Shown one piece after another: positions 1-64,000 of a stretch of DNA of 64,000 bases (the stretch's first letter is position 1; the number at the start of each line of letters is the position of its first letter). This stretch comes from Microcystis elabens FACHB-917 (lineage in GTDB: Bacteria > Cyanobacteriota > Cyanobacteriia > PCC-6307 > Cyanobiaceae): the NCBI RefSeq assembly GCF_014698445.1, contig NZ_JACJSZ010000013.1, positions 1 to 64,000 of the forward strand, written 5' to 3'. Position numbers and translations under genes: made by a program. The notes under the pieces are model-generated. The model was not told where the DNA came from, made no database searches, and saw nothing but the letters and a program-made list of their open reading frames with translations.

Positions 1-115
1 GAGCCGGGCGTGGGAATCCACGAGGGATTGGTTTGGTGTGACAACCCCAACCTCTCATGGCTCCCTGCCCACCCAATGGCTTGAGACCCATTCCGGCACA
101 GGGGCTTCCGGAGTT

Positions 116-1369
116 GTGTCCGTCAGTCAGCCTCCCACCACCACCACAGAGAGCGGCGCGCCCACCGCGCCCCAGCCCCCCTGGCGCCGGCAGCTGCGTG
201 ACGCCCTCGCGGCCCTGCCCGCAGCCCGCAGCCGTGCCCTGCGCACCCTTGAGCCCGCCAGCACCGCCAGCCTCCAGCCCGCACCCCCCGGCGACGCGCT
301 CCCCCTGCTGGATCTGGCCAGCAACGACTACCTCGGCCTCAGCCGCCATCCCGCCGTGCTCGCGGCCGCCGCGGCCGAACTGGCCGCCAGTGGCCTGGGG
401 GCCGGCGCCTCCCGCCTGGTCACCGGCACCCGGCCCATCCACCAGCAGCTGGAGGCCGCCCTGGCCGCCTGGCTCGGCCGCGAGCGGGTGCTGCTCTTTC
501 CCAGCGGCTTCCAGGCCAACCTCGCCGCCGTGGCGGCCCTGGCGGATCGCCACACCCTGGTGCTGGCCGATCGGCTCATCCACCACTCCCTGCTGGTGGG
601 CGTGCGCGCCAGCGGTGCCCGCCTGCAGCGCTTCGCCCACAACGACGCCGCAGACCTCGAACGCCGCCTGCTCGCCGCCCGGCGCGAACAGCCCGCTGGC
701 CGGTTGCTGGTGCTCTGCGAAAGCCAATACAGCATGGAGGGCACCAGCGCGCCCGTCGCCGCCCTGGCCGCCCTCTGCCTGCGTCACGACGCGCCCATGC
801 TGGTGGATGAGGCCCATGCCCTCGGCGTGCTCGGCCCCGGCGGCCGCGGCCTCGCCCATGGCCTCGGCTCCGTCGCGATCGTGAGCGGCACCTTCGGCAA
901 GGCCTTCGGCAGCGGCGGCGCCTTCCTCGCCGCCGACACCCTGGTGGGCGACTGGCTGCTGCAGAGCAGCGGCGCCTTCCGCTACACCACCGCCCTCGCC
1001 CCGCCGCTGGCGGCCGGCGCCCTGGCGGCCCTCGTTCACCTGCAGGCCACACCGTCGGTGGGCCCGGCGCTGGCGGAGCGGGCGGCCCGCTGGCGCGACG
1101 CCATCGAAGCCGCCGGCTGGCCCCGGCCCCCCGGCGAGGGGCCGATCCTGGCGCTGCTGCTCGGTGCCGACGCCGAGGCCCTGGCGGCCCAGCGTCGGCT
1201 GGAGGCGGCCGGCCTGCTCACCGTCGCGATCCGGCCCCCCACCGTGCCCGAAGGCACCGCCAGGCTGCGGCTGGTGCTGCGCCAGGATCTCCCCACCGGC
1301 TCCCTCGAGCGGCTGCTGGCCGCGCTCGGCCCCGGCCCCCTTGCCCCCCGCCATGCCCTCGCCCCCTGA
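116..1369 (+). CDS. bioF: 8-amino-7-oxononanoate synthase (BioF)
   Basis: PLP-dependent alpha-oxoamine synthase that condenses pimeloyl-ACP with L-alanine to make 7-keto-8-aminopelargonate, the first step of biotin ring assembly. The chain shows the family core LDLASNDYLGL, then GASRLVTG, the DEAHALG segment and the lysine motif SGTFGKAFGS. That lysine is about residue 262 from this start and should form the PLP Schiff base. I chose the GTG at 116, giving 417 residues. The frame is open to the window edge and another GTG lies at 38, so the N-terminus is uncertain. The stop lies inside the start of the next gene, so the bio genes are probably translationally coupled. Confidence 0.93.
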   Translation: MSVSQPPTTTTESGAPTAPQPPWRRQLRDALAALPAARSRALRTLEPASTASLQPAPPGDALPLLDLASNDYLGLSRHPAVLAAAAAELAASGLGAGASRLVTGTRPIHQQLEAALAAWLGRERVLLFPSGFQANLAAVAALADRHTLVLADRLIHHSLLVGVRASGARLQRFAHNDAADLERRLLAARREQPAGRLLVLCESQYSMEGTSAPVAALAALCLRHDAPMLVDEAHALGVLGPGGRGLAHGLGSVAIVSGTFGKAFGSGGAFLAADTLVGDWLLQSSGAFRYTTALAPPLAAGALAALVHLQATPSVGPALAERAARWRDAIEAAGWPRPPGEGPILALLLGADAEALAAQRRLEAAGLLTVAIRPPTVPEGTARLRLVLRQDLPTGSLERLLAALGPGPLAPRHALAP

Positions 1370-2099
1370 GGCCGCCCCGGCTTCGTCCCTGCAGGTGATC
1401 GCCATGCACGGCTGGGCCGGCGATGGCCTGGGCTGGGACCTGCTGCGCCAGGCCCTCGCCGCGCCGGACTGGCACTGGCAGTGCGGCGAACGGGGTTACG
1501 GCGGCCGCACGCCCCAGCGTCCCCAGTGGGCCCCCGGCGGCCGGCGGCTGCTGATCGGCCATTCGATGGGGCCCCACCTGCTGCCCCCCTCACTGCTGGC
1601 CCAGGCCGAGGCCGTGGTGCTGCTGGCCAGCTTCGCCCGCTTCCTGCCCCCGGGCCGCGAAGGCCGCCGGCTGCAGACCGCCCTCGCCGGCATGGCGGCC
1701 CAGCTCGCCGAAGGGCCAGACGAGTCCGACACGGCCCGCCGCGCCCAGCTCACGCTGCAGGCCTTCCTGGAGAAGGCGGCCTCCCCTGATCCCCCCGAGC
1801 TCCTGCCCCAGGGCCCCGCCAGCCGGCCGGTGGGGCCCGAGGGCCGGCGGCGGCTGCGCGACGACCTGGAGCGTCTGGCGGCCTGCGCCGATCTGCCGCC
1901 CGGCTTTCCAGACGACGTGCCGGTGCTGATCGTGGAGGCCGGCGCCGATCGGATCGTGGGGCCCGAGGCTCGTGCCCTGCTGCGCGAGCGCCTGCCCCAC
2001 GCCGAGGTGCTCCACGTCGAGGGGGCGGGCCACTGCCTGCTGCAGGCACCCCTGCCGGCGGAGCTGCGCCGCTGGATCACCGCCACCCTCGGCCCATGA
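1353..2099 (+). CDS. Alpha/beta hydrolase, probable BioK-type pimeloyl-ACP methyl ester esterase
   Basis: A 248-residue alpha/beta hydrolase that overlaps the end of bioF by 17 bases and the start of bioC by 4 (ATGA). The expected triad is visible: Ser71 in GHSMG, Asp199 in EAGADRIVG and His227 in EGAGHCLL. In the BioC route a carboxylesterase removes the methyl ester from pimeloyl-ACP. E. coli uses BioH; BioG and, in marine picocyanobacteria, BioK are non-homologous or distant replacements. Position between bioF and bioC makes that role very likely. Assignment to BioK rather than BioH/BioG is by lineage and context only. Confidence 0.8.
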   Translation: MPSPPEAAPASSLQVIAMHGWAGDGLGWDLLRQALAAPDWHWQCGERGYGGRTPQRPQWAPGGRRLLIGHSMGPHLLPPSLLAQAEAVVLLASFARFLPPGREGRRLQTALAGMAAQLAEGPDESDTARRAQLTLQAFLEKAASPDPPELLPQGPASRPVGPEGRRRLRDDLERLAACADLPPGFPDDVPVLIVEAGADRIVGPEARALLRERLPHAEVLHVEGAGHCLLQAPLPAELRRWITATLGP

Positions 2100-2869
2100 C
2101 CGCCTTCCCCCGGCAGGTGGGCCGGGCCTTCGGCCGCCATGCCGCCCATTACGAGGGCCAGGCCGGCCTGCAGCGAGGCATCGCCTGGCGGCTCGCCCGC
2201 CTCTGCCGCGACCTGCCTCCCCCACCAACAGGCACCCCCCGGGCCGATCTGGGCGCCGGCAGCGGCCTGCTCAGCCGCGCCCTCCTGCACCACTGCCCCG
2301 ACCTCGCCGGCCGCCCGTTGCTACAGCTCGATCTCTGCCCCGAGCTGCTGGCCCGCAATCCCATCGCCACCGCCGGTCCGGCGCCGCTGGTGTGGGATCT
2401 CAACGGCGGCCTGCCCGCCGCCCTGGAGCCAGCGGGGCTGCTGGTGTCGAGCTTCGCGCTGCAGTGGCTGGAGGCCCCGCCCCGGGAACTGGAGCGCTGG
2501 GGGCGGGCCCTGGCACCGGGCGGCTGGCTGGCGCTGGCGGTGCCCGTGCGCGGCAGCTTTCCCCAGTGGCGCCAGGCCGCTGTCGCCGCCGGCGTGCCCT
2601 GCACCGCCCTGGAACTGCCCGATGCCGACGCGCTGGTCGGCGCCCTGGCCAGCGCCGGCCTGGCCACCACCCTCCGGCAACGGCTGCGCTTCAGCCGCCC
2701 GGCCGGCAGCGGCCTGGCCACCCTGCGGCGCCTGCGCGACCTCGGCGCCGGCAGCAGCCGCACCGCGCCGCTGAGCCCCGCCCAGCTGCGCCGCCTGCTG
2801 CGCCACTGGCCCTCCGGTGCGGCAATGTCGTGGGAGGTGCTGCTGCTGGTGGGGCAGAGGATCGCATGA
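2096..2869 (+). CDS. bioC: Malonyl-ACP O-methyltransferase (BioC)
   Basis: SAM-dependent class I methyltransferase of 257 residues that methylates malonyl-ACP so fatty acid synthesis enzymes can elongate it to a pimeloyl ester. The N-terminus has the BioC signature VGRAFGRHAAHYEGQAGLQ. The SAM-binding glycine motif DLGAGSGLL follows at about residues 50-58, and SSFALQWLE matches the motif IV/V region. The start overlaps the previous stop and its own stop overlaps the bioD start, each by four bases. Confidence 0.9.
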   Translation: MTAFPRQVGRAFGRHAAHYEGQAGLQRGIAWRLARLCRDLPPPPTGTPRADLGAGSGLLSRALLHHCPDLAGRPLLQLDLCPELLARNPIATAGPAPLVWDLNGGLPAALEPAGLLVSSFALQWLEAPPRELERWGRALAPGGWLALAVPVRGSFPQWRQAAVAAGVPCTALELPDADALVGALASAGLATTLRQRLRFSRPAGSGLATLRRLRDLGAGSSRTAPLSPAQLRRLLRHWPSGAAMSWEVLLLVGQRIA

Positions 2870-3489
2870 GGCTGGTGGTCTGCGGCACCGACACCGACGT
2901 CGGCAAGACGGTGGTGAGCGCCCTGCTGGTGCAGGGGCTGGGGGCGACCTACTGGAAGCCGGTGCAGAGCGGGATGGAAGGGGGCGGCGACACGGGCCGG
3001 GTGCAGCAGCTGCTGGGGCTGCCGCCGGAGCGGGTGTGGCCGGAGGCTTACCGCCTCACGGCCCCCGTCTCCCCCCACTGGGCGGCCGAGCGGGACGGGA
3101 TCACGATCGATCCGGCCCGGCTGGCCCTGCCGGCCGGGGACAGCCCCCTGGTGGTGGAGACGGCCGGCGGCCTGCTGGTGCCCCTGCGGCGCGACTGGCT
3201 GCAGATCGAGCAGATCGCCGTCTGGGGGCTGCCGGTGCTGCTGGTGGCCCGCAGCGGCCTGGGCACCCTCAACCACACCCTGCTCTCGCTCGAGGCCCTC
3301 TCCCGGCGTTCGATCCCCGTGCTCGGGCTGGTGCTCAACGGCGAAACCCACCCCGACAATCCCCGCACCCTGGAAGCCCTCGGCGGCGTGCCGGTGCTGG
3401 CGGAGCTGCCGCCCCTCGATCCCCTCGACCGGGAGGGCCTGGCACGACAATGGCAGCGCAGCGGCCTGGCCCGTAGCCTGCAGCCATGA
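2866..3489 (+). CDS. bioD: Dethiobiotin synthetase (BioD)
   Basis: ATP-dependent enzyme that closes the ureido ring of 7,8-diaminopelargonate with CO2. The 207-residue chain begins with the BioD P-loop GTDTDVGKT at residues 7-15, followed by YWKPVQSG and the ETAGGLLVPL segment that contacts substrate and Mg. Length is slightly below the usual 220-230. The ATG overlaps the bioC stop (ATGA), and the bioD TGA overlaps the ATG of a 51-codon ORF. Confidence 0.93.
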   Translation: MRLVVCGTDTDVGKTVVSALLVQGLGATYWKPVQSGMEGGGDTGRVQQLLGLPPERVWPEAYRLTAPVSPHWAAERDGITIDPARLALPAGDSPLVVETAGGLLVPLRRDWLQIEQIAVWGLPVLLVARSGLGTLNHTLLSLEALSRRSIPVLGLVLNGETHPDNPRTLEALGGVPVLAELPPLDPLDREGLARQWQRSGLARSLQP

Positions 3490-3641
3490 GCCGCAAGCAT
3501 CTGCTCGTCACCGCTGCCGTGGCCGCGCTCTGTGCGGGCATCCTGGTGCTGTTCACCGACATCGAGACCAGCGTCACCCGCTGGATCAACTGCGGGCCGC
3601 TGGCCACCGGCGGCGAACGCCGCTCGGATGTGTGTCGCTGA
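3486..3641 (+). CDS. Small membrane protein (51 aa) inside the biotin operon
   Basis: A 51-codon ORF whose ATG overlaps the bioD stop (ATGA) and whose end overlaps the bioA GTG start by ten bases. The product starts MSRKHLLVTA, has one hydrophobic segment at about residues 5-23, then a short tail with Cys36 and Cys50 and the element ETSVTRWINCGPLATGGE. The chained overlaps on both sides argue for real translation. I do not recognise the family. It could be a membrane accessory peptide, or a spacer ORF that carries coupling from bioD to bioA. Confidence 0.6.
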   Translation: MSRKHLLVTAAVAALCAGILVLFTDIETSVTRWINCGPLATGGERRSDVCR

Positions 3642-4927
3642 GGGACGGCCCGGTGGCGCGCCCCGGCTGGCATCCCCACCTCTGGCACCCCTTCACCCAG
3701 GTGGCCACCGCCGATCCTCCCCTGCGGGTGGTGAGCGGCGAGGGCGCCCTGCTGGAACTGGAGGACGGCCGCCGGCTGATCGACGCCATCAGCAGCTGGT
3801 GGGTGACCCTGCACGGCCACGGCGAACCCGCCATCGCCGAGGCCCTGGCCCGCCAGGCCCGCACCCTCGAGCAGGTGGGCTTCTCCGATTTCCGCCACCC
3901 GGCCGCCGAGCAGCTGGCCGAGCGCCTGGCCGCCTGCAGCGGCCTGGAGCGGCTGTTCTTCTCCGACAACGGCTCCACGGCGGTGGAGGTGGCCCTGAAG
4001 ATCGCCTGGCAGTGGTGGCGCAACCGGGGCGAACCACGCCGGCAGCTGATCGCCTTCGATGGGGCCTATCACGGCGACACCTTCGGCGCCATGGCGGTGG
4101 GGGAGCGCTCCCTGTTCTCGGAGGCGTTCGAGCCGCTGCTGTTTGCCGTGGCCCGGGCCCCCTGGCCCGCCACCTGGTGGGGCGACGACGGGGTGGAGGC
4201 GCGGGAGGCCGCCGCCCTGGAGCGGCTGGAGCAGTTGCTGGAGACGCCCACCGCGGCGGTGATCCTGGAGCCGCTGCTGCAGGGGGCCGGCGGCATGGCC
4301 CTGGTGCGGGTGGAGTTCCTGCGCAAGGTGGAGGCGCTGGTGCGCGCCAGCGGCGCCCTGCTGATCGCCGATGAGGTGATGACCGGCTTCGGCCGCAGCG
4401 GCCACCTGTTCGCCTGCCAGCGGGCCGGCATCCACCCCGACCTGATGGCCCTTTCCAAGGGACTCACCGGCGGCTTCCTGCCCATGGGCGTCACCCTGGC
4501 CCGGGAGGGGATCTTTGAGGGCTTCATCGGCACCACCCCCGGCCTCACCCTCTTCCACGGCCACAGCTTCACCGCCAACCCCCTCGGTTGCGCCGCCGCC
4601 CTGGCCAGCCTGGCCCTGCTGCAGGAGCGGCCGGAGCGCCACCAGGGGTTCGAGGCGCGCCACCGCCCCCACCTGGAGACCCTGGCGCGCCATCCCCTGG
4701 TGCGGCGGCCGCGGCTGCTGGGCAGCGTCGCTGCCTTCGAGGTGGCCACCGACGCCCCCGGCTACCTCAATCCCGTCGGCCAGCGGCTGCAACGCCAGGC
4801 CCTGGCCCGGGGGGTGTTCCTGCGGCCCCTGGGGCAGGTGGTCTACCTGCTGCCGCCCCTGTGCATCGACGAGGAGCAGCTGGCCCGGTGCTATGCGGTG
4901 ATCGAGGAAGCCCTCGCCAGTCTCTGA
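3632..4927 (+). CDS. bioA: Adenosylmethionine-8-amino-7-oxononanoate aminotransferase (BioA)
   Basis: Class III PLP aminotransferase that uses SAM as amino donor to make 7,8-diaminopelargonate. The N-terminus HLWHPFTQ and the ISSWWVTLHGH segment are BioA-specific. FFSDNGSTAVEVALK, FDGAYHGDTFGAM and IADEVMTGFGR follow, and the PLP lysine is K276 in LSKGLTGGFLPMG. Length is 431 residues. The GTG at 3632 overlaps the upstream micro-ORF; a later GTG at 3653 is possible. Its presence suggests the classic BioA route rather than the BioU route of some other cyanobacteria. Confidence 0.94.
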   Translation: MSLRDGPVARPGWHPHLWHPFTQVATADPPLRVVSGEGALLELEDGRRLIDAISSWWVTLHGHGEPAIAEALARQARTLEQVGFSDFRHPAAEQLAERLAACSGLERLFFSDNGSTAVEVALKIAWQWWRNRGEPRRQLIAFDGAYHGDTFGAMAVGERSLFSEAFEPLLFAVARAPWPATWWGDDGVEAREAAALERLEQLLETPTAAVILEPLLQGAGGMALVRVEFLRKVEALVRASGALLIADEVMTGFGRSGHLFACQRAGIHPDLMALSKGLTGGFLPMGVTLAREGIFEGFIGTTPGLTLFHGHSFTANPLGCAAALASLALLQERPERHQGFEARHRPHLETLARHPLVRRPRLLGSVAAFEVATDAPGYLNPVGQRLQRQALARGVFLRPLGQVVYLLPPLCIDEEQLARCYAVIEEALASL

Positions 4928-4972
4928 GCCGGCGCCCGGCAGGCAGGCGTCGCGGACCTCCGCAGGGTGGCC

Positions 4973-5239
4973 TCAGGGGCCCGCCAGGATCGCCGCCTCC
5001 ACATCGGCCCGCGACAGTCCGTAGGGGAACTGGCGCGCCGTGGTGCGGCCCTCCTGGTGCCAGCTCACCTTCAGTTCCTCCACGTCCATCTCGATGCGGG
5101 CACTCCACTCGGGGCGGTGCAGGTCCCAGTGGGAGACGTTGCTGCGCGACTGGCTGGCGCCGAGCTGGCGCAGCCAGGCTTCCAGGGCGGGCAGGGGGTG
5201 GTTGTAGAGGGGGGTGGGGGCGGGGGGCAGGGTCGCCAT
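4973..5239 (-). CDS. DUF3143 family protein
   Basis: An 88-residue cyanobacterial protein of unknown function. The family hallmarks are visible: TPLYNHPLPALEAWLRQLGA near the N-terminus, a central Trp-rich strand region (WDLHRPEWSARIEMDVEEL), and the C-terminal FPYGLSRADVEAAILAGP. It lies 31 bases downstream of the J-domain gene on the same strand, so the two are probably co-transcribed. Assignment is from recalled family patterns; biochemical function is unknown. Confidence 0.8.
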   Translation of the reverse strand: MATLPPAPTPLYNHPLPALEAWLRQLGASQSRSNVSHWDLHRPEWSARIEMDVEELKVSWHQEGRTTARQFPYGLSRADVEAAILAGP

Positions 5240-5270
5240 CGGATCGGCAGGGGCGGCGGGGAGGAAAAGC

Positions 5271-5810
5271 TCAGACGGCGGGCGGCTGGGGCAGCGGGGG
5301 CGCCTCGGGCGCCGGAGCCAGCGGGGCCGGGGGCTCTGGCTCCAGGGGGGCCGGGGGGGCCGAGGCCGCCTCCAGCTCCGACCACCAGCTGGGCCAGGCC
5401 ATCAGTTCGGCCCCCCGCGCCCAGGCCACCCCGAGCCCCAGCACCAGGCTGAGCACCAGGGCCACGGCCAGCAGCAGCAGGGCGAACCACTCACCGCCGG
5501 ACAGGGCCCGGCGCACCGGCACGGGCCGCACGACGGGAGCCGGAGCACGGCGCGGGGGGGATGGGGTGGCCGGCTGGGCCAGGGCCGCGTCGTAGAGCCG
5601 TCGGGCGACCGGGTCGCTGAGCACGGCATAGGCCTGGCGCAGCTGCCGGAAGGCCGCCTCGGCCTCGCTCGCCGGCAGGGCGGTGGTGTCGGGGTGGTAG
5701 CGCTTGCTGAGGCCACGGAACGCCTGGCGCAGCTCCTGATCGGTGGCGCTGGGCTGCAGTTGCAGCACCTGGTAGTGGGTGGGGGTGGGGGGCTTGGCTG
5801 TGGAGGACAT
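5271..5810 (-). CDS. Membrane-anchored J-domain (DnaJ-like) protein
   Basis: A 179-residue protein with an N-terminal J domain (residues 12-75) containing the catalytic HPD tripeptide at 39-41 in SKRYHPDTT, needed to stimulate Hsp70 ATPase. After a basic linker there is one strong hydrophobic segment (about 122-145), then a Trp-rich stretch and a Pro/Glu/Ala-rich tail. There is no Gly/Phe region or zinc-finger domain, so it is a type III J protein that probably recruits DnaK to a membrane. The start was set at MSST because the upstream extension has no J-domain homology. DUF3143 follows it. Confidence 0.85.
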   Translation of the reverse strand: MSSTAKPPTPTHYQVLQLQPSATDQELRQAFRGLSKRYHPDTTALPASEAEAAFRQLRQAYAVLSDPVARRLYDAALAQPATPSPPRRAPAPVVRPVPVRRALSGGEWFALLLLAVALVLSLVLGLGVAWARGAELMAWPSWWSELEAASAPPAPLEPEPPAPLAPAPEAPPLPQPPAV

Positions 5811-5881
5811 GGTCCCTGCGGCGGCGGTGGCAGCCTGCCCGGCGTGAGGGATCCTAGGGAGAAGCCCCACTGCCGTAGCGG

Positions 5882-6661
5882 ATGGCCGCCAGCCCCGACC
5901 CCAGCGCCCCTGCCGATGCCGGCCTCTGGCAGGCGCTCGGCTGGACCCCCACCGACGACCAGCTGGCGGCGCTGGTGGCTCTGCAGGAGCAGCTGCGGCT
6001 GTGGAACGGCCGGGTCAACCTCACCCGGCTGGTGGAGGGCGACGATTTCTGGATCGCCCAGGTGTTCGACAGCCTCTGGCCCTGGGTGCCCCTGCTCACG
6101 GCCCCGGGCGGCGTTCCGGACGGCCTGGAGCTGATCGACGTCGGCACCGGCGGCGGCTTCCCCGGGCTGGCCCTGGCGATCGCCCTGCCCACCGCCCGCA
6201 TCACCCTGGTGGATTCGGTGGGCCGCAAGCTGGAGGCGGTGCGGGCCATGGCCCGCAGCCTGGGGCTCGACGAGGGTCGCCTGCGGCTGCGCTGCGAACG
6301 GGTCGAGCGCACCGGCCGCGCCCGCGACTGCCGGGGACGCTTCGATCGCGCCATGGCCCGCGCCGTGGCCAGTGCACCGGTGGTGGCCGAGTACCTGGTG
6401 CCCCTGCTCAAGCCCGACGGCCTCGCCCTGCTCTACCGGGGCCAGTGGGGCGCCGACGACCAGAGGGATCTGGAGGCGGCCGTCGGCGTGCTGCGGGCCA
6501 GGGTGGATCCGGTGCAGCGCCGCGACCTGCCGGCGGGCCGGGGGGTGCGCCACGGCCTCTGGCTGCGGCCGGCCGGTCCCTGTCCGGCCGCGTACCCGCG
6601 GGCCGTAGGAGTGCCCCAGAAAACGCCGATCGCGCCGGCGGGCCTCACCCCCGGCGCCTAG
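5882..6661 (+). CDS. rsmG: 16S rRNA (guanine-527-N7)-methyltransferase RsmG (GidB)
   Basis: Methylates G527 in the 530 loop of 16S rRNA using SAM. The 259-residue chain has the family signature [10 protein letters not shown] (41-50), the SAM-binding motif [10 protein letters not shown] (86-95) and [15 protein letters not shown] after it, with RAMARAVAS further on. The C-terminal 30 residues are poorly conserved and unusually Pro/Ala-rich. The gene is convergent with the aldo/keto reductase; the two stop codons share the palindrome ctag. Confidence 0.93.
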
Positions 6662-7887
6662 GCCACTTGCAGCCGCTTGACGGCCTCACCGCCCAGCCGC
6701 TGCCGCAGACGCCGCAGCAGGTCGGGGATCTCGGCGGCCCAGGGGCTGGCCTGCAGCACCGCCAGCAGCTCGGCCTCGCTGACGCTGGCGTCGAGGGCAT
6801 CGGCGTTCTCCCCCGGAAACCAGTGGCTGCCCTGGCCCAGCAGGCCGTAGCGGGCGCGGCCGTAGGCCTCCAGGTCCCAGGCCTCCAGCAGGTTGTGCAG
6901 CCAGAGCAGCACCGGCAGGTTGATCCGGCCGGGGGTGTCCTGCCAGGTCGGCAGGCCCCGGTGCCAGCTGACCAGCCAGTCGTCGCCGAGGGCCCGGCGG
7001 CGGGCCTCCTCGAGGCGGGTCAGAATCGGCGGCAGCAGCTCCCCGGCCCTGGGCAGCAGCGCCACCGCCTCCAGGTGCAGGTCCAGATCCTGCGGTGAGG
7101 CGGCACCGACGCTGATGGTGTGGATGCCGGGGGCCGACAGGCAGAACAGGTCGTTGAAGACGATCGGATGCAGCGGCGCGCAGAGCTCGCACAGGCGCTG
7201 GGAGGGGCTGTGCAGGTGGCCCCCCTTGTCGGTGGGGCTGATCACGAACACGCCCATGTCATGGGCGGTGGCGGCCTCGATCGCCGCCCGGTTGTCCTGG
7301 CGGATGAAGTACCAGTGCAGGTTGATGTAGTCGAACTGGTCGCTGGCGATCGCCTCCAGGATCAGGGGCAGCGGCGCGTGGGTGGAGAAGCCCACGTGGC
7401 CGATCCGACCCTCCTCCTGCCAGCGGCGGGCCACCGCCAGACAACCCCCGGGACGCAGGGCCTGGTCGAGCAGCTCCGGGGTGTTGAGGCCATGGATGGC
7501 CAGCAGATCAACGCGGCCCCCACCCCCATCCGGGCCCCCCTCGCCGTCCAGGCCCAGCCGCTCGAAGCTGGTACGCAGGTCGGCCTCGAAGGCGGCCGGA
7601 TCGGCGGCCGGGGGCACCTTGGTCTGGAGGATCCGCCGGGGATCCGGCAGCCGGGGCAGCAGCCAGCCCAGCTGCCGTTCCGAGGTGCCGTAGTGGCGGG
7701 CGGTTTCGATGTGGTGCAGCCCTACCCCCATGGCGGCCCGCAGGGTCGCCTCGAGATGGGCCTGGCTGCCGGCCTCCACCGCCTCGGGCGGCAGGTCGCT
7801 CCAGCTCTGCTGGAAGCGCATCCCCCCCAGTGAGAGCACCGGCATGGCCAGTCCCGTGCGGCCGAAACGCCGGGTGGGGATGGTCAC
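6658..7887 (-). CDS. Aldo/keto reductase family protein
   Basis: A 409-residue NAD(P)H-dependent oxidoreductase of the aldo/keto reductase fold. It opens with the usual [18 protein letters not shown]. Catalytic residues appear in [14 protein letters not shown] (Tyr), LQTKVPP (Lys) and LLAIHGLN (His). VGFSTHAP and ISPTDKGG mark later strands. It is longer than the 300-330 core because of an extra C-terminal helical region of about 100 residues. Its start overlaps the ferredoxin gene by four bases, so a coupled electron-transfer role is plausible but unproven. Confidence 0.85.
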
Positions 7888-8303
7888 GGCGCTGGCGGGA
7901 CGGCGCGGGGCAGGGTGCGGCGGCGTCCGTGGGAGGGCAGCCCCAGGGGCTGGATCTCCTGCTCATCGAGCTGGGCCCGCAGGGCAGGAAGCTGCTCGTA
8001 GGGCACCCAGTGGATGCAGTCCACCGGACAGGTGTCGATCGCCTCCTGGATCCGCTCGGTGCTGTCGCCGTCCTGCCGCAGGGCGCGGGAGCGGCCCCAG
8101 TCGGGTTCCACCACGAAGGTGTTGCCGGCCACGTGGGCGCAGTAGCGGCAGCCGATGCAGACGGCCTCATCCACCCAGACCGCCTGCTGGCGCAGGGCCC
8201 CGCCCAGCACCGGCTCCCGGCCGGTGGCCGCCGACTCGGGGCCCACCGCAGTGCGGAAGGCGAGGGCGGGGTCGAGACCGGCGGCGGGACCCGTCGCACT
8301 CAC
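7884..8303 (-). CDS. 4Fe-4S ferredoxin-type protein
   Basis: A 139-residue soluble protein with one clear 4Fe-4S site. CIGCRYCAHVAGNTF supplies three Cys, and the second arm DTCPVDCIHWVPYEQL supplies the fourth. The first and last 40 residues are low-complexity. The pattern matches the single-cluster ferredoxins that sit beside ycf35 in cyanobacteria. It lies four bases from ycf35 on one side and overlaps the aldo/keto reductase on the other. The redox partner is unknown. Confidence 0.86.
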   Translation of the reverse strand: MSATGPAAGLDPALAFRTAVGPESAATGREPVLGGALRQQAVWVDEAVCIGCRYCAHVAGNTFVVEPDWGRSRALRQDGDSTERIQEAIDTCPVDCIHWVPYEQLPALRAQLDEQEIQPLGLPSHGRRRTLPRAVPPAP

Positions 8304-8307
8304 GGGA

Positions 8308-8700
8308 TCAGGCGTCCCAGCGGGTCACCACCAGTTCGATGCTGCCGTCCTGGTGGTCGGTCTGCTCGCTCACCTGGAAGCCCTCCTCGGCCGTGCTGGC
8401 CAGGATCGTGCGCAGGGCATAGCGCTGGGTGAGCTTGGCCAGGAAGCGCTCCACAGGGATGGGCTGCTTCCAGAGCTCCAGGTCGGTGACCAGCTCGTAG
8501 CTGCCGCTGTCGGGGTTGAAGCGGAAGCCGATGTCAACGCCGTCGGCCTGGGGGATGGCGAGATCGGCGGTCACCGTCTGGCCGCGGTAGCCCCGCACCT
8601 GGCAGGAGCCCTCGGCGGGGGGGTGGCCCAGGTCGCGAAGGGCGTCCACCAGGGCCTGGCGATCGCGCAGCTCGGTCTTGACGGTGCTGAAGTGCGACAT
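8308..8700 (-). CDS. ycf35: Ycf35 family protein (DUF1257)
   Basis: A 130-residue protein starting MSHFSTVKTELRD, the hallmark of the Ycf35/DUF1257 family found in cyanobacteria and algal plastids. Other conserved parts are LGHPP, VRGYRGQTVTADLAI, DIGFRFNPDSGSYELV and AKLTQRYALRTI. The molecular function is unknown. It lies between DUF2997 and the ferredoxin in one directional group. Confidence 0.88.
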   Translation of the reverse strand: MSHFSTVKTELRDRQALVDALRDLGHPPAEGSCQVRGYRGQTVTADLAIPQADGVDIGFRFNPDSGSYELVTDLELWKQPIPVERFLAKLTQRYALRTILASTAEEGFQVSEQTDHQDGSIELVVTRWDA

Positions 8701-8728
8701 GGGACGGAGGGGAAGGGGGAGCGGGGAC

Positions 8729-8944
8729 TCAGGGGCCGTGGTGCTGGACGACCACCTGGGGGTCCTGGAGAACGAGGGGGGGCGCTTGGAACGCTTCCGA
8801 GGTGCTGCGTCGTTGCTGCACGCTGCCCAGCCGGGCCTCGATCCGCTCCGTCAGCTGGGAGCACCCCTCGCCCTGCACGCCCTCCACGAGTTCCTCCACC
8901 CGCCCGTCGGGGCGAATGCGGAAGCGGATGGTGCGTTGGGCCAT
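8729..8944 (-). CDS. DUF2997 family protein
   Basis: A 71-residue protein beginning MAQRTIRFRIRPDGRVEELVEG, with GEGCSQLTERIEARLG after it. This is the DUF2997 pattern, a short two-strand/one-helix protein nearly always encoded next to ycf35. It is the first gene of the minus-strand group DUF2997-ycf35-ferredoxin-aldo/keto reductase. Function is unknown. Confidence 0.83.
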   Translation of the reverse strand: MAQRTIRFRIRPDGRVEELVEGVQGEGCSQLTERIEARLGSVQQRRSTSEAFQAPPLVLQDPQVVVQHHGP

Positions 8945-9029
8945 CCCGGATGGGCTGCACAGGTGAGATCGGGATCTTAACCGCGATTTCCGGAGCTCGC
9001 GGCCGCTGGATGGCCACCGCCGGCGCCCT

Positions 9030-9830
9030 TCAGCTGATCAGTCCCTCGTCCACCAGGGTCTGGAGCCGTTCGAGCACCTCGGGCTGCTCCAGCTGCTCGA
9101 GGGCCATGCGGGCTTCGTCCCGGACGGTGGGGTCGCCGTCGTGCAGCATCGTGTGCAGGAGGGCCTCCACCACGTCCCGCTGGCGCGGCTCCACCAGGTC
9201 GGTGTAGAGGCGCCCCAGCGACCAGGCGCAGTTGCTGCGCACCGCCGGCTCGCTGTCGATGCGGAGGCTGAGCAGCAGCTGGGCGGCGGCGGGGTCGGCC
9301 TTGGCCACGCCGGTGGCGCCGGCATCGGCCAGGGAACTGGCCGCCCACAGCCGCACCGCGGCGATGTCGAGCTCCAGGGCCCGGATCAGCGGGTTGAGCA
9401 GCGGCGCCTCGGGGTAGTTGCCGAGGCTCCAGGCCACCGCCTTGCGCACGTAGCCGTTGTCGTCGGCCGCCAGCAGACCCAGCAGGGGCTCCACCGCCAG
9501 GGGATGGGGGTTGCGGCCGAGGGCGTAGACGGCGCTCATCCGCACGATCGGGCAGCCCGCCTTCAGCAGGGGCAGCAGCAGCGGAATGGCGCGGGGATCG
9601 CGGTGCTCGCAGAAGATGCGCAGGCCCTGCAGCCGCTCCTCCCGTCCCCCCTTGAGCAGCTCGATGCCGAGGTCGCACTCGGCGGCCACGTCGGAGCTGG
9701 AGGGGGCGGCGCTGTCGATCTCATCGAGGGGATCACCCAGGAGCTCCTGCGCCAGTTCCCTGGCCAGCACCTCCGGATCGAGGGCCAGCGCGTGGGTGGT
9801 TTCGGGAAAGGGCAGGCCGTCGTCCGGCAT
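9030..9830 (-). CDS. HEAT-repeat protein (IaiH / PBS-lyase-like)
   Basis: A 266-residue all-helical protein with about five HEAT/armadillo-type repeats, seen in RDPRAIPLLLPLLKAG, IVRMSAVYALGRN, YVRKAVAWSLGNY, AVRLWAASSLAD and AVRSNCAWSLGRL. The repeats are of the kind shared by phycobilin lyase subunits and the cyanobacterial HEAT protein IaiH reported to bind IscA. I chose the ATG of MPDDGLPF; the open frame upstream looks non-coding. Which relative it is cannot be decided from sequence alone. Confidence 0.8.
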   Translation of the reverse strand: MPDDGLPFPETTHALALDPEVLARELAQELLGDPLDEIDSAAPSSSDVAAECDLGIELLKGGREERLQGLRIFCEHRDPRAIPLLLPLLKAGCPIVRMSAVYALGRNPHPLAVEPLLGLLAADDNGYVRKAVAWSLGNYPEAPLLNPLIRALELDIAAVRLWAASSLADAGATGVAKADPAAAQLLLSLRIDSEPAVRSNCAWSLGRLYTDLVEPRQRDVVEALLHTMLHDGDPTVRDEARMALEQLEQPEVLERLQTLVDEGLIS

Positions 9831-9876
9831 GGAGCCATCCAGGTGACGGCATCGTAAAAGGGGGACGGCCGCGGGA

Positions 9877-10002
9877 TCAGGCCAGCGGGGCTGGGGCGGC
9901 CATGTCGCCGGGCAGCCAGATGCGGGCACTGACGGCGAACAGGGCCAGGCCGAACAGCAGCACGATGGCGACCGGCAGCAGCGTGGAACGCAGAAAGGAC
10001 AT
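9877..10002 (-). CDS. Single-pass membrane micro-protein (41 aa)
   Basis: An ATG-started ORF of 41 codons reading MSFLRSTLLPVAIVLLFGLA at the N-terminus, with one transmembrane segment over residues 8-27, then ARIWLPGDMAAPAPLA. It ends 46 bases before the HEAT-protein start on the same strand. Shape and charge pattern resemble small thylakoid subunits, but it does not match PsbN, PetN, PsbT or Hli as I know them. The clean start, hydrophobic core and lack of a competing ORF support it. It is too short for routine gene finders. Confidence 0.5.
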   Translation of the reverse strand: MSFLRSTLLPVAIVLLFGLALFAVSARIWLPGDMAAPAPLA

Positions 10003-10080
10003 GGGGGGAACGGGACGGCGGGGCTGGCTGCATTGTGGTCCGACCGGTCGCCCCTAGGGTTCGCCCACCCGCGAGCGGCC

Positions 10081-11376
10081 ATGGCCAACCCTGCCTCCAG
10101 CCGTGTCCGCCCCTGGCGCCGCCTCCTGGCGGTGGCCGCCGAAGGGGTGGCCAGCGGCACCCCCTACATGGTGGGCACCAAGCTGCTGCAGGGCTGGCTC
10201 ACCGCCAGCCAGATCCCCCTGGGCCTGATCGGCCTGCTGGGGCTGGCGGAGCTGCCCTACACGCTGAAGATGGTCTGGGCGCCGGCCCTCGACCGCTGGC
10301 CCCTGCCCTGGCCGGACCGCCGCCGCGGCTGGCTGCTGGTGCTGCAGCTCAGCCTGGTGGCGGTGATCGGGGCCATGGCCCTGCTGCAGCCCTCCACCGA
10401 TCCGGCCAGCCTGACGGCGATCGGCGTGATGGCGGTGCTGCTGGCGGTGGTCAGCGCCACCCAGGACATCGCCGTGGATGCCTACCGCACCGACCTGCTG
10501 CCCGATCTGGAGCGGGGCGCCGGAGCCGCCGCCTCCAACCTGGGCTACCGCACGGCGATGCTGGCCGTGGGGGCCGGTGGCTTCATCCTGGCCGGCCGCT
10601 TCGACTGGCCCCTGGCCTTCCTGTTCTCGGCCCTGCTGATGCTGGTGGTGGTGCCCTTCACCCTCACGGCGCCGCGGCTGGAGCCCCTGGCGGTGCCCGT
10701 AAGCAGCCTGCGTCAGGCGGTGCTGGGTCCGGCGCGGGAGTTCCTGCACCGCAGCGGCGGCCCCCGGGCAGCGGCCCTGCTCACCCTGGTGCTGCTCTAC
10801 CGCTGGCCCGACGGGCTGCTCGGTCTGATGGCGGTGCCGTTCCTGATCCAGAAGGGCTTCAGCCCCGAAGTGGTGGGCTCGGTGCTGGCGGGCTGGGGCA
10901 TCGGCGCCACCATCGTCGGCACGGTGCTGGGGGGCGTGCTGTTCGGCCGGCTGGGCATGAACCGCTCCCTGTGGCTGTTCGCCCTGGTGGGGGCGGCGGG
11001 CAACCTGGCCTACTGGGGCCTGGCCCGCTTCGACGGCGGCATGCCTGCCCTGCTGACGGCCGTGGCCCTGGAGAACATCGGTGGCGGCATGGTGGGCGCC
11101 GCCTTCGTGGCGCTGCTGATGAGCCTCTGCAACCCCCGCTTCTCTGCCACCCAGTACGCCCTGCTCTCGGGCGTCTATGCCCTGAGCCGCTCCCTGCTGG
11201 CCGCCCCGGCCGGCCTGGTGGCCGAGCGGCTGGGCTGGCCGGGCTTCTTCCTGGCCACCACCGCCGCGGCCCTGCCGGCCTTCCTGCTGATGCTGCGGCT
11301 CACCCCCTGGAACGGCCGGGGGGTCCGCGGGGCCTACAGCGCCGAGCTGGACGGGCCGGGATCGAGGAACGCCTGA
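10081..11376 (+). CDS. AmpG-family MFS transporter (muropeptide permease-like)
   Basis: A 431-residue polytopic membrane protein with about 12 hydrophobic segments. Typical AmpG features are GTPYMVGTKLLQGWL in TM1, PYTLKMVWAPALDR after TM2 and the TM4 element ATQDIAVDAYRTDLL. AmpG carries anhydro-muropeptides from murein recycling into the cytosol, but cyanobacterial members have not been tested for this as far as I know. The ATG at 10081 was chosen over an upstream in-frame ORF start. The 3' end overlaps the convergent hydrolase gene by 43 bases. Confidence 0.85.
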   Translation: MANPASSRVRPWRRLLAVAAEGVASGTPYMVGTKLLQGWLTASQIPLGLIGLLGLAELPYTLKMVWAPALDRWPLPWPDRRRGWLLVLQLSLVAVIGAMALLQPSTDPASLTAIGVMAVLLAVVSATQDIAVDAYRTDLLPDLERGAGAAASNLGYRTAMLAVGAGGFILAGRFDWPLAFLFSALLMLVVVPFTLTAPRLEPLAVPVSSLRQAVLGPAREFLHRSGGPRAAALLTLVLLYRWPDGLLGLMAVPFLIQKGFSPEVVGSVLAGWGIGATIVGTVLGGVLFGRLGMNRSLWLFALVGAAGNLAYWGLARFDGGMPALLTAVALENIGGGMVGAAFVALLMSLCNPRFSATQYALLSGVYALSRSLLAAPAGLVAERLGWPGFFLATTAAALPAFLLMLRLTPWNGRGVRGAYSAELDGPGSRNA

Positions 11377-12152
11377 AGCAGCGGCAGGTACCGGGGGGAC
11401 TCCTCCACGGCGTTGTGGCCGTCGACCGGCAGCACCACCTGGGAGGCCACACCAGAGCGGAAGCCGGCCAGCAGGGCGTCGGTGCTGGCGCGGGGGATCA
11501 CCTCATCCCGTTCGGCGGCGATCAGCAGGGTGGGTGCCCCGACCCGGGGAGCCTCCTGGAGGGAGCGGTACTTGTCCTGGAGCAGCAGCCCCACCGGCAC
11601 CAGGGGATAGTGGCGGCCCGCCACCGCCTCGATGCTGTCGAAGGGCGTGACCAGCACCAGCCGGGAGACGGGGCGATGGGCCGCCAGGTGCACGGCCACG
11701 GCACTGCCCAGGCTGCGGCCGATCACAACGATCCGTCCGTGGTCGGCCCGCACCCGGTCGAAGAGGGCGAGGGCATCGGCGAACAGGGCCCGCTCCGAGG
11801 GCTGGCCGCCGCTGCCGCCGTAGCCGCGGTAATGCAACAGGTAGAGGCTGTGCTCCGGAAAGGCGGCCCCCAGCAGGGGCAGCTGCCCCGCCACATCCTC
11901 GGCGTTGCCGCCGAAGTAGATGAGCGCCTTCGGGCCGGGGCGGCGGCGGACCGTCACCAGCACCCGGGCCCCCGGCGGGCCGTCGGCAATGGGCAGGGAC
12001 AGCAGCTCTCCAGGCGCATCGGCGGCGCGGGGCTGGGGAAAGTAGAGCAGGGAGCGCTGGCGCAGGAACAGCAGGCCGCACAGGGCCCCGTAGGCCAGGG
12101 CGCCGGCCAGGAGGATCGTCAGGGCCGGGAGCGCGCGCGGCGGGATCGACAT
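11334..12152 (-). CDS. Alpha/beta hydrolase (BEM46/ABHD13-like), membrane-anchored
   Basis: A 272-residue protein with an N-terminal signal anchor (about residues 8-32) followed by an alpha/beta hydrolase domain. LIYFGGNAEDV is the oxyanion region, LHYRGYGGSGG follows, the nucleophile is Ser147 in IGRSLGSAVA, the acid lies in AAERDEVIP and the histidine in VDGHNAVEES. This matches the BEM46/ABHD13-like group; substrate unknown. I used ATG 12152, preceded by GGGGTGA. An alternative GTG at 12161 overlaps the rlmN stop. It is the last gene of the rpo run. Confidence 0.82.
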   Translation of the reverse strand: MSIPPRALPALTILLAGALAYGALCGLLFLRQRSLLYFPQPRAADAPGELLSLPIADGPPGARVLVTVRRRPGPKALIYFGGNAEDVAGQLPLLGAAFPEHSLYLLHYRGYGGSGGQPSERALFADALALFDRVRADHGRIVVIGRSLGSAVAVHLAAHRPVSRLVLVTPFDSIEAVAGRHYPLVPVGLLLQDKYRSLQEAPRVGAPTLLIAAERDEVIPRASTDALLAGFRSGVASQVVLPVDGHNAVEESPRYLPLLQAFLDPGPSSSAL

Positions 12153-12157
12153 GGCGA

Positions 12158-13215
12158 TCACCCCGCAGGGGCGTCCATCAGCCGGCGGCGCAGCTGGCCG
12201 CAGGCGGCGTCCTGGTCGAGGCCGCGGCTGGCGCGCACGCTCACGGCGATGTGGCGCCGCTCCAGCTGGGCGCGGAAGGCCTCCACCGCTTCAGGGGCGG
12301 GACGCCGGAAGTCCTCCTCGGCGATCGGGTTGTAAGCGATCAGGTTGACGTGGCTCTGGAAGCCCCGCAGCAGGCGGGCCAGCGCATCGGCCTGGCGGGG
12401 ATGGTCGTTGACGCCCCCCAGCAGGATGTACTCGAAGCTCACCCGCCGGCCGGTGATGGCCACGTAGTGGCGGCAGTCCTCCAGCAGGGCCTCGAGGGGA
12501 TAGGCGTGGGCGGTGGGGATCAGCTCCTCCCGCAGCCGCTGATCGGGGGCATGGAGGCTGACGGCCAGGGTGAACTGGGCCCGGCCGAGCCGCGACCGGG
12601 CCCGCTCCGCCAGGGTGGGCAGGGTGCGGGGCACCCCCACGGTGCTGACGGTGATCTGGCGCTGGGCCATGCCCAGGTCGGTGCAGATGCAGGCGATGGC
12701 CTCCAGCACTGCCTCGATGTTCAGCAGGGGTTCGCCCATCCCCATGAACACCACGTGGGAGGGGCGCCGGTCCATGGCCTCGCGGATGCTGAGCACCTGG
12801 TCGACGATCTCGTGCACGGCCAGCGAGCGCTGCAGGCCTCCCTTGCCGGTGGCGCAGAAGCGGCAGGCCATGGGGCAGCCCACCTGGCTGCTGACGCAGA
12901 CCGTCAGCCGGTCGCCGCTGGGGATGCCGACGGTCTCGAGGCTGAGGCCATCGGCGGTGGCCAGCAGCAGCTTGGTGGTGCCGTCGCGGGCGTCGCTGCG
13001 GTGCAGCAGGGCCGAGCGGCCGATGCCGGTGCCCGCCGCCGCCAGCCCCTCGCGCCAGGCCTTGGGCAGCACCGTGATCACCTCGAGGCTGCGGGCCCCC
13101 CGGCTATAGATCCATTCGTGCAGCTGCCGGCCGCGGAAGGCGGGCTGGCCCTGGTCCCCGGCCCAGGCCTCCAGGGCCGCCTGGCCCATCCCCAGCAGGG
13201 GAGCCGGACCGGCCA

Positions 13216-13216
<1 letters not shown>
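12158..13216 (-). CDS. rlmN: 23S rRNA (A2503-C2)/tRNA (A37-C2) methyltransferase RlmN
   Basis: Radical SAM enzyme that methylates C2 of A2503 in 23S rRNA and A37 of some tRNAs. The 352-residue chain has the CX3CX2C cluster motif at Cys114, Cys118 and Cys121 ([11 protein letters not shown]). [19 protein letters not shown] and [10 protein letters not shown] are typical, and a C-terminal Cys in DAACGQL is the methyl-carrier cysteine. The start ATG shares one base with the hli stop (TGATG), so it was preferred over an upstream in-frame start inside hli. Confidence 0.94.
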
Positions 13217-19486
<6,270 letters not shown>

Positions 19487-19544
19487 GGCAGGGACGCGTG
19501 GTGATCGTGAGAAACGGGGAAATCAGAGCCGGTGAATCAAGCGA

Positions 19545-22500
19545 TCAGTCATCGTCGTAATCCGCAACACCGAGGGATTCGTAGGTGGGACGGCTGGGGG
19601 TGCTGCGGCGGGGATTGACGTCCTGCATCAGGTCGACCTCCTCACCGGCGTCGGTGTAGACGGCGATGTCGAGTCCGAGGGACTGCAGCTCCCGCATCAG
19701 CACCTTGAACGACTCCGGTGTGCCTGGGCGGGGGATCGGCTTGCCCTTGACGATGGCGTTGAGAGCCTCGTTGCGGCCCTGCATGTCGTCGGACTTGACG
19801 GTGAGCAGCTCCTGCAGGGTGTAGGCGGCGCCGTAGGCCTCCAGGGCCCACACCTCCATCTCACCGAGCCGCTGGCCGCCCTGCTGGGCCTTGCCGCCCA
19901 GGGGCTGCTGGGTGACCAGGGAGTAGGGACCGGTGGAACGGGCGTGGATCTTGTCGTCCACCAGGTGCACCAGCTTGAGGATGTGGGCGTAACCCACGGT
20001 CACGGGCTGGTCAAAGGGTTCGCCGCTGCGGCCGTCGATCAGCTGAATCTTGCCGGGGTTGGCGGAGTCGTAGACCCAGTCCTTGCCGGGCAGCTTGGCC
20101 GCTTCCTCCAGGTAGGCCTGCACCGTCTGCTTGGACTTCTCAGGGCCGTACATCTCATCGAACGGCACCACCTTGACGCGACAGTCGAGGTGGGAGGAGG
20201 CCCAGCCCATCAGGCACTCGAACACCTGGCCCACGTTCATCCGGCTCGGCACCCCCAGGGGGTTGAGCACGATGTCGATCGGGGTGCCGTCAGGCAGATA
20301 GGGCATGTCCTCCCGAGGAAGGATGCGGCTGATGATGCCCTTGTTGCCGTGGCGGCCGGCCATCTTGTCGCCCACCTGGATCTTGCGGCGCTGGGCCACA
20401 TAGACGCGCACCACCATGTTGGCGCCCGGCGGCAGTTCATCGCCCTGCTCGCGGGTGTAGATGCGCACATCCACCACCCGGCCCCGCTCGGTGCTGGGCA
20501 CCCGCAGGGAGTTATCGCGCACGTCACGGGCCTTTTCACCGAAGATGGCGCGCAGCAGCTTCTCCTCCGGCGGCTGATCCGACTCGCCCTTGGGCGTCAC
20601 CTTGCCCACCAGGATGTCGCCGGATTCGACGTAGGCACCGATGCGGATGATGCCCATCTCGTCGAGGTGACCCAGGCTCTCCTCGGCCACGTTGGGGATT
20701 TCCCGGGTGATCTCCTCGGGGCCGAGCTTGGTCTGGCGGGCCTCGATCTCGTACTTCTCGATGTGCACCGAGGTGTAGAGATCGTCCTGCACCAGCCGGT
20801 CGCTGACGAGGATGGCGTCCTCGTAGTTGTAGCCCTCCCAGGGCATGTAGGCGATCAGGACGTTCTGACCCAGGGCGATCTCACCGCCTTCGCAGGCGGA
20901 GCCGTTGGCCAGCACCTGACCGGCGATCACCGGATCGCCCTGGCGGACGATCGGCCGCTGGTTGAGGCAGGTGTCCTGGTTGGAGCGCTGGTACTTCTGC
21001 AGAAAGTGGGTGTGGTCGCGGTCCTGCTCGTCACGGATGACGATGGCAGTAGCATCCACGAAGGAGACCATGCCGTTCACCTTGGTGATCGGCACCATGC
21101 CGGAGTCGCGGGCCACCTGGGTTTCAAGGCCGGTGCCCACCAGGGGCCGCTCGGGCCGCAGCAACGGCACCGCCTGGCGCTGCATGTTCGAGCCCATCAG
21201 GGCCCGGTTGGCGTCGTCGTGCTCAAGGAAGGGGATCAGGGAGGTGGCCACCGAGATCACCTGCACCGGCGACAGCTGGACGTAGTCCACCTGCTCGGGG
21301 GGCACCTTCTCGAAGTCCTGGCGGTAGCGCACCGGCACCAGGTCGACGGTGATGCGGCCGTCGGCGTCGGTGGGCACATCACCGGGGGCCACCCGGCACT
21401 CGTCCTCCAGGTCGGCGGAGAGATAGAGGGGGTCGCCCTGCTTGAGGACGATGCCGTCCTCCACGCGCCAGAAGGGGGTCTCGATGAAGCCGTACTCGTT
21501 CACCCGGGCGTGGGTGGCAAGGGAACCGATCAGGCCGGCGTTGGGGCCTTCCGGGGTCTCGATCGGGCAGATGCGGCCGTAGTGGGAGGGGTGGATGTCG
21601 CGCACGGCGAACCCGGCCCGCTCCCGGGTGAGACCACCGGGGCCGAGGGCGCTGATGCGTCGCTTGTGGGTCAGCTCGGCCAGGGGGTTGGTCTGGTCCA
21701 TGAACTGGCTCAGCTGGCTGGAGCCGAAGAACTCCTTTACCGCCGCCACCAGGGGCTTGGGGTTGACCAGCTGGGCGGGGGTGAGGGATTCGGTCTCGCC
21801 GACAGTCATCCGTTCCTTGATGATCCGCTCCAGCCGGTTGAGGCCTACCCGTACCTGGTTCTGCAGCAGCTCGCCCACCGAGCGCACGCGGCGGTTGCCC
21901 AGGTGGTCGATGTCGTCGAGGCAGGCGCCGCCCACGTCGAGCTCCAGGTTGATCAAGTAGTCGATCGTGGAGAGCACGTCCTCGGCGGTGAGGGTGCGCA
22001 CCGCGTCGGGGATGGTGAGGCGCAGCTTCTTGTTGATCTTGTAGCGGCCCACCCGGCCCAGGTCGTAGCGCTTGGGATCGAAAAAGCGGCTGTGCAGCAG
22101 CTGCTGGCCACCGCTAACCGAGGGGGGCTCGCCGGGTCGCAACTTCTTGTAGAGCTCCAGCAGGGCCTGGTCCTCCGAGGAGATGCCCTCCTCGTTGGAG
22201 GCCTCGATCGACTTCTGGTAGTACTCGGGGTGCCGCAGCTTGTCGAGCACGTCGTTGTCGGACAGGCCGATGGCCCGCATCAGTACGTGGGCGTTGATCT
22301 TGCGGGTCTTGTCGACGCGGACGTGCAGCAGATCGTTCTTGTCGGTCTCGAACTTGAGCCAGGCCCCCCGGTTGGGGATCAGGCTGGCGTTGAAGGTCTT
22401 GCGGCCGTTCTTGTCCTGCTCATCCTTGAAGTAGACGCCGGGGCTGCGGACGATCTGGTTGACGATCACCCTTTCGGCGCCGTTGATGATGAAGGTGCCA

Positions 22501-22835
22501 CGCTCGGTCATCAGGGGAAGCTCCCCGATGAAGACCTCCTGCTCCTTGATCTCGCCGGTCTCCTTGTTGACCAGGCGGCAGGTGACGTACATCTGGGAGG
22601 CGAAGGTAGCATCGCGACGCTTGGCCTCTTCCACATCGTGGCGGGGGCGTTTCAGGCGATACTGATCGCCGATGAAGTGCAGCTCCAGCTTGCCGGTGTA
22701 GTCGGTGATAGGCGAGAAGCTGTCCAGCTCCTCGATCAGGCCCTTCTCCAGGAACCATTTGAAGCTCGCCCGCTGTACCTCCACGAGATCGGGAAGGTAA
22801 GTGACGGTCTTGGCGACCTGGATCGCGCTGCTCAT
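19545..22835 (-). CDS. rpoB: DNA-directed RNA polymerase subunit beta (RpoB)
   Basis: Beta subunit of RNA polymerase, 1096 residues, near the usual cyanobacterial length. It starts [20 protein letters not shown]. The fork-loop/rifampicin region reads [61 protein letters not shown] and [25 protein letters not shown] are the C-terminal catalytic signatures. The ATG at 22835 was chosen over an upstream in-frame start with no family similarity. A 245-base leader with a large hairpin lies before it. Confidence 0.98.
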
Positions 22836-22947
22836 GCGGTGAACCTGCAGGAACGAGGGGGTTGGGCGGACCTGGACGGTGGGAGGACGATCGCGGCGTG
22901 ACCTGCCTGGGGAGCCCGGGGTGGCGGGCCATGCCAACAGGCGCTCA

Positions 22948-22988
22948 GCCGGATCGTTCGTCCCCGCAACAGGGACGAACGATCCGGC
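22948..22988. repeat. Perfect 17-bp inverted repeat upstream of rpoB
   Basis: Arms at 22948-22964 (gccggatcgttcgtccc) and 22972-22988 are exact reverse complements with a 7-base loop (cgcaaca). On the minus strand it lies about 110 bases upstream of the rpoB start and 93 bases past the tatD stop. No T-run follows it on either strand, so it is not a standard intrinsic terminator. It could be a factor-assisted terminator, an RNA-processing or attenuation hairpin in the rpoB leader, or a protein-binding palindrome. Confidence 0.75.
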
Positions 22989-23041
22989 AGGGGCGCCTAC
23001 AGGGCTCGCTGCGGGTATGCCGACTCAATTGATGCCGTCGT

Positions 23042-23067
23042 GGACAAAAGGAGCGATTCCGCTTCCA
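23042..23067 (-). terminator. Possible weak intrinsic terminator after tatD
   Basis: Read on the minus strand, GGAAGCG-GAAT-CGCTCC can form a six-pair stem with one bulged A, followed directly by TTTTG. It lies about 15 bases past the tatD stop. The stem is short and the T-run only four bases, so read-through into rpoB is likely. Confidence 0.3.
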
Positions 23068-23080
23068 GGCCAATAAGACA

Positions 23081-23893
23081 TCATACAACCTTGACGGGTA
23101 GCCCAAAAAGGCGGACCGCATTGGCGGTGGTCGTCTTCGCTACCTGCTCAAGCGTCTCGCCCCGCAGTTCGGCCACCCGGGCCGCCACCGACGCGACGTA
23201 AGCCGGCTCGTTTCGCTTGCCCCGGCGGGGCACCGGCGCCAGGAAGGGGCAGTCTGTCTCGACGAGGTAGCGGTCGGCCGGCACCAGCCGGGCGCAGGCA
23301 TGGATGGTGCCGGCCCTGGGGAAAGTGACCGTGCCGCTGAAGCTGATGAACAGACCGAGCTCGAGGAAGCCGGCCATTTCCTCGGGGGTGCCTCCCCAGC
23401 AGTGCATCACGCCCCGGGGGCAGCGGCCCTCACGCTGGCGCCGCCGCAGTTCGGCCAGCATCGGTTCGGCCGCATCCCGGCAGTGGATGATGACCGGCAG
23501 GTCCAGGGCCACCGCCAGATCCAGCTGGGGCCCCAGGGCCGCCAGCTGCTCGTCGAGGTTCGTGGCCTTGAACAGGTCGAGGCCCAGTTCGCCGATCGCC
23601 ACGACCCGGTCGTCGGCGCGGGCCGCCGCCTCCAGCGTGGCGGCGGTGTCCGCCTGCCAGTGCCCGGTGTCGAGGGGATGGACCCCCACGGAATAGCGGA
23701 GCTCGGGGAAGCGATCGGCCAGGGCCCGGATCGCCGGAATCTCGGCCGGCTCGACGCAGGCATGGACCAGGGCCCTCACCCCCGCCTCCCGCCAGCGGGC
23801 CGCCACGGCATCGAGATCCGCCTCGAAGTTGCGGAACACGATGTGGCAGTGGCTGTCGACCAGGGGCGGGGGGGCCAGGGAGGTCATGGCCAT
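23081..23893 (-). CDS. tatD: TatD family metal-dependent hydrolase (DNase)
   Basis: A 270-residue TIM-barrel amidohydrolase-type nuclease. The metal-binding pattern is visible in order: VDSHCHIVF (HxH), [11 protein letters not shown] (Glu), [19 protein letters not shown] and [22 protein letters not shown] (Asp). TatD enzymes act as 3'-5' exonucleases in repair and RNA quality control. The start is ambiguous between ATG 23893 and ATG 23887. The gene lies between rpsT and rpoB, an order common in picocyanobacteria. Confidence 0.92.
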
Positions 23894-23903
23894 GGAGGAG
23901 GGC

Positions 23904-25726
<1,823 letters not shown>

Positions 25727-25738
25727 GCGAACCGGCGC

Positions 25739-27227
25739 TCATCCGCCTGCCGAGGGCGGCAGCGTCCAGCCGGGCAGGTCCTCCGCCGGCATCGGCCGGG
25801 CGATGACGAATCCCTGGGCCAGCTCGCAGCCCATCGCCCTCAGCGCCTGCAGGTGCTCCGGCGTCTCCACGCCTTCGGCCACGCAGGTGCGGCCGAAGGC
25901 ATGGGCCAGGTCCACCACGGCCCTGACGATGGCCCGATCGGCGGGATCCACCAGCATCCTGGCCACGAACGAGCGGTCGATCTTGATGGTGGAGATGGGC
26001 AGCCGCCGCAGGTAGGTGAGCGAGGAGTAGCCGGTGCCGAAGTCGTCGAGGGCGAAGCTCACCCCCAGGTCGCGGCAGCGGGTGATGGCCCGGGCCACCT
26101 GCTCCAGGTCCTCCAGGGCGGCGGTCTCCAGCACCTCCAGCCTCAGGGCCGAGGCGGGCAGATCGGGATGGCGGGCCACGGCCGCGCCGATCCAGCCCAG
26201 CCAGTCCTCCGGCGCCAGCAGCCCCTGCTGGGGGTGCTGGCAGCGCACCAGGGCTTCGGCGAAACACAGCGCTCCGCTGGCCAGATCGATCACCGGCTGC
26301 ACGGACAGACGCATCTGCTGCCCCTCGATGGCCTGGCGCACCCTCTCCAGCCGGGAGCGCTGCAGCAACTGACGCCGTTCCAGCTCCACGTCGAAGTGGT
26401 GCATCCGCCCCGGACCGTCCCGCTTGGCGGCCTACATGGCCTGGTCGGCCTGGCGCAGCAGGGTGTCGGGATCGGCATCGTCGGGAGGAACCAGCCGGAA
26501 GCCGATGCTGGTTCTCAGGACCACGCAGAGCGTTTCACCGAGGAGGGTGGGCTGGGCCACCGCGCTGAGCAATCGCTCGCCCAGCGCCTCCGGCTCGGCC
26601 AGGCTGCCGAGACCGGGAAGGATCACCACGAATTCGTCCCCGCCCAGCCGGCCCACCGTGTCCCCCGGTCGCAGGCAACGGCAGAGGCGCTCGGCCACCG
26701 CCACCAGCAGCTGGTCACCCACGGCATCGCCGTGGGTGTCATTCATGGGCTTGAAGTTGTCCAGGTCGAGGTAGCCCACCGCCAGGTGGGTGCCGTTGCG
26801 CCGGGCCCGCTCCAGCTCCTCGCCAAGACGCTGACTGAGCAGGGAGCGATTGGGCAGGCGGGTGAGCGGATCCTCGTAGGCCAGCTGACGCAGCCCCGAC
26901 GGGAAGATCGGCCAGCGACTCGAGATTGACTGCCCGCCCGGCCCGCAGTTCCCCCATCAACCAGCCGATGGCCACGTCCGAGACGTGCTGGAGCCGATCG
27001 ATCTGCGGTTCGACCCCGGGAGCGCACCACTCGTGGGTGTTGCTGGCGAAACCCGGATGGCGCGTCAGGGAGAAGACATAGGTCTGGTCCACATCGAACA
27101 GGCCGCCGATCGAGGCCAGGGTGCGGTCGATGGTGGCGTCCAGTTCACTGGTGGACGCGACGATGAACACCTCGGCCGTCTCCGCCAGCAGCTGTAGCAG
27201 CTGCTGGCGGAGGTCACCGTGGGACAC
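25739..27227 (-). pseudogene. Decayed GAF-GGDEF-EAL c-di-GMP turnover gene
   Basis: Three pieces of one ancestral gene on the minus strand. (1) A GTG at 27227 opens a GAF-like half domain (about 109 residues, to NLESLADLP). (2) The frame then shifts near 26900-26910 to SGLRQLAYEDPLTRLPNRSL and a full GGDEF domain with the intact RLGGDEFVVI motif. (3) This frame ends at an amber codon (26432-26434) in QADQAM-stop-AAKRDG, exactly where the family has Tyr, and the same frame continues through an EAL domain (FAEALVR, LDDFGTGYSSL, IKIDRSF, AEGVET). Two internal losses are inferred. The second half of GAF is missing. The EAL part jumps from LGWIG to ARHPDLPASAL, losing the segment that normally holds the SVNxS metal-ligand motif. 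Product probably non-functional. Confidence 0.85.
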
Positions 27228-27297
27228 CGTTCGCCCAGCCCACAGAGAACCTGTCCATTCTGGAGGCCGGCTGCCAGGCGCCCGCAGCCAGATCGGC

Positions 27298-28011
27298 TCA
27301 GCGCTTCGCGAGGTCGCGCACCCCGGCCTCTCCGTCCACGACCTCGCCCACCAGCACCTGATCGGCGAGGTTCACGAACAGGCCGTTCTCAAGGACCCCG
27401 GGGATGTTGTTGATCGTCGCCTCCAGGGCGGCGGGGTCGCCGATGCCCCCGTCGAAGGCCACATCCAGCACCAGGTTGCCCTGGTCGGTGACGACCGGAC
27501 CCGCCTTGCGCACGGCCATGCGCAGCTCGACGCGACTGCCCATGGCGGTCAGTTCATCGCGCACCTGGCGCCAGGCGCCGGGCAGCACCTCCACCGGCAG
27601 CAGGAAACCCAGGTTGAGGCGTTCCACCAGCTTGGTGGCATCCACCACCACCACGAAGCGGTCGGCGCGGCGTGCCACCAGCTTCTCCTGCACGTGGCAG
27701 GCCCCGCCTCCCTTGATCAGCTGGAAGGCAGGATCCACCTCATCGGCGCCGTCGATGGCCAGATCGATGCGCTCCACGGCGTTCAGCGCCTGCAGGGGAA
27801 TGCCCAGCTCGGCGGCCAGCACCTCCCCCTGGAAGGAGGTGGTGACCCCGACGATGCCGCTGAGTTCGCCCTGCTGCAGCTTGCGGCCCAGGGCCCTGAT
27901 CATCAGCGCCGCGGTGGATCCCGAGCCCAGACCCACCACCATGCCGTCACGGATCTGGTGCACCGCGGCCGTGGCCACGGCCTCCTTCATGCGGTCCTGG
28001 AGATCGGACAT
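27298..28011 (-). CDS. rpiA: Ribose-5-phosphate isomerase A
   Basis: Interconverts ribose-5-phosphate and ribulose-5-phosphate in the Calvin cycle and pentose phosphate pathway. The 237-residue chain shows [18 protein letters not shown] (phosphate loop), [37 protein letters not shown] (catalytic Asp, Glu and Lys) and the C-terminal [21 protein letters not shown]. It is divided from hisD by the decayed c-di-GMP gene. Confidence 0.96.
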
Positions 28012-28074
28012 CGGGGTCAGCCGGAAATGGCGCCGACCGTAGCAAGGGGGACTGTCCTTGCCCCCACCGCCGCC

Positions 28075-30020
<1,946 letters not shown>

Positions 30021-30100
30021 CGCAGACGGCTCCGGCCAGCCCAGGGCGGGACCGGCCGCCCTGAATCGGCTTAACTTTGCCCCCAGTCCTCCCCGAGGCC

Positions 30101-30385
30101 ATGGCCCCGATTCCCCCCGGCACGCGGCAGCGCTGCACCCTCTGCAAGGTGGAGATCCAGGGGATGGCCGGAGGCAACGATCTGGTCCACTTCAGCCAGG
30201 GGGCTCCGGGCACCCGCGCCAAGCTCTGGGCCCGAGTGTGCCAGTACCTGCGCACGCCCGAGCAGTGTGGCCAGTGCCTCAATCAGGACCTCAGCCTGCG
30301 GGGCGAAGTGACCGCCAACGACTACTACGCGGAGGCGCCGGTTCTGGAGATGCCCAGGCCGCCGGAGGTCAATCCTCTAGGGTGA
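30101..30385 (+). CDS. Hypothetical protein with two Cys pairs
   Basis: A 94-residue protein with CTLCK near the N-terminus, a single Cys in WARVCQYL and CGQC after TPEQ. The two CxxC pairs could bind a metal, probably zinc. The sequence is otherwise soluble, with conserved-looking GGNDLVHFSQGAPGTRAKLW. I recognise no named family. It is encoded on the plus strand ahead of rimP, about 140 bases away, and is divergent from the phosphoesterase. Confidence 0.7.
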   Translation: MAPIPPGTRQRCTLCKVEIQGMAGGNDLVHFSQGAPGTRAKLWARVCQYLRTPEQCGQCLNQDLSLRGEVTANDYYAEAPVLEMPRPPEVNPLG

Positions 30386-30526
30386 ACATGTGCCCGCCGG
30401 GCCCCACCCCTGTTCCCCACGGCCTTCCCCCTGACGGGTGGAAGACTGGCGGTTGGGGGCAGTGAACACTGCAGAGCGCGGCGGTCCGTCCCGCCAGCGG
30501 GAGATCTCTCCCTACGCAGCCCGTCC

Positions 30527-31000
30527 GTGCCCCATTCCCTCACCGACGACCTGGAGACGCTGATGCGGCCCGTGGCCGCGGCGGCGCACCTCGCGGTGCA
30601 GTGCGTCGAGGTGCTGGCCCACCGCATCCCCCTGACGGTCGTCGTACGGGTGCAGCGGACCGACGGCACCGATGTCAATCTCGACGAATGCGCCGCCGTG
30701 AGCGGCCCGCTCGCCGAGGCCATCGAGGCTTCCGGTCTGCTGACGATGGCCTACGTCCTCGAGGTGAGCAGCCCCGGCATCGGGGACGACCTCCACTCCG
30801 ACCGGGACTTCGTCAGCTTCCGGGGTTTTCCGGTGGAGGTGCTCCGCCGGGACGCGGCCGGGGCGGAGGTGCGGCGGACGGGCCTCCTGCTCGGCCGGGA
30901 TGCCGAGGTGGTGCAGCTCAACGAGCGCGGCCGCATCCTGCGCATCCCCCGCGACGAGGTGCTGCAGGTACGGCTCACCCAGGCGCCTCCCGATTCCTGA
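30527..31000 (+). CDS. rimP: Ribosome maturation factor RimP
   Basis: A 157-residue 30S assembly factor. Conserved parts are DVNLDECAAVSGPLAEAIE, YVLEVSSPGIGDDLHSDRDFVSFRGFPVEV (the LEVSSPG signature) and a C-terminal SH3-like barrel. The start is a GTG at 30527. It heads the classic rimP-nusA-ylxR-infB operon, 53 bases before nusA. Confidence 0.93.
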   Translation: MPHSLTDDLETLMRPVAAAAHLAVQCVEVLAHRIPLTVVVRVQRTDGTDVNLDECAAVSGPLAEAIEASGLLTMAYVLEVSSPGIGDDLHSDRDFVSFRGFPVEVLRRDAAGAEVRRTGLLLGRDAEVVQLNERGRILRIPRDEVLQVRLTQAPPDS

Positions 31001-31053
31001 ACCGCTCCGGTTCCCCCTCTCCGTTCCCTTCCTGCCCCCACGCCCCCGAGTCC

Positions 31054-32454
31054 ATGGCCCTGGTTCTGCTCCCCGGTCTCAACAACCTGATCGAGGACAT
31101 CAGCGACGAGAAGAAGCTGGCCCCCCAGGTGGTGGAGGCCGCCCTGCGGGAGGCCCTGCTGAAGGGCTACGAGCGTTATCGCCGCACCCTCTACCTGGGC
31201 ATCAGCGAAGACCCCTTCGAGGAGGACTACTTCAGCAACTTCGACGTCGCCCTCGATCTGGAAGAGGAGGGCTACCGGGTGCTGGCCAGCAAGATCATCG
31301 TCGAGGAGGTGGAGAGCGACGACCACCAGATCGCCATCGAGGAGGTGCGCCAGGTCGCGGAGGACGCCCAGATCGGCGACACGGTGGTGCTGGATGTGAC
31401 CCCGGAGAAGGATGACTTCGGCCGGATGGCGGCGGCCACCACCAAGCAGGTGCTGGCCCAGAAGCTGCGCGACCAGCAGCGCCGCATGATCCAGGAGGAA
31501 TTCGCCGATCTGGAGGATCCGGTGCTCACCGCGCGGGTGATCCGCTTCGAGCGCCAGAGCGTGATCATGGCCGTCAGCAGTGGCCTGGGGCGGCCCGAGG
31601 TGGAGGCGGAGCTGCCCCGCCGCGACCAGCTGCCCAACGACAACTACCGGGCCAACGCCACCTTCAAGGTCTTCCTCAAGGAGGTCAGCGAGGTGCCCAG
31701 GCGCGGCCCCCAGCTGTTCGTCTCCCGCGCCAATGCCGGCCTGGTGGTCTATCTGTTCGAGAACGAGGTGCCCGAGATCCAGGAGGGCTCGGTGCGGATC
31801 GTGGCCGTGGCCCGCGAGGCCAATCCCCCCTCCCGCGCCGTCGGCCCCCGCACCAAGGTGGCCGTCGACAGCGTCGAGCGGGAAGTGGATCCGGTGGGGG
31901 CCTGCATCGGCGCCCGCGGCTCCCGCATCCAGCAGGTGGTGAACGAACTGCGGGGCGAGAAGATCGACGTGATCCGCTGGTCCCCGGACGCGGCCCAGTA
32001 CCTGGCCAACTCCCTCAGCCCGGCGCGGGTGGAGATGGTGCGCCTGGTGGATCCGGAGGGGCACCACGCCCATGTGCTCGTCCCCCACGACCAGCTGAGC
32101 CTGGCCATCGGCCGGGAAGGCCAGAACGTGCGCCTGGCGGCGCGGCTCACCGGCTGGAAGATCGACATCAAGGACGCCCAGGAGTACGACCAGGTCAGCG
32201 AAGACGCGAAGGTGGCGGCCCTGATCGCCCAGCGCCAGGAGGAGGAGGCCCTGCAGGCCGAGGCCGAGGCCCGGCTGCAGGCCGAACAGGCCGCCCGCGC
32301 CGAGGAGGATGCCCGCCTGCGGGAGCTCTATCCCCTGCCGGAGGACGAGGAGTCCTACGAAGAGGGTGACGGCGGGGAGGATGGCGAGGGATTCGCCCCC
32401 TCCGAGGCCGAAGCGGACGAGCAGCCGGAGACCTCCGGCGAGGATGTCCGGTGA
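31054..32454 (+). CDS. nusA: Transcription termination/antitermination factor NusA
   Basis: RNA polymerase-binding factor that modulates pausing, termination and antitermination. The 466 residues contain the N-terminal RNAP-binding domain (LVLLPGLNNLIEDISDEK), an S1 domain (about 130-200), then two KH domains with VGACIGARGSRIQQVVNELRGEKIDVI and LAIGREGQNVRLAARLTGWKIDI. The last 60 residues are Glu-rich, replacing the acidic repeats of E. coli NusA. The stop overlaps the ylxR GTG start by four bases. Confidence 0.96.
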   Translation: MALVLLPGLNNLIEDISDEKKLAPQVVEAALREALLKGYERYRRTLYLGISEDPFEEDYFSNFDVALDLEEEGYRVLASKIIVEEVESDDHQIAIEEVRQVAEDAQIGDTVVLDVTPEKDDFGRMAAATTKQVLAQKLRDQQRRMIQEEFADLEDPVLTARVIRFERQSVIMAVSSGLGRPEVEAELPRRDQLPNDNYRANATFKVFLKEVSEVPRRGPQLFVSRANAGLVVYLFENEVPEIQEGSVRIVAVAREANPPSRAVGPRTKVAVDSVEREVDPVGACIGARGSRIQQVVNELRGEKIDVIRWSPDAAQYLANSLSPARVEMVRLVDPEGHHAHVLVPHDQLSLAIGREGQNVRLAARLTGWKIDIKDAQEYDQVSEDAKVAALIAQRQEEEALQAEAEARLQAEQAARAEEDARLRELYPLPEDEESYEEGDGGEDGEGFAPSEAEADEQPETSGEDVR

Positions 32455-32807
32455 CGTCGCCCACCGGGAGGCCGGTGCTGCGGCGCTGCGTCTCCTGCCG
32501 CCGCCTCTGCGACCGCACCCAGCTCTGGCGGGTGGTGCGCCAGGCCGACGGGACGGTGGTGCTGGACGCGGGCATGGGGCGATCGGCCTATCTGTGCCCC
32601 CAGTCGAGCTGCCTGGAGGACGCCCGCCGCCGTCGCCGTCTCCAGCGCGGCCTCCGCTGCGCCGTCAGCGAAGCCATCCTCGCCAGCCTCGAAGCCCGTC
32701 TCGAGCGATCGGCCCCGCGACCTCTGAGGCAAGATGAACCATGGTCGCCACGTGCGTGCGGCCCCGGGGTCCTTTCGGCCCCACCGTACGGAGACCTTTC
32801 TGAATGA
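32451..32807 (+). CDS. ylxR: YlxR family protein (DUF448)
   Basis: A 118-residue basic protein with the YlxR fold pattern: [20 protein letters not shown] near the start, then [26 protein letters not shown]. YlxR proteins are RNA-binding or nucleoid-associated and almost always sit between nusA and infB. The GTG start overlaps the nusA stop and the stop overlaps the infB ATG. The C-terminal 30 residues look unconserved. Confidence 0.9.
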
Positions 32808-35800
32808 CCAGCAGCGGCAAAGTGAGAATCTACGAGCTGTCAAAGGACCTGGGCCTGGACAACAAGGACGTGCTCGATGCCGCCGAGAAGCTCTCCATTG
32901 CGGCCAAGAGCCACAGCAGCTCGATCAGTGATGACGAGGCCTCCCGTATCCGTTCGCTGATCGGTGTGAACGTCGCCAGCCCTTCCCCCGCACGACCCGA
33001 ATCGCCGGCCCGGCCCGAACCGCCGGCACCCACCCCTCCGGCCAAGGCGATCCTGGCGGTCAAGAAGGCCGCCCCGGCTCCGGTGAGCGCCCCCCGCAGC
33101 AGCGCTCCGCCGGCGACTCCGGCCGCAGCCGCTCTGCCGTCTCCCCCCGCCAGCCGCCCCGCCGCTCCACGCCCCGTGGCGGCGGCATCGGCCCCGGCTC
33201 CGGCCCAGCCCGAGCCCCCGGCAGCACGGCCCAGGCCCGCCGGGGCCCAGGCCCCGGTCCCGGCACGCCCGCGGCCGGCGGAGGCCGGCAAACCGGCCGG
33301 CAGGCCGCCCATCATCGTGGGCAAACCCGCTGCTCCCGCGCCCCCGGGCGCCGGCCCCTCGGCGAAGCCACCAGCCCCCGGCGGCCCCCCGCCCCGTCCG
33401 GTGCCCGCGGCTCCCGCCCGACCCGTCGCCGTGGCCCCGCCTGCCAAGCCGCTCGCGGCACCGAAACCGACCGGTCCGGCTCCGGTGAATCGTGCCTCCC
33501 AGCCACCGGTCCGCGTCGGCTCCCCCCAGCGTCCCGTTGCCCCGGCCCCGGGACGGCCCGCCCAGGCCGGAACGCCCACCCGGCCTCCCGCCGCCCGGCC
33601 CCAGCTCGTCGGCCGTCCCCAGCCAGGTCAGAGCGGCCCCACCAGCAGCCGTCCCGCGCCGCCGTCGGCCCGTCCCCAGCGTCCCGGGGCACCCGCACCG
33701 ATCCGCCCCGGCAGCGCCGGCGCCAAGGCCGGCTCGGCCCCGGGGCGACCCGGGCCCACCCCACTTGAACTGGTCGGCAAGCCGATCCGCCGCGACACGG
33801 CCGGTCCCGGCACCTCGTCCGCCGGACGGCCGGCGGCCCCCGGCCGTCCGGGCATCCCCGCAGGCATGCGCAAGCCGATGGCCCCCGGCGAGCTGATGCA
33901 GCTCCAGAAACCCACCGGTCGACCCACCGCCCCACCGCCGCGGCGTCCCGACCGCGGCGAGGCCGGCACCGAGACCGGGGCCGACACGGAGGGTGTGACG
34001 CGCCCCGCCGCCACACCGCCGGCCGCGCCCCGTCGGCCCGGCTTCCGGCCGCCCACCCCGGCGGGTGCCCGCGCCCCCGGCGCCCGCCGCCCCGACTGGG
34101 ACGACAGCGCCAAGCTGGAGGCGCTGCGCAGCCGCACGCCCCAGAAACAGCGCCAGAAGGTGCACATCATCGGCGAAAACGATGATGCCCTGACCGCCGA
34201 GACCAGCGGCTACGCCGGTGAGCAGGAAGCCATGGTGCTCCAGGCCAGCCTGGCGCGGCCGGCCAAGCCCCGCACCCCCGCCGGCGCCCAGGCCAAGCCC
34301 ACCGTGGCGGTGCGCAAGCGCAAGAAGGAGACCACCCGCCAGCGCCAGCGCCGCCGGGCGATGGAACTGCGGGCCTCCCGGGAGGCCAAGGCCCAGCGCC
34401 CCGAGATGCTGATCGTGCCGGAGGGCAACCTCACGGTGCAGGAACTGGCCGACCGCCTCGGGGTGGAGAGCTCCGAGATCATCAAATCCCTCTTCTTCAA
34501 AGGGATCATCGCCACCGTCACCCAGACCCTCGATCTGCACACGATCGAGACGGTGTCGGAGGAATTCGGCGTGCCCGTGCTCGAGGACGACGTCGAGGCC
34601 GCGGCCAAGAAGACCGTGGAGATGATCGAGGAGAGCGACATGGCGCACCTGATCCGCCGGCCCCCGGTGGTCACGGTGATGGGCCACGTCGACCACGGCA
34701 AGACGAGCCTGCTCGATGCCATCCGCAAGACACGGGTGGCGGCCGGCGAAGCCGGCGGCATCACCCAGCACATCGGTGCCTACCAGGTGGATGTGCCCCA
34801 CGGCGACGAACATCGCAAGATCACCTTCCTGGACACCCCGGGCCACGAGGCCTTCACCGCCATGCGGGCCCGCGGCACCAAGGTCACCGACGTGGCGGTG
34901 CTGGTGGTGGCCGCGGATGACGGCGTGCGTCCCCAGACCCTGGAGGCCATCAGCCACGCCCGCGCCGCCGAGGTGCCGATCGTGGTGGCGATCAACAAGA
35001 TCGACAAGGAAGGGGCCCAGCCCGACCGGGTCAAGCAGGAGCTCTCCGGCCTCGATCTGGTGGCCGAGGACTGGGGCGGCAACACCGTCATGGTCCCCGT
35101 GAGCGCCATCAAGGGAGACAACATCGACAAGCTGCTGGAGATGATCCTGCTGGTCACCGACGTCGAGGACCTGCAGGCGAATCCCGACCGGATGGCCCGG
35201 GGCACGGTGATCGAGGCCCACCTCGACAAGGCCAAGGGTCCGGTGGCAACCCTGCTGATCCAGAACGGCACCCTCCGGGCCGGCGACGTGCTGGCGGCGG
35301 GTCCGATCCTCGGCAAGGTGCGCGCCATGGTCGACGACACCGGCAAACGGGTCAAGCAGGCCGGCCCCTCGAGCGCCGTCGAGGCCCTCGGCTTCAGCGA
35401 GGTGCCGACCGCCGGCGACGAGTTCGAGGTCTACCCCGACGAGAAGAGCGCACGGGCCGTCGTCGGCGACCGGGCCACCGAGGCCCGGGCCACCCGCCTG
35501 GCCCAGCAGATGGCCTCCAGGAGAGTGTCGCTGGCGTCGATGTCGGGCCAGGCCAGCGAGGGCGAGCTCAAGGAACTCAACCTGATTCTCAAGGCCGATG
35601 TGCAGGGCAGCGTCGAGGCGATCCTCGGGTCCCTCGAACAGCTGCCCCAGGAGGAGGTGCAGGTGCGGGTGCTGCTCTCGGCGCCGGGCGAGATCACCGA
35701 AACGGACGTCGATCTGGCGGCCGCCTCTGGAGCCGTGATCGTCGGCTTCAACACCTCGATGGCCTCCGGTGCCAAGCGCGCCGCCGATGCCACCGGGGTG

Positions 35801-36184
35801 GATGTGCGCGATTACGACGTCATCTACAAACTGCTCGAGGACATCCAGATGGCCATGGAGGGCCTGCTGGAACCCGAGATGGTGGAGGAGAGCCTGGGCG
35901 CGGCAGAGGTGCGGGCCGTGTTCACGATCGGCAAGAGCGCCGTGGCCGGCTGTTACGTCACCAGCGGCAAGCTGCAGCGCAACTGCCGCATCCGTGTCCA
36001 TCGCGGCAAGGAACTCGTCTACGAAGGCGATCTCGATTCCCTGCGGCGCAACAAGGACGACGTCAAGGAGGTGGCCACCGGCTTCGAGTGCGGCATCGGC
36101 TGCGACCGCTTCACCGGCTGGCAGGAGCAGGATCGGGTCGAGGCCTTCAAGCTGGTCACCCAGCGCCGGACCCTCAGCACCTGA
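32804..36184 (+). CDS. infB: Translation initiation factor IF-2
   Basis: GTPase that brings fMet-tRNA to the 30S subunit, 1126 residues. An N-terminal IF2_N-like domain (about 6-48) is followed by about 400 residues rich in Pro, Ala, Arg and Gly. A basic segment and a second IF2_N domain ([25 protein letters not shown]) come next, then the G domain from about residue 626 ([32 protein letters not shown]) and domains II-IV. The linker is at the long end even for cyanobacteria. ATGA overlap with ylxR. Confidence 0.97.
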
Positions 36185-36188
36185 TCCC

Positions 36189-36992
36189 GTGACGCCCCGC
36201 AGCGAGCCGCTGCTCTGGCTCCAGCTCATCGGATTCGGGGTCCTGCCGCTCGAGGCCCTGCTGCTGCTGCTGGTGCTCGCCGGCAGCGACCCGGGACCCC
36301 TGCCGGGCCTAGAGCGGCTGCTCTGCTGGGCCATCGGCGCCCTGGCCCCATCCCTCCTGCTGGCGCGCCGACCCGCCGACGTGTGGTCGCTGCTGCTGCT
36401 GCAGACCCCACTGCGTGGGCGCCGGGAGCTGCAGCGTCGCCTCAGCCGGCTTCAGGCGTTCCCCGGGCTGGCCCTGGCCACGGCCGGCGGCGCCGCCCTG
36501 GCCCTCCCCCTGCTGTGGTGGATCGATCGCCAGGCCGCTGTGGCCGCCTCCATCACCCCCTTCGCCTCCAGCCCTCGCCTGGTGGCCCTGCTGCTGGCGG
36601 CCCTGCTGCTGCTCGTGATGCTGTGGCAGGCGCAGCAACTGGTCCAGTCCCTCTGGCTGCTGAGCCGCAGCCCGGAGGTCGTGGCGGCCACCCACCCCCT
36701 CAGCCTGGAGGAGCTGGAACAGCAGCGCCTCTGCCTGGGCCTGCCCCTGCTGCTGCCGGATCCGCTGAAGCTGGCCGAGGCGGTGCCGCGGCCAGCTGCG
36801 ATGCCGCCGGAGGAACCGCGGCAACCAACGGCAGCGGGGTCACCCCCGAACCCGGCTGTCGAGCCCGCAGTCGAGCCCTCATGGCCCACGACCTCAGCGC
36901 CCGCGACCTCAGCCCTCGAGCCGGTTGCGGTCGAACCAGAGCAGGGCACCGAAGAAGCCGAAGGCTCCGACCTGGATCAGCAGATCCGCTGA
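36189..36992 (+). CDS. Low-complexity-tail membrane protein
   Basis: A 267-residue protein from a GTG four bases after infB. The N-terminal two thirds hold about four hydrophobic segments (residues about 7-30, 40-58, 92-112 and 130-152) with PLLWLQLIGFGVLPLEALLLLL first. The remaining 80 residues are a Pro/Glu/Ala/Ser-rich tail. This matches the cyanobacterial family called low-complexity tail membrane protein, often downstream of infB; function unknown. The last 84 bases overlap the convergent DUF3493 gene. Confidence 0.75.
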   Translation: MTPRSEPLLWLQLIGFGVLPLEALLLLLVLAGSDPGPLPGLERLLCWAIGALAPSLLLARRPADVWSLLLLQTPLRGRRELQRRLSRLQAFPGLALATAGGAALALPLLWWIDRQAAVAASITPFASSPRLVALLLAALLLLVMLWQAQQLVQSLWLLSRSPEVVAATHPLSLEELEQQRLCLGLPLLLPDPLKLAEAVPRPAAMPPEEPRQPTAAGSPPNPAVEPAVEPSWPTTSAPATSALEPVAVEPEQGTEEAEGSDLDQQIR

Positions 36993-37166
36993 GGCCACCT
37001 CAGAGCCGGAGGAAGCCCGCAGGGCCATGGTGGCCAGCCCAAGCCCGGCGGAGGCCACCAGGGCGAACCACAGAGCCCGCCTGAGGCCTCGCCAGGGGGT
37101 CCTCGCTTCCCTGAGCAGACGCTGGCGCAGGGCGGGATCCAGGGAGCGGTTCGGGTCGGATCCCAT
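36909..37166 (-). CDS. DUF3493 family protein (Rep27/LPA1-related)
   Basis: An 85-residue protein with LREARTPWRGLRRALWFALVASAGLGLATMALRA, then a second hydrophobic stretch DLLIQVGAFGFFGALLWFDRN, a two-TM hairpin. This is the DUF3493 pattern, shared with the C-terminus of plant LPA1 and algal REP27, which are needed for photosystem II accumulation or repair. The start was set at MGSDPNRSLDP. Its 3' end overlaps the tail of the facing membrane-protein gene. Confidence 0.83.
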   Translation of the reverse strand: MGSDPNRSLDPALRQRLLREARTPWRGLRRALWFALVASAGLGLATMALRASSGSEVASADLLIQVGAFGFFGALLWFDRNRLEG

Positions 37167-37218
37167 GGAAAGGTGCCTGGCGGGTGGTGTGGGCACGAAT
37201 GCTAATTTCTTGGCCGAT

Positions 37219-37290
<72 letters not shown>

Positions 37291-37385
37291 TCTTCGCTCA
37301 CCACGACGGCGCTCGCCTCCGGCCATCCCCCAGCCTTTCCTCCCCACGGCACCCCGGGGCGGCGCCGGCGCTCATCATCAGAGCC

Positions 37386-37877
37386 ATGGATGATCTCCAG
37401 GCCCGTCACGAAGCCCTCCTGGAGCGCCACCACGGGGCACTGGCTCAGGCCGCCGAGCGCCTGCTGACGGAAAGGGAGTGGTCGCTGGCGACGACGGCCC
37501 TGCTGCTGCGGACTGCCGGTGGGCCCCGCAGCCAGGTGGTGGCGGTGGGGGACTTTGGTCGCTGGATCGAGAATCTGGGGCCGGATCTGGATGCCTTCGT
37601 GCGGCTGCGTCGCCAGGGAATCGACGTGGCTGAGGCCTATGCCCGATGCCGGGCCCTTGACGGGGAGGCCTTTGTGGATGCCTGGGAACGCCTTGAGGGG
37701 ACGCGGCCGCTGGTCAGCCACGACGATCTCCATCGGTTCGCCGTGCTCTCGCAGCGGGGGTTCTCCCGCACGCCACGAAACCTGCTGGTGGTCGTGAACT
37801 GGGGGGAACGGGTGACGGGCTTCCTCGTGGCCTGCAATCGCCAGAAAGAATGGAGGCGCAGCCCGGAGCCGGGCTGA
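37386..37877 (+). CDS. Hypothetical protein
   Basis: A 163-residue soluble protein with an ATG start. The first 45 residues are a charged helix (DLQARHEALLERHHGALAQAAERLL). Features later on are VAVGDFGRWIENLGPDLDAFVRLRRQGIDVAEAY and GFSRTPRNLLVVVNWGERVTGF. I recognise no domain. It is isolated between a tRNA and the convergent cyAbrB gene. Confidence 0.65.
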   Translation: MDDLQARHEALLERHHGALAQAAERLLTEREWSLATTALLLRTAGGPRSQVVAVGDFGRWIENLGPDLDAFVRLRRQGIDVAEAYARCRALDGEAFVDAWERLEGTRPLVSHDDLHRFAVLSQRGFSRTPRNLLVVVNWGERVTGFLVACNRQKEWRRSPEPG

Positions 37878-37881
37878 ACGT

Positions 37882-38250
37882 TCAGTCGTCGTCTTCGGTG
37901 GACCCGGAGGGAATCAGGCGGATCTGCTTGCGGCCCAGCTTGATCTCGAATTCATCCCCTGGCTGCAGATCGAGCATGGCGGTGTAGGCCTTGCCCACAA
38001 GAAGATTGCCATTGCCCTGAACGGTGGCCACATAGCTGAGTTTGCGGCCGCCCTTGGAGGTCCCCTTGCCACTGCCCTCGCCGAGGCTGACGCCCTTGGC
38101 TTCCAGCAGCGCCTCATAAAAGGCCGTGAAATTCAGACGCTCCGCCCCGTCCTTCTTGGTGCTGACGTAGCCGCAACCACGCACCAGATCGGATTTCGAG
38201 ACATCGCCCAACTCCTTGACCTTGGCCAGGAGATCAGATCCGGTGAGCAT
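37882..38250 (-). CDS. Cyanobacterial AbrB-family transcriptional regulator (cyAbrB)
   Basis: A 122-residue DNA-binding protein. The N-terminal half carries the cyAbrB-specific region SDLLAKVKELGDVSKSDLVRGCGYVSTKKDGAERLNFTAFYEALLEAKG. The C-terminal AbrB-like beta motif is GNLLVGKAYTAMLDLQPGDEFEIKLGRKQIRL. In Synechocystis such proteins tune carbon/nitrogen balance and CO2-responsive genes; the target set here is unknown. A good sigma-70-type promoter lies just upstream. Confidence 0.9.
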   Translation of the reverse strand: MLTGSDLLAKVKELGDVSKSDLVRGCGYVSTKKDGAERLNFTAFYEALLEAKGVSLGEGSGKGTSKGGRKLSYVATVQGNGNLLVGKAYTAMLDLQPGDEFEIKLGRKQIRLIPSGSTEDDD

Positions 38251-38278
38251 CGGAAGCAGAAAAGACCTTTCGACTCAC

Positions 38279-38307
38279 ATCATAAAGGTTTCGCCGCTTG
38301 TCGTCAT
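38279..38307 (-). promoter_or_regulatory. Predicted sigma-70-type promoter of cyAbrB
   Basis: Minus-strand -35 ATGACG (38307-38302), a 17-base spacer, then -10 TATGAT (38284-38279), matching the consensus at 4/6 and 5/6. The AbrB ATG lies about 29 bases further on, leaving a short leader. The interval is AT-rich compared with its surroundings. Confidence 0.45.
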
Positions 38308-38321
38308 TGGAGGCACCGAGC

Positions 38322-38585
38322 TCAGCACAGGGCGATCGGCCACTCCACCTTGACCACGTCGAAATCGTCGCCTCCGAGGCGATTAAGTTCCCCGGCGGCA
38401 CGGAGGGCCGCCTCGTGGGTATGGAACAGATAGGCGGACGTCGGTTCGAGCACGTCCCCGAGTCCCTGGTCGTCGGGACGGATGGAGACATAGGTGCCGT
38501 CGGAGAGACGCTGGAGCACATAGCGCTCGGCCTGGGTGCATTCCAGGGGATGGGCCGGATCGATCTCGGGTGCCCAGAAATGCAT
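38322..38585 (-). CDS. Hypothetical protein
   Basis: An 87-residue protein from ATG 38585 (a GTG directly before it is also in frame). It contains ERYVLQRLSDGTYVSIRPDDQGLGDVLEP, FHTHEAALRAAGELNRLGGDDFDVVKVEWP, a compact alpha/beta pattern without membrane segments or cysteine motifs. No family recognised. It is on the same strand as cyAbrB, but a promoter seems to separate them. Confidence 0.6.
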   Translation of the reverse strand: MHFWAPEIDPAHPLECTQAERYVLQRLSDGTYVSIRPDDQGLGDVLEPTSAYLFHTHEAALRAAGELNRLGGDDFDVVKVEWPIALC

Positions 38586-38681
38586 CACAACCCCCGTGAG
38601 TGATCCTTATGGACTACTCCAGAGGACCCGCTGGCCGCGTGGCAGCGCCACATGTCGTTGCAACCGGCCAGGCCAGACCCC

Positions 38682-39002
38682 TCAGGTCTCGTTGCCACCG
38701 AAGTCATCGTCATAGCCCTCGTAGGGTTTGAATTCGCTCCAGCCGGGACTGGCGTTCTGCAGCAGCCCGTAGCGGGCGTCCACGTCATTCATCAGGGTGT
38801 TGCCGGTCGGCACCGTGTCGCAGGTGATCGATCCGTCGGCGCCGGTGACGCAGTTCTCGAACTGCACGTTCGCCTGCGCCCTGTCCCCTCCTCCCGCCAG
38901 GACGAGCAGCAGGAGGCCTGGGAGGGCCCCTCCGAGGAATGCGCCGCAGCGCCGGAAACCATCGCTGGACCGCGGGGCGTCGACCATCACCGGAGGGAGC
39001 AT
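38682..39002 (-). CDS. Putative exported protein
   Basis: A 106-residue protein with a signal peptide-like segment (about residues 18-45, GAFLGGALPGLLLLVLAGGGDRAQA) followed by ANVQFENCVTGADGSITCDTVPTGNTLMNDVDARYGLLQ. The two Cys could form a disulfide in the periplasm. The C-terminus is acidic and Gly-rich. Similar short exported proteins occur in picocyanobacteria but I know of no function. Start at ATG 39002 or 38987. Confidence 0.65.
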   Translation of the reverse strand: MLPPVMVDAPRSSDGFRRCGAFLGGALPGLLLLVLAGGGDRAQANVQFENCVTGADGSITCDTVPTGNTLMNDVDARYGLLQNASPGWSEFKPYEGYDDDFGGNET

Positions 39003-39039
39003 CTGCTGGGATGATGGCACCGCTTCAAGACACCCACCC

Positions 39040-39153
39040 ATGTACACCGACTGGACCGCCGTGATCCTGCTGCTGCTCACGGCGGCACCCCTGGCCGTGG
39101 TGGTGGCCACCGCCGCCTTCTTCATCTGGCGGAAGAAACAGTCCTCGCGGTAA
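39040..39153 (+). CDS. Single-pass membrane micro-protein (37 aa)
   Basis: ATG-started 37-codon ORF: MYTDWTAVILLLLTAAPLAV at the start, one transmembrane helix over about residues 6-29, then the basic tail FIWRKKQSSR. Membrane topology by the positive-inside rule would be N-out/C-in. Its last 32 bases overlap the convergent small zinc-ribbon gene. No match to known small photosynthetic subunits that I can recall. Confidence 0.45.
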   Translation: MYTDWTAVILLLLTAAPLAVVVATAAFFIWRKKQSSR

Positions 39154-39361
39154 CCATCCGGAAGTGGATCCCATCGCCCCCCGTCGTCGGGGAGACCCCC
39201 TGGCCCAGGCAGTCGAGGCAGGTGCGGTACCGCTGATCATCGATCCGCAGCAGGCCGCTGCCGCCGCACTGGGGACATCGGGCCTGGGCGAGGGACAGCC
39301 CCCTCGACCCGGAAGCAGGACCGGGGGCAGCCATCGCCGGTTCGCAGGGGTTTGTTTTCAT
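39122..39361 (-). CDS. Small zinc-ribbon-like protein
   Basis: A 79-residue protein with CPQCGGSGLLRIDDQRYRTCLDCLGQG, two CxxCxG-type knuckles like a single DnaJ zinc-finger half, which should hold one Zn. The rest is low-complexity. The ATG at 39361 was chosen; a second ATG exists at 39334. It is downstream of gluQ on the minus strand. Function unknown. Confidence 0.6.
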   Translation of the reverse strand: MKTNPCEPAMAAPGPASGSRGLSLAQARCPQCGGSGLLRIDDQRYRTCLDCLGQGVSPTTGGDGIHFRMVTARTVSSAR

Positions 39362-39407
39362 CTCCTCACTGTGCCTGGCCCGGACCCCCTGGATCCCGAA
39401 ATCTTCC

Positions 39408-40406
39408 TTAAGTCTTGGCGCCCTTCCCTCCGCGCAGGCAACCCTCCAGCCGTTCCAGGTGCAGTCCGTCCGCCAGCTCCCCGGCACTGAGGCGGCTGCC
39501 CGGCGCCACCAGCCCGAGGCTGGCGGCCAGAGCGCCGATCACCCCGGGGGCATCCAGGCCCCGGCCCCGCAGGCCGGCCAGCCCCTCAGATCCCTCCCGC
39601 TTGCTCAGCCGCTCCCCCTGGCCGTCCCGCCAGAGGGGAACATGGACATAGCTCGGCGGGTCGGCGCCGAGGGCGGCCATCACGGCCACCTGGGCGCCGG
39701 TGGAGGGCCAGAGGTCCTCCCCCCGCACCACCTCGCTGATGCCCATCAGCAGCTCGTCGACCGCCGTGGCCAGGTGATAGGCCACCACCCCATCGGCCCG
39801 GCGCAGCACCACATCCCCCACCGCGGCGGGGCCGTCCTGGGCGCCGGCGGGCCCGCATCGCTCCTGCCAGCGCAGCACCCCGGGCTCCAGACGCAGACGC
39901 CAGCTGGGCAGCCGGCCGGCCCGGGCCCCCCACTGGGGCGGCTGATGGCGGCAGTACCCCGGATAGACCGCCAGCGCTCCGTGGGGTGCGGAGACATCGG
40001 CCAGCAGTCGCCTGCTGCAGCGACAGGGATAGAGCCGCCCGGCCCGGCGCAGAGCCGAGAGAGCGGTGGCATAGATGCCGCGCCGGTCACTCTGGCGAAG
40101 CACCGGTCCATCCCAGGACAGACCGAGCCAGCGGAGGTCCTGCAGGATCAAATCCTCGGCGCCCGGCCGGTTGCGGGGCCCGTCGAGGTCATCGATGCGC
40201 AGGAGCCATTCCCCACCCCTGAGGCGGGCTTCCAGCCAGCCGATCAGGGCGGTGCGCAGGTTGCCCCGGTGCAGGGGGCCGGTGGGGGAGGGGGCGAAAC
40301 GGGTGCGGTACCCCCGCCGTCGGAGGTCCAGACCCGTGGCGAGGCGTTCCTGAAGGTGGAGAGGCAGCCGCAGAGGACCGGAAGAAGCCCCTGCGGCCGC
40401 GGCCAT
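39408..40406 (-). CDS. gluQ: Glutamyl-Q tRNA(Asp) synthetase (GluQ)
   Basis: A truncated class I GluRS paralogue that attaches glutamate to queuosine-34 of tRNA-Asp. The 332 residues keep the catalytic core: RFAPSPTGPLHRGNLRTALIGWLEARL (HIGH-like), LLRIDDLDGPR, a zinc-binding pair at YPCRCSRR with downstream YPGYC, and GERLSKREGS (KMSKS-like). There is no anticodon-binding domain, as expected for the family. It lies 25 bases downstream of HU on the same strand. Confidence 0.93.
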   Translation of the reverse strand: MAAAAGASSGPLRLPLHLQERLATGLDLRRRGYRTRFAPSPTGPLHRGNLRTALIGWLEARLRGGEWLLRIDDLDGPRNRPGAEDLILQDLRWLGLSWDGPVLRQSDRRGIYATALSALRRAGRLYPCRCSRRLLADVSAPHGALAVYPGYCRHQPPQWGARAGRLPSWRLRLEPGVLRWQERCGPAGAQDGPAAVGDVVLRRADGVVAYHLATAVDELLMGISEVVRGEDLWPSTGAQVAVMAALGADPPSYVHVPLWRDGQGERLSKREGSEGLAGLRGRGLDAPGVIGALAASLGLVAPGSRLSAGELADGLHLERLEGCLRGGKGAKT

Positions 40407-40431
40407 GGCCGGCGCGAGCGGCGGCGCCGGC

Positions 40432-40707
40432 TCAGCCCTGCACCTTGTCCTTGAAGAGCTTGCCGGCGGTGAAGGCGGGCACGCGCTTGGCGGGGATCTT
40501 GATCTTCTCGCCGGTCTTGGGGTTCAGACCCTGACGGGCCGACCGCTCACGGGGCTCGAAAGAGCCGAAACCGAGGATGGACACCTTCTTGCCCTCGACC
40601 ACCGAGTCCACGATGGTTTCGATGGCGGCGTCGACGACGAGGGAGACGTCGGTCTTGGTGAGCTCCGTGCGGGCAGCCACGATGTTGACGAGATCAGCTT
40701 TGTTCAT
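40432..40707 (-). CDS. hupB: HU family DNA-binding protein
   Basis: Nucleoid-associated histone-like protein of 91 residues. It begins MNKADLVNIVAARTELTKTDV, with GFGSFEPRERSARQGLNPKTGEKIKIPAKRVPAFTAGK, containing the DNA-intercalating Pro arm (NPKTG) and the typical C-terminal helix. It dimerises and bends DNA. A probable promoter with a hairpin lies about 110 bases upstream. Confidence 0.95.
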   Translation of the reverse strand: MNKADLVNIVAARTELTKTDVSLVVDAAIETIVDSVVEGKKVSILGFGSFEPRERSARQGLNPKTGEKIKIPAKRVPAFTAGKLFKDKVQG

Positions 40708-40811
40708 TGTTCGGGGGAAGCCTCCGGATAGGTGGCGATGGCGGGGTTCGGGTCGTCGGGGGATGGAGGCGAATCGGAAGACCCCGACCGCCGGGTGCGT
40801 TCAGCGCGCCA

Positions 40812-40840
40812 ATCGTATGGGCGTTGCGGCAGGGCCGCAA
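40812..40840 (-). promoter_or_regulatory. Predicted promoter of the HU gene
   Basis: Minus-strand -35 TTGCGG (40840-40835), a 17-base spacer and -10 TACGAT (40817-40812), each matching consensus at four of six or better. The HU ATG is about 105 bases downstream, leaving a long leader. The -35 and part of the spacer lie inside an 8-bp inverted repeat. Confidence 0.35.
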
Positions 40841-40841
40841 C
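40823..40841. repeat. 8-bp inverted repeat between the MBL-fold gene and HU
   Basis: gttgcggc (40823-40830) and gccgcaac (40834-40841) are exact reverse complements around a 3-base loop. The hairpin lies 14 bases past the stop of the minus-strand MBL-fold gene and overlaps the predicted HU promoter. Without a T-run it is a poor intrinsic terminator; an operator for HU is equally possible. Confidence 0.5.
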
Positions 40842-40854
40842 AGGAGAAGTCCAC

Positions 40855-41656
40855 TCATGACAGCGGTTTGGGGGTCAAGGGGACCCCTCCGGGGTGTTCC
40901 GTGGTAAGCCCGGCAACCTCGAACCCGCCTCCGGGGGGCTGCGACGCCTGGGCTTCCAGATCAAGGCCCGCCAGCAGGGCGGTGCCCTGCTCCACCAGCT
41001 TCGCCCCCCTCAGCGCCCCCAGTCCGGCACCGCTGGCGATCCAGTCGGGAGCACCGGGCGGCAACCAGCGGCGCAGTCGCTCCACGCTGGCCAGCTGGCG
41101 CCCCCAGTGGAACGTGCCCCGCTGACGCAGGGGGGCCAGGCGGGCCGGCGCCACCGGCACCAGCAGGCGGCCGCAGAACAGTCCGCCGGGGCCGTCACCC
41201 GCCGCCGGGGCCACATGCACGACACAGGCGCCGGGGGAGGGCCCCGGCGTCCAGAGCAGCCGCACGTCGGGCTCCAGCCGGTGCTCGGCGGCGAAGGTAT
41301 GCAGGGGATCCACCCCGGGCAGCAGGTAGGCCTCCTGCTCCTGGACGAGAACGGGCCATCCCAGGGCCTGCTGCAGGCGGCGGCAGCGGCCATGACCGCC
41401 GCGGCCGGTGAGCAGGATCCAGGCCGGGGGAGACCCGCCCCCCGCCGGCCGCTGGCGGGGGCGGTCGGCCAGGAAGCGCAGATTGGCCCGGGTGTAGGCG
41501 GGGCAGTCGATCAGCAGGTCGGCGCCGGCGGCCTCCAGCAGCCAGGCGCTGCCCCCCTGACTCTCTCGGCTCGGGGCGAACAGCCACAATCCCGGGCGGA
41601 CCGGCAGGGGGGGGCGTCCTTCCTCGGACGGCAGCAGGCAGGCGGACGCGGTGCTC

Positions 41657-41658
<2 letters not shown>
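40855..41658 (-). CDS. Degenerate metallo-beta-lactamase-fold protein
   Basis: A 267-residue protein with the strand pattern of MBL-fold hydrolases but with metal ligands replaced. LLTGRGGHGRCRRLQ stands where HxHxDH is usual, TPGPSPGACVVH where PGHSPG is usual, and LFCGRLLVP where FTGDLLF is usual. A zinc hydrolase activity is therefore unlikely. WPVLVQEQEAYLLPGVDPLHTF is characteristic of the cyanobacterial group. The ATG at 41658 overlaps the divergent glgX start region. Actual role unknown. Confidence 0.75.
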
Positions 41659-43922
<2,264 letters not shown>

Positions 43923-44107
43923 GTCAGTACAGACGTACTGGCGGCTGGTTCCCTGGAACCGGCTGCAGCATTATGACCTGCACCGGCCGAAGTGAAGCGG
44001 CGGACCACCACCGGGCCACCACCACCGGAGCCTCTCCAGGTTTGACCACCCCCACGCCGTCCACCCCGTCACCGGCAGCGCCCGGGCTGCCGCCGGGTGT
44101 GGTGGAC

Positions 44108-45481
44108 ATGGCGGACCTTCCGGCCGAGGGTCGCCACCGGGTGCTGCTGGCCTACGGCATGGGGGACGCCGGCACCGGCATGGCAGCCTCCCTGATCGGC
44201 TTCTATCTCTTCATCTTCTACACCGCGGCCGCCGGCCTGCCGGCCTGGATGGCCGGGCTGGTGCTGATGACGGCCCGGCTCTGGGATGCCATCAACGACC
44301 CGATCGTGGGCTGGCTGAGCGACAAGACGCGCTCCTCATGGGGGCCGCGGCTGCCCTGGATCCTCGGCAGCGCCGTTCCTCTCGGTTTCGCCATGGCCCT
44401 GATGTGGTGGCTGCCGCCGGGGGGACTCTGGGTCAGGTTCGCGGTGTTCGTGGCCATCTCGATCGTGGCCAACACCCTCTACACCGGCGTCAACCTGCCC
44501 TATTCGGCTCTGGCGGCGGAGCTCACCACCAGCGTCAACCTGCGCACCCGCCTGAACAGCGCCCGCTTCACCGGCTCGATCATCGCCGGCCTGGTGGGGA
44601 TCGTGCTGGGCGCTCTGCTGCTGAAGGATCACCAGAACCCCGCCAGCTACCTGCAGGTGGGGATCTTCTCAGGGGTGCTGATCACCGCCTCCACCCTGCT
44701 CTGCGGCTGGGGCATCGCCCCGGCGGCGCGGCACTGCCAGCGGCCCACCAGCCAGCGGGGCACCACCCGGCGGCTCCTGGCCCGCCTGGGCCAAAACGGA
44801 CGCTTCCAGATGGTGCTGGGTCTGTACCTGCTCCTCTGGTGCGCCCTGCAGATCATGCAGACGGCGGCGCTGATCTTCCTTCCGGTGGTGATGCGGCTGC
44901 CCGAGGGCTGGAGCAACTGGATCCTGCTCCCCTTCCAGATCAGCACCCTGATGGGGCTCCAGCTCTGGACCGCCTTCGCCCGCCGCCGCGGTCGCCTGGC
45001 GGCCCTGCGCTGGGGCACCGCCCTCTGGATCGCCGCCTGCCTGCTCGCCATGGTGCTGGTGCCGCTCGATGCCGCCGTCGGCCCCACCGCCACCGCCGCC
45101 AATCTGGTGCGGCTCACCGCCCTGGTGGTGACGATCCTGATCGTCGGCCTGGGGGCCTCCACCGCCTACCTGATCCCCTGGGCCCTGCTGCCGGATGCCA
45201 TCGATGCCGATCCGGAGAAGCCCGCCGGGCTCTACAGCGCCTGGATGGTGTTCACCCAGAAGATCTGCATCAGCCTGGCGCTGTTCTTCTTCGGCAACCT
45301 GATGAGCTTCAGCGGCTACCAGGCGGCCCGGGGCATCCTGCAGCCGGACAGCGCCCTGCTGGCGATCCGCATGTGCATGGGCCTGATCCCGGCGCTGCTG
45401 GTGGTGCTGGGCCTGGTGGTGATGCGGCGCTGGCCGGATCGGGGCCCCCATCCGGAGTCCCTGACGGCCCCCGCGCCATGA
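44108..45481 (+). CDS. MFS transporter, GPH (glycoside-pentoside-hexuronide) type
   Basis: Polytopic membrane protein of 457 residues from ATG 44108, with about 12 TM segments. LLAYGMGDAGTGMAASLIGFYLFIFYT at the start and RLWDAINDPIVGWLSDKTRSSWGPRLPWI after TM2 are the GPH cation:sugar symporter signatures. Substrate unknown; position after glgX hints at a sugar but this is weak. An in-frame ATG at 43973 would add 45 Ser/Thr/Pro-rich residues, but it overlaps the -10-like element of tRNA-Gly. ATGA overlap with mlaE. Confidence 0.85.
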   Translation: MADLPAEGRHRVLLAYGMGDAGTGMAASLIGFYLFIFYTAAAGLPAWMAGLVLMTARLWDAINDPIVGWLSDKTRSSWGPRLPWILGSAVPLGFAMALMWWLPPGGLWVRFAVFVAISIVANTLYTGVNLPYSALAAELTTSVNLRTRLNSARFTGSIIAGLVGIVLGALLLKDHQNPASYLQVGIFSGVLITASTLLCGWGIAPAARHCQRPTSQRGTTRRLLARLGQNGRFQMVLGLYLLLWCALQIMQTAALIFLPVVMRLPEGWSNWILLPFQISTLMGLQLWTAFARRRGRLAALRWGTALWIAACLLAMVLVPLDAAVGPTATAANLVRLTALVVTILIVGLGASTAYLIPWALLPDAIDADPEKPAGLYSAWMVFTQKICISLALFFFGNLMSFSGYQAARGILQPDSALLAIRMCMGLIPALLVVLGLVVMRRWPDRGPHPESLTAPAP

Positions 45482-46227
45482 AGCCCCCCCGTTGGCTGCA
45501 GCGGCTGGGGGCCAGCCTGATGATCGGCGGTCAGGCCGTCAGCGCCATCGCCCGCGGCCGCATCGGCATGGTCGACCTGGTCACCGAACTGCTGGAGGCG
45601 GGTCCGGGCAGCTTCCTGATCGTGCTGATCACGGCCCTGGCGGCCGGCACGGTGTTCAACATCCAGGTGGCAGCCGAACTCTCCAAGCAGGGGGCCAACG
45701 CCGCCGTGGGGGGCTTGCTCGCCCTGGGCCTCTCGCGGGAGATCGCGCCCCTGCTCACGGCGACCCTGCTCACCGGCAAGGTGGCCACCGCCTACGCCGC
45801 CCAGCTGGGCACCATGAAAGTGACCGAGCAGATCGACGCCATCACGATGCTGCGCACCGACCCCGTGGAGTACCTCGTGGTGCCGCGGGTGCTGGCCATG
45901 GTGGTGATGGCGCCGGTGCAGTGCCTGCTGTTCTTCTGGATGGCGATCTGGTCGGGACAGGTGAGCAGCACCCTTCTCTACAGCATTCCTCCGGCGGTCT
46001 TCTGGAATTCGGTGCGGGTCTGGATGAAACCCGACGACCTGCCGTCGATGCTGCTCAAGGCGGTGGTGTTCGGCCTGATGATCGCCGTCATCGCCTGCGG
46101 CTGGGGGCTCACCACCCGGGGCGGGCCCAAGGAGGTGGGCGCCAGCACCACCGGCGCGGTGGTCATGATTCTCGTCAGCGTCGCCCTGGTGGACGTGCTG
46201 CTCACCCAGTTGCTCTTCGGCCTATGA
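45478..46227 (+). CDS. MlaE-family ABC transporter permease
   Basis: A 249-residue inner-membrane permease of the MlaE/YrbE family, with about five TM segments. Typical elements are FLIVLITALAAGTVFNIQVA, LGLSREIAPLLTATLLTGKVATAYAAQLGTMKVTEQIDAITMLRTDPVEYLVVPRV and GWGLTTRGGPKEVGASTTGAVV. MlaE permeases move glycerolipids between inner and outer membranes with an MCE protein and an ATPase; neither is encoded here. It overlaps both neighbours by four bases. Confidence 0.93.
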   Translation: MKPPRWLQRLGASLMIGGQAVSAIARGRIGMVDLVTELLEAGPGSFLIVLITALAAGTVFNIQVAAELSKQGANAAVGGLLALGLSREIAPLLTATLLTGKVATAYAAQLGTMKVTEQIDAITMLRTDPVEYLVVPRVLAMVVMAPVQCLLFFWMAIWSGQVSSTLLYSIPPAVFWNSVRVWMKPDDLPSMLLKAVVFGLMIAVIACGWGLTTRGGPKEVGASTTGAVVMILVSVALVDVLLTQLLFGL

Positions 46228-46682
46228 CCTCCGTCCCCTCCCCCCCTCCGGCCGGCACCGCCCCCACCGACCCGGTGGTCCTCCAGCCCCGGGCCTGGGT
46301 TCCGCTCGGGCTCCTGGGGCTGGCACTCGCCGCCCTTGGCCTGCGGCCGCTGTGGAGCCCCGCGCTGTTGCCGGCGCTGGCGATGGGGGTGATGGGGCTG
46401 TTCCTGCTGCTGCAGACGGCGCTGCTGCGCCTGCGCTTCGCGGCCGACGCCCTGCTGGTGTCCCGCGGCGACACCGTGATTCGGCGCTTCCCTTACGACG
46501 ACTGGATCGGCTGGCGGGTCTGGTGGCCGGCCGTGCCGGTGCTGTTCTATTTCCGTGAGCAGAAGAGCATCCACCTGCTGCCGGTGCTGTTCGACGCCAC
46601 GGCCCTGCGGGACCAGCTGGAGCGGCACCTGCCGCCCGCCGCCGCCCCGGAGCCCGCTCCGCCGCCACCCGGCTCCCGGTGA
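46224..46682 (+). CDS. DUF3119 family membrane protein
   Basis: A 152-residue protein whose ATG overlaps the mlaE stop. Two adjacent hydrophobic segments (about 27-45 and 48-68) precede a PH-like region, LRFAADALLVSRGDTVIRRFPYDDWIGWRVWWPAVPVLFYFREQKSIHLLPVLFD. This resembles DUF3119, a cyanobacterial family next to mlaE. The YDDWIGW pattern suggests a bacterial PH-type domain, but function is unknown. Confidence 0.75.
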   Translation: MTSVPSPPPAGTAPTDPVVLQPRAWVPLGLLGLALAALGLRPLWSPALLPALAMGVMGLFLLLQTALLRLRFAADALLVSRGDTVIRRFPYDDWIGWRVWWPAVPVLFYFREQKSIHLLPVLFDATALRDQLERHLPPAAAPEPAPPPPGSR

Positions 46683-46722
46683 CCCCATCCGAGCCCGCCG
46701 CCGCCTTGCCCTCCCGCCTGCC

Positions 46723-47673
46723 ATGAGCGACAGACCCGAACCGCCCGCCCTCACCCCTCCGGAGCCCGCCGAGGGAAGCACCCCCGCAGCGGGCGTCAGC
46801 GGGACCGACGGGCTCGTGGAGCTGGCCCTGACGGAACTGCGGCAGCGCCGCGCCGAACTCCTGGGGGAGATCGGTGAACTGGAGACCCGCCGGGAGCAGA
46901 TCCGCCAGGAAATCGCCGGCAGCTTCGCCGGCCAGTCGGATGCGATCGCCCGGCGGCTCAAGGGATTCCAGGACTACCTGGTGGGGGCCCTGCAGGACCT
47001 GGCGGCCGCCGCCGAGCAGATGGAACTGGTGATCCAGCCGATGGTGGTACAGCCCTCCCCCCTCGACCAGGCGTCGGCCGGGGCCGAGGCCGGCAACGCC
47101 CCGGAGGCCGCCGCGGCTCCGGCCGCCGCGGGACTGTTCAGCGACGATGCGGACCTGATCCGGGAGCGGCTGGAGCAGTTCGGCGGCCAGCCCGACTTCT
47201 ACGCCGATCCCTGGAAGCTGCGCCGCACCCTGGATCGCTCCGCCGCCACCCGGCTGGAGGACTGGTTCCTCTCCCAGGGCGGCCGGGGCGCCCAGCCCAG
47301 CGGCGGCAGCCGCAGCCGCAATGCACAGGCGGCGGCGGCGGCGATCGCGATTCTGGGGGAGCTCTACGGCGAACGCTTCCAGACCCTCGTGCTGGCCGGC
47401 CAGCCGGAGCGGCTCGGGGAATGGCGACGGGGGCTTCAGGACTGCCTGGGGCTGAGCCGCGACGATTTCGGCCCCGCCAGCGGCATCGTGCTGTTCGAGC
47501 GCCCGGATGCCCTGATCGAGCGGGCCGACCGCCTCGAGGAACGGGGGGAGCTGCCCTTCATCGTGATCGATGCGGCCGAGCAGGTGATCGAGATTCCGAT
47601 CCTGCAGTTCCCCCTCTGGCTGGCCTTCGCCGCCGGCCCCGGGGAGATCGACGCCGAAGCCGATCTTTACTGA
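46723..47673 (+). CDS. DUF3086 family protein
   Basis: A 316-residue soluble protein. Residues about 35-65 form a charged coiled coil (ALTELRQRRAELLGEIGELETRREQIRQEIAG), followed by GQSDAIARRLKGFQDYLVGALQDLAAAAEQMEL. An Ala-rich linker leads to FYADPWKLRRTLDRSAATRLEDWFLSQGGRGA and a C-terminal alpha/beta domain ending IEIPILQFPLWLAF. This matches the cyanobacterial DUF3086. It lies between DUF3119 and plsY in one operon; function unknown. Confidence 0.78.
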   Translation: MSDRPEPPALTPPEPAEGSTPAAGVSGTDGLVELALTELRQRRAELLGEIGELETRREQIRQEIAGSFAGQSDAIARRLKGFQDYLVGALQDLAAAAEQMELVIQPMVVQPSPLDQASAGAEAGNAPEAAAAPAAAGLFSDDADLIRERLEQFGGQPDFYADPWKLRRTLDRSAATRLEDWFLSQGGRGAQPSGGSRSRNAQAAAAAIAILGELYGERFQTLVLAGQPERLGEWRRGLQDCLGLSRDDFGPASGIVLFERPDALIERADRLEERGELPFIVIDAAEQVIEIPILQFPLWLAFAAGPGEIDAEADLY

Positions 47674-47693
47674 CCCTCCAGCCCTCTTCCGCC

Positions 47694-48329
47694 ATGGCCT
47701 TCCTCCCCGATCTGCTCGTGCTGCCGGCGGCCTACCTGCTGGGCTCGATTCCCTTCGGCTGGCTGGCGGGCCGCTGGCTCGCCGGCGTCGATCTGCGCAG
47801 GGAAGGCTCGGGCTCCACCGGAGCCACCAACGTGCTGCGGGTGCTGGGCAAGGGGCCGGCCCTGGTGGTGTTCCTGCTCGACGTGCTCAAGGGAACGGCC
47901 GCCGTGCTGGTGGCCAAGGCGGTGCTCCAGCCCCTCGGTTTCAGCGCCGTCAGCGACTGGGGGGTGGTGGCGGCGGGCCTGGCGGCCCTGGCCGGCCACA
48001 TCTGGCCGCTCTGGCTGGGCTGGAAAGGGGGCAAGGCGGTGGCCACCGGCCTGGGGATGCTGCTGGGCCTGACCTGGCCCGTGGGACTGGCCTGTTTCGG
48101 CATCTTCCTCACCACGCTCAGCCTGAGCCGCATCGTCTCGCTGTCCAGCGTGGTGGCGGCCCTGTCGCTGCCCCTGCTGATGCTGGGCTCCTTCGGCGCC
48201 GACGGCCTGCGGCCGGCCTACCTGAGCCTGGCCCTGCTCACCACGGCGCTGGTGCTCTGGCGGCACCGCAGCAACCTGCAGCGGCTGATGGCCGGCACCG
48301 AGCCGAAGCTGGGCGCCGGCCGCAGCTGA
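47694..48329 (+). CDS. plsY: Glycerol-3-phosphate acyltransferase PlsY
   Basis: Integral membrane enzyme that transfers acyl from acyl-phosphate to glycerol-3-phosphate, starting phospholipid and galactolipid synthesis. The 211 residues hold the three PlsY motifs: LGSIPFGWLAGR, REGSGSTGATNVLRVLGKG and GWKGGKAVATGLGMLLGL, with five to seven TM segments. It closes the mlaE-DUF3119-DUF3086-plsY run and is convergent with proC. Confidence 0.95.
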   Translation: MAFLPDLLVLPAAYLLGSIPFGWLAGRWLAGVDLRREGSGSTGATNVLRVLGKGPALVVFLLDVLKGTAAVLVAKAVLQPLGFSAVSDWGVVAAGLAALAGHIWPLWLGWKGGKAVATGLGMLLGLTWPVGLACFGIFLTTLSLSRIVSLSSVVAALSLPLLMLGSFGADGLRPAYLSLALLTTALVLWRHRSNLQRLMAGTEPKLGAGRS

Positions 48330-48364
48330 CCCGGCCGGCTCGCGGCACCGCCCGCCGGGGAGGC

Positions 48365-49195
48365 TCATGCCAGCTGGCGGCTGCGCTCCGCCGCGGCCAC
48401 CACCGCCTCGATCAGGGCCGATCGCAGTCCGGCCCGCTCCAGCTGCCGCAGGCCGGCGGCCGTGGTGCCGGCGGGGCTGGTCACCATGTCCTTGAGCTGG
48501 CCCGGGTGCAGCTCCTGCCCCTGCAGCAAGGCCGCTGTCCCCGCCATGGTGCGGTGGGCCAGGTGCGCGGCCAGCGGGCGCGGCAGCCCCCCCGCCACCG
48601 CCCCGTCGGCCATCGATTCAGCCACCAGGGCCAGGAAGGCGGGGCCGGAGGAGGTGAGGGCCAGGAAGGGATCGAGCTGGGGCTCCGGCAGATCCAGCAC
48701 GTCCCCCACCTGGGCGAAGAGGCGGCGCACGTGCTCGCGCCGGGCCTCGCCTACGCCCTCACCCCAGCTCAGGCCCGTCAGTCCGGCCCGCACCAGGGCC
48801 GGGGTGTTAGGCACGGCGCGGACACAGGCCCGTCCCGGGAACAGGGCCTGCAGCCGGGCGAGGGTCACCCCCGCCAGCACGGAGATCAGCAGCGGCTCGT
48901 CACCGCCGGGTACCTCCGCCCGGGGCTCTGCCAGGGCCGCCGCCGCCGCGGGGGCCACCGTTTCGAGCTGCTGGGGCTTCACCGCCAGCAACACCACCGG
49001 GGCGGCCCAGGCCGGGGCGGGATCGGTGCGGACCTCAACCCCGAGTTCGTTGCTCAGACGCCGGGCGGATGCCTCGCTGGCCACCGCCGCCCGGACGGCC
49101 GAGCGCTCGATCAGGCCGGCCTCGAGAAGCGGCAGCAGCAGGGCCCGGGCCATGCGGCCGAGACCCACCACCCCGAGGGTGTCAGACCATGGCAT
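48365..49195 (-). CDS. proC: Pyrroline-5-carboxylate reductase (ProC)
   Basis: NAD(P)H-dependent last step of proline synthesis, 276 residues. The Rossmann motif [12 protein letters not shown] begins the protein, [11 protein letters not shown] follows, and [41 protein letters not shown] and [20 protein letters not shown] are the ProC signatures. The start was set at MPWSDT (49195), which overlaps the sepF end by 14 bases. Confidence 0.95.
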
Positions 49196-49751
49196 CCGAA
49201 CGGCCCCAGGCGGGGCTGGGGGCGGCCTCCTGCTGGTCGTCCACGGGGCCGGTGCGCCCGGAGACCACCGTGGGGGAGGCGGCCTCCTCACCACCGGCGG
49301 TGGTGACCGTGACGCAACTGGGGGCGAACAGGAAGATGCTTTCGCCCACCCGTTCCTGATGGCCGTCGATGGCGAAGGTGCCGCCGGCGACGAAATCCAC
49401 GGCGCGCTGGGCCTGGTCCGGCTCCATCATCGTGAGGTTGAGGATGACGGTCTTGCGCTCGCGGAGGGCCTGAATCGCCCGCGGCATCTCATCGAAACTG
49501 CGGGGCTCCATCAGGCACACCTCGGCCACCGCGCTGGTGATGCCGGGCATGCCGATGACGTTGGTGCCGGCGAAGGGATCTTCGGTGGAGAAATCGGTGC
49601 TCAGAGCCAGGGCTCCGGAGTTTCGGCCTGTCGTCGAGGGGGACGTGGCCGTGGTCGTGTCGCCGGGGTCGTAGTCGAGTTCGTCGTCGAAGTCGCCATC
49701 GAGATAGTCGTCACCGGAGACGACGGCACGCAGGCGGGAGAACAACGACAC
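49182..49751 (-). CDS. sepF: Cell division protein SepF (Cdv2)
   Basis: FtsZ-binding membrane-associated division protein, 189 residues, with a GTG start at 49751. The N-terminus [15 protein letters not shown] can act as an amphipathic membrane anchor; an acidic linker follows. The conserved domain is [69 protein letters not shown]. It is the cyanobacterial Cdv2/Ftn6-era division set member. It lies between pipY and proC. Confidence 0.94.
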
Positions 49752-49825
49752 GGAGCCGACCTCGGGAAAGATGCTTGGCCTTGAATAGCGTCCCACATCC
49801 ACGCCGGCAAGATCCCGGGGCCTTT

Positions 49826-50512
49826 TCAGGCCTGGATCGGTCGCGTTCCGAAAAGAAGGCTGCCCAGTCTCACCCAGGTGCTGCCCGCCGCCACCGCCTC
49901 GCGCCAGTCGCCGCTCATCCCCATCGAACACTCGGGCAGTCCCAGGTCATCGGCCAGGGCGCGGCACTCCCGGAACAGCTCCAACCGTTCACCGGGGATC
50001 AGGCCCAGGGGGGCGATGGTCATCAGGCCGAGACAGCGCAGCGGCGCCAGGCGCGCCAGGTCGGGCCCCAAGGCCCGCACCTCGGCCGGATCGAAGCCGG
50101 TCTTGGCCGGGTCGGGGCGGAACTTCACCTGCAGCAGGATCCCCGGGGCCAGGCTCTCTTCGGCAGCGATCCGCTGCAGCCGCTCCGCCAGGGCCCGGCT
50201 GTCGACGGAATGGACGGTGCCGAAGCGGCGCAGCACGGCCCGGGCCTTGTTGGCCTGGAGCCGGCCGATGAAGTGCCAGTCGAGGTTCGGCAGGTCGGCC
50301 AGGGCCTCCTGCTTGGCGACGGCCTCCTGCAGCCGGCTCTCCCCGAAGCTCCTCTGGCCCAGGGCTGCGGCCTGGCGCACCAGCTCGGCCGGATGGCCCT
50401 TTGAGACCGCCAGCAGGCGGGTGGAGGGCGGCAAGGCCGCCTGCAGGCTGCCCAGGCGTTCCGCCAGGGTGGAACCGAACGCCTCCGCCGCCCCTGGCGA
50501 AGCCGCCGCCAT
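49826..50512 (-). CDS. pipY: PLP homeostasis protein PipY (YggS/PLPBP family)
   Basis: Single-domain PLP-binding TIM-barrel protein of 228 residues with no known catalysis, involved in vitamin B6 and amino/keto-acid homeostasis. The PLP lysine is in [49 protein letters not shown] and [27 protein letters not shown] are family signatures. Its start shares one base with the pipX stop, the arrangement from which PipY takes its name. Confidence 0.93.
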
Positions 50513-50778
50513 CAGATGAAGGTCTGGTCGAAGAGCTGGCGCCAGCGGGCCTGGACTTCAGGCCCCTCGCGGCGGCAGCGGGCCAGGTTCTGCTCGGCGA
50601 AGTGGCGGGCGTCCATCAGCGGAATCACCTCGAAATGGGCGCCGCGCTCCTGGAGGGTGACCAGGAAGAAGATCCGCTGGGCGTAGAGGGTGGCATAGAG
50701 ATCGCGGCTCTCGGCCACCGGCGCTACCCGATAGAGCATCCCGAAGGTCGGGTGGTTCAGATAGCGCTCCGTGCTCAC
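50512..50778 (-). CDS. pipX: PII/NtcA-interacting protein PipX
   Basis: Small cyanobacterial regulator that swaps between binding PII (GlnB) and co-activating NtcA according to 2-oxoglutarate/ADP. The 88-residue chain, GTG start at 50778, shows ERYLNHPTFGMLYRVAPVAESRDLYATLYAQRIFFLV, the Tudor-like domain, then two C-terminal helices. Length and pattern fit well. It is coupled to pipY by TGATG. Confidence 0.95.
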   Translation of the reverse strand: MSTERYLNHPTFGMLYRVAPVAESRDLYATLYAQRIFFLVTLQERGAHFEVIPLMDARHFAEQNLARCRREGPEVQARWRQLFDQTFI

Positions 50779-50800
50779 GTCTCCCTTCAGGCTGCGGCCA

Positions 50801-51757
50801 TTAAAGGGCACCGACTTTCCAGCGCAGCGCCAGCAGGACCGCCAGGGCCAGCACCGCCGCCAGGCTGGCGACGGAGGGGGTGGCGGCCGGCTGGTGCAGG
50901 CGGTCGGGGGGAAGCCACATCCCGCCGCGCGCCATCAGGGCCTCGGCCCCCTGCTCGGAGCGCAGCAGCACGTTGGCCAGCAGCCGCTCCCCCACCGCCA
51001 GCACAAGGCCGAGACTGGCCTTCCAGCCCAGGCGCCGCAGATTCACCGCCCGGGTGGCGATCGAGCGGAGCAGGTTCTGCAGTTCCTCCTGCACCAGGGG
51101 CAGGAAGCGCAGCGAGAGCAGCAGGGTGAACCCCAGGCGATCGACGGGCCAGCCCAGGGCCCGCAGGGGGGCCAGCCACCAGGCGATCGCCCAGACCAGC
51201 TCCTCGGGGGGGGTGGAGAGCAGCAGCAGGTTGGCGCTGTGGATGACCGTGAACAGCAGGGTGGCGCCGTTGATGCCCAGTTCAGCGGAGCGGCGGGTGA
51301 CCACCAGGGGGCCCAGCTCCAGCGGACCGGCCGTCACCGGACCCCAGCGGACCTGCTCCCAGGGGAGGCCCGCCCGCGACGGGGCCGGGGCGCCGGCGGG
51401 ACCAGGCACCAGCCGCAGCTCCCCGGGGGGGCGTTGGAGGCTGGCCTGGGGGGCCCCTCCGGCCGGCAGCAGGGCGGCGAGGAGGCCCACCAGCAGGGCC
51501 AGGGCGATCAGCAGCGGCAGGCTCTGCCGCCAGAGGCGCCAGGGCAGGCCGCTGACGGCAGTGATCAGCAGCAGCAGCCCCACCAGGGCCAGCCGCCAGA
51601 GGGGCCCGGCCAGGATCGGCGTCACCAGGAACGCCACCGTCCAGACCAGCTTCACCCGCGGATCGAGTCGCCGCAGCCAGCTGCCCCGACCGCCAGTGCC
51701 GCCGCCCTCGCCGTCATCGACGTACTGACCGATCGGCAGCTGCCGCAACCAGTCCAT
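50801..51757 (-). CDS. Energy-coupling factor transporter transmembrane protein (EcfT/CbiQ family)
   Basis: A 318-residue polytopic protein with GQYVDDGEGGGTGGRGSWLRRLDPRVKLVWTVAFL at the N-terminus (the LDPRxKL motif) and the coupling-helix motif GAEALMARGGMWLP near the end. Four to six TM segments lie between, with a Pro-rich insertion of about 40 residues. EcfT proteins link S components to ABC ATPases; neither partner is nearby, so the substrate cannot be told. It lies between der and pipX. Confidence 0.85.
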   Translation of the reverse strand: MDWLRQLPIGQYVDDGEGGGTGGRGSWLRRLDPRVKLVWTVAFLVTPILAGPLWRLALVGLLLLITAVSGLPWRLWRQSLPLLIALALLVGLLAALLPAGGAPQASLQRPPGELRLVPGPAGAPAPSRAGLPWEQVRWGPVTAGPLELGPLVVTRRSAELGINGATLLFTVIHSANLLLLSTPPEELVWAIAWWLAPLRALGWPVDRLGFTLLLSLRFLPLVQEELQNLLRSIATRAVNLRRLGWKASLGLVLAVGERLLANVLLRSEQGAEALMARGGMWLPPDRLHQPAATPSVASLAAVLALAVLLALRWKVGAL

Positions 51758-51807
51758 TCAGACCGGCCCCCCCTGGATCGCCCCTGGAATCGCCATGTCC
51801 ATCGACC

Positions 51808-53172
51808 TCAGCTGCCCCGGCTCTGCTGGCGGGCCTGCTCCTTCTCGGCATCCCGCTGCTGCTTGCCGCGCCAGAAGAGCCGCACCGGCGATCCCTCGAA
51901 GCCCAGGGCCTCGCGGATCTGACGTTCCACATAGCGGCGGTAGGTGTCGCCGAACAGCCTGGGGTCGTTGACGAACAGGGTGAAGCTGGGAGGGCGGGTG
52001 GCTACCTGGGTGCCGTAGTAGAGGCGGCCCTGTCGGCCGCCGCGGGTGGTGGGGGGCGAGCGCCATCGCAGGGCCTCCTGCAGCACCTCGTTCACCACCG
52101 AGGTGCTCACCCGGCGGCGGTGCTGCTCCACCGCCACGGCGGCGATGGCGAAGATGCTTTCCACCCGCTGGCCGGTGAGGGCGGAGGTGAACAGCATCGG
52201 CGCCCAGTCCAGGAAGTAGAGCTTGGCGCGCAGCTCCTTCTCCATGGCGCTCATGGTGTGGCTGTCCTTCTCGATGGCGTCCCACTTGTTCACCACCACC
52301 GCACAGGCGCGGCCGTCCTCCTCGATCCGCCCCGCCAGGCGCTGGTCCTGCTCGGTGACGCCGTCGAGGGCATCGATGACGAGGATGCAGACGTCGCTGC
52401 GCTCGATCGCCTTGAAGCTGCGGGTGATGCCGAAGTACTCCGGGCCGTAGTCGACGCTGCGGCGCCTGCGGATGCCGGCGGTGTCGATCAGCTTCCAGGT
52501 GAGACCCTCCCGCTCGAGGGTGGTGTCGATGGTGTCGCGGGTGGTGCCGCGGATCGGGCTGACGATGGCCCGGTTCTCACCGCAGATGGCATTGAGCAGG
52601 CTCGACTTGCCCACGTTGGGGCGGCCGATGATCGCCAGCTGGATCGGCTCGGCCTCCTCGGTCTCGGTGGTGGCCGGCAGGAAGCTGATCACCCGGTCGA
52701 GCAGATCGCCGGTGCCGGCGCCGTGGATCGCCGAGATCGGATGGGGTTCGCCCAGGCCCAGGCCCCAGAACTCCGCCGCCATCGCCAGGCCCTGATCGGG
52801 CGACTCGCACTTGTTCACCCCCAGCAGCACCGGCACCGACTGGCTCCGCAACCATTCGGCGATCGATTCATCGGCGGCGGTGACCCCCTGCTGGCCGTCC
52901 ACGATCACCACGGCCACCGACGCCTCGGCCAGGGCCAGGTTGGCCTGCTCCCGTATCTCGGGCAGGAATTCGCTGTCGTCGTCGAACACCAGGCCGCCCG
53001 TGTCCACCACCCGGAAGGTGCGGTCGCCCCAGAAGCCCTCCTGGTAGGTGCGGTCCCGGGTCACGCCCGGCTGGTCGTGCACGATCGCCTCACGGCTGCG
53101 GCAGAGCCGATTCACCAGGGTGGATTTGCCCACGTTGGGGCGGCCGATCACGGCGACGACGGGGAGCGCCAA
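51808..53172 (-). CDS. der: Ribosome biogenesis GTPase Der (EngA)
   Basis: Double-GTPase for 50S subunit assembly, 454 residues. Both G domains are complete: [14 protein letters not shown] at about 10-23 with DTGG and NKCE, and a second [14 protein letters not shown] near 186 with DTAG and NKWD. A KH-like C-terminal domain follows ([32 protein letters not shown]). It heads the minus-strand der-ecfT-pipX-pipY-sepF-proC run. Confidence 0.97.
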
Positions 53173-53229
53173 TCTGACTTATTCCTTACGACGGAAGCGT
53201 TATGTAGACCCTACAGAGCCACCGTCGCC

Positions 53230-53739
53230 TCAACCCACCGGGGGATCGCCGGGATGGCCGGACACCGGATCGGCGGGCGGATCGAGGAGCTCCGGCAGCG
53301 GGCCCGCCTGCGGCAGCGGCTCCCCCCGCTCGGCCAGGTGGGCCAGCAACCAGTTGACCGCCGTGGCCCTCCGGGTGCGGCGGGGGTAGAGGCCGCCGAT
53401 GCGGTAGCCGGCAAAGCCGAGCTGCTGCTTGAGCAGCTGCTTGTGCTCGGGGGGGATCGAGCGGGTGAGCCGCACGCTCGCGGGCCGCTCGGCGATCAGC
53501 TCCGGCGCCTCGGGGAAGGCCTCGGCCCAGGCCGTCAGTGTCTCGGGCCCGGCCTGCCAGCGGCCATCGGCGGTGGAGCGGTAGCCCAGCCGCTCCCAGA
53601 CCAGCCGGCACACGAAGCGATCGCTGGTGCGGTCGTCCAGCACCGCCTCCAGCAGGGCGCGGCTGAGGGGAAACGGTCCTGGGGCGCCATCGGGCTTCCA
53701 GGGGGGAGCGGCGGCAGCGTCCAAAGCGTCGTTCGGCAT
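53230..53739 (-). CDS. DUF1823 family protein
   Basis: A 169-residue protein with FPLSRALLEAVLDDRTSDRFVCRLVWERLGYRSTADGRWQAGPETLTAWAEAFPEAPELIAERPASVRLTRSIPPEHKQLLKQQLGFAGYRIGGLYPRRTRRATAVNWLLA; the cited run corresponds to residues about 23-133. This all-helical pattern is that of the cyanobacteria/plant family DUF1823, function unknown. It is 57 bases upstream of der on the same strand and divergent from dus. Confidence 0.8.
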   Translation of the reverse strand: MPNDALDAAAAPPWKPDGAPGPFPLSRALLEAVLDDRTSDRFVCRLVWERLGYRSTADGRWQAGPETLTAWAEAFPEAPELIAERPASVRLTRSIPPEHKQLLKQQLGFAGYRIGGLYPRRTRRATAVNWLLAHLAERGEPLPQAGPLPELLDPPADPVSGHPGDPPVG

Positions 53740-53756
53740 CCGAAAGTGACTCCAGC

Positions 53757-54806
53757 ATGCCCAGTCCCGCCAGCCACCCCTGCCCCACCGGTCCCCTGCG
53801 CCTGGCCGGCAACGGCACTGACCGGGAGCTCCACTGCAGGGTGCTGCAGTCGCCCCTGGCGGGGGTGAGCGACGGGATCTTCCGCGCCCTGGTGCGCCGC
53901 TGGGCCCCCGACGCCCTCCTGTTCACCGAGATGGTGAACGCCACGGCCCTGGAGCTGGGCCACGGCGGCGCCAAGATGGCGGCCCTCGATCGGGATCCGG
54001 GGCCGGTCGGGGTGCAGCTGTTCGACCACCGGCCCGAGACCATGGCCGAGGCGGCCCGGTGGGCCGAGGCCGCCGGCGCCTGGCTGATCGACATCAACAT
54101 GGGCTGTCCGGTGCGCAAGATCGCCCGTAAGGGGGGAGGCAGCGGCCTGCTCCGCCAGCCGGATCTGGCCCTGCGGATCGTGGCGGCGGTGGCGGCGGCC
54201 GTGCGGGTGCCGGTGACGGTGAAGACCCGGCTGGGCTGGTGCGGCGCCAGTGCCGATCCGGTGGGCTTCGCCCTGGCCCTGCAGGATGCCGGCGCCAGCG
54301 CCCTCACCCTGCACGGGCGCACCCGGGAGCAGGGCTTCTCGGGCCGGGCCGACTGGGACGCGATCGGGCGGGTCAAGGCGGCCCTGCGCATCCCGCTGAT
54401 CGCCAACGGCGACATCACCGGCCCGGAGGACGCCCTGCGCTGTCTGGCGGTCACCGGCGCCGACGGTGTGATGGTGGGGCGGGCCACCCTTGGGCGCCCC
54501 TGGCTGGTGGGGCGCATCGCGGCGGCCCTCGCCGGCCGTCCCCTGCCGCCCGAACCCGATGCCCACGCCCGCATCGCCCTGGCCCGGGAGCACCTGGAGG
54601 CCCTGGTGGCGGCCCGAGGCGAGCAGGGCCTGCTGATCGCCCGCAAGCACCTGGGCTGGACCTGCCAGGGCTTCGCCGGCGCGGCCCGGCTGCGGCGGGA
54701 GCTGATGGTCGCCCCCAGTCTGGGGTCCGCCCTGGAGCTGCTGGATCAGGCGGCGCGGGAGGTCACCGGCCCAGTCCCATTCCCAGCAGGTCCCGGCTGC
54801 CGCTGA
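53757..54806 (+). CDS. dus: tRNA-dihydrouridine synthase (Dus, DusB-like)
   Basis: FMN-dependent enzyme that reduces uridines in tRNA D loops. The 349 residues form a TIM barrel with SPLAGVSDGIFRALVRR, LFTEMVNATAL, VGVQLFDHRPE, the catalytic-Cys loop INMGCPVRKIARKGGGSGLLR, TVKTRLGW, TLHGRTREQGFSG, IANGDITGPEDAL and GVMVGRATLGRPWLVG. The last 44 bases overlap the convergent DUF4079 gene. Confidence 0.93.
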   Translation: MPSPASHPCPTGPLRLAGNGTDRELHCRVLQSPLAGVSDGIFRALVRRWAPDALLFTEMVNATALELGHGGAKMAALDRDPGPVGVQLFDHRPETMAEAARWAEAAGAWLIDINMGCPVRKIARKGGGSGLLRQPDLALRIVAAVAAAVRVPVTVKTRLGWCGASADPVGFALALQDAGASALTLHGRTREQGFSGRADWDAIGRVKAALRIPLIANGDITGPEDALRCLAVTGADGVMVGRATLGRPWLVGRIAAALAGRPLPPEPDAHARIALAREHLEALVAARGEQGLLIARKHLGWTCQGFAGAARLRRELMVAPSLGSALELLDQAAREVTGPVPFPAGPGCR

Positions 54807-55386
54807 TCGCCTGAACCGCCAGCAGCAGGGCGGTGAGGAAGGCGGCGCCGACGTGCAACTGCCGCATCCGGGGGGAGCGCTGGGTCTCGGGGGCCGCCGC
54901 CATGGCGAACAGCAGCAGGCCGCAGAGCAGCACGCCACTCCAGTAATGGGACCCCCAGACGCCCCCGTCGAAGGGACTGCGGCCCAGATGCCACAAGGCC
55001 GGCTGGCTGCCCAGGGTCAGCAGGCCCAGCCAGCAGATCAGGGCGAAGCCGGCCCGCAGCCAGGCCCCTTTCGCCCGCCACAGGGCCAGGCAGCTCAGCA
55101 GGCACCCCAGCCCGGCCAGCAGCAGGGCCGCGGCCGTCCCGGCGGCCGCGGCGGGCCCCCGGGCGTAGGTGGCCGCCATGGCGATCAGCACCGCCACCAC
55201 CGCACCCGCCGTCACCCAGCGGCCGTGTTCGGCGTGCTCCGCCCCCACCGTCGGCGGCAGGGGGTTGATGTCGAGGCGGCGCTCCCGCGCCAGGGTCCCC
55301 AGCCGGATGGTGGCGCCCACAACCGGATAGACGAACAGGATGACCAGCACCGGGTGCAACAGGGCGAACCAGTCGGTGGCGGTCAT
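54763..55386 (-). CDS. DUF4079 family membrane protein
   Basis: A 207-residue integral membrane protein with about five TM segments. It starts MTATDWFALLHPVLVILFVYPVVGATIRLG, has a loop INPLPPTVGAEHAEHGRWVT, then more TMs and SHYWSGVLLCGLLLFAMAAAPE. This matches the cyanobacterial DUF4079 family, which has cytochrome b561-like His placement (His10, His51, His54, HYW). A heme-binding role is inference only. It is encoded 58 bases after cobI. Confidence 0.75.
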   Translation of the reverse strand: MTATDWFALLHPVLVILFVYPVVGATIRLGTLARERRLDINPLPPTVGAEHAEHGRWVTAGAVVAVLIAMAATYARGPAAAAGTAAALLLAGLGCLLSCLALWRAKGAWLRAGFALICWLGLLTLGSQPALWHLGRSPFDGGVWGSHYWSGVLLCGLLLFAMAAAPETQRSPRMRQLHVGAAFLTALLLAVQAISGSRDLLGMGLGR

Positions 55387-55444
55387 TCCGGTGGCGGTGA
55401 TCCCGGCGGCAGGCAGCGGCAAGGGCGGGGCGAAAAGCGAACGG

Positions 55445-56155
55445 TCATGGAAGCACCGCCGGCCACCCCTGCCGGATGAGCAGCAGGGAGAAGTAGGGGA
55501 CCGCATCGGCGGGCACCTCCACCGCCGGGCAGACCCGCTCATCGGGCCATCCCACCCGCTCGGCGAACAGGGCCTCCGCCAGCAGACCCCGCTCGGCCAG
55601 CAGCGGCCGCACCCACGGCCAGCGCCCGCCCAGCTTGAGCAGGGCCAGCACCCAGCCCCCGGCCGCTGCCCGGGCCAGCAGCTCCTCCAGCTCACGGGGC
55701 TCCTCCGGTGTGGGGCGGATCAGCAGCCCCTCCTGCTGCAGGGCCAGGGGCCAGGCCCCGGCGGCGGCGGCGGCGGCCACAGCGCTGATGCCCGGGATCA
55801 GGCGCACCGGCAGGCCGGGATGGCGGTCCCGCAGGGCCAGCAGCACGTAGCTGCTGCTGGCGAACAGCGACACGTCGCCCTCGCAGAGCAGCACCACCGA
55901 CCGACCGCCGACCACCTCGGCCGCCAGCCGGTCGGCGGCGGCCTGCCAGGCCTGCCGGCGCGGCCCGGCCGCCGTCACCATCGGGAACACCAGGGGCAGC
56001 CGCCGCTGGCCGTGGCCGATCCAGGGGCCGGCCACGCCAGCCGCCATCCCCTCGGCCCCTTCGCGGGCGACCGGGTAGGCGACGGTGTCGGCGGTCTCGA
56101 TGGCCCGCACCGCCGCCACGGTGAGCAAGTCGGGATCGCCGGGCCCCACCCCCAC
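55445..56155 (-). CDS. cobI: Precorrin-2 C20-methyltransferase (CobI/CbiL)
   Basis: SAM-dependent tetrapyrrole methylase in corrin ring synthesis for pseudocobalamin. Signatures are GVGPGDPDLLTVAAVRAIETADTVAYPV, SVVLLCEGDVSLFASSSYVLLAL and RLIPGISAVAAAAAAGAWPLA. The start is unclear. GTG 56155 leaves little before the first strand (LTL is just upstream), and the next in-frame start, GTG 56263, would overlap the divergent dioxygenase gene by nine bases. Length from 56155 is 236 residues, typical for the family. Confidence 0.9.
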   Translation of the reverse strand: MGVGPGDPDLLTVAAVRAIETADTVAYPVAREGAEGMAAGVAGPWIGHGQRRLPLVFPMVTAAGPRRQAWQAAADRLAAEVVGGRSVVLLCEGDVSLFASSSYVLLALRDRHPGLPVRLIPGISAVAAAAAAGAWPLALQQEGLLIRPTPEEPRELEELLARAAAGGWVLALLKLGGRWPWVRPLLAERGLLAEALFAERVGWPDERVCPAVEVPADAVPYFSLLLIRQGWPAVLP

Positions 56156-56254
56156 CAGGGTGAGGCCGGTGTTGGCAACACGGTCAGCGATGGGGGGATG
56201 TCCGCGGCAGACCTTTCTAGGCTGCAGATCCCCAGACCGCCTCGGAGTGCCCCG

Positions 56255-56821
56255 ATGACCCACCTGGTGATCCGTTCCGCCGCCGGCGACGGCCACGCCG
56301 CCCCCCTGCTGCGCAGCAGCGACGCCGCCGTGATCGCCCGGGAACTGGGGGCCCGGGGTGTGCGCTTTGAGCGCTGGGCCGCGCCGGCTTCCCTGGCGGC
56401 GGACGCCGACCAGGCCGCGATCCTGGCCGCCTACGCCGCCGAGATCGCCCGGGTGCAGGCCGAGGGCAGCTACCGCACCGTGGACGCGATCCGTCTCGGC
56501 CCCGACCATCCGGACCGAAAGGCCCTGCGGGCGAAGTTCCTCTCCGAGCACACCCATGCCGAGGACGAGGTGCGCTTCTTCGTGGAGGGCCGCGGGCTCT
56601 TCTGCCTGCACATCGCCGACGAGGTGCTCCAGGTGGTGTGTGAGCAGGGCGACTGGATCGGGGTGCCCGCCGGCACCCGTCACTGGTTCGACACCGGCGC
56701 GCGTCCGTCCTTCTGCGCCCTGCGCTTCTTCGACAACAGCGACGGCTGGGTGGCCAGCTTCACCGGCGATCCGATCGCCACGCGCTTCCCGCTGCTGGAG
56801 GAGGTGATGGCCGCGGCCTGA
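56255..56821 (+). CDS. mtnD: Acireductone dioxygenase (cupin)
   Basis: Cupin metalloenzyme of the methionine salvage pathway that cleaves 1,2-dihydroxy-5-(methylthio)pentene-3-one. The 188-residue chain has the metal motif HTHAEDEVRFFVEGRGLF (two His and Glu) and the second-strand His in GTRHWFD, with KFLSEHTH before it. The in vivo metal (Fe or Ni) decides the product. No other salvage gene is in this window. It lies between divergent cobI and convergent miaE. Confidence 0.9.
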   Translation: MTHLVIRSAAGDGHAAPLLRSSDAAVIARELGARGVRFERWAAPASLAADADQAAILAAYAAEIARVQAEGSYRTVDAIRLGPDHPDRKALRAKFLSEHTHAEDEVRFFVEGRGLFCLHIADEVLQVVCEQGDWIGVPAGTRHWFDTGARPSFCALRFFDNSDGWVASFTGDPIATRFPLLEEVMAAA

Positions 56822-56830
56822 CCGGGTGGC

Positions 56831-57442
56831 TCAGCTGTGCATGCGCGGCTGGGGATGGAGGCTGGAGAGGATCTCCGCCTCGCTCGCGGCCAGGGCCGTG
56901 AGCCGATCGGTCACCACCGGCCGGGCCCAGCGCCGTTCGCACAGCAGCCAGTAGAGGCCGAAATGGCGCGCCTCGCTGGCCAGCAGGTCGGCGTAGAGGC
57001 TCCGCAACTCCGCATCGGGGCTGTGGGCGGCCAGCAGGGCCATCCGCTCGTGGCTGCGGGCCTCGATCAGACCCGCCACCAGGAAGCTGTCGAGCATGCG
57101 CTCCGGCTCCTGCCGGCGCACCAGGGCGGCCAGGGCGGCGCCGTAGGGCGGGGCGGCCAGGGCCCGGAGGCCGGTGCCGCGCCGCTCCAGCAGGGCCTGC
57201 ACCCGCTCGAAGTGCTCCAGTTCCTCCCGGGCCAGGGGGCTGAGCACCGCCGCCAGCTCCCCGTCGGAGGGGTAGCGGAACATCAGCTGCAGGGCGGCAC
57301 CGGCCGCCTTGCGCTCGCAGTGGGCGTGATCGATCAGCAGCAGATCGGGGTGGGCAAGGGCCTGCTCCAGCCAGGCGACGCTGCTGGGGGCCGCCAGCCA
57401 CCGCACCCGGGCCGCCGCGGCCAGCGGGGCGCTGGCGCTCAT
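56831..57442 (-). CDS. miaE: tRNA-(ms2io6A)-hydroxylase MiaE
   Basis: Non-heme diiron monooxygenase that hydroxylates the isopentenyl group of ms2i6A37 in tRNA. The 203 residues show the four-helix diiron pattern: [48 protein letters not shown] and [12 protein letters not shown], whose Glu and His residues bind iron. ATGA overlap with aroQ upstream. Confidence 0.92.
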
Positions 57443-57894
57443 GCCGCCGCCCGCAGATGGGCCACCAGTCCGTCGAGGGCGAGGCGGTAGCTGGTGGGAC
57501 CGAAGCCGCAGATCACCCCCAGGGCCCGGTCCGCCAGCAGGGAGCGATGGCGGAAAGCCTCGCGAGCATGCACGTTGCTGAGGTGCACCTCCACGAAGGG
57601 CAGGGCCACCGCCAGCAGGGCGTCCCGGATCGCCACCGAGGTGTGGGTGTAGGCGGCGGCGTTGATCAGGATCCCCTCGCTGGCCGGGCTCCCGGCCTGC
57701 CCTCCCGCCTGGTGGATCCGGTCCACCAGGGCCCCCTCGTGGTTGCTCTGGAAGCAGGCGAGCTCCACCCCGAGCGCCGCGGCCTGCTGCTCCAGGGCGG
57801 CATCGATGGCCGCCAGGGTGCTGCGGCCGTAGAGGCCGGGCTCCCGCTGGCCGAGCAGGTTGAGGTTGGGGCCATGGAGCACGAGCAGGCGCAT
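57439..57894 (-). CDS. aroQ: Type II 3-dehydroquinate dehydratase
   Basis: Dodecameric shikimate-pathway enzyme, 151 residues. [20 protein letters not shown] contains the catalytic Arg and Tyr lid, [53 protein letters not shown] and [14 protein letters not shown] follow. The usual NPGA/NPAA is NAAA here, a small change. It is coupled to miaE and divergent from tRNA-Tyr. Confidence 0.95.
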
Positions 57895-57963
57895 CGGGGA
57901 CAGAGGAGGGGAGGGCCGGGAGGTGGTGGGAAGGTCGGCTGGTAAGTTCTGAAGGTGTGGTTC

Positions 57964-58045
57964 GGGTCGGTGCCCGAGTGGTTAATGGGGGCGGACTGTA
58001 AATCCGCTGGCTCTGCCTACGTTGGTTCAAATCCAACCCGGCCCA
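57964..58045 (+). tRNA. tRNA-Tyr (anticodon GTA)
   Basis: An 82-base class II tRNA with a long variable arm. Acceptor GGGTCGG (57964-57970) pairs with CCGGCCC (58038-58044, one G-T pair), the anticodon loop CTGTAAA is flanked by GGA/TCC pairs, a variable arm runs through GCTGGCTCTGCCTACG, and the T loop is GGTTCAAATCC. Ten bases separate it from tRNA-Thr, so the two are probably one transcript. Confidence 0.95.
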
Positions 58046-58055
58046 CCTTCCACAT

Positions 58056-58108
<53 letters not shown>

Positions 58109-58127
<19 letters not shown>

Positions 58128-59368
58128 TTTTCCTCCAACCTCCCTCCCCCCGCCGGGTGAACCACCCGCTGGGGAAAGGGGATCTCGATGCCATAGGCCT
58201 CGAAGGCTTTCCAGACCGCATCGGACAGTTCCGAGGAGATGCCGAGATTCTCCAGGGGATCGGCAATCCCGTAGCGCACCACGTAGTTGATGCCGGAATC
58301 GCCGTAGCTGATCAAGTAGGCCCTTGGCGCCGGCTCCCTCAGCACCCGAGGCATGGAACGAGCGGTGGCCTCCAGCAGGGCGATCACCTCGCTGGGGACG
58401 TGCCGGTAGGCGGCGGACACAGCCACCTGCCCGCGGCGCATGCGATCGGTGCCGGTATAGGTGGTGGTCTGATTGGTGAAGAACACCTGGTTGGGTATCA
58501 CCAGTTCGGCATTGTCGCGCTGGCGCCACAGCGTGGCGGCCCTCAATCCCATGCGGCGCACCATGCAGGGATCGCCATCGATGAAGAGCACATCTCCGGG
58601 CCGGACGGAGCCCTCGAACAGAAGCCAGACGCCGCTGACGAAATTGGAGAACACCTCCTTGATCCCGAATCCCAGCCCCACCGACAGCCCCCCCACCAAT
58701 GCCGCCAGCGGGGTGCCGCTCAGCCCGAGGACGTTGAACAGCCACAGGAAGCCGAGGCCCACAATCAGGTAGCGGAGCAACAGGGCCAGCACCTGGAGGC
58801 TGCTGTCCGAGACGTCGAGGATCGTCTGCAGCAGCCCACGGATGAGGTTCACCAACAGGCCGCTGAGCACGACAAGGAAATAGGGAAAGAGCAGAACGAT
58901 CAACAGATCGTTGACGGTGTAGGTCCTGCCGAACAGCTCCAGCAGGCCGATGGCGCCCACCTCGTCGAGCGAATTGAGCCGATCGCCGAGAAACAACAGG
59001 ACCCCCACCAGAAAGGCCGGCTTCACCACCTGCAGGTAAAGCCGATCCGTGGGTCCCAGGCCCCACGTCCTGCTGAGCAGCAGCCTGAGCAGAATCAGCA
59101 CCCCCCAGAGGAGGTTGATCCAGGCCAGATCCCGCGCCAGTCCCATCGGCAGACCGAACGCTCCCAGCGCCCAGACGAGCAGGTAAAGCAGGCCGCAGAG
59201 GCCGGCGAAGCCCACCAGCCACCGCGAGCCGCACCGCCGCCGCATCCGGCGGCGCACCAGGAGCCCATAGCCGAGCATGAGCAGGACTACCGGCAACCAC
59301 TGGCCGATCACCTGGGGACGCAGCAGAAGGGCCACCCAGGCGGACAGGGCAAAGACGAGCTCACTCAT
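58109..59368 (-). CDS. MscS-family mechanosensitive ion channel
   Basis: A 419-residue inner-membrane channel. Six or more hydrophobic segments fill the first 215 residues, more than the three of E. coli MscS. The pore helix and hinge are GTPLAALVGGLSVGLGFGIKEVFSNFVSGVWLLFEGSV (about 214-251), followed by the beta domain RPGDVLFIDGDPCMVRRMGLRAATL, DNAELVIPNQVFF and a C-terminal alpha/beta domain. The start overlaps the stop of the solute-binding lipoprotein gene (ATGA). Its stop codon lies inside the antisense tRNA-Thr gene. Confidence 0.92.
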
Positions 59369-60654
59369 GGTGGCCCGCCGATCAGATAGGCCGGCAGCAC
59401 CCGGTCGGACCGCAGCTCACCGGCCATCAGCCGGGTCAGCTGGCCTTCCAGGCGAGCGGCGTTGGCGTCGACGGCGCCGGTGGCCGAAGGGAGCAACCTG
59501 CCGTGGGACAAGCTTTCGGCCAGAGCCCGGTACATCTGCGAACTCTTGGTGGGCAGCGGGACGTTGCGATTCACCGGAACCACCCCCGGCACCAGCAGCA
59601 TGAGCTGCTTCTGGCTCACGTCGTTCACCAGCAGCAGGGCAAATGCCCCGGCCAGGTTGCGCTGGGCCTCGGTGGAGTCAATCCCGAAACTCAAGACCAC
59701 CAGGCGGAGCAGGAAATCGGCGGGCTCACCAGGGAGGCCAGGCAGCGGGGCCACCCCCAGGGAGCGGCCCATCACCTTCTGGAGTTTGCCGATCGAGAGG
59801 CTGCTGCAACTGATCCAATCGACGTTGCCCTGGCTCAGCAGGCTTTCCAGGTCGCTGTTCGCGTCATGAAAGCTGACATTCTGAAGCAGGTTGGCTGCAC
59901 CCAGCCAGGCGATCCAGCGCTGGAGGGCCTCCCGATCGCCCAGCGGCAACGCGGCCGTTCCAGACTTCACCTCCAGCAGCCGTTCCAGGGGCCCGGAAGC
60001 GCCGAAGGCACTGCTGGTCCAGTAGAGATCCCGGATCTTCAGCGGCAGTCCCACCCGCAGCCCGGAGGCGGCTTTCGGCAACAATTCCTCCAGGCTGTCG
60101 GGCGAGACCTTGAGTCGCCGCCGATCAAAGCAGGCCAGCTGGGGCTCGGCGGTGACCGGGACCGCCTCCTGCCCTTGCGGGCTCTTGAACGCTTCGATGA
60201 ACCGCAGGTCGGGCAACTCGGAGCGGATAGCGGCAAGGTCGACGGGCTCACTCAGGCCCTCCGCGGCGATAGCGCGCGCCAGCGTCGATTCGCTGAGCAC
60301 CAGATCGGGTCCCAGGCCGAGGAGGGCGCGATCCCGCAGGACGGGCAGAAGGCGCTCTCTCGGCAGGAATCTGATGTGCACGCGGGCATCGGGGCGCAGC
60401 AAGCGAAAACGGTCGCTCACCCCCTCGATGATCCTCCGGTTGGCCTGGCGACTCAGGGCGGCGAGTCGCCGGTCACGCAGAACCTCATTCTCGATGTACA
60501 CCACCAGGGTGTGGTCGATGGGAAGGCTCAGGCCGCACCCGCCGCAGAGCAACACCAGGGTGAGGGGCAACAGCCGGCCGACCAAGCCCTTTGCCTTCTC
60601 GCATCGCCTGGGCTGCCAACGCTCCCTTCTCGACGCCAACCAGCAATGATGCAT
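59365..60654 (-). CDS. Extracellular solute-binding lipoprotein coupled to MscS
   Basis: A periplasmic type-1 solute-binding protein, 429 residues from ATG 60654. A signal segment LLPLTLVLLCGGC ends in a lipobox-like CGGC, slightly atypical at -3, suggesting membrane anchoring. VVYIENEVLRDRR, RFLPRERLLPVLRDRALLGLGPDLVLSESTLARA, EAVPVTAEPQLACFDRRRL and VAPLPGLPGEPADFLL fit the sugar-binding SBP fold. A TTG at 60585 would give a conventional short signal peptide. No ABC permease or ATPase is nearby; the only partner is the MscS gene, overlapped by four bases. Ligand unknown. Confidence 0.8.
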   Translation of the reverse strand: MHHCWLASRRERWQPRRCEKAKGLVGRLLPLTLVLLCGGCGLSLPIDHTLVVYIENEVLRDRRLAALSRQANRRIIEGVSDRFRLLRPDARVHIRFLPRERLLPVLRDRALLGLGPDLVLSESTLARAIAAEGLSEPVDLAAIRSELPDLRFIEAFKSPQGQEAVPVTAEPQLACFDRRRLKVSPDSLEELLPKAASGLRVGLPLKIRDLYWTSSAFGASGPLERLLEVKSGTAALPLGDREALQRWIAWLGAANLLQNVSFHDANSDLESLLSQGNVDWISCSSLSIGKLQKVMGRSLGVAPLPGLPGEPADFLLRLVVLSFGIDSTEAQRNLAGAFALLLVNDVSQKQLMLLVPGVVPVNRNVPLPTKSSQMYRALAESLSHGRLLPSATGAVDANAARLEGQLTRLMAGELRSDRVLPAYLIGGPP

Positions 60655-60861
60655 CCAGACCCCCTGAACTCCGGGCTGCAACGGGCACTCCATGGAGGCG
60701 CCACAGAAGCGGATCCGAAGGGCTTGAGCACGTCACCTCGTTGTGCTCAAACTTACCCACCGAATCGGCAGGGGCAAAGGGTCGCAACACCCCTGATCCC
60801 GCTCGCATTCCCTGGGGACCATGCCCGAGAATGAGGTCCCTCCGCCGCCCGGACGGTCTGC

Positions 60862-61599
60862 TTGCCGCCCCTGTTGTCTCCCGTCTGCCTCGGCGTTCCC
60901 GCCCTCCTCTCCCCGGCGCTGATCACCCAGTCGTCCCTGTTCGGGATCGGCATCGCCTTCAGTCCCCTGCACATCGCGGTGGTCACACTGCTGCTGCTGG
61001 GGCGTTCGCCCTTGCAGCGGGCCATGGCCTACGTGGCGGGCTGGGCGGCCGCCAATGCCCTGGCCATCGTGCTGCTGATGGTGCTGGGGGAGGCCTTCGC
61101 CATCAGCCTCAGCCACGGCGAGCGGGAGCAGGTGCTGATCGACCTGCTCGGAGCCGGCGCCCTCGTGGGCCTGGGGCTCTATCAGCTCACCCCCCAGGCC
61201 AACATCGGCGAGGAGGGCATGGCCCTGCGGCTGATGAACCAACTGCCCGACTTCAGCACCGTCACCCTGGTGCTGATCGGTGCCACCAGCGCCCTGCTCA
61301 CCCCGGAGAACCTGGTCTTCTATCTCAAGGAGGCGGGCCTGCTGCTGCTCAACGACCCCGGTCTCACCGCCGACGCCGAGGTGACGGGGCTGTTCACCCT
61401 GATGGCCAGCTCCCTGCTGCTGCTGCCTCCCCTGGCCTGGCTGGTGAGCGGCGGGGCGATCCGGGAGCCGATCATGCGGCTGGAGGACTGGCTTCAGCAC
61501 AAGGCCGAGTGGCTCGTCGGGGTCCTCGCCCTGGTGCTCGGCGCCTACCTCCTGGTCGAAGGGCTCCACGGTCTCAACCTGCTGACCATGGCCGGGTGA
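60862..61599 (+). CDS. GAP-family (LysE-like) membrane protein
   Basis: A 245-residue integral membrane protein with six TM segments. FGIGIAFSPLHIAVVTLLLLGRSPLQRAMAYVAGWAAANALAIV at the start matches the GAP/Sap family, related to LysE-type exporters. A central loop GLYQLTPQANIGEEGMALRLMNQLPDF separates the two halves. The best start is TTG 60862, or TTG 60874; no ATG or GTG fits. It is divergent from the solute-binding lipoprotein. Substrate unknown. Confidence 0.72.
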   Translation: MPPLLSPVCLGVPALLSPALITQSSLFGIGIAFSPLHIAVVTLLLLGRSPLQRAMAYVAGWAAANALAIVLLMVLGEAFAISLSHGEREQVLIDLLGAGALVGLGLYQLTPQANIGEEGMALRLMNQLPDFSTVTLVLIGATSALLTPENLVFYLKEAGLLLLNDPGLTADAEVTGLFTLMASSLLLLPPLAWLVSGGAIREPIMRLEDWLQHKAEWLVGVLALVLGAYLLVEGLHGLNLLTMAG

Positions 61600-61621
61600 G
61601 GGCCGGCAGCCGTTAGCGTCG

Positions 61622-62227
61622 GTGCACTCCCTGGTCGGCCCCTTGTTCCCCGCCGTGCGCCGGACCTGCCGGGCGATCGGTCTGGGCATCGCCCTGGCCC
61701 TGCTGCCGGGATCCACCCGCCTGCAGGCCGCCACGGTCTGCGTCCTGACCCCCAGGCTGGCCTTCGACGCCCGGGCCGAGGCGGTGGCTGCCGTCCCGAT
61801 CGGGGCACCCACGATCCTGAGCACCGAAAGCCTGGAGGAGCTGCGGATCGAACGGGACGGTGAGGTGCTCTGGCAGCGGCGGGCCCTCCCCGGCGAGCCC
61901 ATCGAGGGGCCGATCCCCTGGCCCCTGGCCCCGATCCGCCCGGGCGAGAGGCTGGTGCTGCTGCTTCGCCCCCTCGGCATCCCCGACGACGACTTCGCCA
62001 TCATCCGGCTGGAGGGGGACACGGCCGAGCGGATGGCGCGGGCCCAGCGGGAGCTCGACAGCCTCGGCCGTGATCCACTGGCCTGGTGGGCCGCGATCCA
62101 GCGGAGCTTCGAGAGGGGCGACCTCAACCTGGGCCTGGCCCTGCTCTTTGCCCTCGAAGGCCCCGCCTCCCCCAGGATCGACAACCTGCGCCGGGCCGTG
62201 TTCCTGGCCGGCTGCGGAGGGTCCTGA
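61622..62227 (+). CDS. Putative exported protein of unknown function
   Basis: A 201-residue protein from GTG 61622. A signal peptide spans about residues 1-36 (IGLGIALALLPGSTRLQAATV). The mature part is a beta-rich region, VPIGAPTILSTESLEELRIERDGEVLWQRR, then LAPIRPGERLVLLLRPLG, followed by a helical half with LARDPLAWW-like repeats (DSLGRDPLAWWAAIQRSFERGDLNLGLALLFALEG). The plan resembles cyanobacterial exported DUF928-type proteins but I cannot assign it. It is 22 bases downstream of the GAP-family gene. Confidence 0.65.
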   Translation: MHSLVGPLFPAVRRTCRAIGLGIALALLPGSTRLQAATVCVLTPRLAFDARAEAVAAVPIGAPTILSTESLEELRIERDGEVLWQRRALPGEPIEGPIPWPLAPIRPGERLVLLLRPLGIPDDDFAIIRLEGDTAERMARAQRELDSLGRDPLAWWAAIQRSFERGDLNLGLALLFALEGPASPRIDNLRRAVFLAGCGGS

Positions 62228-62308
62228 ACGCCGGGATGTCCGGCGTTGGTCGCGGTGGGGGTCGCGGTGGAGAAGGATTTGCCAGCCTGGACCCAAAGGC
62301 CCCAGCCC

Positions 62309-63732
62309 ATGTCCTCCCCGGCCACTCCCGCCAGCGTCTCCCCCAGCCCTTCCCCGTTGCCGGTGCCGGTGGCGACGATGCGGGCGGTGGTGGAGGAGGG
62401 CACCACCCGGCCTCTGGCCTGGCGGCTGGAGCGGCTGCAGCGCCTGGAACGCCTGCTGACGTCAGCGGAGCCCCGGATGCTGGCGGCCCTGGCCCGCGAT
62501 CTGGGCCGTCCCGCCCTGGAGGGGGGCCTCGAACTGGCGTCCCTGCGCCAGGAGCTGCGCCACACCCACCGCCACCTGGCCGGCTGGATGCGTCCCCGCC
62601 GCCGCCCCTGCCCCTGTGGGCCTGGCCGGGCCATGGTTCGGTGCGGACCGAACCCCTGGGCTGCGTCCTGATCATCGGCGCCTGGAACTATCCGTTCGAG
62701 CTCTGCCTCCACCCCCTGCTGCATGCCCTGGCCGCCGGCAACACGGCGGTGGGCAAGCCCTCCGAACACGGCCCCGCCTCGGCGGACCTGCTGGCGGAGC
62801 TGCTGGGCCGCCACTTCGAGCCGACGGTGGTCCAGGTGGTCGGCGGCGACGGGGCCGTGGCCGCCAGGCTGCTGGAGCAGGAGCGCTTCGACCACATCCT
62901 CCACACCGGCGGCGAACGGGTGGGACGGCTGGTGATGGCCGCCGCCGCCCGCCACCTCACCCCCGTCACCCTGGAACTGGGGGGCCGGAACCCGGCGATC
63001 GTGCTGGCGGATGCGGATCCCACCATCGCGGCGCGGCGGCTGCTGTGGGGACGCTGCCTCAACGCCGGCCAGACCTGCCTGGCCCCCAACCACGTGCTGG
63101 TGGCGGCCGGAACGCGGCAGGCGCTGGTCGCGGCATTCAGGGAGCAGTCGCAGGCCCTGTACGGCCAGGATCCCCTGGCCAGCCCCGACCTGGGGCGCCT
63201 GGTCGGGGCGGCGCGCTTCGAGCGGCTCCAGGGGCTGCTGGCCCAGGCGCGGGAGAGGGGCCAGGTGCTGGTGGGCGGACGCTGGGACGGGGCCGCGCGG
63301 AAGATCGAGCCCACCGTGGTGGCGGTCGACGATCCCGCCGAGGATCCGCTGCTGCAGGAGGAGTTGTTCGCCCCGATCCTGCCCCTGCTGACGGTGGCGG
63401 ATCTGGAGGAGGCCCTGACGCTGGTGCGGCGGGACCCGAAACCCCTGGCCCTCTATCTGTTCGGGGGTGGTGCCGCGGAGCGGGAACGGGCGCTGGCGGG
63501 CATCGCTTCGGGCAGCCTGGTGGTCAACGACACAGTGATCCAGGGGGGCATGGCCAGCCTGCCCTTCGGCGGCATCGGCGCCAGCGGCATGGGGGCTTAC
63601 CACGGGGAAGCCGGCTACCTCACCTTCAGCCACCGACGCAGCGTGATCAGCCGGCCGCTGCGGCCCGATCCCACGATCCGCTTCCCCCCCTACGCCGGCA
63701 AGCAGGGCCTGATCCGCCGGCTGATGGGCTGA
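62309..63732 (+). pseudogene. NAD(P)-dependent aldehyde dehydrogenase, frameshifted
   Basis: Two frames together encode one ALDH of the fatty-aldehyde type. The N-terminal part (ATG 62309) reads through TRPLAWRLERLQRLERLL, ARDLGRPALEGGLELASLRQEL and HTHRHLAGWMRPRRRP. The homology then continues one frame over as LPLWAWPGHGSVRTEPLGCVLIIGAWNYPFE from about 62600, on to LELGGRNPAIVL (Glu), NAGQTCLAPNH (catalytic Cys), ASLPFGGIGASGMGAYHG and the C-terminus. The original frame meets a stop at 62671. The shift falls in a GC-repeat run (gccgccgcccctgcccctg), so it is either a real inactivating indel or a sequencing error. Codon use is otherwise like the neighbours. Confidence 0.8.
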
Positions 63733-63791
63733 AGGGGGCTGGGCGGGCCTGGACGCGGACCTTAACGTGCCGTCAGCTACCCCTAGTGCCC

Positions 63792-64000
63792 ATGCGCCGC
63801 CCCCTCATCGCCCTGGCTCTAGCCATGGTGTTGCCTCTGCCGGCTCTGGCTGCCCAGGTGACCGTCAAGCCCGGTGAGACCCTCTCCGACATCGCCGCGC
63901 GCCACCGGGTGAGCGTGTCCACACTGATGAAGATCAACGGGATCAGCGATCCCGATCTGGTCGAAGCGGGCCGGACCCTGACCCTGCCGGGGGGAGCTGT
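63792..64000 (+). CDS. LysM-domain exported protein (partial, cut by window end)
   Basis: ATG 63792 opens a frame with a signal peptide (MRRPLIALALAMVLPLPALA, about residues 1-20) followed directly by a LysM peptidoglycan-binding repeat, QVTVKPGETLSDIAARHRVS with LMKINGISDPDLVEAGRTLTLP. The frame is open at the window edge, so any second LysM or catalytic domain (for example a lytic or endopeptidase domain) is not visible. Confidence 0.85.
   Translation, partial: MRRPLIALALAMVLPLPALAAQVTVKPGETLSDIAARHRVSVSTLMKINGISDPDLVEAGRTLTLPGGA

Follow-up and report, generated by a model that had tools for sequence, protein, structure and literature searches.

A conserved gene pair encoding a probable solute-binding lipoprotein and an MscS-type channel in aquatic cyanobacteria

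The 64-kb stretch of cyanobacterial DNA analysed here (the window) carries, on its minus strand, a gene for a solute-binding protein (SBP; 60654..59365) followed by a gene for an MscS-type mechanosensitive channel (59368..58109). The SBP, P0001, is 429 amino acids long when counted from the ATG at 60654, and its start codon is uncertain, since translation could also begin upstream, at ATG 60693, or within the frame, at TTG 60585. The channel, P0002, comprises 419 amino acids, in which an MscK-like core is preceded by roughly four additional membrane helices. The stop codon of the SBP gene and the start codon of the channel gene overlap in an ATGA (59365..59368, minus strand), an arrangement indicative of translational coupling. 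On one flank lie genes for tRNA-Tyr and tRNA-Thr and, beyond these, MiaE and 3-dehydroquinase II, while the other flank holds a divergently oriented Sap-like membrane protein and an aldehyde dehydrogenase; none of the genes flanking the pair encodes an ABC or TRAP component. The initial annotation described a lipoprotein gene and an MscS gene that share an ATGA and lack ABC or TRAP neighbours; this is borne out by both reading frames, by the overlap and by the unrelated flanks. The 3′ end of the channel gene, including its stop codon (58109-58127), lies inside the tRNA-Thr gene on the opposite strand (58056-58127). The host genome is 3.68 Mb in size and has 11 matches to the MscS beta-domain.

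P0002 matches Pfam MS_channel_2nd and MS_channel_3rd, both above cut-off, and the MscS beta-domain and C-terminal domain (PF00924 and PF21082) are matched in 32 of 32 and 30 of 32 relatives, respectively. An MscS/MscK-type pore helix is present, with GGLSVGLGFGIKEVFSNF of P0002 aligned with LSVGLSFGLQEIFGNF of MscK. Among solved structures, the channel core comes closest to MscK (also known as KefA) and MscM of E. coli, both of which the C-terminal two-thirds resembles (profile match to MscK, 7uw5, E = 1.4e-46; to MscM, E ~1e-40), and the predicted structure (pLDDT 84.7, pTM 0.60) aligns with MscK and MscS chains at a VIA-align Z of ~15. In this model, a short N-terminal helix (residues 2-15) is followed by helices 18-43, 47-70, 76-102 and 104-131, a beta-hairpin at 141-151 (strands 141-145 and 148-151), and then the MscS-like helices 152-184, 188-214 and 218-252. 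The total of about seven membrane helices, compared with three in E. coli MscS, agrees with the extra N-terminal transmembrane segments that the initial annotation had noticed. Two segments are candidate docking elements: the N-terminal helix (residues 2-17; 59318..59365, minus strand) and the loop between helices 4 and 5 with its beta-hairpin (residues 132-151; 58916..58975, minus strand). Both would lie on the periplasmic face, because this is where they fall when the known MscS topology is counted back and the arginine-rich loop at 39-47 is taken into account; the placement thus rests on charge distribution and homology. Within the N-terminal half of the channel, the putatively periplasmic segments are more conserved (0.48-0.55) than the cytoplasmic loops (0.26-0.31), which fits a periplasmic partner without proving one, and R17, Q23 and P117 are 99-100% conserved among 136 sequences.

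P0001 matches Pfam SBP_bac_8 at 34 bits (cut-off 27). Its predicted structure (pLDDT 90.7, pTM 0.88) aligns with UgpB (4mfi) at a VIA-align Z of 34.0 (rmsd 3.1, 351 residues aligned) and with maltose/maltodextrin-binding (MalE-type) chains at a Z of ~33, and across these UgpB/maltose-type neighbours a Z of ~33-34 over ~355 residues goes with 13-16% sequence identity. The protein is therefore predicted to keep the full two-lobe MBP/UgpB-type fold, the same fold and Pfam family as in the MBP/UgpB-type SBPs of ABC importers, and the ligands of its fold neighbours include sugars, glycerol-3-phosphate, glycerophosphocholine and dinucleotides. Three residues set the channel-paired SBPs apart (positions in alignment A1 plus 38 give P0001 numbering): Cys175 (C137 in A1; 60130..60132), Trp212 (W174 in A1; 60019..60021) and Cys283 (C245 in A1; 59806..59808), all on the minus strand, are each invariant across all 138 paired SBPs, and none of the 8 unpaired homologues has them at these positions. 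Besides an N-terminal cysteine, usually that of a lipobox, the mature domain has no cysteines but the equivalents of Cys175 and Cys283 in any of the 135 pairs, and because exactly two invariant domain cysteines are available, they likely form a disulfide. The probable lipid-modified residue of P0001 is Cys40 (60535..60537, minus strand), which sits in an atypical lipobox, L-C-G-G-C40; a relaxed pattern finds a lipobox in 118 of the 135 paired SBPs. In the next class, of 13 SBPs, some have a cysteine near the end of a hydrophobic segment and others only the hydrophobic segment, and since the latter have a hydrophobic N-terminal segment without the cysteine, this suggests an inner-membrane tether, which would place the SBP next to the channel. 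Conservation is lower in the N-lobe (0.38) than in the C-lobe (0.49), so that one ligand shared by all pairs is not indicated; this would allow ligands to differ between pairs, or no ligand at all.

Whether the two genes stay together in relatives had been set beforehand as the check on the proposed pairing, and the adjacency proved to be conserved. Among 151 genomes of the window's family, SBP relatives give 74 matches in 61 genomes, and in 72 of these 74 the next gene downstream, in the same orientation, encodes a P0002-subfamily channel. Both unpaired SBPs are truncated by contig ends, one of them still showing the channel up to its residue 46. Conversely, the only unpaired close relatives of P0002 among the channels listed are two fragments and one distant paralogue. 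In the phylum search, strong SBP matches from other cyanobacterial families (E < 1e-45) are paired in 12 of 12 loci fetched, while the weak matches (E 1e-9 to 1e-31; 8 fetched) are all unpaired. A scan of named genomes using the channel alignment as query led to 80 loci being fetched, including those of Synechococcus WH7803 and WH5701, Vulcanococcus limneticus, Cyanobium and Aphanothece; 79 contain the SBP, and the remaining one starts at a contig end. A four-nucleotide NTGA overlap joins the genes in 97 of 135 distinct pairs, the widest gap being 181 nt. A chance association is excluded, because the adjacency is conserved and the pair is present at more than one chromosomal site. A tblastn search of plasmids with the SBP gave no match, and channel relatives are absent from viral contigs.

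The pair also behaves as a unit when it is copied or lost. The window's genome has a second SBP-MscS pair, on contig C56, which adjoins a gene for a small acidic protein, with the window's pair at a separate, tRNA-flanked site; two pairs are carried by several genomes. At three loci (L076, L082 and L083), two pairs stand close by in tandem, with clearly diverged copies. One genome with an intact pair elsewhere carries fragments of the SBP and then of the channel, in order (L226, 4542-5463), and with remnants of both genes side by side, the two evidently decay together. In another (L225, 4657-7089), a frameshifted SBP gene, which is either a pseudogene or a sequencing error, stands beside an apparently intact MscS gene, and so the channel may sometimes persist alone. 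A mirror-tree comparison of SBP and channel gives r = 0.90, a value that partly reflects common descent, against at most 0.15 for shuffled partners. When species history is removed, paralogue partners in two-pair genomes are concordant in only 13 cases, against 4 discordant ones. The claim already made in the initial annotation, that the SBP and the MscS channel form a dedicated functional pair, is strongly supported: adjacency and overlap are conserved, the genes duplicate and decay jointly, and the paired SBPs form a clade that has invariant residues of its own.

We also considered a third partner. A first clustering of neighbouring genes suggested none, and a cleaner count then found the acidic protein gene near the pair in 74 loci (e.g., L069, L073 and L156), always on the same strand and at varying distances. 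The copy beside the C56 pair (120671-120922) encodes ~84 amino acids beginning MALDLNDPELEF, and the two reading frames that hold the protein have no Pfam match. The gene is single-copy and near-universal in the family (85 of 101 genomes), including genomes without the pair. The acidic protein was accordingly rejected as a third partner: being present where the pair is absent, its gene marks a site and does not encode a subunit.

That the SBP and the channel act together is well supported, and for how they do so a ligand-gated or ligand-tuned release valve would be the most economical mechanism. We propose, with confidence divided about equally for and against, that the SBP, tethered to the membrane, serves as a regulatory subunit by which MscS gating is tuned, the two proteins making up a two-component regulated mechanosensitive channel. 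Membrane tension would open the channel; the lipoprotein would remain anchored in the inner membrane and dock on the periplasmic face of the channel; and either the closing and opening of its lobes around a periplasmic solute, or docking alone, would shift the tension threshold of its partner. Judged from the fold alone, the ligand may be a sugar, glycoside or glycerophosphodiester, for example a compatible solute. A more specific version, which we hold somewhat less firmly and tentatively, is that the SBP is an exchangeable, separately encoded ligand-sensing subunit, so that the channel would act as a coincidence detector of tension and periplasmic solute, and duplicated pairs would sense different solutes.

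The regulated-channel reading draws on analogy with two known systems. Tension and external K+ are both required for MscK to gate (PMC9653487), and in Synechocystis, GluR0 fuses a binding-protein-type domain to a K+ channel and has been linked with cell volume during KCl upshock (PMC13099474). In MscK, a single chain combines 11 helices with an N-terminal periplasmic domain of ~500 residues, whereas in the pair the periplasmic part is a protein apart, the MBP-type lipoprotein, and P0002, with its 419 amino acids and ~7 helices, has no such domain. Like GluR0, the pair combines a periplasmic binding-protein-type domain with a channel in a cyanobacterium, and here the control of the one by the other is presumed. 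However, GluR0 is a single fused protein with a glutamate-binding domain and a K+ pore, while here two genes encode an MBP-type SBP and an MscS pore. In the Ger germinant receptors, too, one subunit is a lipoprotein. These receptors of Bacillus spores are described as ligand-gated ion channels with at least three subunits (PMC13170314), yet their proteins and fold are unrelated to those of the SBP-MscS pair and their physiology is different.

Several other explanations could account for a conserved pair. In the first, which we consider rather unlikely, the SBP has lost the ability to bind small ligands and acts as an auxiliary subunit, structural or redox in role, that sets the tension range of the channel or links it to the envelope. 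The two mature-domain cysteines, both invariant, and the C-lobe, which is more conserved than the N-lobe, would then serve stability or docking, but a complete two-lobe MBP fold, as predicted for P0001, would be costly for a purely structural role.

A second explanation, which we regard as improbable, is salvage, in which the SBP would retrieve an osmolyte lost through MscS on down-shock and pass it to an ABC permease encoded elsewhere. The fold of P0001 is near that of the carbohydrate and glycerophosphodiester SBPs of ABC systems, and the window's genome encodes several ABC permeases; it also has four SBP_bac_8 matches, one with two permease genes just downstream. However, none of the genome's ABC-type SBPs is detectably close to P0001, the best BLAST match being at chance level (E = 4.5), and so the clustering with an ABC system elsewhere in the genome that would have spoken against a dedicated pair was looked for and not seen. 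The closest relatives outside the pairs tell the same way. The nearest unpaired homologues belong mostly to other classes of the phylum, and the five closest of the eight (L130-L134) have ABC permease genes nearby; by contrast, no permease or ATPase gene is near the window's pair, and the cysteine pair and the tryptophan carried by the paired SBPs are missing from the unpaired, ABC-linked homologues found. The pair-linked SBP clade is distinct from ABC-linked SBPs. P0001 thus does not classify as the SBP of an ABC importer, having no ABC genes beside it and no detectable closeness to the ABC-type SBPs of its genome. A channel subunit would also account better than a salvage protein for the strict 1:1 coupling and for the existence of separate paralogous pairs.

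The initial annotation had also raised a low-affinity uptake channel, for which nothing specific speaks. Passage of solutes through the MscS pore with the help of the SBP, as low-affinity uptake or as export, would agree with the gene arrangement alone, but MscS-type pores are wide and weakly selective, and the conserved pore and vestibule regions of this channel look ordinary, which makes the idea very improbable. Least probable of all, and disfavoured, is co-inheritance without a functional link, through shared regulation or neutral synteny. The commonest site of the pair is indeed a conserved chromosomal neighbourhood, that of the acidic protein gene, but pairs at other sites, including the window's, retain the arrangement, remnants of both genes are found together, and four-nucleotide overlaps are common.

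For the regulated channel, then, what is already known is the kind of each component and, from MscK, gating by force plus ligand; what is new, as far as we found, is the arrangement of a separately encoded SBP with an MscS channel. Solute-binding proteins serve importers, chemoreceptors and kinases, and, if the proposal is true, a mechanosensitive channel joins the list of their partners and provides a system in which gating by force plus ligand could be studied with genetically separable parts. We found no description of the SBP-MscS pairing in the open-access literature. Two surveys of picocyanobacteria describe many MscS genes with a habitat-uneven distribution, and make no mention of SBP partners in the relevant passages (PMC9361551, PMC7522525). 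The proposal would assign a role to many genes that have so far been annotated separately as SBP and MscS. The pair is found in aquatic cyanobacteria that are themselves widespread (Synechococcus, Cyanobium and Vulcanococcus), whose niche is shaped by osmotic response. It also occurs in contigs from metagenome-assembled genomes named Bifidobacterium breve and Rhodopirellula (L192 and L210); these contigs are probably mis-binned, as the pair is otherwise seen only in cyanobacteria.
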